A stretch of 54,314 nt of DNA from assembly GCA_026419775.2 (NCBI GenBank), contig JAOPGA020000997.1, forward strand, positions 1-54,314, in the 5' to 3' direction. This document shows positions 1-54,314 of this stretch, in pieces. The notes beneath the pieces are model-generated. The model was not told the DNA's origin. It saw only the letters and a list, made by a program, of their open reading frames with translations, and ran no database searches. Numbering within the stretch: the first letter of the stretch is position 1; every line of letters begins with the position of its first letter. The position numbers and the translations under genes were made by a program. The DNA comes from Acrasis kona. Taxonomy: Eukaryota; Heterolobosea; Eutetramitea; Acrasida; Acrasidae.

Positions 1-224
1 GTACATTGCGCTTCCTTGATGTGAAAGGTATCAAGTTGCTAAATGACTTAATTTTGTTCAATAACGCTAGAATTCAACTGATGTCCAGTATATCTGTACG
101 ATTTTCGTTTGAGACAATGGACACTTAATTAGCCAAATCAAGCTCCCGCCAATTCTGATTTGGCAGTCAATGAGTCGAATGACTCATGTTTTGGCATCCC
201 AATAAGGAACAAACAAAAACATGA

Positions 225-476
225 CTACACAAGACTTTTTATTGAATCTGTGTATTCACAATGCTTGAAGGAATCAAAGCACGCCCTACACATACATTTT
301 CCACACTTATCACAACCAAAACAGCTTCTTGCTCGTACAATTATTTCAACTGGAACTCCTTGTTTCTTTTGCAACCAGTAGCATACTACACAGTTTCCCC
401 TTCCTCCTCTTTTCTCTTTCTTGTTGGCCCTGCTGGATTTGATGTTGATTATTGTGCTGGGGTTGGTGCATGGTGT
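225..476 (-). mobile_element. Relic of a piggyBac-like transposase C-terminus (Cys-rich zinc ribbon)
   Basis: An 83-codon open frame without an ATG ends in TAG at 225-227. Its translation carries CVVCYWLQKK, then a dense cysteine run (CFGCDKCGKCMCRACF) followed by a spaced His. That pattern, C-x2-C, a linker rich in basic residues, then C-x2-C...C-x3-CF...H, is the usual C-terminal zinc ribbon of piggyBac/DDE_Tnp_1_7 transposases. No DDE catalytic domain is visible upstream; the frame is closed by TGA at 477-479 and a different frame continues, so this looks like a truncated, frame-shifted remnant. An AATAAA-like signal sits near its end. It could instead be the last exon of a domesticated gene. 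Assignment rests on the cysteine spacing only. Confidence 0.45.
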
Positions 477-846
477 TCACCATTGAACATAACGGGATGT
501 TTATATTGTATATACGTGTTGGCCAATGCTTGCTGTGAATTTGCGTCACTCTCAAAGTGATCTTGTTTGCAGAGCTGATAACAGGATTATTTAAAGATCG
601 GGAGGATTAAAAATAAAAGGAAGGGGTTACAATGCCCTTGTCTCAAAATCTAGGGAGGGCGAAAGTGAAACAGATATTCTTGACCTCATCAAAAAGACCG
701 ACTATTTTTATTCTTAAAACCAAAATAGATCGATTTAGAAAAGGAATTGTAATAAAGTTTATTAATAAAACGGTTTTATTCATCAGAATCGAAGATTCCT
801 GTCGCGGATTGTATAAAGATGCGATTTATTTGAGGGAACGTACAAA
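477..846. other. Upstream region of the ABC transporter, no gene seen
   Basis: AT-rich sequence of 370 bp with only short frames of unlikely composition on both strands. It should hold the promoter of the ABC transporter that starts at 847, but no convincing TATA element was recognised. Confidence 0.4.
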
Positions 847-2978
847 ATGAAAAGAACACCACACACCCCAACACATACTGAAGATGACATGGAGATGTTT
901 ACAGTAGAACCACTCACGCCCACAACACCATCTGCACCTGGAGAAGTACAAAGGATAGATGAGAAGATTAAAAAGGGCCAAAGTGATGCTAAGAGCAGCA
1001 ACAATACAACAACAAGAGCACAGTTTAGATGGCTTATTGGGCAATGTAGACACGAATTATTATACATGAGCTTCGCAATCATTGCAATCATAGTAGCATC
1101 AGGTTAGATAATAAGCGAAATCATTCTAAAAATTCAAAGGAATCAACCTTTCGATACCATTTTTTGTTGGAAAGCTAATTGATAGCATCCAAACACTTGT
1201 AAAGGGGAAAAGTGAACTATACCTCCTTGTGGGGACCTTAGGAATCTTGGTTTTGTTCATGTCTGTATTTAATGGACTAAGGCACTACTTTATAGTGATA
1301 ACTGCAGAGAGAATTGTTGTTAGATTGAGAGGAGAGTTGTTTAGAAAAGTAATCGAGCAGGACATTGCTTTCTTCGATGTTCACAAAACAGGAGAATTAA
1401 TGAATAGATTATCATCTGACGCAGTATGAACTTTTATCTAGCATTTACTGAATAAATTAGGATGTCTTGCGAATGACGGTAACGGTCAACGTTGAAACTG
1501 GCATTCGTTGTATATTAGATAGCATTGGATGCATTGTAATTTTAGTGGCATTGTCTTGGAAGTTACTCCTCATCATGTTGCTTGTAGTACCTGTGGTCGC
1601 CGTTGGAGCAGTTATCTATTTAAGATTTGTCGGTGGACTAAGTCGCGACGTTCAAGATGAGTTAGCAACCGTAAGTAGCAAATGTGTCTCAGTCTTAACA
1701 CGTCAAAGGCATCAGAAATTGCACAAGAGACCATTAGTAACATTCGTTCTGTGAGATCGTTAGCAAAAGAAAACAAACAAGTACGATTCTACGAAGATAA
1801 CATCAATCAGGCCTACAACAGAGCAAAACATCTTACGTTAGCAGCAGCGTCATTCACAGTAAGTAATTATGACAAAAACTAATAAGTAACATCACTAGGG
1901 TGGAATGATGCTTGCAGCAGGAATCTGTATACTTTTAGTCGTTGCGTATGGAGGAACCATGGTACTAAATGGAGAACTCAGTACAGGTCAGCTCACATCA
2001 TTTGTTTTATATTCTGGTTTCATTGCCATGTCGTTAAGCACTGGCTCTGGTGTCTACTTTGAATTCTTAAAAGCACTTGGTGCCACCGAACGTGTCTATT
2101 CAATCATAACACGCATCCCCACCATCCCCATCTCTCATGAAAATAAAATTGTAAACCCTAATGAAATAGTCAACCATGTTATTTCCGAAGATGATTCCGA
2201 CGAGGATGAGATTGACTCCACCATGAGAGGAGAGTTAAGCTTCCACGACGTCAGCTTCAGCTACCCGACGCGTGGTGAGAAGAAGGTTCTAACCGACTTT
2301 AATCTTGACCTCATTCCTGGAAAAGTTGTAGCACTAGTAGGAGAGAGTGGAGGAGGAAAGAGCACATGCATCCAATTACTACAAAGATTCTACGATCCAG
2401 ACTCTGGTTACATTACATTAGACGGAGTGGACATTAAAGAGTTGGATCCAACATTTTTAAGAAAAAACATTGGTGTAGTGAGCCAGGAACCCTTCTTATT
2501 CGGAACAAGTGTCAGAGAAAACATCAAGTATGCAAAGGACACCGTTGGAGATGATCAAGTATTTGAGGCAGCAAGACAAGCCAACGCCCATCAATTCATC
2601 CAACAATTTCCTAATGGCTACGATACCCTTGTAGGTGAGAGAGGAACACAATTATCTGGTGGTCAGAAACAAAGAGTTGCCATCGCACAAGCCATTCTAA
2701 AGAAACCAAAGATTTTGTTGTTGGATGAAGCAACCAGTGCACTTGATTCAGAAAGCGAACATTTGGTTCAGATGGCACTTGAGAGATTAATGAAGGGAAG
2801 AACTGTTTTGGTCATTGCACATCGATTGAGTACTGTGAAGAATGCTGATTTGGTATGTGTGATTAGTAAAGGAAGGATTGTGGAGCGTGGAACACACAAT
2901 GAATTAGTGAAGCAAAATGGAATGTACAAACAATTAGTTGAAAAGCAACTCTTGAGCGAGGATAGCCAATCAAAATAA
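847..2978 (+). CDS. ABCB-type half ABC transporter (TAP/ABCB10-like), five exons
   Basis: ATP-driven membrane exporter of the ABCB half-transporter class, working as a dimer; substrate and membrane unknown. Exons: 847-1102, 1140-1423, 1461-1670, 1709-1858, 1899-2978; the introns are 37, 37, 38 and 40 bp and the joined frame gives 659 aa. A Thr/Pro-rich hydrophilic N-terminus is followed by a six-helix membrane domain containing the family signature FFDVHKTGELMNRLSSDA and the loop around ASEIAQETISNIRSVRS. The C-terminal nucleotide-binding domain has Walker A GESGGGKS, signature LSGGQ, Walker B ILLLDEATSALD and the switch His in IAHRLST, so it should be catalytically competent. There is an acidic linker (about SEDDSDEDEID) between the membrane and ATPase domains. 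No clear mitochondrial leader, so plasma or vacuolar membrane is as likely as mitochondria. Confidence 0.93.
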
Positions 2979-3326
2979 ACATTGTATTATTTGTATTTCA
3001 ATTGTTGCATTTTATAGTGTTTTCATTCACGATGCCTATTAATTTCTGTTAAACCAGTGAGAATTTGAAGAGAGTAATGTAAGATTTTTAATTTAAAGTT
3101 TGATTTTGTGCTATCATCCACTCAACTGCTAATTATGATTAAGGCGTATAGTATAACATACAAGAACAATAGAGGCATATTGTTGGCAAAAGACTCAACC
3201 GATTACAAACCGTTCCGATCCTCCGACCAACTTCAAAGATGAACATTCGAAGGGAACAAAAAAATTACGTGTCTCGGCGTATAAAAAGGTCTTGTAATTA
3301 ACTTACATCATAATAAAAAAAACAAA
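2979..3326. other. Intergenic, carries the promoter of the PB1-UBA gene
   Basis: 348 bp between the ABC transporter stop and the next start. It contains a 35-codon frame at 3135-3242 that I do not trust as a gene, and a TATA element listed separately. Confidence 0.4.
3280..3289 (+). promoter_or_regulatory. TATA box (tataaaaagg)
   Basis: A canonical TATA element lies 37 bp before the ATG at 3327, followed by an A-rich leader; spacing fits a short 5' UTR for the PB1-UBA gene. Confidence 0.6.
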
Positions 3327-4334
3327 ATGTCAGACACAGTCTCATTGAAGATAACCATCAACAACGGAAGCAAGAGGAGGATAAACGTTGAAAACAACAT
3401 CCCTTTCGAAGAGCTAAACAAGCAACTAAAGGAGATCCTACCAACTCAAAACGATCTAAGCTGGAGATACATTGACGAAGAGAATGAACTGATCGATGTC
3501 TCGACTAATCACGAATGGCAACTAGCAGTCAAATCTCACCCCTCCAATGCCGTGATGAGATTGTTTGTTCAGGAGATTCAAAGGCCACCTCAACAAGAGC
3601 AACAGCAACAACAACACACGTGTGCTAATCCAAACAGGAGATGCTGCGAGTCACGTATGATTAGATACGGTTTGCCTTTCTTTATGTTCTGGAGCGTTTT
3701 GTTCCACCCCATCTTGTCGGTATTGATAGCCGCCACTACAGGCTACGTCACCTTCCATCACTACCCATCTACCTTTCAAACATTGACCGTCTTTGCCAGA
3801 AGACATTACCGATTGGCAGGAGTCTTCTTGGCAATATCTCTCTTGTTAAATCACAGTTTGTTTACATGGTTGCTTTTGGTTCCCTTGTTAGTTATCACCT
3901 ATAAGAAGGTAGTACATCTAAGAAACAACCACAAAGAACAAGTGAGAGAAAGAGTTGAAAGCTTTATTAGGCAAGCAAACAAAGTCGTTACCGAGGCTAC
4001 AACTGTTATCAAGGACACAACGGAACAAGTAATTGCTAATGCGATCGCAAAGGCCAATGAGGTTCCTAAACCAAACGAAATTCCAAACCCAGCAGTTGAA
4101 GCAGAGCAGGTGGATTGTAGAAACATTGAGCCAAGAGTGCCTGCTGAAGCAGAAATGTATCCAAGCCTACCAGTAATAGATGTAGAAGAGCAATACCAAG
4201 CACAATTAGCAACACTTTTTGAGTTGGGATTCAAGAATGAGAAACTCAACACCCACTTGTTGAAGAACTATGATGGAAATGTAGATAGAGTATTGAACTC
4301 ATTATTAAGTTTGTCCAACAAATACAACTATTAA
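3327..4334 (+). CDS. PB1-membrane hairpin-UBA protein, candidate membrane-anchored autophagy receptor
   Basis: Single exon, 335 aa. Residues about 4-82 form a PB1-like domain: a basic first strand (LKITINNGSKRR) and an OPCA-type acidic loop (YIDEENELIDVSTNHEW), so it has both faces needed for PB1 chaining. Residues about 111-142 and 160-192 are two long hydrophobic segments, followed by an amphipathic stretch (about 194-238). An acidic-flanked aromatic motif, EMYPSL at 276-281, fits the W/F/Y-x-x-L/I/V LC3-interacting consensus. Residues about 290-330 are a UBA domain (ATLFELGFKNEKLNTHLLK...NVDRVLNSLL). PB1 + LIR + UBA is the layout of p62/NBR1 selective-autophagy receptors; here the middle is a membrane hairpin rather than a ZZ finger. 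Seen: domain order and motifs. Inferred: function in ubiquitin-dependent turnover of ER or another membrane. Confidence 0.75.
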   Translation: MSDTVSLKITINNGSKRRINVENNIPFEELNKQLKEILPTQNDLSWRYIDEENELIDVSTNHEWQLAVKSHPSNAVMRLFVQEIQRPPQQEQQQQQHTCANPNRRCCESRMIRYGLPFFMFWSVLFHPILSVLIAATTGYVTFHHYPSTFQTLTVFARRHYRLAGVFLAISLLLNHSLFTWLLLVPLLVITYKKVVHLRNNHKEQVRERVESFIRQANKVVTEATTVIKDTTEQVIANAIAKANEVPKPNEIPNPAVEAEQVDCRNIEPRVPAEAEMYPSLPVIDVEEQYQAQLATLFELGFKNEKLNTHLLKNYDGNVDRVLNSLLSLSNKYNY

Positions 4335-4650
4335 ATGTAAACTTTTGAACATTTTTACTCTTGATTCAAACAACTTTCGAAACGATTAAAAATGTCCCAT
4401 CACTCGTCTGTTTATCTTTGATCACAATCCAAATAGTTGATTTCGATTCACATTTCTTTTCATCAATAGAACAAGACGGATGTAAACGTGTACATACAAA
4501 GTATAATTATAAAGTTCTAGTTTCCTTCTTTGTCCAATTTTGCTTCTCCATATCTATTTTATCGTTCATATCGCTAACATTCAAAAAGACTTTACGCAAA
4601 GTTTACTATACAATGTTACATTTTTATTTATCATATTATACAGATAGTGC

Positions 4651-4857
4651 TTATGTGTTGTACATGAACTCCTCCTCTGGTTGGTGGAAGGAGCTGATAC
4701 CAACTTCGTAATAAACAATATCGTTCCAACGGTTTTGGTTCAGGCGAGTTAGAGAGTCCTTTCTGGTTCTATTTACAAGCTTGACCTGGTTCGAATCGGG
4801 TTTGCTCACGGCCTTGTGGTTGGCGATGGAGGCATACGAAGCGATTGGTTGGACCAT
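4651..4857 (-). CDS. Small hydrophilic protein, unknown function
   Basis: 68 aa, rich in Asn, Ser and charged residues, without membrane segment or known motif. Support for it being real: the codon choice is like that of the surrounding genes (C/T-ending codons, AAC, TTC, AAG), a TATA element lies just upstream on the same strand, and an AATAAA signal follows the TAA. It overlaps a hydrophobic plus-strand frame of poorer quality, taken as a shadow. It lies in the interval behind the PB1-UBA gene, tail to tail with it. Confidence 0.65.
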   Translation of the reverse strand: MVQPIASYASIANHKAVSKPDSNQVKLVNRTRKDSLTRLNQNRWNDIVYYEVGISSFHQPEEEFMYNT

Positions 4858-4866
4858 TTTGGATGA

Positions 4867-4874
4867 TATTTATA
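4867..4874 (-). promoter_or_regulatory. TATA-like element close to a start codon
   Basis: TATAAATA on the minus strand ends only about 10 bp before the ATG at 4857. Such short spacing would put initiation at or inside the ATG unless the transcript is nearly leaderless; a downstream start is the alternative. Confidence 0.4.
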
Positions 4875-5793
4875 CAGTGGTTGTTTGTACCAAGGGTTAC
4901 TTGAGTTTGTTGTTGTTGTTTGGGTGGGACTGTGTCCTTGTAGAGTGTGTTTGTGTTTTTTGTTTTTGTATGATGTAAATTGTCTGAATTAGGGGCTTTT
5001 TATTGAATGAATTTGACCAGGCCGGAATTTGAAACGGTCATGGCAAATTCTGATCAATTTTTACTTTTTGCGCCATTTTTAGAATTGATTGGTTTGACCC
5101 TTCAAATTGTAAATAGTATTACAACTCAAATTTGCCGATGAATGTGATGGTATTGATGTTGGGCGTGTTTTACAACTATTCAATATCGGATAATCGTTAG
5201 ACAAAACATGGTTATAAAGAACTGTGGAACTGCACAAAAAAGATGAATAGATAGATGTCAAACAGAATATTTGAATTTGTCTGCATCAGAATAAAAGACA
5301 CTCAAGTGCTTTTGGATAGTCTATATGTCATTACATATTCCAACGTGACGGGTGGTAACATTTCTGTTCTTATTCACTACATCTTTTCAACTAGCTAGTT
5401 TATGACATTGATGACCTTTGTGATCTCCTGTCCTATGTCCATACTATTCTTTTGTGAATCAGTCTATCTATGATAAGGTGGGAGGTCTGGTTATGTTATT
5501 TTCACAATTTTCAAGTTGTGTGAAATAGGATCAACCACTTTACAATCAATAATAAACTTGTTGAGCAAAGATTTGGTTAACTGTCGTGTTCAGTTGTGCT
5601 TTCTGAATGTCCTCAACATGTCTACAAGAATCGTCTTCGACGAGAATTAATAGCAGTTGCCTAAACGTTACAGGACCAATTTTGTATTTATAAGGTACAC
5701 AAAGCACAACCATAAAAAAACAACCGGCCGCGGGTATTAGAATAAGACACATGTCAAATACTGATATTATTCACACAAAAACGAGCACGACAA
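4875..5793. other. Intergenic, nothing recognised
   Basis: About 900 bp of AT-rich sequence. A 68-codon minus frame (5546-5752) shows no family likeness. A TTTATAAGG element near 5687-5695 may serve the secreted-protein gene at 5794. Confidence 0.4.
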
Positions 5794-6260
5794 ATGAGGT
5801 TCTTGGTCCTGTTGACAATCTGCGTTGCTTTTGTTTTATCAGGCCCTCTTATCTCTGAGCAGGATTTGCATGACAATTGCAATACTTGTAAGACCAAACG
5901 CAGTAAAAACAAACTAATCTTGTAGTACATTTGACAGGAAACCATCCATATTGCGTTATTGAGGAAGGTGATAAAACTAAATTGACCATCAACTTCGTTC
6001 AAAAACCAGAGCACGACCCTTGTTACGAAGTAACTATCGTCAGAGTGGAGCACAATAATAAATCAGTCTCTGTACGATCCACACACAGCGTTCTTGGCTT
6101 TGTCGAGCTGTATAGACAAATGAAACACAAAGTCAATCTTAAAGTAGCTACTACTCTTGTCAATAGGGCAAAAAAGGTTATTGGAGAGGGTGGAAGAGGT
6201 AAATGTATCCCTGCGGCCCAAATTCGTCGTAAAATGGCCATCGATAATATTTTAAACTAA
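5794..6260 (+). CDS. Small secreted Cys-containing protein, unknown
   Basis: Two exons, 5794-5887 and 5926-6260, with a 38-bp intron; 142 aa. It begins with a classic signal peptide (MRFLVLLTICVAFVLSGP), followed by a mature part of about 125 residues with four cysteines, one in exon 1 and three in exon 2, so two disulfides are plausible. The body is basic towards the end (RRKMAIDNILN). The ATG at 5794 was chosen because it alone gives the signal peptide and splices in phase 1 to the long second exon; the ATG at 5751 is out of frame. I do not recognise the family. Confidence 0.7.
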
Positions 6261-7365
6261 GATGGACAAATAAAATAAAGTTGGGAAGCTTTGTCAAATA
6301 CTTGATATTAATCTAATTTCTTTGCGAACATTTTACACTGACTCAAAATCTTAACTTCATCAGCTGTAATCATACATTATTCTGTTGATTTTGTAGAACA
6401 TCATGAATTTGTAAGTCAAGTATGCAAACATGATGTCGTCTAGCATCTCCTCACCGTTTCATATAGTTAAAAATAGACCAACATTATATATCGAATATTT
6501 ATCGTAGGATAGACTTATTCGATATGGATTGCATGAATTACCATACGGTGTGTTTTGTCGACTCAAAATTCTCAAATTTTCTTTTGTACACTTCTATTAC
6601 CCTTCTATGAGGTCTGTATTTCTTATTCCAAGTTCAAACTTGGTGTGCTTGTCATTAGTCTTGTTGTTCCGAGCCTTTGGTGGTTCGAAACTTTTTCGGA
6701 CATCAAACTTTTTAGGACATCCAAAATTGACTCGGGTTACAATGTTTATTCGATCATACAAATCCTGACCAAACATTCAAAATTATAATAATCTCGGATA
6801 TCACTCATCGACTAAGAGGTCGTGTTGAGGTTTGTAGGATTTGAAAAACATAACTTGTTTGAGGAATCAAATCTGACATTTCGAGCTGTTCTGCAAATGG
6901 AGTTATGATTGACGGAAAAGGTAAGGTGGAATGTGGAAAATAGGTTCATTTCTCCTCATCCACAGTTGCATCTTGAGGAATTCTGTCCGTGCCCGTAGAA
7001 TCTACTTATAATCTCACTGACATTGCAGTTATCTTAGTCCATGTTGTGGGAGAGGGTTTGTGCACTTAAAATAATACTGTCATCAAGTATATCAAAATTT
7101 CTCCGGAATGAACAGGTGTGAGTACTAATTATAAATGGAGCTACAAAAATTATTCCTAGGTACTTATATCTGCAGATATGTAGCTCGTGGTTATCTAAAG
7201 TTGACGCATATTGAGATTTCTACACTTAGTGTCCTAATAAACTTTGTTATGCAGTAGTGTGTGCATTGTTTAACCAATAAATATCTTTGTGTCATAATTT
7301 CGAGTTATTTGACAGAATCTACCTTTGCTGAGGTTAGTCAACCAACTGGAAATAAAACGTTGGGA
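6261..7365. other. Intergenic, nothing recognised
   Basis: About 1.1 kb of AT-rich DNA with overlapping 77-79 codon plus frames (6529-6788) of hydrophobic, gene-unlike composition. No RNA gene or repeat was seen. Confidence 0.4.
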
Positions 7366-8415
7366 ATGAAACGTGGGTCTTCACCACCCCCCGAGGGGTA
7401 TGATGACATCATAAAAGAGGTACAGCAATATAGATTTCAGGGGAATGGTATGGACACAAATGATCAAATACAGTGTTTGAGGCAACAACTTTTGTTAAAT
7501 CAGCTTCACCAAAGTTCATCAAGTGATTCTTCACAAACTGAAATTCTAAGCAATCTTCTTCTACGGTTACAAATGCAAGATACTCAAATGGATCAGCTAC
7601 GGGCAATTGCAGAAGGAATGAAAATGATAATCGAACATCAATTACAAACTATCCAAAGTTATCAGGATAGGCACAATAATGAGGTCGAAGATTTGACTAA
7701 AAAATCGTCAAACAAGAGGAAGTCTCTCGTCGTTCATCCGCTCGATGATTTTAATGTTCGAAACGATTCCAACAACATGTATCAAAATATTGAACAACAA
7801 CCTCAGCGTAAAAAGCAAAGACTTTCACAAGGTAATGTTAATGATGTTCCCCAGCAACAACAACAACAAATGCCCCAACAACTCATTCAACAAAACGGGT
7901 TTAATCCTTATCAGCAGCAACAAGTCATTTCCTTTACTCCCCAACCGTCACAACCCGTATATTCTCCCTACATCCAACAATCCCTACAACAAAGCTACTC
8001 GCCTGCTTATGACCAACAACAACAAGTTTTCATGTACCCTCAACAATCAAACATACAGCAACAGTTGCATCAATATAACATTCAACATAACATGCAACAA
8101 CAAAATATGCAACAATTCATTCCTGGGCTAAACATTTATCAACAACAACAGCTGCCACAACAACAATCACAACAACAGATGCAACATTTTCAAACAATGC
8201 AGCCTCAGCAACAACAGATGCAACAAATCAATTATGTACAGGACAATTTTAATCATTATGGCACGCCTGCGGGACATTATGTACAGCCTGTCCCTGTCGC
8301 ACAGAACAACATTATCAACAATTTCAATAACGACGACGTGAATAGCGACGGAGTACGCAACAGAGACGACAAACAAAGAAGATCCAGTGGGGGCAGAGTA
8401 TGGACCCACATGTGA
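7366..8415 (+). CDS. Glutamine-rich low-complexity protein, probably nuclear
   Basis: 349 aa from the ATG at 7366 (MKRGSSPPPEGYDD). The frame is open upstream to an ATG at 7261, but that leader (residues 1-35) is hydrophobic and dissimilar, so the later start is preferred. Residues about 25-120 predict a helical/coiled region (QCLRQQLLLNQLHQ; LSNLLLRLQMQDTQMDQLRAI). A basic patch QRKKQRLS could act as a nuclear signal. The rest is Q/P/Y/N-rich with many CAA/CAG runs of up to five glutamines, like activation or condensate-forming domains of transcription co-factors. No catalytic domain. Function cannot be named. Confidence 0.72.
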   Translation: MKRGSSPPPEGYDDIIKEVQQYRFQGNGMDTNDQIQCLRQQLLLNQLHQSSSSDSSQTEILSNLLLRLQMQDTQMDQLRAIAEGMKMIIEHQLQTIQSYQDRHNNEVEDLTKKSSNKRKSLVVHPLDDFNVRNDSNNMYQNIEQQPQRKKQRLSQGNVNDVPQQQQQQMPQQLIQQNGFNPYQQQQVISFTPQPSQPVYSPYIQQSLQQSYSPAYDQQQQVFMYPQQSNIQQQLHQYNIQHNMQQQNMQQFIPGLNIYQQQQLPQQQSQQQMQHFQTMQPQQQQMQQINYVQDNFNHYGTPAGHYVQPVPVAQNNIINNFNNDDVNSDGVRNRDDKQRRSSGGRVWTHM

Positions 8416-8686
8416 AAGAAATCTTTGGAAGTGTTTCGTGGAAGGCGAAGACTAGAAAGGACACTTTAGAGTTGGCTGATGTAATGTCGTGATGTGTGTT
8501 TAACCAACATGGATCCGTTATGGTGCGGCATGTGGTCGTTGTCAAAGGAGAATACTGAATAATGTATTTGGAAAACATATGAATATTTATTGTAGAAATA
8601 AAAGTACACTATATTACGTAACTATCTTGTGATTAAGACCTTCTGTGATTGATACAGAATGGTTTGTTTGGTTGACCAGAAAATAG

Positions 8687-9849
8687 ATGAAGTCGGTAAT
8701 AACCCACACAACACGGAGATATGATCAGTTTATAAACTTGTGCGTAATCAAGAATCAATTCAGATGTTACTCTCGTAATCGGAAAATCAAAAAACACAAT
8801 ACACACAAAGTTGAGCACGTAGATGATGCAACGCAGCGGAGCGAAAGTGTTTCGAATGAAAATGTAAATAATGCACCAAAAATGCAAGCAGATCCACTGT
8901 CCAGACTGTCGGAGGATGTAATCGACTTTGAAAATAGATCGTTGTTGACTCTACATGAAAAAGAGTTGTGCAACAAGTCCTTGTTACTCCTACAAAGAGC
9001 TTGTAGGATGATTGATAATGAATGTGTTTTGTCTGTTTTTGGATCTTACGCTACCGGGCTATCTACCAAAGGAAGTGACATTGATGTCACAGTCTCATCA
9101 AAACATCCCAACTTTTTAGCAAAGTTACATCAACTTGCAACAAAATCGAAAGAAGAGTTCAGATCATCCCAGTTGATCAGAGCAAGGGTAAATAAAAATA
9201 ATTTTACATTTCTTAATCATGACAATAGGTCAGCATTTGTAGAGTCCGAACCATTAATGATGTGTTTCTTGATGTCAATTGTCAGAGCGAAAGAGTAAGC
9301 GTTGCAGTCAACATTATCAAAGGCTACCTGAACGAATTCCCACAACTCCGTCCCATCTACATCACAGTCAAGTCTATTCTAAAATGGTACCAACTCAATC
9401 AAGTTTTCACAGGAGGACTGTCAAGCATCTCATTACAATACATGATCGTCCAACATCTTCAACTATACAACAAACACTTTAATGAACAAATACAAAATGT
9501 AACAATAGGCGCCCTACTTCGTGACTTTTTCTTATTTTATGGAAAACATTTTGAACATGGGAAGGTGTCAGTCGATGTACAGAAAAAAGATTTTAACTTG
9601 TTACGTTCTGGTTTGCTATGCATTTGGGATCCAACAAAGAAGCTTCATAATGTTGCCTCAGGTTCATACCGGTATACAGTTGTGCGGGATTTATTTGCGG
9701 CTGCGGGTGAATATTTGTCATCGGAGACTAGACCCACACTGAGTGGTCTTTCTTGTTACCTTCAAGAAAACTTTTTTGTAAGACAAGTTGATACTGGGCC
9801 GAGAAGGAATGATTTTAAAAACAATAGAAATAAAAGAAGGTATTATTGA
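8687..9849 (+). CDS. Noncanonical poly(A)/U polymerase (TRF4/PAPD/TUTase type), probably mitochondrial
   Basis: Adds untemplated nucleotides to RNA 3' ends. Exons 8687-9187 and 9229-9849, 41-bp intron, 373 aa. The catalytic core shows FGSYATGLSTKGSDIDVTVS (GS motif plus the DxD metal pair) and the third acidic residue in NDVFLDVNC, which becomes visible only after splicing. The central/PAP-associated region has LRPIYITVKSILKWYQLNQVFTGGLSS, typical of this family, and a basic tail (RRNDFKNNRNKRRYY) suited to RNA binding. The N-terminus is basic and contains RCYS, matching the R-x-Y/S mitochondrial processing consensus, so a mitochondrial enzyme like MTPAP is possible. Its stop lies 2 bp from the stop of the converging RhoGAP gene. 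Confidence 0.88.
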
Positions 9850-9851
9850 CT

Positions 9852-11249
9852 TTATCTCTTCTCAAATTTGTCAACTGTATGGAAGACTGTTCCTCTTCTT
9901 ATTCCGCCAGTGTCTGATGGTGAGGTTGACACGCGCTGTGTTCCACACTCTTGGAGTCTGATTTTCACATTTTCAATTCTTTTTGACGAACCCCTCACTC
10001 CTAGTGTCTCACTTCTGTTTCTACGTCCTACACTCGGCGTCGATATTGATTGTTTTGTACTAAATAAAACTCTAATCCTTGGATTGTTTGTGTTCGCGTA
10101 GTCAAATGCTGAAAGTTCAACGTTTATGAAATTTTCTCTCTCTTCGTTATTTTGTGTATCGTTTTCTTGTAATGGTGAACTTGGTAGTTCTGGTTCTTTA
10201 TTGACAACAATCGGGTTCGCGCAAGGAGCTTTCAAGCGAGGAGTTTTTATCAAACGTTGATGATCGTGTGCGGTAGTTGTAATTGGTTCTTCGACAGGAT
10301 CTTCGGTCATTGGTGTCGTTTTTCTTTTATCCACTCGGGGACTCTTTATGATTTGAGTTATTGCCTTCGTTCTAGCTTTAATTCGGCTGTGTAAATGTTC
10401 AAAAAGATCGTTCTCTGGTAACTGGTCATTTGTAAAGTCAAAAACAGAACCATAGTGCTTCAACATTATTAGATATGCTCTTCCATGAGGATCCATACCG
10501 AAAAGACTTGTTATTAAGTTTGATTGTGTCATTTGATTGATGTGGGAATTATCGCTAATACGCTTCAGATGCGAAACAAAGTATACAAGCATGTCTCTAT
10601 TGTGTATTGGTAACTTTTTTACGCATGATCTTAAATGATTAATTTTATCTTTTATACTTGCGGGGTCGTTTGGATCGATGCTGAATTTCTTCAGTTGGAA
10701 CTCAATTGATAAGTTTTTTGTGAATATTGTATCGGGTAGTTGGGCGATGTAAGTCCTTACAAATGAACAAACATCGTGAGCGACATGTTGGTGTACATTA
10801 TCATCCTCTTCTTTAGCAAAGTTAATAGCTTCCAAGTTATCTATTCTTTGTTTATATTTTTCGACTATTGATTTGTTTCCCGAAATTCTATACAGGCCCA
10901 CTTCATCCAAATGTCTTCTATTAATGTATTCAATTGCTTGTACCATATGGCAAGGTATGGTGGTCAGTGTGCTATGGGGTAGTTTATCTGTGGCGTACCA
11001 AAGTGGAGAACCAAAGATGGTGGTGTATGTTTTGTTCGTTATTAGCGGGTCCGACTCTAAATTATATACGTATGGAGACATTGGTGAGCATAGCGATGGT
11101 GAGGGTACATTTGGTGATAAAGGGGTCATGGGTGATGCTGGTAATGGATTTACTATAACAAATCCATCGTTTTGATTTTTACTTGTATCGATCTTTTTCC
11201 GTTCATCTGATGAATTAGAATGAAACGTGAGCCTGAACTTCTTCATCAT
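9852..11249 (-). CDS. RhoGAP domain protein
   Basis: 465 aa, single exon. Residues about 78-280 are a RhoGAP domain: FGSPLWYATDKL start, VGLYRISGNK with the arginine finger at R121, and the helix HNRDMLVYFVSHLKRIS, so it should stimulate GTP hydrolysis by Rac/Rho-type GTPases that control actin. The N-terminal 70 residues are Ser/Pro-rich (MTPLSPNVPSPS) and the C-terminal 185 residues are a disordered, basic and Thr/Ser-rich tail; both are likely phosphorylation regions. Start chosen at MMKKFRLTFH. It is divergent from DRC2 (105 bp between starts) and converges on the polymerase gene. Confidence 0.9.
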   Translation of the reverse strand: MMKKFRLTFHSNSSDERKKIDTSKNQNDGFVIVNPLPASPMTPLSPNVPSPSLCSPMSPYVYNLESDPLITNKTYTTIFGSPLWYATDKLPHSTLTTIPCHMVQAIEYINRRHLDEVGLYRISGNKSIVEKYKQRIDNLEAINFAKEEDDNVHQHVAHDVCSFVRTYIAQLPDTIFTKNLSIEFQLKKFSIDPNDPASIKDKINHLRSCVKKLPIHNRDMLVYFVSHLKRISDNSHINQMTQSNLITSLFGMDPHGRAYLIMLKHYGSVFDFTNDQLPENDLFEHLHSRIKARTKAITQIIKSPRVDKRKTTPMTEDPVEEPITTTAHDHQRLIKTPRLKAPCANPIVVNKEPELPSSPLQENDTQNNEERENFINVELSAFDYANTNNPRIRVLFSTKQSISTPSVGRRNRSETLGVRGSSKRIENVKIRLQECGTQRVSTSPSDTGGIRRGTVFHTVDKFEKR

Positions 11250-11354
11250 CTTGCTGTTGTTCCTGCGCTAATCAACTCGTCAAACGTCATGGACGAAACG
11301 GCGGTTATATATCAACATGAAGGGTTTACAATCTGAATAACTACAGATAAACCC
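11250..11354. promoter_or_regulatory. Shared divergent promoter, RhoGAP / DRC2
   Basis: The two start codons are 105 bp apart on opposite strands. A TATATATC-like stretch near 11306-11312 faces DRC2. Any control elements of both genes must lie here or inside the genes. Confidence 0.5.
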
Positions 11355-12914
11355 TTGAAAATGAAGTTAGATAACCACATCAAGGGTTCTGCTCAAGATA
11401 CACCTGTAGAAGAAAATCCAGAATCAGCAGAAAACACAGCTACGCTACTGCAAGATGTAGCTAGACTAAAAGAAGAGGAAAATAGAAAAAAGAGGGAGGA
11501 ACATTTGAAGGCGAAGCTGATGGAAATGAAGTTGGAAGAAGACCGATTCTCCAAGTCTAATAAAATTAAGATACAAAATAATTGGCTGAAAATCTTGAGA
11601 GAGGCAAAAGTCCAAGAGCTGAAACAGCAGATTCAAATTTTGGCACAAGCCCACGACAGACAAGTTGATCGTAAAGATGCAGTCGTTCAAATGCTGTACC
11701 GCGACCTAGACGAAAGCGAAGAGCAGTACCGACTTGCCCTTCGGACGCACTTACAACACACGGACGAACTCCTCGAATTACAATCAAAAATAGTCGAAAA
11801 CTTGTCACGTGAATTTAACAACGACTTGTACCTACTCAAAACGGAGTATGAAGAGGAAAGAAACGAGATACTAGAGACATTTAAAAGAGATGTGAAAGAA
11901 TGGCAGGAAATAGACAAAGAAATGCACAAACGTCACCTTAAAATAAACGAACAGATGGAAACCGAACATGCACAAACAAAAGAGCACATCAAGAACAAAT
12001 ACAACGAAAACTTTAACGTCATGTCAATGCTCCTCGAATCAGAATTCAAATCAGTCGAAGATGCCTCAAGAGATGAGAACGAAAGTCATACCAACGAGAT
12101 GGATGCCAAATTCAAAGAGTACCTAGTCCAGCGCGGAAAGGATGACGACACAACTGACGAGATCAAGGGTCAAATCATGAGGATAAAGATTTTTGAAGAT
12201 AGTCTGGCAAACTGGAGGGCAAAATGGCTGAACAACTTGAGGGAATGCGAAGAGAGAAACAAGCAACTAGTTCACGAGAAGAACGTCCTCGCAAAGCATT
12301 TCAAAACTCTAAAGTTGAGAATGCAACGTTTCAGAGAGGGAGAGGAGAAGAGATTGAAAGATCTCGTCAAGATGAGCAAAGAAACAAGGGACGTGTTGGA
12401 AGAAAAATTAGAGAGGGCAAAAAGAATCCTGCAAGTTGCAGAGTTGAACAGAAAGATGGAAACAGAAAGAGAAAAGATTTTACCTTTCGAAAGCGACCTT
12501 GACGGTAAAAATGGATTCTCCTTGGACGGACTCGAAAATCAAGACAAGATCAACAGCACATTTACAGAGGAGGATGAAGTAATGGCAGAAATCCAAAAGA
12601 CCGCACAAATGCAACATGCAGCAGAAAATCAATCAGAGTGGGAAATGTTCCATAGGTTCTACAAAAAGTACAGCAAAGTATTGTTAGATAAAACAGCATT
12701 GGAGCAAGAGAAAGTACATTTAGCCGCACAGAATGAGCAGTTGAGACAAATGTTGAAGGATTACTTGGACGGCATATCAGTTAATGAGGATGTACTCAAC
12801 AACAAGAATCCTCTGCTCATGATAGAGAGCTTAGAGGACCGCCGTCAAATGCAACATGTGGTCGTTAATGCCAACCCTTCAGGTAACTCGAACATTGCAA
12901 TGACGAGATTGTAA
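11355..12914 (+). CDS. DRC2: Dynein regulatory complex subunit 2 (CCDC65/DRC2)
   Basis: 519 aa, almost entirely coiled coil. The N-terminal third carries the family core: KIKIQNNWLKILREAKVQEL, KQQIQILAQAHDRQVDRKDAV and LYRDLDESEEQYRLALRTHL, which line up with the NYD-SP28/sperm-tail region of CCDC65. DRC2 is a scaffold of the nexin-dynein regulatory complex that links doublet microtubules in motile 9+2 axonemes. The gene therefore says the organism has, or recently had, a motile flagellum. Length agrees with known DRC2 proteins (about 480-550). No intron. Confidence 0.88.
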   Translation: MKMKLDNHIKGSAQDTPVEENPESAENTATLLQDVARLKEEENRKKREEHLKAKLMEMKLEEDRFSKSNKIKIQNNWLKILREAKVQELKQQIQILAQAHDRQVDRKDAVVQMLYRDLDESEEQYRLALRTHLQHTDELLELQSKIVENLSREFNNDLYLLKTEYEEERNEILETFKRDVKEWQEIDKEMHKRHLKINEQMETEHAQTKEHIKNKYNENFNVMSMLLESEFKSVEDASRDENESHTNEMDAKFKEYLVQRGKDDDTTDEIKGQIMRIKIFEDSLANWRAKWLNNLRECEERNKQLVHEKNVLAKHFKTLKLRMQRFREGEEKRLKDLVKMSKETRDVLEEKLERAKRILQVAELNRKMETEREKILPFESDLDGKNGFSLDGLENQDKINSTFTEEDEVMAEIQKTAQMQHAAENQSEWEMFHRFYKKYSKVLLDKTALEQEKVHLAAQNEQLRQMLKDYLDGISVNEDVLNNKNPLLMIESLEDRRQMQHVVVNANPSGNSNIAMTRL

Positions 12915-13060
12915 ACATGAACACGAAACGTGACCTCTATTGTATAATATATAAATTTAATTCTTCGTTAGTCTTCTGTTCTATATTCTTTGTGTTCTTT
13001 AATGCTGAATATGGACGAATAATATAAGACATGATTCGACACAATAAAAAGTTTTTAATT

Positions 13061-14533
13061 TTACATCATAATGCAATCCCTTCTTCTGGTAGGAGTATTG
13101 GGTGTGGCATTATTCATTTGTTGAAGTATTGCTAAGGTCGGGGTGGTCGGTGTGTTCGGTGTGTTCAAGGGGCTCAAACGTGGGCTTCTCAAACTCAATC
13201 TCTTTACAAGGTTATGTCGCATGGTTCTTCTGGTCTGTCTACGATAGTAAAGTCCGTATTGGAATTCGTTATTCTTGAACATGTCTTGTGAAACTTCGCA
13301 GTCCTCGTCCTCAAGTCTTGCTAATAAGTTAGGTGGTGTCTCTCCGTAGGTGCGTCCATTCCAGTACCTTATGGTTACTTTCTGTCCATTCACCAAACTG
13401 ACTGTCGGGTAATATATTTCTCCGGTCAACTTTCTCTTGACCACTCCCAATGATTTTCTATTTTTAAAGAATTCTATTGTACCTTCGCTTCCTCTGTAGT
13501 CGACCTTCACACCGACTATGTCACCCGCCGCAATGCTCTCTGCGTCAATGTAGGGATCGTAGTTGGCTGCGTGGATGACTTGACCTGTTCCAATGTTTAA
13601 GCCTATTCCCTTGTGTTTTGTCGCATGATATCCAATGACGTCTTCGTAGTGAAGTTGGGTGGCATATGGGAACATTGGTGTTTCCACACCAATCAAGATC
13701 CACCAGGTGTTGGCTTGATGTTTGGCAAGGTGATCGACGCATACTTCCCATGTGTAAAGGTGACCAGGGACGATGGCCTTCTTGGTGCGGAAGGTCTCCC
13801 ACCAATTGTCGGTGTTTTGTACGTTCCTTACTGTTCTAAAGTGATTGCTGAACTTGCCGTACTGCTGCTGTGTTCGTATGGGGATGAAGGCATACGTGAT
13901 GAGTTCTCGGAACTCGTCTTTCCATGACCGACAGCCTGGGCTCAGTGGCCACTCGCTCTTCTCTTCGTCAAACTTTGAATAATTAAAGCACATTTGCTTC
14001 CACAACCAGTCGGCAACGGTAATGGTTTGTGGGTACATTTTCTCTTCAAACACAATGTCACCTCCGCTGATGGGGCTCTTGGGGCTCTTTGGGGAAGTTG
14101 GTGTGTGACCGTTCTCGTCTTCCACTCTAATGTTCATAAAGGCATTTAGTGCGGCATCTATTGGTGACGCAGCGCTTATGGGGGAAGTGGGCGAGCCACT
14201 AAAGTATTGGCCTCCAGGTGTACTGAGCCTTCCTTTTTGTGAGTCTGGGTAATCAACAACTGTGACACCGTGTATCATACTGTAGGCTCCTTTACAGGTT
14301 AAGCCGAAGTTTACCAGGCACCTTGGCTCCATGAATATAAAAATGTGATATAAAATGTCACCCGAGAGACGTAGTTCGTCACTGAGGTCGTTGTGATAAT
14401 TACCGTCGAACGACAGCCTTCTATGATCTGTCACTGTAGCACCATATCTTTGAAGGGCATCAATAGAGACTCTTGCTTGGGACGAAAAGTGCTTTGTGGT
14501 TTTGGTAGTGACAGTTATAGGTATTTGATTCAT
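13061..14533 (-). CDS. F-box and SPRY (B30.2) domain protein
   Basis: 490 aa. Residues about 55-90 (LRLSGDILYHIFIFMEPRCLVNFGLTCK) resemble an F-box, which would bind Skp1 in an SCF ubiquitin ligase. After a Ser/Pro-rich linker (SPKSPKSPIS) comes a region with WLWKQMCFNY and then a SPRY domain from about 245 to 400 (GHLYTWEVCVDH; GIGLNIGTGQVIHA; GDIVGVKVDYRGSEGTIEFF; KNRKSLG). The F-box + SPRY layout is that of FBXO45-type proteins, where SPRY selects the substrate. The C-terminal 60 residues are Thr/Pro/Asn-rich and basic. Substrate unknown; a target-binding adaptor outside SCF is the alternative. Confidence 0.82.
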   Translation of the reverse strand: MNQIPITVTTKTTKHFSSQARVSIDALQRYGATVTDHRRLSFDGNYHNDLSDELRLSGDILYHIFIFMEPRCLVNFGLTCKGAYSMIHGVTVVDYPDSQKGRLSTPGGQYFSGSPTSPISAASPIDAALNAFMNIRVEDENGHTPTSPKSPKSPISGGDIVFEEKMYPQTITVADWLWKQMCFNYSKFDEEKSEWPLSPGCRSWKDEFRELITYAFIPIRTQQQYGKFSNHFRTVRNVQNTDNWWETFRTKKAIVPGHLYTWEVCVDHLAKHQANTWWILIGVETPMFPYATQLHYEDVIGYHATKHKGIGLNIGTGQVIHAANYDPYIDAESIAAGDIVGVKVDYRGSEGTIEFFKNRKSLGVVKRKLTGEIYYPTVSLVNGQKVTIRYWNGRTYGETPPNLLARLEDEDCEVSQDMFKNNEFQYGLYYRRQTRRTMRHNLVKRLSLRSPRLSPLNTPNTPTTPTLAILQQMNNATPNTPTRRRDCIMM

Positions 14534-15105
14534 CCTCTCTTTCCCTTGTCGGCTCGGCGTTAAATAAAGAAATAAGCAGCACGGGGAGTTCGAAGTTTAA
14601 CTTTTTAAAATAATTAATAATCAAGTGCAGGTTGTCCCCTCTGTGATGGGATCGTCTGTCGGGTATTGGCGGTTTGTTGTAACTGATAATTAAAACCTTC
14701 TCGATTAATACTCATCAACCAAACATGGATACACGGTGACAGCTGATCACACCTTAATGCAATCAATCAGCCTTGACGTTAACAATTACCATCAACAACA
14801 TTACTACTTATTTGTATTAAAGTTAACTTTGTGTTTGTTCAGAAAAGCCCCACTTTGACCAAACATTGGATTCATTCACACTGAAAGTCGAGTTCAGGGT
14901 GATCAGCTCCTGGTAAAGTCACGCCATTTGTTTATTGAAAAAGCAATAGGATAACATTCTAAAAGATGCACGACATAACAAGGACGTGGTAATGTTCACG
15001 ATCTGGTTTGTGAAAAAATTAAGTTCTTGTCAACTGTTCATCATTGCTTAATGATTCTTTTACAAGGACAGGAAGACTTTTAGATCGAATGTAATAATAA
15101 TGCTT
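14534..15105. other. Intergenic, nothing recognised
   Basis: 572 bp upstream of the F-box/SPRY gene and downstream of the BRCT-SAM gene; AT-rich, no frame above background, no RNA gene seen. Confidence 0.4.
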
Positions 15106-15957
15106 TTATTTTTTTAATGTTTTCATTTTGTTACATATGGTATTGGAGAATCCAGCATCCTTTAGAAGTTGTTCATCAACGTCAATGAATGTGGCTCCAT
15201 CAAACTTCTCTTGTACAATAAAGTCTTGAAGTTTTTTAAGCTCATCTTGGTCAGCAACTATCATATATCCTATCCAATCAGCAACTTGTTGAGCATTCCA
15301 ACTGTATTGGTAAGACATAATCTGACGCGTTTGTTGGACAATCGGAATGGGATGGTTGCTCGGTTTCATAGGTATGTGGGTATTATGGTAATTGGGATAC
15401 GTTGTGTCTGGTCTTGTATTGATGAGTTGTGAGGGGCTTAGCAGGGGCTGCTGATTTGCGTGAGGTGGAGCAAAGCTCATAATGCTTGGCAACATGAATT
15501 GAGGGAGTGTTATTTGCGATTGTTCTTGAATTAATTGTTGCCTGTGAGTATCTATTATGAATGGTTGGTAATTGATCGCATCCAAAACTCTCATGTCCCT
15601 TACAGAATCATACACCCAGTTTCTATCGACGATGGTAGCTCCTCTATGCTTCAAGTCTATTATTATGTCCTTATTAGTTTTTGATAGAAGCGGAACGTCC
15701 TGCACAGCAACAACATATGATAGTGAATTACAATCAACCGGTACGATATTTGCTTTGTGTATGTTTAGCAGTGAAAGAACAGTCTTATCTGCACCTACTA
15801 CTTCATCACCAATCAGAGCAATGTTGAGATTTTGAAAGATTCCATTTCCATCCATTTTAATTGAGTGATTGTAAAATGTGTCAACCATAGTGTGTTCATG
15901 AAAGCCTGATTCGAGAATGAATTTGGTGGGAGTTTTGACAACATTGAAGCGTCTCAT
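15106..15957 (-). CDS. BRCT + SAM domain protein
   Basis: 283 aa from the ATG at 15957 (MRRFNVVK); the frame also opens at 15993, giving 295 aa. A TATA stretch at 15999-16008 would leave only a few bases before 15993, so the inner start is preferred. Residues about 40-135 look like a BRCT fold: FQNLNIALIGD, a central SYVVAVQDVP and the diagnostic VDRNWVYDSVRDMRVLDAINY. The last 65 residues are a SAM domain (WNAQQVADWIGYMI...FDGATFIDVDEQLLKDAGF). BRCT modules read phosphopeptides in DNA-damage or chromatin proteins and SAM modules oligomerise; the combination suggests a nuclear scaffold. The linker is Pro/Gln/Ser-rich. Confidence 0.72.
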   Translation of the reverse strand: MRRFNVVKTPTKFILESGFHEHTMVDTFYNHSIKMDGNGIFQNLNIALIGDEVVGADKTVLSLLNIHKANIVPVDCNSLSYVVAVQDVPLLSKTNKDIIIDLKHRGATIVDRNWVYDSVRDMRVLDAINYQPFIIDTHRQQLIQEQSQITLPQFMLPSIMSFAPPHANQQPLLSPSQLINTRPDTTYPNYHNTHIPMKPSNHPIPIVQQTRQIMSYQYSWNAQQVADWIGYMIVADQDELKKLQDFIVQEKFDGATFIDVDEQLLKDAGFSNTICNKMKTLKK

Positions 15958-15998
15958 GATGACTACAATGAAGGGTCGAAACACTTTGCCCATTTCCC

Positions 15999-16008
15999 TT
16001 TATATATA
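15999..16008 (-). promoter_or_regulatory. TATA element of the BRCT-SAM gene
   Basis: TATATATAAA on the minus strand, 6 bp before the outer ATG and about 42 bp before the inner ATG; it decides in favour of the inner start. Confidence 0.5.
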
Positions 16009-16510
16009 CTTTAAAAAATACCCAAGCAGATCAGGATCGGTGATGAATTAAAATTGTGATTGGTGTTAATCTACCAAGATTTATATAGGTAGAATCAGAA
16101 TAACAATATTAATCAAACTATTCAAGTCATGTATTGAAAAAGTGTTGATTCATTGGTGGAGTATAACATTTTATTCTCAAAAAGGATGAAGAGGAAATTG
16201 AAATGTAAATACTCAATTTTAGCTAGATTAGCCATACTACTCTTCGTCCAAAGAGTATATGCTACTCTATTTAAAAGAACTATATTTTTTTGACTAGAAT
16301 GATCGTACCACTCATAGTCTACTAGTGCGACAATGCTACGCCTTCGACGACAACTAAAACAACAGGAGGAATCAACAGCAAACTAAGATCGGTGCAGCAC
16401 TGATTTCATTTTTGTACGGTTTACTAGAATTATCTCTTACTTAGTGAGGTATTCAATAATGTTAATAAATCTTCCAGTTCATACTCACAATTACTCACTC
16501 TGGAAACATC
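16009..16510. other. Intergenic, nothing recognised
   Basis: About 500 bp, AT-rich, with a 17-codon frame beginning at the ATG near 16331 (MLRLRRQLKQQEE) that could be an upstream ORF or chance. Confidence 0.4.
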
Positions 16511-17008
16511 ATGGCATTTGCTAGACAGTTACGTGAGAAAGCTCGTCAAGAAAAGACCTCTATAATCCAAGCACTACATACAATTGTTAAAGAATTAACT
16601 GATCTAGGTGTAGAAAGATTTGCATTATGTGGAGGTTTAGCAATTAAATTGTCATTTAATAGCAGTAGAGAAACAGAAGACATAGACATAATTATAGATA
16701 GTCAAGAAGTAGTAAAAGTTGCAAATTTGCTACAAGGAAGACTATTCAACAGAATTGTTCGAGAAGGATACTTTATTGACCTGATTCTCTCAACACCATA
16801 CAATTTTACTCCAGACGCAGTTACATCTGCTGTTCCAATACTTGCTCCAGCAAAATTAGTTGCAATGAAAGCCAAAGCGAGAAGGGATGTAGACGAAGAT
16901 GATGTTTTGAGTATTCTTGGCACTGACCCCTCTATTATAGATGATGCACTTCTGTACTGTCAAGCGGATGAAGAGAGAAGTTGGGTTCGATCTCTTGCGA
17001 ATTATTAG
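16511..17008 (+). CDS. Small nucleotidyltransferase-fold protein (AbiEii/DUF1814-like)
   Basis: 165 aa. After a helical N-terminus comes the pol-beta-type core: CGGLAIKLSFNSSRETEDIDIIID with Gly41-Gly42 and the metal pair D57/D59, then a third acidic residue in YFIDLIL (D90), and the helix LAPAKLVAMKAKARRDVDEDD typical of AbiEii-like and related nucleotidyltransferases. All three catalytic acids are present, so it should be active. Substrate unknown; relatives modify tRNA, proteins or act in bacterial abortive-infection systems. The family is mainly prokaryotic and fungal, so transfer is possible. It is tail to tail (8 bp) with a second, degenerate protein of the same apparent fold. Confidence 0.7.
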   Translation: MAFARQLREKARQEKTSIIQALHTIVKELTDLGVERFALCGGLAIKLSFNSSRETEDIDIIIDSQEVVKVANLLQGRLFNRIVREGYFIDLILSTPYNFTPDAVTSAVPILAPAKLVAMKAKARRDVDEDDVLSILGTDPSIIDDALLYCQADEERSWVRSLANY

Positions 17009-17016
17009 TCTACTCA

Positions 17017-17859
17017 TTAAATGAATTCATCAAATTCGCTCTTCTGTTCTTTGTGTGAATCTTTGGTTTTGTTCCTTAGTCCTTTTTCTCTCGCTTCCTC
17101 AATTGTCATATCAATGATTATATCTTTGTACGTATAACGAAATAATCGAGTATTGTAAGGTCTGTACTGTTCCCAGACATTGTTTGTAGAGTGTTGGTTT
17201 TTCTGTGCATCGACTAATTCAATCACTATTGGATATAGCTCCTCTAAATACGCCCTAACTTGTTCATCCAGCCCCGTCCATTTTACTTGCAGCATATCAT
17301 ATACTTCTATCTGCTTCCCATACTTTTTGATAGACTCCAACTTCATTTGTATATAAGTACGCAAACTAACAATAGGTAATTCTGCGAACATGAACGGAGC
17401 GTCAAAGGGAATTCTCATTGATTCAGCATCGAACAAGAAGACACGTTTGTGATATGTTATGCATGAGAGGAATACAGCGAACCTTTTATCTTCTACTACG
17501 ATTAATCTACATGCTGCACATAATACTGTCCGTGCTTCTTCTAATTCTCTGCGTGTTGACAGTAAAATATCACATCCATTAGGTGTGACACGTGGCCAAT
17601 TTGTATGAGCCCAGGTAGCAATACAACCAATTAATCTAAACGGTATTCCAGATGTATAGAGTAAAAACGATAATTCAGCACAGTGCCGGTCATATTCTCG
17701 AGAAATCGATTCATTGCAGAGAAGCGGTACTGGTGGAAGTAGTGGGTTTTTGTGTTTAAAATGCTCTCCATTAAAAGAGCTCGATTCAAACCGTTGTAGT
17801 AGGTGATCGTGTGTTGAATTGCTCTTCATACTTGTAAACTGCTCAACTGGGTGTAACAT
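17017..17859 (-). CDS. Degenerate nucleotidyltransferase-fold protein
   Basis: 280 aa. The middle follows the same plan as its neighbour at 16511: FRLIGCIATW in place of FALCGGLAIK, NGCDILLS in place of EDIDIIID, and a helix FAELPIVSLRTYIQMKLESIKKYGKQIEVYDMLQ in place of LAPAKLVAMKAKARRDVDEDDVLSIL. The second Gly and the first Asp of the metal pair are changed (GC; CD at 96-97) and no third acid is obvious, so catalysis is doubtful. The last 90 residues (PYNTRLFRYTYKDIIID, then a Lys/Glu-rich end) are extra. Likeness is by eye and weak; another nucleotidyltransferase-like family remains possible. A substrate-binding or inhibitory partner of the neighbour is inference. Confidence 0.5.
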   Translation of the reverse strand: MLHPVEQFTSMKSNSTHDHLLQRFESSSFNGEHFKHKNPLLPPVPLLCNESISREYDRHCAELSFLLYTSGIPFRLIGCIATWAHTNWPRVTPNGCDILLSTRRELEEARTVLCAACRLIVVEDKRFAVFLSCITYHKRVFLFDAESMRIPFDAPFMFAELPIVSLRTYIQMKLESIKKYGKQIEVYDMLQVKWTGLDEQVRAYLEELYPIVIELVDAQKNQHSTNNVWEQYRPYNTRLFRYTYKDIIIDMTIEEAREKGLRNKTKDSHKEQKSEFDEFI

Positions 17860-18233
17860 CCACTTCCTTTACAGCTCTCGTGATACACTACCGCGGTAAG
17901 TACTGGTGACATCTTTTGTAACTGAGCTCAGTTGATCGAAATGAAAACAAGACCACGGGTCCATACTGATTACCCCCAAAGCGGGAACACAACTTTGATA
18001 TTCAGGTACAAGCAAAATTTATAAATCTGGAACGTTTGGTTTCTTAATAAATACTTTTTCAATCGCGTCTTTTACGTGTGACTACTTTCAGAACATGAGA
18101 TTGCCTTCAAATACCCAATTTAAAAATAGAAAAGTTTATTACAATAAGAAGGAGATTTTTAATTGATCAGCTATTATTGGATCGATATCCATTATAAATC
18201 AAAATCCAGGATTTTCGAAAGCAAAATTCCAAA
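17860..18233. other. Intergenic, nothing recognised
   Basis: 374 bp, divergent spacer between the degenerate nucleotidyltransferase gene and the small gene at 18234. No frame or structure recognised. Confidence 0.4.
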
Positions 18234-18416
18234 ATGCAACAATCACGTGAAGGTTGTGTCGTAGAAGAGTCCTTGACATCAAGGATCTTTTCAAATGTAT
18301 CAAAGATGTTCAGACCATCAGCAAATGAAACGTTAAATGGAGATTTGGAAAAGCAGGGAACAGATACGAAGAATATGGAGCAGAAAACATATGAGATGTA
18401 TACGTTTGCTCAATGA
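18234..18416 (+). CDS. Putative small protein, unknown
   Basis: 60 aa, hydrophilic, Ser/Thr/Glu-rich (ESLTSRIFSNVSKMFRPS). Coding-like codon use and an A-rich leader before the ATG support it; no homology is recognised. It converges on the transporter gene, 62 bp from its stop. It may be chance. Confidence 0.4.
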   Translation: MQQSREGCVVEESLTSRIFSNVSKMFRPSANETLNGDLEKQGTDTKNMEQKTYEMYTFAQ

Positions 18417-18478
18417 ACATTGTGCACCTATGAGTTGTATAATGTAATGTAAATACTTGTATATAAATGCTGTTTATA

Positions 18479-20197
18479 TTATTTATGCTTCATGTACTTT
18501 CTAGCAGCATCGATTCTTTGGTAAAAGAAAATCGTCATGGTAAACGTAACAGAGGCGAACCATAACGCCAGTGTTGAGTAGAAATCACTTGACTTATGTA
18601 TTACATTCAATCTAACAAACTGAGCTATACAAAAAGAGCATAATACAGAACACAAGAAACATGATACAATTTGAGTTTTAACAAACCATTCGGACATTAG
18701 CTTCCTATTTGCAAAGAAATGTATTTCAAATTGAAAGAAGTGGTCCCTGCCAGGTTCGTCTTTTTCATCTATTTGTGGCGGCTTGGTAACGGTGTTCATT
18801 ATGGGATCAAAAGCTTCTTTTCCATTCTTGTGCAATTTTATTCCATCTTTTATGACTTTGTTCTTTTCATCATCAATAGGGTAGTGATACATAATCAACA
18901 AACAGATTATCGCAGTCAATGATGGTAGTAGCGTTGTTTGTACCGATACACATTTAGCAGCATTCGTTACTGAATCCTCGAAGTATGAAAGAATACCAAA
19001 GGAAACGGAGTTTGATATTAAAGAAATGTACCGAGGAATTATATTCATGGACGCACTTATTGATGCTTCTCTACGCTCACCTGTACAAAATTCATCGTAG
19101 TCATAAAGACTGGCAGTGATACTATCATACAAAAAACCTGATGCTCTTCCTGTAATGCACAAGCAAATAAAGCAAAATAAGTATCTGTAGACTTGCTGTT
19201 GTCTTGGTTCGATAATAAAATACACCATCAAGCCAACAAGAATTTGTAACGAATAGGAAAACAACCACATTCGGTATGAACCGTATCTTCTGCTCAGACT
19301 TTGCCACAAAGGAGTAAATAACGAAGCCAAGACCATTCCCAACACGTTATATATTCCTCCCCACAATTGGTATTCCTTGTCATCAAGAGCAAGAACCTTG
19401 GTAAAGAAGAATGGGAACAAACCACTCCACAATAAACTGCGCAGAGCTTCGAAAAGAGATAGACACAACAACATTATGTATGCTTTATTTTCAAATGACC
19501 GCTTTAAGCCAGATATTATTGGAATGAATTTAGGTTCACGAAGTATCTCATTTTTATCCTTCTCCTTCTTTCGTAAAAAGCCTGCCATTATAACATATGA
19601 TGAACATAACAAAAATGAGCAAATTAAGATGCAGAAAGGACGAGATGTTTCAGAAAAGAAATAAGGAACAAAACCCCCTGCCATTCCTCCGATCAGTCCT
19701 GCGTATTGTTTGTATGCAAACATTGAATCCCTGTCCTTTATTGAGATTTGATTTGTTAACTTGGCACCAAGAGCATTAAATGCCGTCTCCAATGGAACCA
19801 TATTTTTCAACACTGAAAACACCGTGAACCAAACAGAGAGAGGAATTGAGTGGGGCGGATAAAAGAGTAAAGTTGTACTCAAACACCAAACCGGTGCACA
19901 AAATAAGATGATGGGCAGGTGGGACCGAAATGTGGCGTGAGAGCGATCTACCGCATGAGATATGATCAAATCCAAAAATAATCCTAACGATCCTATTAAT
20001 GAACTAACCAAACCAAATCTAGTTGAAGTCATACAGTCTCTACTCCCAGTCGCGCATAGATCCTCTAAGTAATATTTGACTAAATTAGCGTCGACGAAAG
20101 AGTTCAATATACAACGAACCAGAACTGGTAGGCAATAAATAATCTTTGTCTTTGCGTCCATCAACTTGGTCTTCTTTTTTTTACAAAAAGTTCGCAA
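18479..20197 (-). CDS. MFS transporter of the GPH (MelB / MFSD2-like) family
   Basis: 572 aa from 20197; the second Met (about residue 13, MDAKTKIIYCLPVLVR) is an equally likely start. About twelve hydrophobic segments. The hallmark of the glycoside-pentoside-hexuronide:cation symporters is present late in the second half: ITASLYDYDEFCTGERREA, equivalent to DYxEx(K/R)TGxRREG of MelB and MFSD2. The first half carries ISIKDRDSMFAYKQYAGLIGG, matching the family's (R)D.......R........G loop. Expected role: Na+ or H+ coupled uptake or efflux of a sugar, lipid or other small solute at a membrane. C-terminal extra segments after residue 470 are poorly typed. Substrate not predictable. Confidence 0.82.
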   Translation of the reverse strand: MRTFCKKKKTKLMDAKTKIIYCLPVLVRCILNSFVDANLVKYYLEDLCATGSRDCMTSTRFGLVSSLIGSLGLFLDLIISHAVDRSHATFRSHLPIILFCAPVWCLSTTLLFYPPHSIPLSVWFTVFSVLKNMVPLETAFNALGAKLTNQISIKDRDSMFAYKQYAGLIGGMAGGFVPYFFSETSRPFCILICSFLLCSSYVIMAGFLRKKEKDKNEILREPKFIPIISGLKRSFENKAYIMLLCLSLFEALRSLLWSGLFPFFFTKVLALDDKEYQLWGGIYNVLGMVLASLFTPLWQSLSRRYGSYRMWLFSYSLQILVGLMVYFIIEPRQQQVYRYLFCFICLCITGRASGFLYDSITASLYDYDEFCTGERREASISASMNIIPRYISLISNSVSFGILSYFEDSVTNAAKCVSVQTTLLPSLTAIICLLIMYHYPIDDEKNKVIKDGIKLHKNGKEAFDPIMNTVTKPPQIDEKDEPGRDHFFQFEIHFFANRKLMSEWFVKTQIVSCFLCSVLCSFCIAQFVRLNVIHKSSDFYSTLALWFASVTFTMTIFFYQRIDAARKYMKHK

Positions 20198-20407
20198 AAT
20201 AAAGCACTAGACGAAACCTCTGATAATTGTCTAAGAATAGAAAGAATGATTATGCCACCAGCTTTATTGTAAATTTCTTTATTGATAATAGAATGGATCC
20301 ACGGCCAGGTCCGATTCCTTTTTTCAAAAAATCTCGTGTTACAATTGTAAGACAAAATAGATCAACATTTTGGTTGACTGAGCAAAAATTTAATCAGTTT
20401 TTTAGTA

Positions 20408-21682
20408 CTAATTTTCAGGGTTTTGTTCTGCATTCTTCTTCTCATTATACAATAAACTTTTATAGAGCAAATGATCTGGATCTGGACCTGTGGACCCATT
20501 GGCTAATCTATCATAACCTGCCTGCTCAATTGAGTCCACAAGAGAGTCAGAGTGCATTATTGAGATAAGTTTATTATATATCGCGGGCGGAATGGCACCG
20601 GCTAGATTGAACAGGGCTAATGAAGTGTACCGACAATGACCGCCTCTGACTTTTTCATAAATATACCCGGCAAGGGCGGTGGCTTTGACGTGCCTCGGGT
20701 TGTATGGTACATTTTCTACCTCTACTGTTTTGCTCATCATAACAATGCCACCATTTTCAAGTCTCTTCACAGCGTTACTTGTGATGATATATCTATTGGT
20801 TAATGGGAATGGGAGCACTATTTCATGATGCGTAATCACCGCATTAAACTTTTCGAAATCAATACTATATTGATGAGTTCTCTTGCTCTTGAAGATTTCA
20901 CTATCAATCTGTGCGGAGTACCGTGAGCATTGTGTGATGTAAAACACTTCATCACAATCAAAAGGAACAGAAACAACATGCTTGATGGTTTTGAGACCGT
21001 TGACCTCGGCTTTTGATAAACTTCGGCAACAGCGCTTTGCTTGTTTTATAATCTGCCATTCCCCACCACTTGAAGCGAATCTAATCATGATCTTTCTAAA
21101 ATCTTCTTCAGTTACTTCAGGCTTTGTATCAAAATCATAACAACTCTCCAACTCCAAGACGGAGAGCCTTCTTTCTACTTTGATTGTACCGATTTGAGAT
21201 AGATATTCTTTGTTTTTCTTCAACTCCTTGTGTACATGCGATATAAAGAGGTCCGAGGCGACGAAACTACTCATACAATCCTCTTTTAACTCCATGAAAA
21301 TTGCGACCCGAAGCTCATTGAACAAATTACTGTCGCAATTTGCGGGACTTGAAGCAGAGTACCTTTGTAAGGTGGTTTCTCTTAACTTTCCACTGATATT
21401 AACTTCCTTTGGCGATCCAATAGAAATGTATTCCCTTACAATCCTCTCTGCGGCCTTGTACCTTGATGATGTCCCAACATATGTGACGTATTTCTAATGC
21501 GGTTAGTTTGTATGTTGTGATTATGTTTCACAAACCTCCAACTCTGTTAAGAACAAGAACGATTCTTCATTATGTGTATCAACAAGGTATTGTCTAAAAC
21601 ATGTCCTCAAATCTTCTACATCGAGGGCGGACTCAAACTCAAAAGCGTATTGGTTTATTAACTCCTCTGTCTTCTTTGTCAT
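20408..21682 (-). CDS. RGS + START-like lipid-binding protein
   Basis: Two exons, 21536-21682 and 20408-21493, with a 42-bp intron; 410 aa. The RGS domain (about residues 20-150) is assembled only by splicing: LRTCFRQYLVDTHNEESFLFL | YKAAERIVREYISIGSPKEVNIS | SNLFNELRVAIFMELKEDCMSSFVASDLF. RGS domains accelerate GTP hydrolysis by G-alpha. Residues about 190-400 look like a START domain (QIIKQAKRCCRSLSK; FNAVITHHEIVLPFPLTNRYI; IVMMSKTVEVENVPYNP; AGYIYEKVRGGHCRYTSLAL), which would bind a lipid. The pairing suggests G-protein signalling controlled by, or at, a lipid-containing membrane. RGS is confident, START moderately so. Confidence 0.78.
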
Positions 21683-21802
21683 GCTTTGTTAAATTTCGAA
21701 CTTTTGAAAAATGAATCGCTGTGCTAACTCACTTTTATGTTATTCTTATGGTCAGTTCCTATTCTTCCATCTCCTCAAATGACGTGACACTTCTATATTT
21801 AG

Positions 21803-21916
21803 GCCGATCAGCGTACACCTCAACCATACAAAGTCCAAAAAGGAGGAGTATTCGTTCGCATGACCAACGGTTATGAACTTGGCCAATTAAAGACAACTCG
21901 AAGAACTTCAAGCTAA
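21803..21916 (+). CDS. Candidate small gene or exon, unknown
   Basis: An open stretch of 38 codons after a possible acceptor (TATTTAG) reads DQRTPQPYKVQKGGVFVRM...TTRRTSS and stops with TAA. Codon use looks coding. A short first exon beginning at an ATG near 21737 (MLFLWS) with a 48-bp intron would complete it, but that is uncertain. It is divergent from the RGS-START gene. Confidence 0.3.
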   Translation, partial: ADQRTPQPYKVQKGGVFVRMTNGYELGQLKTTRRTSS

Positions 21917-22758
21917 GACATACAGGGATTAGTGAAGAGTCTCTTGCTTATACAAGGTAAGTTAATTGTAGCGACATGAAATATGGTTTTAATGGAAGAG
22001 TACTACAACATTAGATTTCGATCTTTACAAGTCACTGTTAATCAAAGTAATTATAGACTTGACAGATGCTTTTAATAGAAAAGTCATTTGAAGTGCAAAC
22101 TTCAAATAGCACTGTTCAATATATCTTATTGATACCTCAGCGAGCTTAAAGTATTGATATCATAAATTGTTATTTATTGTATTTGTGCAAATTTACATTT
22201 AAAATGAATCTGTAAATCTGCTTGGATTTCAATCCTAATCCAAGTATTTTTGTTAATACCGGTATTGTTGTTACTTACGACAATACTTTCAAAAAAGTAA
22301 TCTAGATGAAGTCCTACAATTAGTTTTCATCTAAGATTTGGCCGAATTGTAGTATGAAAAATTCAATCTTAGACTTCATCAATTTCCTTAGTAAACAAAC
22401 TATGCTCGAGTTTGTCCGAGATTGTTCATGCCGTGATTGGGTTGCGAGCAATAATGCAGCTCTCGAACAGTTGTATATTTGTCGAGAACAATCTAATTTC
22501 AATATCATTTGGGTGCATCTGTATATTCATCTCGGCTCACTGTGTGTAAAAATTGTAAAGATTTCGATCTGGGATAGATCAACTTGTTGAGATTTCACCG
22601 TTATTCCAATTCCAGACTTGGTGGGATCGGTTAATTTTTAAATAACAAGATACTTCGCATGAGAACTGCGTGCGCATCCTCGTCGCGCCGCACCGACATC
22701 CGATCCGATATAAAATAAAGAGGATTCAAATGATTTAGCAATATATCCAAACTCAACA
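21917..22758. other. Intergenic with one doubtful frame
   Basis: About 840 bp, strongly AT-rich on the left. A 78-codon plus frame at 22354-22590 has locally coding-like codons but no start context, homology or poly(A) signal. The TATA element at 22709-22716 belongs to the next gene. Confidence 0.35.
22709..22716 (+). promoter_or_regulatory. TATA box (tataaaat)
   Basis: Located 43-50 bp before the ATG at 22759, spacing that fits a short 5' leader. Confidence 0.5.
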
Positions 22759-23046
22759 ATGCAACCAGAGAAAACAATTCGTATGATCGACGATATCATT
22801 GCATACAACGATCGTGAGATGTCAAGAATCAGACGCAAAAGAGACAAGTATCTTAACAAGAAGTACGATAAGGAGACAAGAGACTTAGAGGCACTATTCC
22901 AAAGTGGCTACCAATCTCCTTTGTACACACCTTCAACACCATCTAACAGAAAGTCTATTGAGATTATTTTATCACCAGTTGTAACTATCAAGAAGACATT
23001 GGTCCGCATTCGCAGCTTCACTTCAAGCCCAAAAATGTGCAGGTGA
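22759..23046 (+). CDS. Small basic protein with coiled-coil N-terminus, unknown
   Basis: 95 aa. Residues 5-50 are charged and helical (MIDDIIAYNDREMSRIRRKRDKYLNKKY with Arg/Lys/Asp/Glu alternation), the rest is Ser/Thr/Pro-rich and basic (TPSTPSNRKS). A TATA box upstream, neighbour-like codon use and AATAAA about 80 bp after the stop support a real gene. No family recognised. Confidence 0.6.
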   Translation: MQPEKTIRMIDDIIAYNDREMSRIRRKRDKYLNKKYDKETRDLEALFQSGYQSPLYTPSTPSNRKSIEIILSPVVTIKKTLVRIRSFTSSPKMCR

Positions 23047-23176
23047 TTGACTGTGCCATTTTAGTGTGAGTTGGAAACAAAAGATTGTGCTCTTCGATTA
23101 CTGCAAGCTATAGGATTGTGAGAACAATAAAAACACATTTGCTAAGAAGTCTTTTGATTCGAATGTGAATTATTTT

Positions 23177-23315
23177 TTATGGAAAGTCTCTACCCTTATG
23201 ATAATTCAATAGCTCCAACATAAAATTGGCCGCGTTTATGGCCTCCTCTTGTTTGGACTTCTCATAAGCCGAATCACACAAAGTGTTGTAATTGATGTTG
23301 TCAGTGTCACTGTTT
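23177..23315 (-). CDS. Candidate last exon of a small gene, 5' part unresolved
   Basis: After an acceptor TTTTACATAG on the minus strand, 46 codons read through NINYNTLCDSAYEKSKQEEA and LELLNYHKGRDFP to TAA. Composition and codon choice look coding and the acceptor is of the usual kind in this window. The first exon would have to lie within, and antisense to, the start of the RGS gene at 23347; an ATG at about 23389 with a 28-bp intron would join in frame but that intron is shorter than any other here. Confidence 0.4.
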
Positions 23316-23346
23316 CTATGTAAAATTTAACCGAATTCTGGACGTT

Positions 23347-24018
23347 ATGCTTGGAAGCTTGGCCGGTCTTAATGTTGCAGAACACATCAGTAAAGATCTC
23401 TCACCTCGCAACGCATTATCGAACGTAAACAAATTTGGAGGAGTTTCTTTAACAACCATTGATACATCAACACAACTTCGTTCGCCCAGAAGGCAGAGTG
23501 TAATTGGAGCATTTGTATCGCCTTCAAATAGAAATGAGAGATCAAGAAGTCAAAAAGAGAAGTGTATAGCAGGGATTAGGAACACAATTATACCACAAAG
23601 TGACCAAATAGAATTATTATCAGAAAAATCTGTACAAGAATTGCTACGTAACCGTCGCATTCGTGATAACTTCAGACAGTACTGCGAACTAATACACTGC
23701 TCAGAACTACTTAAATTTTATGAGGCGGTTAACTTCAGTTATAAGACCATGTGTGACTCTAAGATGATGTTAGAGGAGGCTAAGAGGATTGTATCCTTAC
23801 ACTTGACAGAAGGTGTCCCCGGTGAGATAAATACTTGTGAAGCACTCAAAAAAGGTGTTCTAGAAAACATCGAATTGATGAAAGTTGACATTGTTTTGTT
23901 TGATGAAATACTTGATGAGATTGAGTCTGTAAATGGGGTTTTGGTTGATGCCTTTGATAGATATAAAGAGTTTATAAGCGAACAAATCACGTCGGATGTA
24001 GAATTAAATAAACATTGA
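23347..24018 (+). CDS. RGS domain protein
   Basis: 223 aa, single exon. Residues about 95-218 form an RGS domain: VQELLRNRRIRDNFRQYCE, SELLKFYEAVNFSYKTM, LEEAKRIVSLHL, EGVPGEINTCEAL and VLFDEILDEIESVNGVLVDAFDRYKEF, so it should act as a GTPase-accelerating protein for G-alpha. The N-terminal 90 residues are basic and Ser/Arg-rich (SPRRQSVIG, RSRSQKEK) and probably disordered or phosphorylated. The only ATG in frame is the first, so the start is firm unless an upstream exon exists. Confidence 0.82.
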   Translation: MLGSLAGLNVAEHISKDLSPRNALSNVNKFGGVSLTTIDTSTQLRSPRRQSVIGAFVSPSNRNERSRSQKEKCIAGIRNTIIPQSDQIELLSEKSVQELLRNRRIRDNFRQYCELIHCSELLKFYEAVNFSYKTMCDSKMMLEEAKRIVSLHLTEGVPGEINTCEALKKGVLENIELMKVDIVLFDEILDEIESVNGVLVDAFDRYKEFISEQITSDVELNKH

Positions 24019-24046
24019 TACTGGTCTGATCTTGATTTTTTGGCTG

Positions 24047-24130
24047 TCACTTTTTGAACAGAACTCCACTGAAGCCATTGTATTTTTCGTCAACGTGAGA
24101 AGGGGTGGCATCTTCGAACTGTGTTTCCAT
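24047..24130 (-). CDS. Possible 27-residue microprotein or exon
   Basis: ATG in a favourable A-rich context opens METQFEDATPSHVDEKYNG and ends FSGVLFKK before TGA. Codons look coding and the frame sits in a 267-bp gap where no other gene is present. It may equally be a first exon whose donor (GT at the stop codon, AAAAAG|GTGACA) leads elsewhere. Low certainty. Confidence 0.3.
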   Translation of the reverse strand: METQFEDATPSHVDEKYNGFSGVLFKK

Positions 24131-24285
24131 TTTCCCTTTACAACAAAAGTCAACCCAACACCTTACTTCAGTTGGGGTGAGTAGAATAAATACTAAAGGC
24201 AGATTTGTAAGGGTAGTATAGCGCAAATCATATTGAGCAATTTAATGGGTCAATCATAGAACGAAAATTAAAAACAAATTGAATT

Positions 24286-25108
24286 TTATTGTTTATTTGC
24301 CAACAAGGTATTGACTTCAATCTTCATTGCTGTATTTGGTGGCACACAGAGTAAATTACCTCTTCTCCTATAATTTGAGAACCCTAAAGTGTTATAGTGA
24401 CCACGTAAAATACTTACATGTTTCGATTTGTTTCTTAGTCAATCCAGAAGCTCGGGATAGTTCTATTTTTTCTTCTTCTGTAGGGTATGGGCAATCAACG
24501 TTGTTGTTAATCCAAGCAGTAAGAACATTTTTTTGTTGATTTGAATAGGTTACTTTCCTTCTTTTTGCACTAGTGGCCTCATCTTCTCTTGGTCTTTTCA
24601 CTTTTAAATCAGTGAATGTCTTATTGATGTAATCATCAGCCTTCTCGAAGACTTCTTTCTCAATATGTTCTACAATAAAATCTCGACATCCCATAAACCA
24701 ATTAAAAAGCAGTTTAGAGGCTACTTGATATATTTGTACTTTCTGTGAATCTGCATCTGACATTTCATTAATTATATTTTTGGTTTTGTCAAGGTATGAT
24801 AAATATACATCACTCAGATTTAAATTGAGAACATCTTCAAGAAGGTTCACATTTCCATTCATCACATCATGAAACATAACAGTAATTTTATCTCTAAACA
24901 ATGTCAGAGTATTGTGCCAAGTATCCTCAGCATAATTTTCTAACGCTATACAGCTTGTCGTTTCGTCATAGGTGAGTATGACTGGATCGACCTCATTGTT
25001 ACCAAATGGTGTTGAGTTATTAACGATCTCTTCAGAGAAAATATCCGAGAACTCACATTCCAAACAGAGTATGTTGTCATGGGGCAGGCAAGGCTCATAA
25101 CAGAACAT
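24286..25108 (-). CDS. TALE-class homeodomain transcription factor 1
   Basis: Exons 24418-25108 and 24286-24383, separated by a 34-bp intron that cuts the codon of the invariant Trp of helix 3; 262 aa. Homeodomain at about residues 183-238: basic arm AKRRKVTYSN, helix 1 NVLTAWINNN, the three-residue TALE loop with CPYPT (207-210) and, after splicing, QIETWFSNYRRR with the DNA-contacting Asn. A basic cluster KRPREDE/KRRK is a likely nuclear signal. The N-terminal 175 residues are acidic, helical and unlike named TALE partners' domains (MEINOX/KNOX not evident). It lies 132 bp downstream of a second TALE gene on the same strand; TALE proteins typically heterodimerise. Confidence 0.88.
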
Positions 25109-25240
25109 TTGAAACGATTCTTTTAGGTAATTTCCTGAACGGGCGTTTGTTGTAACTATTATTTACATTGATATTTTTTATTATTATACAGATGGATATC
25201 GGAATGTATCATTCAATCTAAGTTAGCGCAATAGATTCCT

Positions 25241-25801
25241 TCATTTGGATCTTGTTCTTTTGTTGATAAACCATCTTTGAATCCTCTTTGTAGGTAGACC
25301 AGTTTCGATTGAGAGACACTCAAGCTCATGCTCATTGGGGTAAGGGTGGTCAATATGGTCCATAAACCAAGTATGAAGAATTTTCGTAGCTGCCCCTGGA
25401 ATCAATTTTGATATTTGTACCTGCGGCCTTTCTAAGTGATTGTTTTTCACATTGTCCAGATACTTAATAAATTTAGCTTCTAGGTCACTCTTCAGTAATG
25501 ATATTTTCATTTGTAATGCGTGATCGCTAGGAAGATTGCATATATTAGCTAACTTGTTCACTCCACTATTTTCCAGAATGAGTGATAGCTCCTCCCAAGT
25601 GGATAATATTTTTTCTATTTTGTCTTCAGATAGTCCATTTACACAGTATTCATGTAGGAAATCTCTTGCTTTGCGCTCATCAATTCTGATAAGAGAAAGA
25701 TCAAAGTAGCGTTGGGTATTGTCAAAATAGTCTACTATATCGACGGAATATATGTTCTCTGTTCCCAAACCTTCAAAGTCGAATACACCTCCATCACTCA
25801 T
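25241..25801 (-). CDS. TALE-class homeodomain transcription factor 2
   Basis: 186 aa, single exon, the homeodomain at the extreme C-terminus (about 132-186): ILHTWFMDHIDHPYPNEHELECL with the TALE HPYP loop, and helix 3 RIQRWFINKRTRSK with Asn51 kept. The usual basic arm before helix 1 is weak (ISKLIPGAATK), which may lower DNA affinity alone and favour action as a heterodimer. The N-terminal 130 residues are acidic and helical and vaguely similar in plan to those of the neighbour TALE gene (for example a 'KYLDN'/'SYLDK' segment), suggesting an old tandem duplication. It sits between TALE 1 and HAP2, all on the minus strand. Confidence 0.85.
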   Translation of the reverse strand: MSDGGVFDFEGLGTENIYSVDIVDYFDNTQRYFDLSLIRIDERKARDFLHEYCVNGLSEDKIEKILSTWEELSLILENSGVNKLANICNLPSDHALQMKISLLKSDLEAKFIKYLDNVKNNHLERPQVQISKLIPGAATKILHTWFMDHIDHPYPNEHELECLSIETGLPTKRIQRWFINKRTRSK

Positions 25802-25888
25802 AACTAGTTTCGTAGATTAACAGTACCCTCACTAATAAGGCAATTTCCATATATGATACAAGCAAGTCAAAACAAAAAAATGCATGCG

Positions 25889-27821
25889 TTATACATAATA
25901 CATTGGTTTATTACGACGTACAGATCTCCCCCTAGTACCCTTGCTCCTAGTCCTTCTCCTGCGATATTCCTCTTCACTGTCATCACTGCTGTCTTCTGAA
26001 CTAGAATATGATTTCTTCTTCTTTTTCTTTACTAGTTTATCTGGATTAGGTAACGCTTTTCTAGCGCTCAAACAACACTTGAAAAGTACGCAAAGCCACC
26101 TCCACCCACCACAATAGGTGAAAACACAACAAAACAATACAATCAAAACTACTGCTACAATTCCTGACAAGTATCCGGCTATTTTGCTCCAAACTTGTTG
26201 TTGGATTAAACAAGCAATGTCGTAACTATTTTTTTCGTTAATATTTGAGGAGATCTTGAACTTACAATGCACATTCTGACCCACCGCCATTTGAAGTGGT
26301 TGAGGTGGATCCACTTTGATCAGGTGGATTATTGGCGTTTGGTACAGACGTTAATTGATCTGTTGCAGTGAATGATACTGTAACTGAATCTTGAACGGCG
26401 CTAGTGGAGTCCAATAGTTTCAATGTACATGTATTTTTAGTCTCGGATGCTGTATTTACATTTATAATCAGAGTATTTGTTGCAGTTGAAAGACCACCCA
26501 TTTGAATTTGTATAGCTGCAACAGGTAAAACATTACTAGAGCAATCAGATAGCGTTATCGAATAGCCAGCGTCTATTGTTCCTGTGTTTTTTGTTACCAC
26601 TAATAATCTACCCTGCCTCGACAATGATGAAAACGATGAGATGATTGCACTCAATATCTTCCCTGGACTAACAGCAGTCACAAATGATATGCTATCAGCT
26701 ACCATTTCTATGGTGACCAAGGAGGAGCCACTATTCGAAATATAATATTGTAATGAGTACTTCGAACTAGAATTAGTAATAGACGCTGTGCCATATGCAG
26801 GTAACAAGTAGTTTGGTGTTTCACCTGAAGCTATCTTTTTTGCATCTCTTTGGTAAAAATCTTCTAATTGATTTTGTAAGCAGGCATTGGGTTGTGCAGA
26901 GCAACCATTGGCCTGAAGTGCAAACCCTTGATAACCCGTACCGATCACATCGCACTGGGTATCTGTTCCAGTATAACTTTTTTCTAATATCATACTGTAA
27001 GCTTGAGGATTCTTTACTCTCACACTTGAAGATGGCCTTGTGGGTATAAATAGGTATTTACTATCAAAAGAAGGCGTACTCGAGTAACTTGAAAAATCTC
27101 CAGTGAGAGTCACTTTGATACCTGTAGTAGTATCTATAGTAGTGGGAGTTGATGGATTAACGATCATTGTAGTCGTTTTGCCACCTGGTGAGGTATCTGT
27201 TACTGTTATGGTGATATCAAAGTTTTTCTGTCCTGGACCTATTTCGTACCCACTGTACCATAGTGGATCAAAAACCAAACATGATGCAGAGGAATGTTGA
27301 GTTTTGAATAATGAGCAACCGAGAGATGCTCTTGTATTTCCTCCTGTAAGACCTAGTACTTGACTCAGTGAGCATGAGCAACAAAAACCTTGGCTATATG
27401 CGATCTTGTTGCCACTTGAATCATACTGCCATCCACAAGTAGGATTTGAATCTGTTGAGCCAGATTTGCAAGTTGATACTATTACGTCTTGGGTGTAGAT
27501 TATTTTCTCAACTGGTTTTGAGTTGTAATCACGATTGTAGTATAGTGGGTAAATCATGCTTGGAGTGGATCTTGAAATTTTGATGGTGATTGGATGTGTC
27601 AAAGGAACGGATGTAATAGATGGTGGTGCGGCTGATGTTATCTTCGAATTTAAGGAGACTGATGATCCAGATATTGTGAATGATGTAACTAGCTTCTGTT
27701 TGCAATTTAAATCCGTCGACGATGTTGTTGTACATGTTTGTATTTGTCCACTTGAAATACTTTGCGAATTGATAAGTTCTGCGATGAGCACAAATACAAA
27801 AACAATTGTTGCGTTCCTCAT
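25889..27821 (-). CDS. HAP2: HAP2/GCS1 gamete fusogen
   Basis: Exons 26266-27821 and 25889-26225 with a 40-bp intron; 630 aa. A signal peptide (MRNATIVFVFVLIAELINSQ) is followed by the HAP2-GCS1 ectodomain: cysteine-rich segment with QGFCCSCS (about 144-151), then SASCLVFDPLWYSGYEIGPG (178-197), both hallmark blocks of the family. Exon 2 supplies the membrane-proximal FYDIACL, a transmembrane helix (about 531-557) and a cytosolic tail with a cysteine pair, a poly-Lys run, a Ser/Asp/Glu block and a final Arg-rich part, typical of HAP2. The protein is a class II-like fusogen that merges gamete membranes in fertilisation across plants, algae, ciliates and amoebae. Presence implies sexual fusion or a recent history of it. 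Neighbours are two TALE regulators and a 7TM-RGS receptor. Confidence 0.93.
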
Positions 27822-28048
27822 CCTGTTATGATGTTATATTTGGTTGTTTCCATTTATGTAAGTTTATGATTACAAAAAATCCATTCGGTTGTTCATGGTA
27901 TGGCAAATACTAAATAGTTTATAATAAGTTTATTTGGGTAACACAAGCGCCAATTCTTCACCAAGCAATCTTTCCAACAAGCATACTCACCCTACATGTG
28001 TTTACCACCCTGAACGTTTAATTTAACCCTACTCTATGTTTAAATTAT

Positions 28049-29447
28049 TCACTGTGGCTTGGGCTGCCTCTTCTCCCTCTGATGAGAAACAAAGCGTAAA
28101 TAAACATCGTTCATATTTGATAAAATACATCCCTCCAGTTTCATAAATATTTCATCGTGTAAATGTACTTCTTCATCATTTTCGGATGATTCCATGCGTT
28201 CAATGGATGCTCTCAAGTCGTTCAGAATATCAATTGGGTTCGATAAGTTGAGTTCAGCAGGGCTGTTCTCCACGAGGTATCTATCAATAATCTCTTGAGC
28301 CTTTTCAATTCTCTTCCTGTTACTACTGAGAGATTTGTACAATTGTATATCTTCCCAACAAACTATTGTAATTAGAAATAAATTATGATTTAAAGACTTA
28401 CTCAAATCCTCTACACAGAATGACTTCATGGCGTATTCTTTGAATAACTTTCTCGTCACGTCGTACTCTAACGTAACGAGTATGTTATCTTCAATGTAAG
28501 GTGCAGCATCTTCTTTTTGATCAGATGATGGACGTTGGAATAGCTCAAAAGCAACAATACATGGATACAAGTTGTTACAAATATGATCAAAAGTAATTGG
28601 AAACAATAGAATCCAAACTGCAGGAATATATTTCTCTCCAGTTCTGACGAAGGCCGGAATGGACTGCGTGATTCCAAACATCACACAAAACACTACGTAC
28701 ACAATGATGGAGAGCGTGAGTTGTTTGGCAATACCCCACGTGTCTCTCATTTTTGTAATTGTTATCAACACGATGAAGCAAAGTTTTGTTATGCAATAAA
28801 AGAGAAGTGGAATAAAACCAAATATATAAAGATATATACTGATTCCACAACCACTAGTAGAGAAGTAATTTCGTGACCCAGTGGCCGTGTATATACCGGT
28901 CACTAAGGCCCAATATACCGTGTGGAAAAACATCGCAATAAAGAATAAATACCACGTAATGTTTCTTTTTGAGTATTTAAGCACAATCATTATTTGTGCT
29001 GTTATTCTTCCAGTCTCCTTAGAATCTGGTGATAGTTGTGATTGCAACTGACTGACAGCGTACATGCGAAAGAACCTGTCGCACCTTAAGAAAAGTGTGA
29101 CAACTAAAGCTGGGTACACCACAAAGTATTGGAGTGTATATAAAAAGCATGGAAATACTGTCCTACCTACTGATATTCTTATAAAAGAACATGCAAGCGC
29201 TATGTAACCAATTAGCATGGATAATAGCATGAGTGGTAGGCCTCTCACTTTGATTTGCTCATGGTCTCTTTTAATGTATATTGCAATGGAAAGTAGGATG
29301 GCGAATACCAGGTAGAAGGCACCTACACGTGTGAAACAAACAATTTCATATATTTTACTTACAGACAATCCCCGCTAGAACTCGGTTGTATATGAAATCT
29401 TCTAAAATTCCAGAGCCGAAGTTATAACTCACACTTGTGACGTTCAT
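28049..29447 (-). CDS. Seven-transmembrane receptor with C-terminal RGS domain
   Basis: Exons 29363-29447, 28402-29322 and 28049-28362, with introns of 40 and 39 bp. The ATG at 29447 gives an outside N-terminus with an N-glycosylation site (MNVTS) and splices in phase 1. Seven hydrophobic helices follow (for example AFYLVFAILLSIAIYI, YLFFIAMFFHTVYWALV, AVWILLFPITFDHIC), then an RGS domain assembled over intron 2: LFKEYAMKSFCVEDLI|CWEDIQLYK, EKAQEIIDRYL, SPAELNLS and DEIFMKLEGCILSNMNDVYLRF. This is the 7TM-RGS layout of plant RGS1 and amoebal proteins: a receptor that also accelerates G-alpha GTP hydrolysis. Intron 2 has no stop and keeps frame, so retention would add 13 residues inside the RGS domain. 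Confidence 0.86.
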
Positions 29448-30421
29448 ATGGAAAAGCCAGGTTGTGCAACCTCAATTTGGGCAAATCAAATGTCACTAAT
29501 CATCATCCCCGATAAAACTCCATTTGTTCGTAATCCAAATGGTGTGAAATATGAGGTTTAGTTATGATTTAACCATGCAATCGTAATACAGAGTTAAAAT
29601 CTAACGCTTCCGCACGTTTTTGTCTTTGAGGGTTTCAACACCACGAATGTCATATCATGCTTATTTTGGTGACGCTCTTTTACAAAAATCTAAACAACTT
29701 CGGCCGACGGTGGATGACTGAAGTACATTCGTGTTAAGGAATGTTTGCATCAATAACAAGAATTAATTAGTTACCAATTACGATCCCGGTCATTAATGAG
29801 AGAAATATTTTGATAATCAACGTAGCTTCACAAATTAATCAATAATTAGAAACAAATTCCAGAAGGACTAAGGCCTGAACAACAATAACCCAAATACTTT
29901 TTATCACTTTGAATCACATGTACGATCCGACACATTATCCCTTCAAACATCAACATCTCCACTATGCTCAATTCGCCGCCTTTCAACACGTAATAATGGA
30001 AATTTGCTATCGAAAGAAGGAAGAAGTGAAAACATTATCCTATAACACGAATAACACTTATTTACTACTTCACACGTCCCACTAAGCAAATTTCGAATTT
30101 ATGCGCATGTACTTCCCAAATTCTCTTCCTCAATATCTCTTGTCATGAAGAATCTTTCACTTTGGAATATTCTACTTAGAAATATTCATTTTTTACAATT
30201 CAGTTAAAAGCAAGTGTCAAAATAGAACTGCCCTTTCGGAATCTGATCGATTCACATATGAACAAAACATGAACAAATCTAAAAATTCTTTTGTACATAC
30301 TAAAGAACTCATTTTCTCTAATTTCGTCAATAAATTCTAATTTTAAACTGACAGTTGTGACATAAAAGGGCTCCGCTTCTATGATAATTCCAACAAAAAA
30401 CTCACAACAATCACAGCAAGC
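29448..30421. other. Long intergenic region, divergent promoters
   Basis: About 970 bp, very AT-rich, between the divergent 7TM-RGS and surface-protein genes. A CATAAAAGGG element near 30361-30370 may be the TATA box of the surface-protein gene. No frame, tRNA or repeat recognised. Confidence 0.4.
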
Positions 30422-31831
30422 ATGAAAATCACAGCCCTCGCAGCCTCTCTAGCCTTTGTCGCAGGTTCAGTATTCGGAATCGATGCTGACGCCGTTGTTT
30501 GTACACCAGTACAAGTCGTGAACTCCAACATTTTGTTCGCAGCAAACAACAACACATTATACAAGTACACCATCCCAGATTTGAGTCTACAACTCACAAG
30601 CTCCGGAGAGTTATTGTGCCAACCTGGATCCCAACAAGGCGACCAAGTTGTCTTCGCACAAAACTTGGAGAACACCAAGAGCATCTCATACTCAACATCC
30701 ATCCTTACTCCCACAAAATCAGACACTCCTGCTCCATACACCACACCATACTACGTTGAGTACGGTGGCGGATCCGTCTCAGATGGCGACGATAAGTACA
30801 CCTACACCACAGGTGTTTTGACACACACCAGAGGTGGTGCAGTCATTGAGACTTTGGACATTGACACCACCGACAACGTAGCCGCTTACATCAGTTTCGA
30901 CAAGGACGTAGAAAACAGAATTCACTTGGCCACCAGAACTTCTCAAGGAAGAGGAGGTACGCAACTAACTTACTACACCTTAACCAAGTCACCTCTTGCC
31001 TTGGTAAGATGCGGTGTTGCTCTACCCGGTACCGTTCTAAGCGGATGCCCAGTCCAAGCAAACAAGTGTGCTGTTCCAGTTACCGTCGACTTCAAGATTC
31101 AAAACGATATTGTGACCTACTTGTGGAGCATCGTCAAGGACGAGAATGACTTCCAAGTCACTGCCGTTACCTACGACGCCAGATGTGGATCTCTAAACTC
31201 CTTACCTCTTGGATCAACTCTACGACCCATTGGAAGATGCACCGAAGTTGTTGCACCTGGATGCGGCGCATCTACCGCTGGACCAGCCACTACTACCGCT
31301 GCACCAACAAGCACCAATGCACAAACTACTTCTGCGCCAACTACTTCTGCACCTGCACCAACTACTGGACTACCAATCTGTGGTGCCAATCAGAACTTAA
31401 GCGGTGATAATAATGCTTCACCTGCGAGAAGAGTTCAGACTGCTTCTTCATCATGCGAGAACCAAAACTTGAGTGGAGACAACAACGCTTCTCCAGCAAG
31501 AGTTTCTAAGAGAACTGCAGTTTGCTCTGGACACGGTCAATGCGACTCTAACAAGGTCTGCCAATGTGCTTCTGGATTTGAAGGTGAGAACTGCCAGAAT
31601 GCTTGCATCCCAGCAACAACCACAACAGCTCCACCAGTAGGTATTACCAATGTACCATCAACCAAGGCACCTACCACATCAGCACCAACCACTGGAGCCC
31701 CAGCAACAACAAAGGCACCAGTTCAAAATGAAAGTGGTGAGGATCTTTCAAAGGAGGAAAGCCCCTCATCTGCATCCGCAGTTGTAGCAGGTGCTGTAGG
31801 AGCAGCCGCCGTTGCAGCAGCCTTGTTGTAA
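30422..31831 (+). CDS. GPI-anchored-type cell-surface protein with EGF module
   Basis: 469 aa. Signal peptide MKITALAASLAFVAGSVFG; a beta-rich ectodomain of about 270 residues with paired cysteines; mucin-like Thr/Ala/Pro stretches at about 285-315 and 400-435; an EGF-like module (CSGHGQCDSNKVCQCASGFEGENC; shown in part: C-x3-G-x-C...C-x-C...G-x2-C); and a hydrophobic Ala/Val-rich C-terminus (AVVAGAVGAAAVAAALL) without basic stop residues, as in GPI signals. Before the EGF module a 14-residue block NQNLSGDNNASPAR occurs twice. Codon use is strongly biased to C-ending codons, suggesting high expression. Likely an adhesion or coat protein; ligand unknown. Confidence 0.83.
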   Translation: MKITALAASLAFVAGSVFGIDADAVVCTPVQVVNSNILFAANNNTLYKYTIPDLSLQLTSSGELLCQPGSQQGDQVVFAQNLENTKSISYSTSILTPTKSDTPAPYTTPYYVEYGGGSVSDGDDKYTYTTGVLTHTRGGAVIETLDIDTTDNVAAYISFDKDVENRIHLATRTSQGRGGTQLTYYTLTKSPLALVRCGVALPGTVLSGCPVQANKCAVPVTVDFKIQNDIVTYLWSIVKDENDFQVTAVTYDARCGSLNSLPLGSTLRPIGRCTEVVAPGCGASTAGPATTTAAPTSTNAQTTSAPTTSAPAPTTGLPICGANQNLSGDNNASPARRVQTASSSCENQNLSGDNNASPARVSKRTAVCSGHGQCDSNKVCQCASGFEGENCQNACIPATTTTAPPVGITNVPSTKAPTTSAPTTGAPATTKAPVQNESGEDLSKEESPSSASAVVAGAVGAAAVAAALL

Positions 31832-31936
31832 AAACATTAATAAATTTTTTCGCGAATAATCACTGCTCTTGTTTTTTATACTTCAAGTTCCTAACATTCC
31901 TTTCAAAGCAAATCAAGTTTACTGGCAGTTGTTGTA

Positions 31937-34900
31937 ATGGATTTTAACACTGAAGATGAGACACATTCAGGAAGAAGAGTGCTGAAGGCCAAGCGACGAA
32001 TATTGTCAGGTCCAATACCTCATCAAGTGATAAAATCAAACAAGAAAAGTTTAGAACGAAATGATCAAATATCTACACAACAACCCGCAGTAGTTTCACC
32101 GACAGAAATTCTCCAGGACTCAAACTTTGAAGATTTTTTGAAAAAAGTCGATAATTTGACAGTTAGTGCAAATGACGCAACCACATCGGAAATAAATACC
32201 GTTACACCAAATAACGAAAATGTCCAAGAAACAAAAAAACCAACGAAAAAAACAAAAAGTGTCATTAAAAAAGAATTATCCACTCTTTCAACAGACAAAG
32301 GCACTGTGGCACCCACTCATTCGTACATTCAAGTCAATCGGTCAGAGAGAACCAAAGTACCTTTCGTCAAGAAAACTTTACCGATAGAGGATTATCGACA
32401 AGAAATTGTAGATGCAGTGACAAATCACCGAGTAACCATCATTACAGGGTACACAGGGTGCGGAAAGAGCACACGTAAGTCGAAATCAATTTCCCTCTCA
32501 TTAATACCTCATTCAGAAATACCGCAGTACATTTATGAATCATCAAAATTTTTACGATTTAAAATTTTGTGCACACAACCAAGACGTCTAGCCGCAATCT
32601 CTCTCGCAGAGCGCGTATCACAAGAACGAAATGAAAAAGTGGGCCGAACTGTGGGTTACTCCATTGGTGGACAAAAAGTAAAAATCAAAATCACACATGC
32701 TAATCATTTTTAGAATTACAATCATTACACAAGCATCACTTTCATGACCACTGGTTGCCTTACCGAAAAGATCTTATCGTCCAGTCAAGCACTTTCAAAG
32801 TTCACTCACGTCATCATTGACGAAGTCCATGAAAGAGATGTAGAAAATGATCTTTTACTCAACTTGATGCGATATGCACTCCAAGAACATCCGACACTTC
32901 GTCTCATCCTAATGAGCGCAACCATTGATCCAGAAAAGTTCACCAACTACTTTTCCACGTGTTTAATTGATCCGTATGTTAAATGACACCACTCACTTTT
33001 TTAATCCATCACAGTACCATTCCACAAATATTCGTTCCATCAGGATGCTTCCCCGTCACAGAACATTACTTGGAGGACATGTTACAAATATTACCAGCCA
33101 ACGACGAATCACAATTGAGATCCATCCTCAACACACCAACCACACCCAACATATCAAAACCACGTTTAGAATACGTATTAGACTACATTATTCACATGCA
33201 TCAATCGCAACCCACGTCCCATTCCTACCTCATCTTCTTACCAGGAATCTCCGACATTGAGAATTTATACGGAATGTTAGAATCAAGACATACCAACAAT
33301 AGCATGGAAATTCATGTTCTCCATTCCATCGTTAACATTGAAGAACAAGAATCCATTTTCGACGCATCTCCCATGCATGTTAGAAAAATAATATTGGCCA
33401 CCAACATAGCCGAATCAAGCATCACCATACCCGATTGTCAAGTGGTGATTGATTTTTGTTTATCAAAATCAACATCATGGGATCCCATCACACAAATCAA
33501 GAATTTGAATTTGAGTTGGATATCGAAGGATTCTGCACAACAACGAAAGGGAAGGTCCGGTAGGGTGAGTCGTGGCTCGTTGTATCGAATCGTCACAAAA
33601 TCACATTTCGAATCGCTTCACAACACGGTCACTCCTCAGATTCAACAAGAACCATTGGACAGTTTGATATTGCGCATACTTCGCAACACAAAGTGGGATA
33701 CGCCGAGTAAAGTGCTCAGCGAATGCATCGATCCTCCCAATTTATCCAATTTACATTCTGCATACGAAAAGTTAATTAGCATGGGCGCCATCTCACATTC
33801 CCACAAATCATCTCAATCTGATGCAAACGAACAATTGTTCAAAATTACAAATTTGGGCGAATTGTTATCTTGCATGCCCATCGATTTGAATTCGAGCATG
33901 TTGGTGATTTATGGATTTGCATTCGGATTCCTACACGAATGTATTGCATTAGCGAGCATCATCGCCAGAAAGAGTCCCATACACATCGATCGTCAATACG
34001 TGATACCCACGACAAGAGCTCTTTTAAAATACTCCAACAACTCTCATAGCGACTTGATCGCTTCGTTAAGAGCATACTCGGTGTGGCAAAACGAAAGCAA
34101 GTCCATACGTTCCTCCGCCACCATGTTCCAAAAGAGAAAATGGTGCGCCGAGCGTTGGTTACATTATAAAACACTTGTGGAGATTGATTACACCTGCAAA
34201 GATATCTATAGATCGATGCAACGATATCGATTCACCAGTAACGAGTCTTTACGGACCATAAGAGAGTTGCAACAAGGTGACGAGACCATACTAAAGTGTT
34301 TATTATGTGCTGCATTCTCAAAAAACATGTTGATCGGGAAACAAATCAATCCCAAAAAGTCACAAATGGCAACGATACCTCCTTCGATGGACCCTTTGAA
34401 TTCGATCATTGTCAATAATGGACCAGGCGTAGCGCCGCTCGATCATTCATCTCTTGCATTCTTTTTCGAGAATATACAGGGTGGTTGTGGTTCTGTCAAG
34501 TCCATCAAGAATTCAAAAAAAAATAACTCTTCTAGCGTCTATGTCGAGTTTTGTCCCAACGAAAGCGATCCTTCTGATCATTCGAGCGTATTGCTCGCAA
34601 CTAGGTTTAGAAAGATCAAACCCTTTCGTTTCTCTACGTCCTTTAAAAAATCAATGATGATTAGTATGTTGGGCGATGATTTTGAAGTGGAACATGATTT
34701 GAGTTTTGAGAGCGTTACTGTATTTCCTAACGTACAAGTAATCGTGGAACCAGTGTTCATGTTAGAAAGGAGCGTCAAATTATCTGGTTCGTCTGTAGTT
34801 TGTCCCTTGTTGAAACCACCTTCTTCTTCTAATAAAGAATTAGTTTCTTCTGGTCATCATCATTTCTCTGAAATGGTGATCATACCCGTCATCTTTCATG

Positions 34901-36687
34901 GCATTAATAATAATTCAATGTTCTTTGCATCAGAGTGTACTTTGTTGCCTCCTATTCATAAGTTTAAGGACTTGGTGATGATTTTGTTTTCTAATCATGC
35001 CGAGATTAAATCAAAACAGCAAGTGGAGCAATTGGGCGTTAATTATGTGATTCAAAAGTCTGGTACTTGTCAGAGCATTTCAATGATGCTCTTGGAAAAG
35101 TACAAGGATGTGGTAGATGACTTACGAGAGTATATTCAATCTTGTGTCTTGTTTGCGAGCGTGCGCAAGTCACAAGTCGATTCTAATGATGATGGCAATG
35201 GCGTAGTTGATTTGAGTCCTTTTGATTTAGCAAAGACTGAATTGTTGTGTAAGGTGTTATTGAGCTCTGATAAGGCTGTCGTCCCCATGTTGAACGAATC
35301 AATAGAGATCTTGCAAGTACCTGATCATGCTTATAAACATGTGATTGGTAGGTCTAGAACTAATATTGATTTGATTAAAATGGCGAGTGGTGCGAGAATA
35401 TCGGTGGATCATCACGATAAGACCGTCACCATTCGTTACTATCAAAAGAAACAAATGCAAATTGCAAAAAGGATGATACAGCAAGCAATTCTTAATGCTG
35501 TGGTGGTGTTTAATCATCCAGAGGAGGCTCATTTGGTGCTGGAGGTACCAGAGTCATCAGGAATGTTGCCGGAGGTTGCTAATGTGGTGTACATCAAGAC
35601 AATTGATCCCAAAGGGACAGATAAAATATTTTATACTCTTGCCTGTGTGCCAGGCGCTCATTCTTATGATAACTTTTCTGCTTTTAATTGTGTTGATCCA
35701 GAGTGTTTTGTTGATGATCCTACCTTGAGTAGAAATCTAGTCAAGTCGTCATTGATTAGATATCAAAGTCCTTTGGTCCATAAGACCATGTTTCACCGGT
35801 TGTCTTCGCTCATGGCCAATGTATTATCCAGAGTGGATGATGTCTCCACTCCACATGGATTCTTGAAGGCACATGAAACGAAATTTAATGTATCGTGTCA
35901 TTTGGGCCGTCAGTTCTTTTATCCTCCCAAAACACAGCGTACCCTTATCATACCGTACGCTGATCACGATTCATATGGTGATTTTAGAACAACTACTCCT
36001 CTGGCATTATTCCTTAGATATAGCATCGGTCATGGTAGAGACATTAAAACATTGTTTAGCGACGATGCACACCACGCCCTGTCGCGTGTGGTGAATCGTT
36101 TAGAAAAGGACTGGGTCGTGAGAAAATATGGCCATGGTGTTTTGCAAGTTAGCATCAACATGGTCGACAGTAAGAAACAGAAGCGCTTCGATATTCAAAT
36201 AAAAATTGAAAATGAACAAATTATATTTGAGAGGCTTAAGCAGGAGAGCGAAAAACATGCTTTTTTGTCTTTTGTTCAGATTCCAAATGCAAACTCGAAT
36301 GTATTGTCTGATACAGTCGATTATAGTTTAAAATTGTCTTCTTACCGTGGTACTACCAGTATAAATAATGTTGGTAGGGGAATCAGAAAAGTTGTAAATG
36401 CTTTAAGATGGGACTCATCAAAAGGCGTTTATTTTGATGTAAAAACTCTTCCTCAAGATCGATTCTTATTTGGTACCATAAGTTATAGAACTAGAACTGA
36501 GTACATCAATTTTGCATACCCAAATGTTGTAGTTTGTATTGACAATGTGAGAGAGGACTCACTAGATGCAGTTGACATTACGAAAATACAATTCAAAGAT
36601 GAAACAGAATTGTCGTCCTTAAACAAAGACAATTTGGCCATCCATTTTAATTTACTACTAGAAAAAGTAAAGACTTTCGTCAAATAA
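31937..36687 (+). CDS. DEAH-box RNA helicase with long KH-containing C-terminal extension
   Basis: Exons 31937-32474, 32517-32677, 32714-32973 and 33015-36687; introns of 42, 36 and 41 bp; 1543 aa. A basic disordered N-terminus precedes helicase motifs I (GYTGCGKST, split by intron 1), II (DEVHERD), III (LMSATIDP), V (LATNIAESSITIPD) and VI (QQRKGRSGR), then HA2/winged-helix and OB-like regions. About 650 further residues follow; a KH-type RNA-binding motif is visible at about 1087-1150 (DHAYKHVIGRSRTNIDLIKM...GARISV). The last 390 residues match nothing I recognise. DEAH proteins remodel RNA or RNPs; the KH module suggests selection of specific single-stranded RNA. Intron 1 is in frame and stop-free, so its retention would insert 14 residues next to the ATP-binding loop. 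Confidence 0.88.
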
Positions 36688-37150
36688 ATATCATTTTTTA
36701 ACTGTGGTATAGAAACTGCACATTTTGTTTCCGTATAATCTATCTTATTGTAAGTGGTGTGCGAGTGGTGTGCGTAACAAGATATGAACGTGAGTCTAGA
36801 TTTGAAGAGATAAGTGATTAATGTTTTTTTGGAGATGGAATGTATTCTGAAGGAGAGGGGATTTAATTCAAAAAGATTCTATGAAATCGATCTCAAGAAA
36901 TACCCTTTTGTTAAATATATCAATTATTCTTTATAAATAATCAGGTACGTAGATTTGATAACCCCGTAGAAGAGATCCAACATCATCTTAGAAACCCTTC
37001 GAACTATAGAGGTAAAAATAAATAAAAATAGATTATTAAGTAAGATTCAATTCCCTGGAAGGACTTGTTGACCATTAAAACGAAAGGACAAAAATAAATT
37101 GGGACTTTTAAAATTGGAACAATTAATTATAGGATATCTAGCAAAAAACA
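36688..37150. other. Intergenic, nothing recognised
   Basis: 463 bp of AT-rich spacer with a direct repeat of GTGGTGTGCG near 36753-36773; otherwise no frame or RNA gene. Confidence 0.4.
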
Positions 37151-37751
37151 ATGACAACAACAACATCCACACAGTTCTACCAAGGCTGGCCCATTAGTTC
37201 TTCAGTCATGAAGGACAAGCCGTACTACACTGCCTATCCCGAGATCCTGCAAGAACAAAGAGAAGAGATATCGAGACTCCAACCTTTCACTATGGTATTG
37301 CCTCAAAAATCTTCCATCAAATATCAATCAGTATCCCCCACAAATTTCATGAAACCACGCAAAGAGAAAACAACAAATAGAAAACCACAAAAAAAGCCCA
37401 AGAAGAACAAAATCAAAATACCAGCTCATGACATAATAAGGTTTATGACACTACCACAACCAACGGGCGGCTATAAAATTAGGAGTCTCGATTTCTACAC
37501 TAAAAAGAAGATATTATGAGTTAGAATGGGGTAGATGGCCTTCACACATTACTCACGAGTCTGATTCGAGCATGAGTGATGAATCTGATTCAGACATTGA
37601 GATCAGCATACCAACTGATGTCGGCACATCCTCCGAAGATAAGGGCAGAATCTCCTTTTTGGTGGACGCAGAACGTCCAGATTCAAACAACAGTTTAGAT
37701 GCAACAACACAAAAAATACTGCAGTGCGCATTCAAGCAACATGTTAACTAA
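37151..37751 (+). CDS. Unknown protein with basic middle and acidic tail, two exons
   Basis: Exons 37151-37484 and 37525-37751 joined over a 40-bp intron (donor GTCTCG, acceptor GAGTTAG), 186 aa. The join rescues the frame: exon 1 would otherwise stop at TGA (37517-37519) while a good acidic frame continues after it. The protein has a Thr-rich start, a Lys-rich basic block (RKEKTTNRKPQKKPKKNKIK) and an acidic Ser/Asp stretch (SDSSMSDESDSDIE, a likely casein-kinase target). An alternative in-frame 42-bp intron (from 37441) is also possible. No family recognised; composition fits a nuclear or RNA-associated protein. Confidence 0.6.
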
Positions 37752-37825
37752 CTTGTAATAATAATTGTAAAATTAAATCAATAAATAAACCATTAAGGAT
37801 ATCATTCTGTTTATTGTCTCATTGG

Positions 37826-38472
37826 TCACCAACTAGTAAATGACATTTTCATGGTATAATGTTCCCGCGATAAGAGTATTCTTTGAGCCTCGTTAGCATG
37901 GCTCGTGCGGAAATATTCTGGTTCTCTTTTGTCTCCCTGTCCATCTAAATCTTGAATCGTTGATTGTATAATTTGGACTATATCCCTTGTACGATATACC
38001 CTCGTCAAGCTTTACGTCATTCAGCCTCAAAAGTTTGCCCTTAAATGTGGGTGAAGTGATTGTTACTTTTTTTGGTTCCTCTGAAATTATCGAGTTTCTT
38101 GTTTTATTCCGGTTCATTCTCGCTTTTACATCTTCCAAGAAGACGGCACTTTCTTTAAAATTATGTTTTTGAACTGTACTGCTTTCTATAAGTACCTCGT
38201 TTAAAAGTTCTCTCGGGCTACCATCATATTCTGTGGACCATTCTACCGTCTTCTTGTTCTTGTTCTTTTCGTGTTGGAAGTTGCCCATCAAGTTTATAAT
38301 CAAATGGTTTTTTTGGTCGGTCTTCTCAACCTTCAACTCATAACGCATTTCATGCGCTTGCTTTCGTAGTGTGATTTTCACCGGTTTTTCATGTAAATAC
38401 TTTGGTTGACCTAGACAATGTCGTTATCAACTCGACATGATTATCTATGACCATTCGAGGTTTGACCTTCAT
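37826..38472 (-). CDS. Unknown basic protein, probably three exons
   Basis: Exon 1 38401-38472 (MKVKPRMVIDNHVEL...), 40-bp intron, exon 2 37979-38360, then a frame change that is best met by a 34-bp intron at 37945-37978 and exon 3 37826-37944 ending SFTSW; 190 aa. Intron 1 is well supported (donor GTATTT, acceptor CGAAAG, phase 0). Intron 2 is less certain: donors at GGTATATC or TAGTCC and several acceptors would also work. Exons 1-2 read like beta strands rich in Lys/Glu, followed by a Lys/Thr-rich linker. No family recognised. It converges with the gene at 37151 (74 bp). Confidence 0.5.
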
Positions 38473-38529
38473 TCTTGTCAATTGATGCTATGATAAGTTG
38501 ATACATCAAGTAGCTGCTAATGACGGTTA

Positions 38530-39280
38530 TCAAATAGATAGATTGTAGGAAATAGTATAATAATAATTCGAAGAAACTTTTTTTACTACCAATACCTTCT
38601 CCGAGTAATTATCTTCTGTCCACCTAAAATTGTTTTTACTATATACATATCGGAGTACCAATGAATAGAAGGATGTCTGCTTTATTTTTTTAACCACAAA
38701 ATTGTACAAACTTAGCTTGGAGAATATTCTGCTGTCGACACCTCTGAGGACCAAGTTTTGAGGACGGCTAACATTGGTTTGACTGGCAGTGATGGGTTTG
38801 AAGAATCTTCCTGGGTCACTATCAATGATCGGCTTCTTTTTTTCTTACTTCTGACTTTGGTTTGCTTAACTGGTGTTTAGAGGTCTATGTCTAAATTATG
38901 TTCTTCGGGTTTGGGTTCTTCGGTGAGATCAATGGAGTCTGGTTTCGGTAGATCGTGAATGTTGATTGGTGCCGTTCTGATTTATTTGACTGGTTCCTGA
39001 GTGAAATTTTTGATTCTTAAAACATTGTTTTTTTTGTTCTTGTGAGGGACCAACGTTGAATTGATAGGAAAACTGTATTAGGTTTCCACGAACACCCCAA
39101 CAGTTTTATCGGCTACTTATTTGTTGATTCAATTCTGGTTGATGTAATTCCATCACATCGTCATGTCATATTGATTGTACTCCTCCCTCAGCCTTGTTTT
39201 GAATAAATTTTGTTGGAGAAATGGTTTCAGCAGGCTCAACAATGTTGATGGCGTTTGCTGTAACACGACGTTATAACCGG
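38530..39280 (-). pseudogene. Decayed coding stretch upstream of the unknown gene
   Basis: Read on the minus strand, about 750 bp show long runs of gene-like, Pro/Glu/Lys/Ser-rich translation (pieces such as INIHDLPKPDSIDLTEEPKP, KVRSKKKRSRSLIVTQEDSS, NAINIVEPAETISPTKF) interrupted by several stops and at least two frame changes, too many for the small-intron pattern used elsewhere. The final 75-codon open frame (38530-38754) has no visible homology. Most simply it is a decayed gene, or the decayed upstream part of the gene at 37826-38472. Unrecognised introns are the alternative. Confidence 0.35.
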
Positions 39281-39787
39281 TTATAACTTCCGTCAGGGCC
39301 CCGTAAGCTATCTCCTACATTTATTTTCAGAATATGAGGATAATGTGTCCCAAAATATCTTTTTGACAAATTTAACAGTCAGAAGATGAGATCAGACACC
39401 TCTATCCATATTTGAAATTAGTGTTGTTTATGGCAAATGATAATTATTGATAGTCTACATGATCCATAGGAATCATTCTTGATATCAACTAACCAATCTG
39501 TATTAAACATTTCATTGTTTAATATTTTAGACCCACAAGGGGTCCGGCACATTATTTTATGTGGAATTAACCATTCAAATCATTCCAAAGACACGAAGAA
39601 TGCAAAATGGACACCCACATAGCGTCGCTGCCGACAAGGTCGTTTATAGGAACTAGTTTTAACATAATACCGCCGCACGGGCCTTAGACGGGTCAATGGT
39701 AATTTCTAAAAATATAAAGATCTAGAAAGGGTATTCCACGATTATGATGTTTTTACAAATACAAAGTCCTTCAAGACGTTTTAGGTC
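39281..39787. other. Intergenic, upstream of the Zn2Cys6 gene
   Basis: About 500 bp, AT-rich, no frame. It includes a short inverted pair ATAACCGGTTAT at 39272-39283, close to its left edge, that might bind a dimeric regulator; unproven. Confidence 0.35.
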
Positions 39788-41585
39788 ATGTCCGAAGCCC
39801 CACCAACTGAACCTGAGGAAAGCGTTATGGATACCTCCATAGAAGAGGGCCTATGCCTATTTTCATGCACATACTGTAATAAGCTTCATCGCAAGTGTGA
39901 TCGCAGGTTACCCTCCTGCTCTGAATGCATTAAAAGAAGTAAGGATTGTGTTTACGAAAAGCCGAAAAGGATCAGGAGAAGAAAAAGCAAAGATGTCAGG
40001 GCATCGTTTGATACTCCCTTCACCAAAACTTTAAAATTTCATCACATCAATATACCCGTTTCTGATACAGGCACCCCAATAGATGTTGCAAACATTGTAC
40101 CACCAACAACATTTAACAAAACGGTAGCATCGCTACCCAAAGAGCAAATAACAATAAGTCCCGAGGCACAGATGGAAGAATGCTTTGAAAACATTTACTT
40201 TAACATTCCTTACTTTTCGGCATCCGACAGAGAAACACTTTACAAATACAGACAAATAGACATTAATACAAACTTGTCACAGTTTACAGAAAAGCAGTTA
40301 AAGCTGCTGTCCATAATCTTCGCCATCAAAGGTTAGCATTATTTAAAAAAAACATTCTAAACAACCAACAGCATTTTTCCACCACAGACTGGGACACAAT
40401 GACTTGTCAAAAAAGGCCCTGGAAATCACGCTAAAAATCGTGGGCAGCATTCACTACACGGCCACATCAAGCCTAAGCACGGCTTGTTGTTTCACATACC
40501 TAGCGCTCATTTACGGAGACATGAACGACACGGACAAACTCTACTATTATTCACACAACATTCGTGGATACCTACGTAGGTCAGAACTAACATCCGTCGA
40601 AATTGAATCGGTGGCACAAAGAAGTTTAAGAGAAGTCAAGACACAATACCTTCGAACATTATACCATCTGGGCGTCTATCACAGCTCGTGCATCAACGAC
40701 ATGTGTCGTTTGTTCAAAATACTTTTATGCCTTCATTTGCTCACCAAACAACATCGATTGATTTGTGACGTGGTCAACCAACCGACGCGCCAAGGAGAAA
40801 ATGTTTCAATGATTGGTTTCAATCCACAAGATGAAGAATTCTGTCGATTCCTTCCCCTAATCGACGTGATCCGATACGATCTGGATAATTACAAATCCAC
40901 AATGCCCCTCACCACGGACATGCTGGACATTTTGACATCTCGCACCAAACAAACGCTCGCAGAACCTACGGACGTTAGTGGTGCTGATTTGTATTCGCGC
41001 CGCATGGGATTCTACATTGTGTGTCATGGAGCAAAGCTGCAATGCTTGCGTGCCTCTGGTTTGGAAGCGTATCAAATGACAAGAGAGGTGGCGAGTTACA
41101 TTTTGGAATTGGCATCTTCGCCTTCGTTTCATTATTGTCACCGAACGGCGGTGGCCGCAGTGGCTGCGAGCGTTTCCTACTTTTTAGCATTGCTCGAATC
41201 CCAGCAGTCCTCTACGCAGGCGTCACAAATGGCCGTCATGAACAGCATCCAATCGGGTGTTACCATCATGAACAACATGTGCATCAAGTATCCTGTCATT
41301 GCGATGAATTATGGCGAAATATTGAAAGCCGCTGCGAGCGTGTTGGACCAGTATCATAAAGTACAAATTCCAAAGAGCGTGTTGGAGACAAGACTCAACG
41401 TTGCACCTTTCGAAAACATTTTGATACATGGAACGCAGGATAGTATGATTTGTAGCGATCCTAGTCCGGTTGTGCAGGGCAGCGATATAGAAACTCTGTT
41501 ACATCAATTCTTTTTGGAGAAGGATAGTAAGCAGGAGTTAAGAAGGTCCATCGGAACTCCGACACCCCATGATTTGTTTTTGTAA
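39788..41585 (+). CDS. Zn(II)2Cys6 (fungal-type) transcription factor
   Basis: Exons 39788-40331 and 40372-41585, 40-bp intron, 585 aa. Residues 27-54 are a complete binuclear zinc cluster, C-x2-C-x6-C-x6-C-x2-C-x6-C (C27, C30, C37, C44, C47, C54), followed by the basic linker KPKRIRRRKSK that would set DNA half-site spacing. The remaining 500 residues are mostly helical, as in the fungal transcription-factor middle domain, although no exact motif can be named. The class is overwhelmingly fungal, with scattered members in amoebae and other protists, so either old inheritance or transfer must be considered. Position: divergent from the decayed stretch, 169 bp before the ATG11-like gene. Confidence 0.85.
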
Positions 41586-41754
41586 TGTATATATAAATTA
41601 TTTATCAGAGAGTGCTTCTTGTTTGTGTACATGTAATAAATGCAAGAATAGTTGTTACTTTTATGCGATATGTCATGTGACTTGTTTTTGAGAGTTTTGA
41701 TTTGGAGGATTCTAGTTGATCAACTAGAATCCTTGCGAACTCCGCTGAACTTTA

Positions 41755-44166
41755 ATGATGTCCAGGCGAACAGACGAGGTTAAGGTGGCCTTAGATCATG
41801 CCAAGTCTAATATGCATGAGATGAATGAAAAGTATAACACAAGCTTTGCTGGGTATATTCAAAATAAAAAGTATGGAGCTTTTCATTCAAAAATTAATCT
41901 TCAATTAGTGAACACGAGAAGGGACTTGATGATATACATAAGATATTGAGGAAATATCTGGATCTACCGTCATTAGACTTTAACATTCCTTCAGAGACAA
42001 CGCTGGAACCCGAACTACAAATGATTAACCATAACATTGTCAACGTATCAGACATGTTACCAAAATATGAAAAAATCAAGTTATATGAGCAAGGGCTAAA
42101 GAATGAAATCACAAAATTGAACGAATTGTTCCTAAAGATTCACGAATCAACAAAGAACTTGCATTTTCCATCAGACCTGTACCAAATTGATCCAAAGTCA
42201 GTACTTTACTTTGTACTCCCTCACATCTACTAGACTCAAAAAGAAGATGGATGACACTTTTAAAAGTTTAAATGAAATTAAAAACCTTCCTGAAAGCGAT
42301 GGTCCATCTCAACAAGATACAAGTTTAATTATTGACCAATTAAACTCCACTTTGAATGAATTGAACAAATTGTGCAATCAAACCATCGACCGTATGCATC
42401 AAGCTGAAAAATCCTTCAGTGAGAAGATCATGCTAAGTTCGTCTTTGGACACTTTTAGAACAAAACGTTCAACCATCACAAAATTTGATTGTATAACACG
42501 TAAGTACATTTTTCAAACATTTTTTTAATCTTTTTACAGCCGCCTACTACATCACCTTGTTGGAAATACAACGAAGGATTCAATTCAAAAACATTTTCGA
42601 AAAGAGGATCAAGTTAATGAACGAACAATTACAACAGGAGTTCAGAGAAGAAGCCAGACAGCAAAGATTATATCTAAAGTACATACGAAGATACCTGCCT
42701 CAAGGATTTTGGCCTGAAATATTTGACTTGAGTTTTGAGTGTCCACAAGTGACCATCTCTGATTTAAGACCAATGCCACAAATAAACATTGATCATCAAG
42801 AGGTACTATTTTTAGTCCTATTGTTGTTTTACTTTTTAGATCTTAAAAAAGAAGGGTCATTTGTTTTCGAAAATCTTTGTTCAGAATGAATACGAAAGGG
42901 AACATGTGGAAGATTTGGTGAATTCTATCGACTACATCAAAGCACAAAATGAAAACTTGGACATAAGTGTTGACCAACTCAAGTCACAAATAGAAGAACT
43001 AAAGTCACGACACGAAAAAGAACTACTTTCAAAGCAGTACGTTAATTTTTCAATTCCACTTAAAATGTACTTGTAGAAGTGAGGTTAATAATCTTGAAAA
43101 GAAATTAGCCACAATGAGTCAGCAACTAAAAATGACACAGGATGAATCCACAAAACTTTCGTTACAACTTGAAGCATCAAGAATTGATTCAGAGTCAAAA
43201 TCACAAACATTAAACCAAAAGATGAACGAAATAAACCACGAAACCATTATACTAAAAACATTAAACCAACAATATAGAAAAGAATCAGAGTAAGTCATCT
43301 CACATGGTGTCACACACTAATTTTTACATTAGAGAAAAAACAACAAACCTTCAACAAGAACTAAAAAAGACAAACGCATTATTGGACTCATCCAAACAGT
43401 ACAACGAAAATCTTAAACAACAATTATCAAAACAACTTCAAGAACATTCCAATCTCACAATGGAGCGATCCAAACTTGAATCAACCAACAGAGACCTATC
43501 AAACCAAATCAACATTTTAACATTAAACGTTCGTCATTCATTTCACACACATTAACATTAGTAGAATACATCATTAAAAGAAGACAGTGAAACATTAAAC
43601 AGAAACAATCTAGATTTACAAACACGGGTGGACGAATTACAATGCGAACTATTGAGCACATCAACAAACTTGACAAAATTAGATCAAAGCCTTCAAAAAC
43701 AAGTACAAACTTTAAAAGACCATGAAGTCCTCCAAAACAAAAGAGTAATCAAAAATCATTAATTTTCATTTTTACATTCCTAGATCAAAAAGATGGAACT
43801 CATTTCAAAAGAAAAGGAAAAACATTTTAACGATCAGGTTTGATTTTTGATTGATTCTTTTTTTTACATTTTTTTTAGGTCAAGAGCCTAGAAGTACAGT
43901 TGGAAGAAGTAAATTCAATTTGCAACGCAAAACAAGGAGAACTCGATAGTATATTGTTGAGCGCTAGGCTTAGTGAAGAAAATCATCAAAAACTCAATGA
44001 CGTGTTGGCTGACTTCTTTAAGGGTTTGATCTTTTGTGCAGATGTTGTCGATGCCAGAAGAGCGTCCTCTAATTTACAAAACATTGTTGACACGCAAGAC
44101 TATATTCATTTAAATGACGAGACTTTTAGTGAGTTCCTTCAGTACATTGCTAGAAATATAAAATGA
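41755..44166 (+). CDS. Coiled-coil protein with ATG11/FIP200-like signature, ten exons
   Basis: Exons 41755-41870, 41909-42200, 42244-42499, 42540-42802, 42840-43037, 43078-43289, 43333-43528, 43565-43744, 43784-43837 and 43879-44166; introns 36-43 bp; 684 aa in frame. The N-terminal part resembles an Atg17-like helical bundle. At about residues 222-295 is TPAYYITLLEIQRRIQF... with a later RQQRLYLKYIRRYLPQGF and a following Pro: the pattern A-Y-x3-L-x-E-x2-R-R-x2-F...RR..F....LP of ATG11/FIP200 scaffolds. About 250 residues of Gln/Lys/Glu coiled coil follow, then a short C-terminal helical region. ATG11/FIP200 proteins tie cargo receptors to the ATG1/ULK kinase. The C-terminal claw domain is not evident, so a kinetochore or centrosomal coiled-coil protein is the alternative. 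Confidence 0.6.
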
Positions 44167-44180
44167 TTAAAAAAAGATTT

Positions 44181-45827
44181 TTATTTTTGTAATTTTGTTG
44201 TTGCGTACTCAATCAAGTCTGATATTTGCTTGTCTTGTGGTTGCATTTTGGCGGCAGAATGTAAATCATTTAGTGCATGATTGATGCGATCGCTTCTTAG
44301 AAATATTTTTGATCTTTCGACGAGGGCCTCTGAATCGTTTGGATCTAACATCAAGACTCTGTCAAAGTCAAGCAGTGCATCGTCTAATCTATTTAAATGT
44401 TTAGAATATAAAATACCTCTGTTAAAGAATGATTCAAGCATGTTGGCGTCGAGGCTGATGGCTGACGAAAAGTCCTTGACAGCTTCCTCATGTCTATTTA
44501 AACTCGTAAGGATGACACCACGCTCAAAGAAAACACCAGAGTTGACCAAATTATTTTTCAAGTTGATGTAGCCATTGTAAAGGTTCAATACTTTTTCATT
44601 GTCAACATTGACCGAATCACGATTGACCAAAGCACGAGCAAATTCAAGTTCAGCATTAATTAGTTGGTCCGGCTTTTTAGATTGTAAAATCTTTTCAAAC
44701 TCAACAACTGCTTGGTCGTTCTTGTCTTGAGACTTTAAACAGATTCCTAAATTATATTTTGCAGTTAGATCATTTGGATCGTTTTCTACAATTCTTCGGA
44801 AGCACTGCTCCGCTTCACTGAATTGTCTTTTTTCGTGAAGAATATTACCTAGGTTGATGTTTGCGAACACGTGTGAGGGATCTGCAATAATGGCCTTTTT
44901 ATAATAATCAATTGCATCAGTGATGTTGTGAGATTTTTTGTAGTGCTCGGCCAAATAAAAATAAGCCTCGGCATTTTTGTCATTGTACTTGATGGATTCT
45001 TGTAAGTCGGATACACATTTTTCTGTTTGATCTAAATCTCCATATGCTCGTCCGCGATTCGCGTGTAGTTGAGAGTACGTCTTTGGGTCATTAGAGTTTG
45101 GTTTGTGTTCGTCCTCCAACTTCATTCTATCCAAGGCGTAGTCATAATCCTTTATAGCAGCTTCGTTGTCTTTGATTTTGAAGTAAAGGTTCGCTCTTTG
45201 TATGATGTACTGACTAATCCGAACGTTGGTATTCTTGTTGGGAATGTATGGGGCGATCTTAATTGCCTCGCTGTAATCCTTGAAGGCAAGTTCGTAATTT
45301 TCAAGATGTTTCTGTGTTTGACCTCTGGCAAAAAGTGACTTTACGTGAATCTCTCTTAACATTCCACTTTCTGCTGTGATCTGCACTACTTGGTTAAAGT
45401 TGTCAAGTGACTTCGAGAATTCTGTTGCTTGGGCGTATTTTTGTGCGTTGTTAAACAAGGTCAACGATTGTTGTGCTCGTTCCTTGAGTATAGACCCGCT
45501 TGTGTCAGCATCATTATCATTTAGCACAACTCTCTTGTTTTTGTTTTCAGTTGACAAGGTTTCAGATAAAGTCGTATAAATATCGGGACTTGCTGCTCCA
45601 CTTTCTTTTGATATGTTCATCGTTATCCTTTTTCTATCTAGTTGAGGAGGAGGCGAAAGGGGCTTAGGAGGTGGCGCGCCATGAACACTATTCCTTCTTA
45701 CATTTGTTGGGTGAAGGTGTTTAAGTGCTTCTTGCTCTAGTCCCCCCTTACCAAATGCTTTCGGGTCCACTCCTACTTGTTTAGATAATGATTGATCCTC
45801 TACACTTTTCAGGTTAGGTGCTGACAT
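44181..45827 (-). CDS. Tetratricopeptide-repeat protein
   Basis: 548 aa, single exon. After a disordered N-terminus with a proline cluster (APPPKPLSPPPQ) come at least ten TPR units from about residue 115 onward, for example SLFARGQTQKHLENYELAFKDYSEAIKI, AYFYLAEHYKKSHNITDAIDYYKKAI, NINLGNILHEKRQFSEAEQCFRRI and FFNRGILYSKHLNRLDDALLDFDRVL (each shown only in part by its small/large residue pattern). TPR arrays are protein-binding scaffolds; no catalytic domain is attached, so the partner cannot be named (OGT-like, chaperone and ciliary TPR proteins share this look). Stops of this gene and the ATG11-like gene are 14 bp apart. Confidence 0.85.
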   Translation of the reverse strand: MSAPNLKSVEDQSLSKQVGVDPKAFGKGGLEQEALKHLHPTNVRRNSVHGAPPPKPLSPPPQLDRKRITMNISKESGAASPDIYTTLSETLSTENKNKRVVLNDNDADTSGSILKERAQQSLTLFNNAQKYAQATEFSKSLDNFNQVVQITAESGMLREIHVKSLFARGQTQKHLENYELAFKDYSEAIKIAPYIPNKNTNVRISQYIIQRANLYFKIKDNEAAIKDYDYALDRMKLEDEHKPNSNDPKTYSQLHANRGRAYGDLDQTEKCVSDLQESIKYNDKNAEAYFYLAEHYKKSHNITDAIDYYKKAIIADPSHVFANINLGNILHEKRQFSEAEQCFRRIVENDPNDLTAKYNLGICLKSQDKNDQAVVEFEKILQSKKPDQLINAELEFARALVNRDSVNVDNEKVLNLYNGYINLKNNLVNSGVFFERGVILTSLNRHEEAVKDFSSAISLDANMLESFFNRGILYSKHLNRLDDALLDFDRVLMLDPNDSEALVERSKIFLRSDRINHALNDLHSAAKMQPQDKQISDLIEYATTKLQK

Positions 45828-46129
45828 TGTTGAAACCTTTTTGTGTCAAATCCTTTTGGATTTTACTGAAAAGTGAGTGACATGAGGCGTTGTAAGGATA
45901 AAGCTTATACCAAAAGAAATGAGATGATACGAAGGAAGCATTACTCCACTATATCTGTATACAGTACTATCCTCACCTAGTAGAATCATGTAGAAGCAGC
46001 CGCAATAATCACAATCGACTAATTAAGTAGCTATGGCTTAAAAATCTTCATAAATTTTTTTATAGAAAAGATCCCTATCTAAACTTATTATAAATTTTAT
46101 TACATATTGTGTTAACATGAAATTTAAGT
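45828..46129. other. Intergenic, nothing recognised
   Basis: 302 bp AT-rich spacer between the TPR gene start and tRNA-Ser. Confidence 0.4.
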
Positions 46130-46210
46130 GCATCGATGGCCGAGTGGTTAAGGCGACAGACTTGAAATCTGTTGTGGAAACACGCACAGGTTAGAACCCT
46201 ACTCGATGCG
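46130..46210 (+). tRNA. tRNA-Ser(UGA), with an irregular T arm
   Basis: 81 nt. Perfect 7-bp acceptor stem (GCATCGA/TCGATGC), D arm with a 3-bp stem and AGTGG loop (good A box), anticodon stem ACAGA/TCTGT with loop CTTGAAA (anticodon TGA at 46163-46165), and a long class II variable arm (TGTGGAAACACG), so serine is clear. The T arm is odd: stem ACAGG/CCTAC has two mismatches and the loop TTAGAAC lacks the invariant C56 of the B box. A run of six T follows as terminator. No intron. Confidence 0.75.
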
Positions 46211-46500
46211 AGTTTTTTGTTAACAGACAATCATCTTTTCTAAATTAGCCATCCTGTACTTCGAGGCGAGTTCTGCGTTTGAAACTTTTCCAAATTTGTT
46301 GTAAAAAGATGTAGCAAACTGATAGCCATTGCAACACAAACAACGAGTTTAAAAACAAACACTCGATATATTATAGCAAATTCCATATGATGTTTTTGTA
46401 TTCCGATCCCATTCATTTGTTAGGAACTTTTTGTTACTTATCAGAGATCAATCCGCCTTGAAAAAATTCTGTTGTAAAAATAACAAAACCTTCTTAAACA

Positions 46501-46903
46501 ATGTCGGACGTTAAGAGACAATTAAAGCTCAAGTCAGCCGCAGCTAAAAGATTGTTGAAGGAATTCCAATCATACCAACAAGAGGAAACTAGAGAGAAAC
46601 AACGTCTAGAGAAATTGATTAGCGAAAAAGCAGACGAGACTTCCATAAAGCAGCAAAAGAATGTAATTAGCGAGACAAGTCAAATGATACCCTATTGCAA
46701 GAAGAAGCTTGAACAAGCTGTTGAGGACTTGAACAACACTGTAATTAAAATTAACTCCAACTACTTACATTTTTAAGAAGGACAAATGCACCGAAGCCGA
46801 AAGTGATCTAGAGGAGCTAAATGAAGCAAATGATGTTTTGTTGTTAATTGAAGATGCTAATGTGTTTGTGAAGAAGAACGTTGGTTCTGCAGATGATGTA
46901 TAA
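46501..46903 (+). CDS. TBCA: Tubulin-binding cofactor A
   Basis: Exons 46501-46740 and 46778-46903, 37-bp intron, 121 aa. The sequence follows TBCA closely: RQLKLKSAAAKRLLKEFQSY, then ISETSQMIPYCKKKLEQAVEDL and, in exon 2, EAESDLEELNEANDVLL. TBCA is a small three-helix chaperone that holds beta-tubulin during folding and dimer assembly in the cytosol. Length matches the family (about 105-120). Its stop is 16 bp from that of the converging eIF3j gene. Confidence 0.92.
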
Positions 46904-46919
46904 ACTTTATTTTGTTCAA

Positions 46920-47786
46920 TTACATGAATCCATCGTCGTCGTCATAAGCCGTTCCTCCGGTACCTGCTGTTACAGCTCCAAAATCATATGGGTCTTCAAC
47001 TTTCGCTGTTGTTCTTACAGTGTTCTTCTTGCTTGGTGCTGGCTTGTTTCTTGCGTTCTTCTCGTCCTCTTCCTTCTTTTTGATTAAGGATGTCAAATGT
47101 GTGGAGATGGCTCTTTGGTCAACCAACTTCATGTCTTTTGTTAATCCTTCAACGACACGTTTGACAAAGTTTAAGTAACGTTTGGACTCTACATACTCAA
47201 CGCTCTTGTCGGTGAAAATGTCTGCTAGCTCGTTAAACTCCTTGTCTGTCTTTGGGTTTAGTGAATGAATGTCTTTTGTACCCTTGTCGGTCTTGGTTTT
47301 GGTTGGCTTGTTGGAGATGTCGAGATCTCCTAAAAGATCCTTGGCATTTTCAAAGTCGGCCTGTTGCCTTAACCTCTCCTCCTCTTCTTTAGTTAGTGGT
47401 ACGCCCTTCTCTGTTTCTGCGGCTTTAGCGTGTTGAGGTTGTTGTGCTTTTGCTTTGTTTTCTTTGCGGGACCTTTGGAGTTCTTCATTCTTTTTTCTTT
47501 GTTCCTCGACTTTTTTAGCTTGTTCAGCCTTCTTTTTCTGCACAATGTAAGTCATAGAAAGAATTTAAATTATCTTACCTTTTCATCTTCTACAGCCTTT
47601 TCTTCTCTCTCCGCAGCGGTTTCCCAGTCCTCTTCTTCATCGTCGTCGTTGGATGCTGTGTTGTTTGTTGATTTAATGTTTGTAGTTTGTTGGTCGGGCT
47701 TTACGACGACCTCATCTTCTTCTTCGTCCTACCATTTATTTAGCATCAGTGTTCCTTGTGCTTACCCAGTCGAAACCTGAACTCAT
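46920..47786 (-). CDS. EIF3J: Translation initiation factor eIF3 subunit j (HCR1)
   Basis: Exons 47766-47786, 47579-47728 and 46920-47537; introns of 37 and 41 bp; 262 aa. The first exon encodes only MSSGFDW. Then an acidic region with DDDDEEEDWE, a Lys/Glu-rich helix, and the eIF3j core: DIHSLNPKTDKEFNELADIF, KRYLNFVKRVVEGLTKDM, LTSLIKKKEEDEKN, ending with the typical acidic-aromatic tail (YDDDDGFM). eIF3j sits in the decoding centre of the 40S subunit and modulates mRNA entry and recycling. It is divergent from PDCD5, with 38 bp between the ATGs. Confidence 0.92.
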
Positions 47787-47824
47787 TGTGTGAACTTTTT
47801 TTCTTTTTTATTTATTTTTAAAAC
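47787..47824. promoter_or_regulatory. 38-bp bidirectional promoter between eIF3j and PDCD5
   Basis: The whole interval between two divergent start codons is 38 bp, T-rich with the runs CTTTTTTTCTTTTTT and TTTATTTTTAAAA. Both 5' leaders and any core promoter must fit here or overlap the coding regions. Confidence 0.6.
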
Positions 47825-48344
47825 ATGAACGAAGAAGACATTAAGAAGCTCGCTGCTGCTCAACAGCAACAAGGTGGAGGAGAGGCTGACGCGGCAGCAC
47901 AAGCCAAACAACAGCAACAGCAAGTAGAGGAGGCGCAAGTAAGATTCAATTGTTTTTGTCACTAAGTTTTTAGGCTAGAAAAAATCAAATTTTGAGTCAA
48001 ATTCTAGAAGCTGATGCCTATTCTAGACGTAATTCACATTTAAATACGATCGATGTATAATTATTTGTAGTGCAGAGGATATCTTTGGTCAGACCAGACA
48101 GATGTGCACAAGTAGAAGCATCTTTGATCAAAATGGCCACAAACAGACAGTTATCTGGCAAGGTTTCCGAAAAGCAACTAATTGGGATGTTAGAGCAATA
48201 CAGCGAACAAACAAAACCAAAAACAAAGATTACCGTAAGTCAAGACCCACTCCACGCTTGAGTTTTATACTTTAAAAGATCCAAAGAAAGAACAACCTAT
48301 GGGACGAAGACGATGATTTTAATGATGACACAGACAGTGATTAA
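47825..48344 (+). CDS. PDCD5: PDCD5 family protein
   Basis: Exons 47825-47938, 47974-48028, 48071-48234 and 48279-48344; introns of 35, 42 and 44 bp; 132 aa. Core blocks of PDCD5: ARKNQILSQILEADAYSR, LVRPDRCAQVEASLIKMA, QLSGKVSEKQLIGMLEQYS and the acidic end (WDEDDDFNDDTDSD). The N-terminus is Gln-rich. PDCD5 is a conserved DNA-binding/chaperonin-associated three-helix protein, in animals linked to apoptosis and TIP60 and in other eukaryotes and archaea of uncertain role. Exon boundaries are well fixed by phase and homology. Four exons in 520 bp is unusual density for this window. Confidence 0.92.
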
Positions 48345-48404
48345 AAAATGTTTTTTATAAAAAGGTCAAGTGCAATTATGTATACAATGAAAGTCAAATA
48401 CTTG

Positions 48405-49431
48405 TTATAATTTATCCCAATCACCAGCTGTTTGTAAATGCGACGAATTACTATCTTGTTTTGATTCTTCCTTCTTTGGTGGTCCCGTGACCATACTTCT
48501 GCGATCATCTCTTTCTCCTCTGCGATCGTCGCCTCTAGCATCCAAGGGACTAGGAGAAGCTCTCCTCCTCCTTCTCATGTCATCTCCACCACCACGTCTA
48601 TCATCTCTCCTGCTGTCCTCTCTCCTATCCCTACCATAATCATCATAAGGCATGGGTTGACGTGGTGGGTAAGGATAGTCTCCATAGTAACCGTCGCCTC
48701 TCCTGGGAGGAGATGGTCTCTTGCCCTGAGGTGCGTCGTACCTATAGTAATCTCTTGGATCGTAGGCGGGTGGCGCATATCTGGGATCGTAGCCGTAGGG
48801 AGGCACTGGTTGTGGTGGGTACGAATAGTAAGGATCTGATCTCGCATAGGGGTCGGCTGGCATTGACCCGTACTGATAGGGATAGGGAACGGGCGGGAAA
48901 CCGTGTCCGTGATGACTCCTGGATGGAGGTCCTGGATAGGCGGGCGCACCTGGGGAAGGACTCCTTCCTCCCGGGTAGGGACGGAACCGGCTGCTCTTTG
49001 TGTTGTCTTTTGCAAAATCAACTTGTACTTGTTTGCCATCTATGGATTGATAAGTGACTGATGAAAAAAGAAGGCATTACCTATTGATACGCCTTGGCTG
49101 ACAGCTTTTTTGGCATCATCTGCATTTTCATAAGTAACAAAGCCATACCCGCGGTGAGCTCTCTGGTGCATGGAGTCGGGTGGTAGCCTGATGCTTGAAA
49201 CTTTACCGAAGCGCGACATGGCTTCTTCGAGTCGTTGTTCGGTTACGCCATCGGGGAGACGAGCTATATATTCGCAGAAAACGGCAATATAAACGGAAAT
49301 AAATTTGAAATATTCGATGTGGTGATAAGCGATGTTGTTGCGATTCGAGCGTCGAATTACGTACAGATATGAAGATTTCGTGGGTCTTTCGGTTCTCTCG
49401 GCTCTCTGGTATCTCGGTACGATCTGGACAT
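48405..49431 (-). CDS. RRM protein with Pro/Tyr and Arg/Asp-rich tail (SR-like)
   Basis: Exons 49365-49431, 49081-49263 and 48405-49039, with introns of 101 and 41 bp; 294 aa. A short basic N-terminus (MSRSYRDTREPREPKDPRN) leads into one RRM: LHISRLPDGVTEQRLEEAMS, RFGKVSSIRL, RGYGFVTYENADDAKKAV and KQVQVDFAKD. After it a Pro/Tyr/Gly-rich region (YYSYPPQPVPPYGYDP) and an Arg/Asp-rich block (RREDSRRDDRRGGGDD, RRRRRASPSP) resemble the low-complexity tails of SR and hnRNP proteins. Expected role: pre-mRNA splicing or mRNA packaging in the nucleus. The first intron is about 2.5 times longer than the rest in the window. Confidence 0.85.
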
Positions 49432-49922
49432 TCTTCGGTACTCTTCTTCGATCGTTTTATGCAGTTTACCAGAATTACTCCTGGCCAACTATTTTTTAAC
49501 CTTCAATCTCATTACAAACTCATACACCAATAATGCCCAAAAAGACATGTTCTGTTCCGCACAGATTTCAGAAGTTCAGACTTGATATCCCTTAGTTCAT
49601 CACATCAATGTGAAAGCATTTTTTTCGCAAGAGCCTAACCGGCGTTGAATCAACAAACAACCGAACATCAACAATTTTATTTGGGTCGTTTCTAGCTTGA
49701 GCTATTATAATGACATGGCTACGAATTTTAGATTCAACATGGAACTACAATATCTTTGAATTCTTTTATAAGGATCCGACAGAGGCATTAGTCACATCTG
49801 AAAATTGGACAGGTTGATCATTTCTCTGCACATAAATCAAAAATAGGATATATATAGCAACTATAGTTTGTTTTCAGCACCAAACAAAGATATTGTTGAA
49901 AACTAGTTCTAATGATAAAATA
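49432..49922. other. Intergenic, nothing recognised
   Basis: About 490 bp upstream of the RRM gene. A 20-codon plus frame (MPKKTCSVPH...) is too short to support. tRNA-Val follows on the minus strand. Confidence 0.4.
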
Positions 49923-50020
49923 TGTTCGAACTGGGGATTGAACCCAGGACCCTAAGTGAACTTACTGATATGTAAGACTTATGATCTTTGTAGAATAAAG
50001 AACCACTGATCTATCCGAAC
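49923..50020 (-). tRNA. tRNA-Val(UAC) with anticodon intron and enlarged D loop
   Basis: 98 nt. Acceptor stem GTTCGGA/TTCGAAC (one G-U), T arm CTGGG-TTCAATC-CCCAG perfect (good B box), variable loop GGGTC, anticodon stem TAAGT/ACTTA. The anticodon loop region is 19 nt (CTTACATATCAGTAAGTTC), read as anticodon TAC plus a 12-nt intron after position 37 whose GTAAG pairs with CTTAC, the usual anticodon-intron helix. The D stem GATC/GATC encloses 21 nt instead of about 8; a TCTTT/AAAGA hairpin can form there. Without the D-loop excess the molecule is ordinary. An alternative folding would place TCT as an anticodon in that hairpin, but then the rest does not fit. Confidence 0.65.
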
Positions 50021-50381
50021 GTCAGAAAATAGAAAATGGTGGACATACATATATAATTATACAGAGTTTCAAGGCTTTTAGTTTAAAGTATTCATGAGAA
50101 CCCTGTTGTGGTGAGTTTTCTTTCACAACAAAGAAATTGCGAACTGGCTGTCGTAAATAGGGTTAGTATTGGACCTGTTGTGGGTACTGTTGGGTAGTTC
50201 ATACCATATCTGGAACTTTGTCTAATCTCAAGTTCCACATCGCCCATGATCTACGTTACGTTCTTTTCTTCGAGTGGCTTTATTTATATTCAAGCTCGGT
50301 TAGATCAGATGCATAGCTTTTCTTTAACGAACACTTTGACGTCAAACTTCCATCCTCTCACAGTATTCAAGAGAAGAATTC
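50021..50381. other. Intergenic, promoter region of the DUF268 gene
   Basis: 361 bp with a 63-codon frame (50246-50437) that runs into the next gene in another frame; composition not convincing. Confidence 0.35.
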
Positions 50382-50405
50382 TTGAATTGCTTTGTAAAGT
50401 TGATA

Positions 50406-51473
50406 ATGAAGAGCAGAGCTCAGACGAGGATATTTAGAGCAGTGCTCTTCGTAATAGCTCTTTTCGCTTCATATTTTATTTACCAAAGACTATCTTCTCG
50501 CGTCAACACAAACATTAGGGCGAAAAAACATCAATCAAAGGATAAGAAGCCCAACTTGAAAAAGTCAAATCCTACTTATGGAATATCAAATGCCCGATGG
50601 GATGAAACAGCGCTGTATTTAGATAGAAGCGATATGTGCAACAAACTAATCAAACAGACTCAAGGTGCTGCTCTTCCATTCAATGCTCCGGTCCCACCAA
50701 CTTGGGATCAATTGTCAACTGGCCAGAAAAGCGCTTTCACACTAAACAACAGAAAGACAACAGCCCATTTTCATTTAGATGACAGAGCAAACAGTAAAAA
50801 AACAGAATATCGGAAATACTCCAAGCAAGAAATTGATGAGTTAATAGCGAAGGCGAAAAGAAGAGAGACATACTACTACGGAGTCACTGATAAATACTTT
50901 TATGAGGCACTAGAAAAATACCCCATCAAAGGTAAAGATGTTGTCATTTTAGGCTCCCTCGTTCCCTGGTACGAAGCAATATGTGTTGCTTTTGAAGCGA
51001 AAAGTTGCACCACTATTGAATACAACAAGCTCGACTACGACCACCCACTCTTGAAGACAGTTACAGTATTTGACTACTTGAGGGATCCATTTGAAAAGAG
51101 GCAGGTGTTTGATGTTTCCATTTCAATATCATCGTATGAACACGACGGCTTGGGTAGATACGGCGACCCGCTTAATCCATTCGGAGATTTACAGACGGTC
51201 CTCAAGTCGAAATGCTTTATTAAAGAATTTGGATTAATGTACCTCGCTGTACCTCTAGGTCCTGATGAAATTAGATGGAATGCAGAACGTAGATACGGAA
51301 AGTGGAGATTACCGATGTTATTAAGACCATACACAGTATTGTACACTAGCGGAATGTACGCTGAGCTATTGGATAAACAATCTCCGGATGGCGTTCAGCC
51401 GACATTTGTCTTACTAAATGGACCATTTATGAAGGATGATCTCTACTATGAGGAAGGCGTTGTTCCTTATTAA
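50406..51473 (+). CDS. DUF268 family protein, type II membrane protein
   Basis: 355 aa from the ATG at 50406 (MKSRAQTRIFRAVLFVIALFA); the ATG at 50382 would add eight residues. A single hydrophobic helix near the N-terminus after a basic start suggests a type II Golgi/ER protein with a lumenal body. The lumenal domain has a Rossmann-like strand DVVILGSLVPWYEAICVAFEA and TTIEYNKLDYDHP, then the family signature SSYEHDGLGRYGDPLNPFGD and LAVPLGPDEIRWNAERRYG, as in DUF268 (PF03269), which resembles SAM-dependent methyltransferases. Substrate unknown; sugar or glycan modification would fit the topology but is inference. Confidence 0.78.
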   Translation: MKSRAQTRIFRAVLFVIALFASYFIYQRLSSRVNTNIRAKKHQSKDKKPNLKKSNPTYGISNARWDETALYLDRSDMCNKLIKQTQGAALPFNAPVPPTWDQLSTGQKSAFTLNNRKTTAHFHLDDRANSKKTEYRKYSKQEIDELIAKAKRRETYYYGVTDKYFYEALEKYPIKGKDVVILGSLVPWYEAICVAFEAKSCTTIEYNKLDYDHPLLKTVTVFDYLRDPFEKRQVFDVSISISSYEHDGLGRYGDPLNPFGDLQTVLKSKCFIKEFGLMYLAVPLGPDEIRWNAERRYGKWRLPMLLRPYTVLYTSGMYAELLDKQSPDGVQPTFVLLNGPFMKDDLYYEEGVVPY

Positions 51474-51551
51474 AAATATTATTTTTGAAATCAACAATTA
51501 CTTGAAAAGAAGATGATATACGTCTGTTACATTAAAGTATTGTTTATTGTA

Positions 51552-52133
51552 TTAAGCTTTCATAGAAGAGGTAAATTTAAATGTACAAATCTTATCAAAC
51601 CATAGACAACTTAGTTTGTTTCTCAAATATCTCCATCCCGTCCTCTTCGGTTCTGACCTATTCAAACCTGAAATTGCCATCTCACTAGGTATTCTACCTA
51701 TCTTATTTAAATAATTACTGTCTTTGTATTTGATAAAGTCTATGAAAGTTTTGCTGTGAAGGTATCTGTGAAAGGAGTCGCTCATCAACTCAAGATAGAC
51801 TATAACAAAGGCCTCATCGAATATTGTTTTTAAAAGTGCGTAGTCATAACTTGTTTCAAGTTGTTCTAGTTTCTTCACGATTGTGGCCTTTGTGGCTCCA
51901 CTCAAATTTACTTCTCTTTCTGCTCCATCATGTATGTATGTCTTATTTATCATTTGTGCGCTAATACGATCAGGTTCTATTCTGAATTCTTTTGCAGATA
52001 TCAAAAACAATAAAGGTTCATCTTGGTGCTTGCTCTTTAGGTAGGTCATGTAGTTGCTCCCGAGATCGTCAATATAAAACACAGCATCGAATTGGAACTC
52101 GAACTTGCCAAACAAATGTTGATTGCTGTTCAT
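51552..52133 (-). CDS. RGS domain protein, short
   Basis: 193 aa, single exon. Residues about 20-140 follow the RGS pattern: SNYMTYLKSKHQDEPLLFL, IEPDRISAQMINKTYI, REVNLS and KTIFDEAFVIVYLELMSDSFHRYLHS. The C-terminal 50 residues are basic and aromatic (KRTGWRYLRNKLSCLW), perhaps for membrane contact. The start MNSNQHLFGKFEF is the first ATG. The first helices of the RGS box are short, so activity on G-alpha is likely but not certain. Fourth RGS gene in the window. It converges on the DUF268 gene (78 bp). Confidence 0.72.
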   Translation of the reverse strand: MNSNQHLFGKFEFQFDAVFYIDDLGSNYMTYLKSKHQDEPLLFLISAKEFRIEPDRISAQMINKTYIHDGAEREVNLSGATKATIVKKLEQLETSYDYALLKTIFDEAFVIVYLELMSDSFHRYLHSKTFIDFIKYKDSNYLNKIGRIPSEMAISGLNRSEPKRTGWRYLRNKLSCLWFDKICTFKFTSSMKA

Positions 52134-52504
52134 TATTTATTTTATGATTTAATACTTCGTCAATGCATCGACGAATAAAAGTATGATGCGGAGCTTATCT
52201 CAAAGTGCTTTTAATTAGAACATACAATACCTAGTAAAGTTGTTATGTTTTGATTTGGACATACACTGATGTGAATTAAGAACTATTCATCACTTATTTG
52301 TGATATGATTTGGGAATTTAAACCCTTTTAACGTTAGACCTCCGTATGGTTTTTCAGGCCAATAGTTTTAAAAGTTCTAATAGCAAACAGCAATGAATTA
52401 AAATGAACAAACTAACGTTTTAAAGTCATTTTACTGTTTGAGGCTAAGATCCCGTATTTAACTTAATTTCCTACATCTCTTTTTTCAACTTTGAAGCTCA
52501 AAAA
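52134..52504. other. Intergenic, nothing recognised
   Basis: 371 bp AT-rich spacer between an RGS gene and tRNA-Thr. Confidence 0.4.
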
Positions 52505-52577
52505 AGGCTACTAGGAGAATCGAACTCCTGACTTCCATCTTACTAGGATGGCACTCTGCCGACTGAGTTAAGCAGCC
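52505..52577 (-). tRNA. tRNA-Thr(AGU)
   Basis: 73 nt, no intron. Acceptor GGCTGCT/AGTAGCC (with one G-U), D arm ACTC-AGTCGGCA-GAGT, anticodon arm CCATC-CTAGTAA-GATGG with anticodon AGT, T arm AGGAG-TTCGATT-CTCCT. A run of T follows on the transcribed strand as terminator. All arms are regular. Confidence 0.92.
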
Positions 52578-52915
52578 ATTGAAATTTTAATTGTTTGATA
52601 AGAATCTGTACAGAATTATGATTATAAATAATAGAAGTATTACCAAAAATTCATATTTGTTGATCATGAATAAATTCCGATGGAATGTGATCACGAACAT
52701 CTCGACATGAGGCAGGCATTGCTCGAAAGAGCGTGCAACCTTGTTGGACATTTCAGATAATTATTTGTACATTTCAGATATCCGCAGTGCTATCAAAGTT
52801 TGATCAGACATATCCACTGGCTTGTTCCTGTTTCCCATATAATATTAATCTCATTTACTGAATATAACCAGATAGTATTATACATACAACATTGAATCAG
52901 AGAGATCATCATGAT
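52578..52915. other. Intergenic, nothing recognised
   Basis: 338 bp. A 79-codon minus frame (52793-53032) is hydrophobic and overlaps the better plus frame at 52916, so it was not taken. Confidence 0.4.
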
Positions 52916-53041
52916 ATGAGCGGCAACGGAATACACAGTAGAAGAGCGAAACAGAAACGAGCAAAGATCAAAAAAGTAGTCACTAGTACCATTACCAACT
53001 ACAACATCTCTAGAGAGGTGGACCACGCTCACAACAAATAA
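52916..53041 (+). CDS. Possible small basic protein
   Basis: 41 aa: starts MSGNGIHSRRAKQKRAKIKK, then a Thr/Asn-rich part and ends HAHNK. Very basic N-terminal half, coding-like codons (GGC AAC, CAC, ACC ATT ACC AAC). It could be a last exon rather than a whole gene. It converges with the gene at 53063, 21 bp between stops. Confidence 0.4.
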   Translation: MSGNGIHSRRAKQKRAKIKKVVTSTITNYNISREVDHAHNK

Positions 53042-53062
53042 ATTACACTAACACATCACATC

Positions 53063-53660
53063 TCAACAATCCAATCCAGTTTGGCAAGATAGATGACCGA
53101 TGGTTGATCCAAATATATAATTCCAAGCAATTCCATGGAAACATTTGTCATCTTTGTGTTGTTGGGGTGGAAGTCCTGCATGATAAACGTAGTAACCATT
53201 CTTCATACCAAGAATTAACGGTGCAATCAACTGCTTTCTTGTGTATATTTTTCTCTCGTCAGTATTGTTTGTGACAGAGAACGCAAACATGCTATTGAAC
53301 TTCTCGGCAAACACGGGATCTATGTTGGTAATCTGACCGTAGATGCCAGTCGCAGATGGCTTCTTTAATTCATACATCCTAAAGTCATGAAAGAACGGCT
53401 CCAATTCTAAAACCAAGCAATCAGAATGTTTGTTGTACAATTGTTTGAAATCTTCGCTCTGGTGCACTGCAGATACCTTATCCACCTCCTCTGGAAAAAA
53501 CCGAACATGCTTGCAATTTTCTTTTGAAGCAGAAAAGTTCATTAAATGGAACATCAGGGATAATCGATTCGAGTGATTCTTTTTTCTTCTTTCTTTGGTA
53601 TATTGCTCTGATTTGCTTCCGTACGGCGTCTTTTTCTGGCAGGCTCATTGTTGTTTGCAT
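53063..53660 (-). CDS. Unknown protein, two exons
   Basis: Exons 53553-53660 and 53063-53509, 43-bp intron, 184 aa. Splicing joins MQTTMSLPEKDAVRKQIRA...IIPD to HVRFFPEEVDKVSAVH. The N-terminus is basic (QRKKKKESLE); the body has several aromatic/His clusters (LELEPFFHDFRMYELKK; NGYYVYHAGLPPQQHK; CFHGIAWNYIFG). No membrane helix or known domain. ATG at 53648 (MSLPEK) is an alternative start. Confidence 0.6.
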
Positions 53661-53689
53661 TCAAATCTTCATGTCATGGGAGCCTGTTC

Positions 53690-54122
53690 TTATTCTTCCA
53701 ACATCCTTCCATAAAGTCGTCGTCTAGTGGATGTCAACTTGTACAATGTTATGATACTTTGTTTCACCGGAAACTTTGTATCTTGTTCCAGGCTGGCAAA
53801 CATTCGGTTAAAGTACTTTCCCAACAACTTCGACTTGGAGGTCTGTGAATTTCGCAGAGTGCATCGCAATAATAAATTTTTGTAGGGCTCTGCACGAATC
53901 ACTTCGAACCATTTCGAATAAAAAAGATTTTGTCGCCATGCTACAAACAATACTTTCAAAATGGATTTTTACCGTCTTTTTGAGCAAGCGGCAAATTGCA
54001 GTTAAGGCGTTTCGTAACTCAATTTTCGCTGTTGTAGCAAATTTTTGGACCATCATAGAGACGTCCAATAAATTCCGCATTGATTCAGAAAATTCCTCGT
54101 AATACAAAATTTTTCTATCCAA
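53690..54122 (-). CDS. Unknown helical protein, two exons
   Basis: Exons 53817-54122 and 53690-53773, 43-bp intron (donor GTACTT, acceptor ACAAAG), 129 aa. The splice moves the frame from one open stretch (MDRKILYYEEFSESMRNLL...DLQVEVVGK) to another (FPVKQSIITLYKLTSTRRRLYG), both open only where needed, which supports it. Helical, mixed charge, with five cysteine/Met-rich positions; no domain recognised. Its stop is just 29 bp before the next start on the same strand. Confidence 0.5.
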
Positions 54123-54233
54123 CCGGGTGTATTTGAACTTTTTCCGCTTTTCCTTGGTACTTCAATTTGGGGGAATTTCAAGTTCCGAATATGTATAAAT
54201 AACTATTCAATAAGGGTTGTTCCGTTCAAAAGA

Positions 54234-54314
54234 ATGAAAAACGACAACAGCTTTACAGATGAGATGAACGACATTGCCAATGATGCATCACAAACGGCTA
54301 GCATGTTTCTAGAG
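54234..54314 (+). CDS. Start of a gene cut by the window end
   Basis: ATG in an A-rich context (AAAAGAATGAAAAAC) opens 27 codons, MKNDNSFTDEMNDIANDASQ and on to the window edge without a stop. TATAAATAA at 54195-54203 lies 31 bp before the ATG and could be its TATA box. The piece is hydrophilic and acidic; nothing more can be said. Confidence 0.5.
   Translation, partial: MKNDNSFTDEMNDIANDASQTASMFLE

Follow-up and report, generated by a model that had tools for sequence, protein, structure and literature searches.

The window, by which we mean the whole stretch of DNA analysed, is contig C493 (54,314 bp) of Acrasis kona, from an assembly of 37.35 Mb in 1021 contigs. A. kona is a heterolobosean acrasid amoeba whose fruiting bodies are built by aggregation (PMC11589745, in part). 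An earlier note had described four consecutive minus-strand genes in this contig, two encoding TALE homeodomain proteins, one HAP2, and one a 7TM-RGS-type receptor, and gene models and Pfam searches bear this out, with the receptor assigned through its RGS domain and a membrane part read by eye, and the stated coordinates hold as well (Table 1). Its figure of 87 to 227 bp for the gaps also holds, the intergenic distances being 132 bp, 87 bp, and 227 bp. The introns of T1, HAP2, and the receptor gene were positioned from splice sites, reading frame, and homology rather than from RNA. The short gaps and the single strand are nothing special within the window and were ruled out as evidence for a module, because other window ORFs in the ORF list are similarly spaced.

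Table 1. The four-gene cluster in the window (contig C493); coordinates run in the direction of transcription
Feature	Position	Strand	Description
T1 (TALE 1) homeobox gene	25108-24286	-	262 aa; one 34-nt intron, 24417-24384
T2 (TALE 2) homeobox gene	25801-25241	-	186 aa; intronless; stop directly after homeodomain
HAP2/GCS1 gamete fusogen	27821-25889	-	630 aa; 40-nt intron, 26265-26226
7TM-RGS-type receptor	29447-28049	-	452 aa; 40-nt intron, 29362-29323

The identities of these genes are well established. Pfam Homeobox_KN matched T1 with 62 bits and T2 with 55.2 bits (cut-off, 24), and both sequences have the PYP loop and the WFSN/WFIN recognition helix that define the TALE homeobox superclass. 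The public annotation of both genes needs correction: the GenBank model of T1 (AKO1_011877, 147 aa) is missing the N-terminal part, and T2 goes under the name "transaldolase" because of a false 25-nt intron that destroys the homeodomain. Excising those 25 nt from T2 reproduces the GenBank protein. The intact T2 frame is supported by the fact that a relative on the 30,955-bp contig C306 (AKO1_007249) and the gene on contig C845 keep the same frame. HAP2 matched Pfam HAP2-GCS1 with 354.4 bits (cut-off, 27.4) over positions 2 to 511 of the 515-position profile, with a frame that is intact after removal of one intron. All six solved-structure matches listed for it, 5ow4, 6e18, and 5mf1 among them, were HAP2-type or uncharacterised chains, mostly named HAP2 or Hapless 2. 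A signal-like N-terminus, a transmembrane segment, and a Lys/Arg-rich tail were recognized in HAP2 by eye, not by a predictor.

The receptor has an RGS domain at residues 350 to 439 (27.8 bits; cut-off, 23.9), preceded by a hydrophobic N-terminal membrane part that was assigned by eye and that matched no Pfam family above its cut-off, RGS being the only domain found. In this order of parts it is like the 7TM-RGS receptors of plants such as AtRGS1. Its membrane part matches at least 13 loci in the genome, all counted as related here, and there is no STE2/STE3 match reaching the Pfam cut-off and no other pheromone sign. The suggestion that it might be a mating-type-linked pheromone receptor is accordingly without support.

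Besides the receptor, two more RGS-domain genes lie by the cluster, at window positions 20411-21493 (with a START domain too) and 23347-24018, so that RGS was found by Pfam in 3 of the 10 window proteins scanned. Elsewhere in the window, positions 30422-31831 encode a protein rich in PT whose EGF-like domain scores a little over the cut-off, and this sequence recurs at six other places in the genome at 73 to 74% DNA identity. The protein encoded at 39785-40336 carries a Zn(2)-Cys(6) cluster domain of the fungal type (34 bits, Pfam) in a heterolobosean setting.

Homeobox_KN gave 35 matches across the genome, which by our count correspond to about 30 genes once exons and near-identical contigs are merged. 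In searches with the C845 proteins, similarity extended beyond the homeodomain region in four T1-like genes (C845, C781, C306, and C493) and three T2-like genes (C845, C306, and C493), and was restricted to the surroundings of the homeodomain in the remaining TALE matches. At all three T2 genes found, T2 lies directly upstream of T1 on the same strand, with 53 bp between them at C845 and 132 bp in the window; 0.0015 such neighbours were expected at random. A pair of adjacent homeodomain genes is also a feature of fungal HD-type mating-type loci. Since order and strand are constant at all three T2 loci found, the T2-T1 dyad duplicates as a unit, which fits what obligate partners would do. On contig C623 a TALE exon and an RGS exon are 3.3 kb apart; it was considered as a further locus and dropped, as no dyad was seen there.

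In each of the four T1 genes an intron interrupts the recognition-helix Trp codon behind the first base, this Trp being position 48 in homeodomain numbering. The intron site is close to the ancient 48(2/3) position, without a clear match, as described in the sections of PMC6219170 at hand. The four T1 proteins also share a C-x2-H-x4-C-x2-C motif near the N-terminus that possibly binds metal. Between the three dyad loci, identity is 56 to 79% from the homeodomain on and 23 to 46% in the N-terminal part. The nearest solved structures for both homeodomains are of the MEIS/PKNOX/PBX types, and yeast MAT alpha-2 ranks lower. None of the four T1 and three T2 proteins had a KNOX, MEIS, or PBC family listed in Pfam searches with E up to 10, in which the HMMER filters drop most weak matches. 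The predicted fold of T2 has a mean pLDDT of 60.7; the homeodomain mostly exceeds 80, while there is an N-terminal part that is helical at low confidence. Protein database searches found no full-length relatives of T1 or T2 outside Acrasis: the T2 sequence alone gave one match, the T1 profile one, and the T2 profile three, one of which covered 28% of the query. The T1 profile missed the C306 and C845 T1 proteins and the T2 profile missed the C845 T2, which implies that the database is without these proteins or stores them as other models.

HAP2 proved not to be a single-copy gene. This candidate fusogen has two intact genomic copies, on C493 and C179; a weak third match, on C49, scored 23.7 bits against the 27.4 cut-off and is excluded from the count. 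The two proteins share 89.8% amino-acid identity (dN = 0.059, dS = 0.961), and residues 96 to 190 are identical. The low dN relative to dS and the identical stretch suggest that both copies are under purifying selection and that the duplication is old. Several HAP2 paralogues are likewise reported in Naegleria (PMC9928731, as far as the available text goes). DNA homology between the A. kona copies runs from 36 bp before the start codon to 68 bp before the coding end, and the neighbours differ, those on C179 being a 2-hydroxyacid-dehydrogenase-like gene, a gene for an acidic protein, and one resembling RtcB, named by reading their ORFs. C179 has no Homeobox_KN match and no match to the 7TM-RGS protein, and the contigs of the other two dyads, C306 and C845, have no HAP2 match. 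Linkage of HAP2 to a TALE dyad is thus seen at one of two HAP2 copies and one of three dyads, at the window locus only. A T1/T2-type gene beside HAP2 was expected 0.0018 times at random, a figure judged after the fact; the gene number behind this and the T2-T1 expectation is from PMC11589745 (seen in part).

Family searches also matched MND1 (39.1 bits, partial, profile positions 31 to 60 of 60) and HOP2 (74.7 bits, with a weaker second match of 27 bits on C511). The MND1 family also matched a Methanosarcina control, below the cut-off. Taken together with HAP2, the MND1 and HOP2 matches would make a sexual cycle in A. kona plausible; none for Acrasis was met in the literature covered.

The earlier note had looked to divergent alleles between conserved flanks as the mark of a mating-type locus. 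A DNA search with window positions 24.0 to 30.4 kb found no divergent second version in the single assembly, which represents one strain, its listing consisting of the window, the C179 HAP2, and part of the C306 T1. The same search missed C845 and C781, so that alleles that had diverged (to about 70% identity in short stretches) could escape it. Protein-level searches revealed no further T1 or T2 in the assembly. Other DNA searches of the assembly did not list the window's own contig, and their misses are therefore not secure. The assembly had been cleared of scaffolds under 5 kb that exceeded 80% identity to larger ones (PMC11589745, in part). Some second contigs are nearly identical: C195 shares 99.5% identity with the window over positions 7497 to 11609, where C195 ends, and the strain accordingly looks mildly heterozygous or partly duplicated.

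A pattern of this kind was seen at a sister dyad. Between C845 (115001-117649) and C781 (1-10000), identity per 100-bp window is 98 to 100% between the T1 homeodomain and the C845 end, a stretch that takes in the homeodomain, the intron, the 3' flank, and the beginning of an alkaline-phosphatase-like gene in which C845 ends. Past position 116,703, the 947 bp compared differ at 8 sites, 1 indel and 7 substitutions, which speaks for two real copies. In the N-terminal part of T1, DNA identity falls to 57 to 83% per window. Codons 1 to 190 are 68% identical, with dN = 0.204 and a saturated dS of 2.17, versus dN = 0.014 and dS = 0.061 in codons 191 to 279 (both by Nei-Gojobori). Upstream of T1 no homology was detectable, with T2 on C845 and another ORF on C781; no T2 was found in the approximately 880 bp between T1 and the end of C781. 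The upstream ORF of C781 had no Pfam match above the cut-off (the best was Colicin_E5, 18.4 bits versus 25) and has a relative on C306 (36% identity over 137 residues).

Three control pairs of contigs held 96 to 100% identity in each of the 92 100-bp windows compared, windows with fewer than 50 aligned columns being excluded and the pair C486/C143 being compared over its first 2.0 kb, where homology exists. That pair is about 98% identical for 2.1 kb and then abruptly unrelated, with different genes on each contig; such breaks thus also occur away from TALE genes. In fungal MAT genes of Trichaptum, median dS is above 1.71 and dN above 0.22 by a different estimator (PMC8970355, partial text), and the values of the C845/C781 T1 N-terminal part resemble them. 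C845 and C781 are possibly alleles, converted paralogues, or an artefact of the assembly, a 454/Illumina hybrid made with MIRA (PMC11589745, in part). Old balanced alleles are a possible reading of the sequence pattern, and the most interesting one.

What, then, is the cluster in the window? It is one of three found copies of a co-duplicated dyad, placed beside one of two constrained HAP2 paralogues. The reading we favour, at about an even chance, is that T1 and T2 are obligate TALE partners that would act as a switch in a sexual (gamete or zygote) programme, one copy of which has become linked to HAP2. In this proposal the rapidly evolving N-terminal regions of T1 and T2 would mediate heterodimerisation, and the conserved TALE homeodomains would bind DNA. 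The dimer would serve as the switch in the gamete or zygote programme, the sexual timing being supposed. The HAP2 linkage, which within this genome is particular to the window locus, may help co-expression. In plants and green algae the haploid-to-diploid switch is driven by TALE dyads, and Naegleria gruberi has a TALE protein with homology to PBC besides another related to MEIS/KNOX (PMC6219170, in extract). It is also possible that T1 and T2 have a developmental role in fruiting, given that about 30 TALE genes exist.

The rival that we take most seriously, and yet hold to be somewhat unlikely, is coincidence: an old HAP2 duplicate came to lie next to a TALE dyad of developmental role, with no function in common among the four genes. 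The confinement of HAP2-copy homology to the surroundings of the gene, with different neighbours on either side, would fit such an origin, and the proteome is highly redundant (PMC11589745, accessible part). Short gaps occur elsewhere in the window, and the adjacency was picked after the fact. Against this stand the rarity with which a T1/T2-type neighbour of HAP2 is expected at random and the sexual roles of TALE dyads in other organisms (PMC6219170, excerpted).

The remaining rivals concern mating type. That the window interval itself is a mating-type locus, with alternative T1/T2 versions among strains and with HAP2 and the receptor linked to type, is improbable in our estimation. Its gene content (a TALE pair, HAP2, and a receptor) and the allele-like pattern at the sister dyad, with saturated and low dS side by side as in fungal MAT genes, are in its favour; however, the assembly holds no divergent second version even though near-identical second contigs occur, protein-level searches add no T1 or T2, and HAP2 is linked at just one of its two loci and one of the three dyads. 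The view that the interval decides mating type is not supported so far. The better candidate for a mating-type-like locus is the C845/C781 dyad, with old alleles in the T1 N-terminus and the window as a HAP2-linked paralogue, in which the window dyad would have an effector or downstream role, although this too we consider unlikely. A homeodomain and 3' flank that are about 99% identical next to a divergent N-terminal part and an upstream region with no detectable homology argue for it, as does the steadiness of the control pairs over all windows compared. On the other hand, the case consists of two contigs from one strain; conversion between paralogues, or a MIRA mis-join inside the conserved homeobox, would look alike, the C486/C143 control pair breaks abruptly too, and the C781 T1 has no T2 before the contig end. 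Returning to the favoured switch, the notion of a mating-type locus or sexual module survives in part: the TALE dyad is real, HAP2 is intact and constrained, and MND1 and HOP2 are matched, but a mating-type locus at the window is opposed by the missing second version, the partial HAP2 linkage, and the receptor's at least 13 related loci. No alleles that diverge between conserved flanks were found at the window locus in this one assembly, whereas a pattern of that kind is seen at C845/C781.

Known systems offer partial parallels. As with GSM1/GSP1 of green algae and KNOX/BELL of plants, A. kona has two different TALE proteins that are probably partners, and its genome also has HAP2 and meiosis-type genes. 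It differs in that the two genes are adjacent and co-duplicated and in that T1 and T2 have no listed KNOX, PBC, or MEIS N-terminal domain. The basidiomycete HD1/HD2 locus is likewise an adjacent pair of homeodomain genes with a variable N-terminus and a conserved homeodomain, and the likeness is strongest at C845/C781, with saturated dS beside a flank that is about 99% identical. HD1 and HD2 are divergently oriented and of differing class; the A. kona pair, by contrast, is head-to-tail, both genes are TALE, HAP2 is a neighbour, and the window locus has no second allele in the assembly. Dictyostelium, also a social amoeba, has two HAP2 homologues, hgrA and hgrB (PMC4910948, in part), and homeodomain-type control of the diploid phase by matA/matB (PMC5580921, in part), a role that is putative for the A. 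kona genes; matA and matB differ in being divergent homeodomain-like proteins, and the portion of PMC5580921 available does not mention linkage of HAP2 to a homeodomain gene.

The terms HAP2, homeobox, homeodomain, sexual, mating, and meio are absent from the main text of the A. kona genome paper (PMC11589745). In the literature covered, which leaves out most subscription journals, we found no description of this TALE-HAP2-receptor cluster, nor did we meet a described mating-type locus for Heterolobosea. The boldest interpretation, which we judge unlikely, is that A. kona has a homeodomain mating-type system derived from co-inherited TALE dyads, with C845 and C781 as its alleles and the window dyad joined to HAP2. 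Were this true, the N-terminal parts of the C845/C781 T1 proteins would give partner specificity, and the window cluster would bring together fusion and partner recognition in an excavate distant from animals, fungi, and plants. In sum, the HAP2-linked TALE pair hints at a sexual control switch rather than a demonstrated mating-type locus, and this work supplies named dyads, a HAP2-linked copy, and an allele-like locus at C845/C781, accessible to PCR typing because the strain can be cultured.
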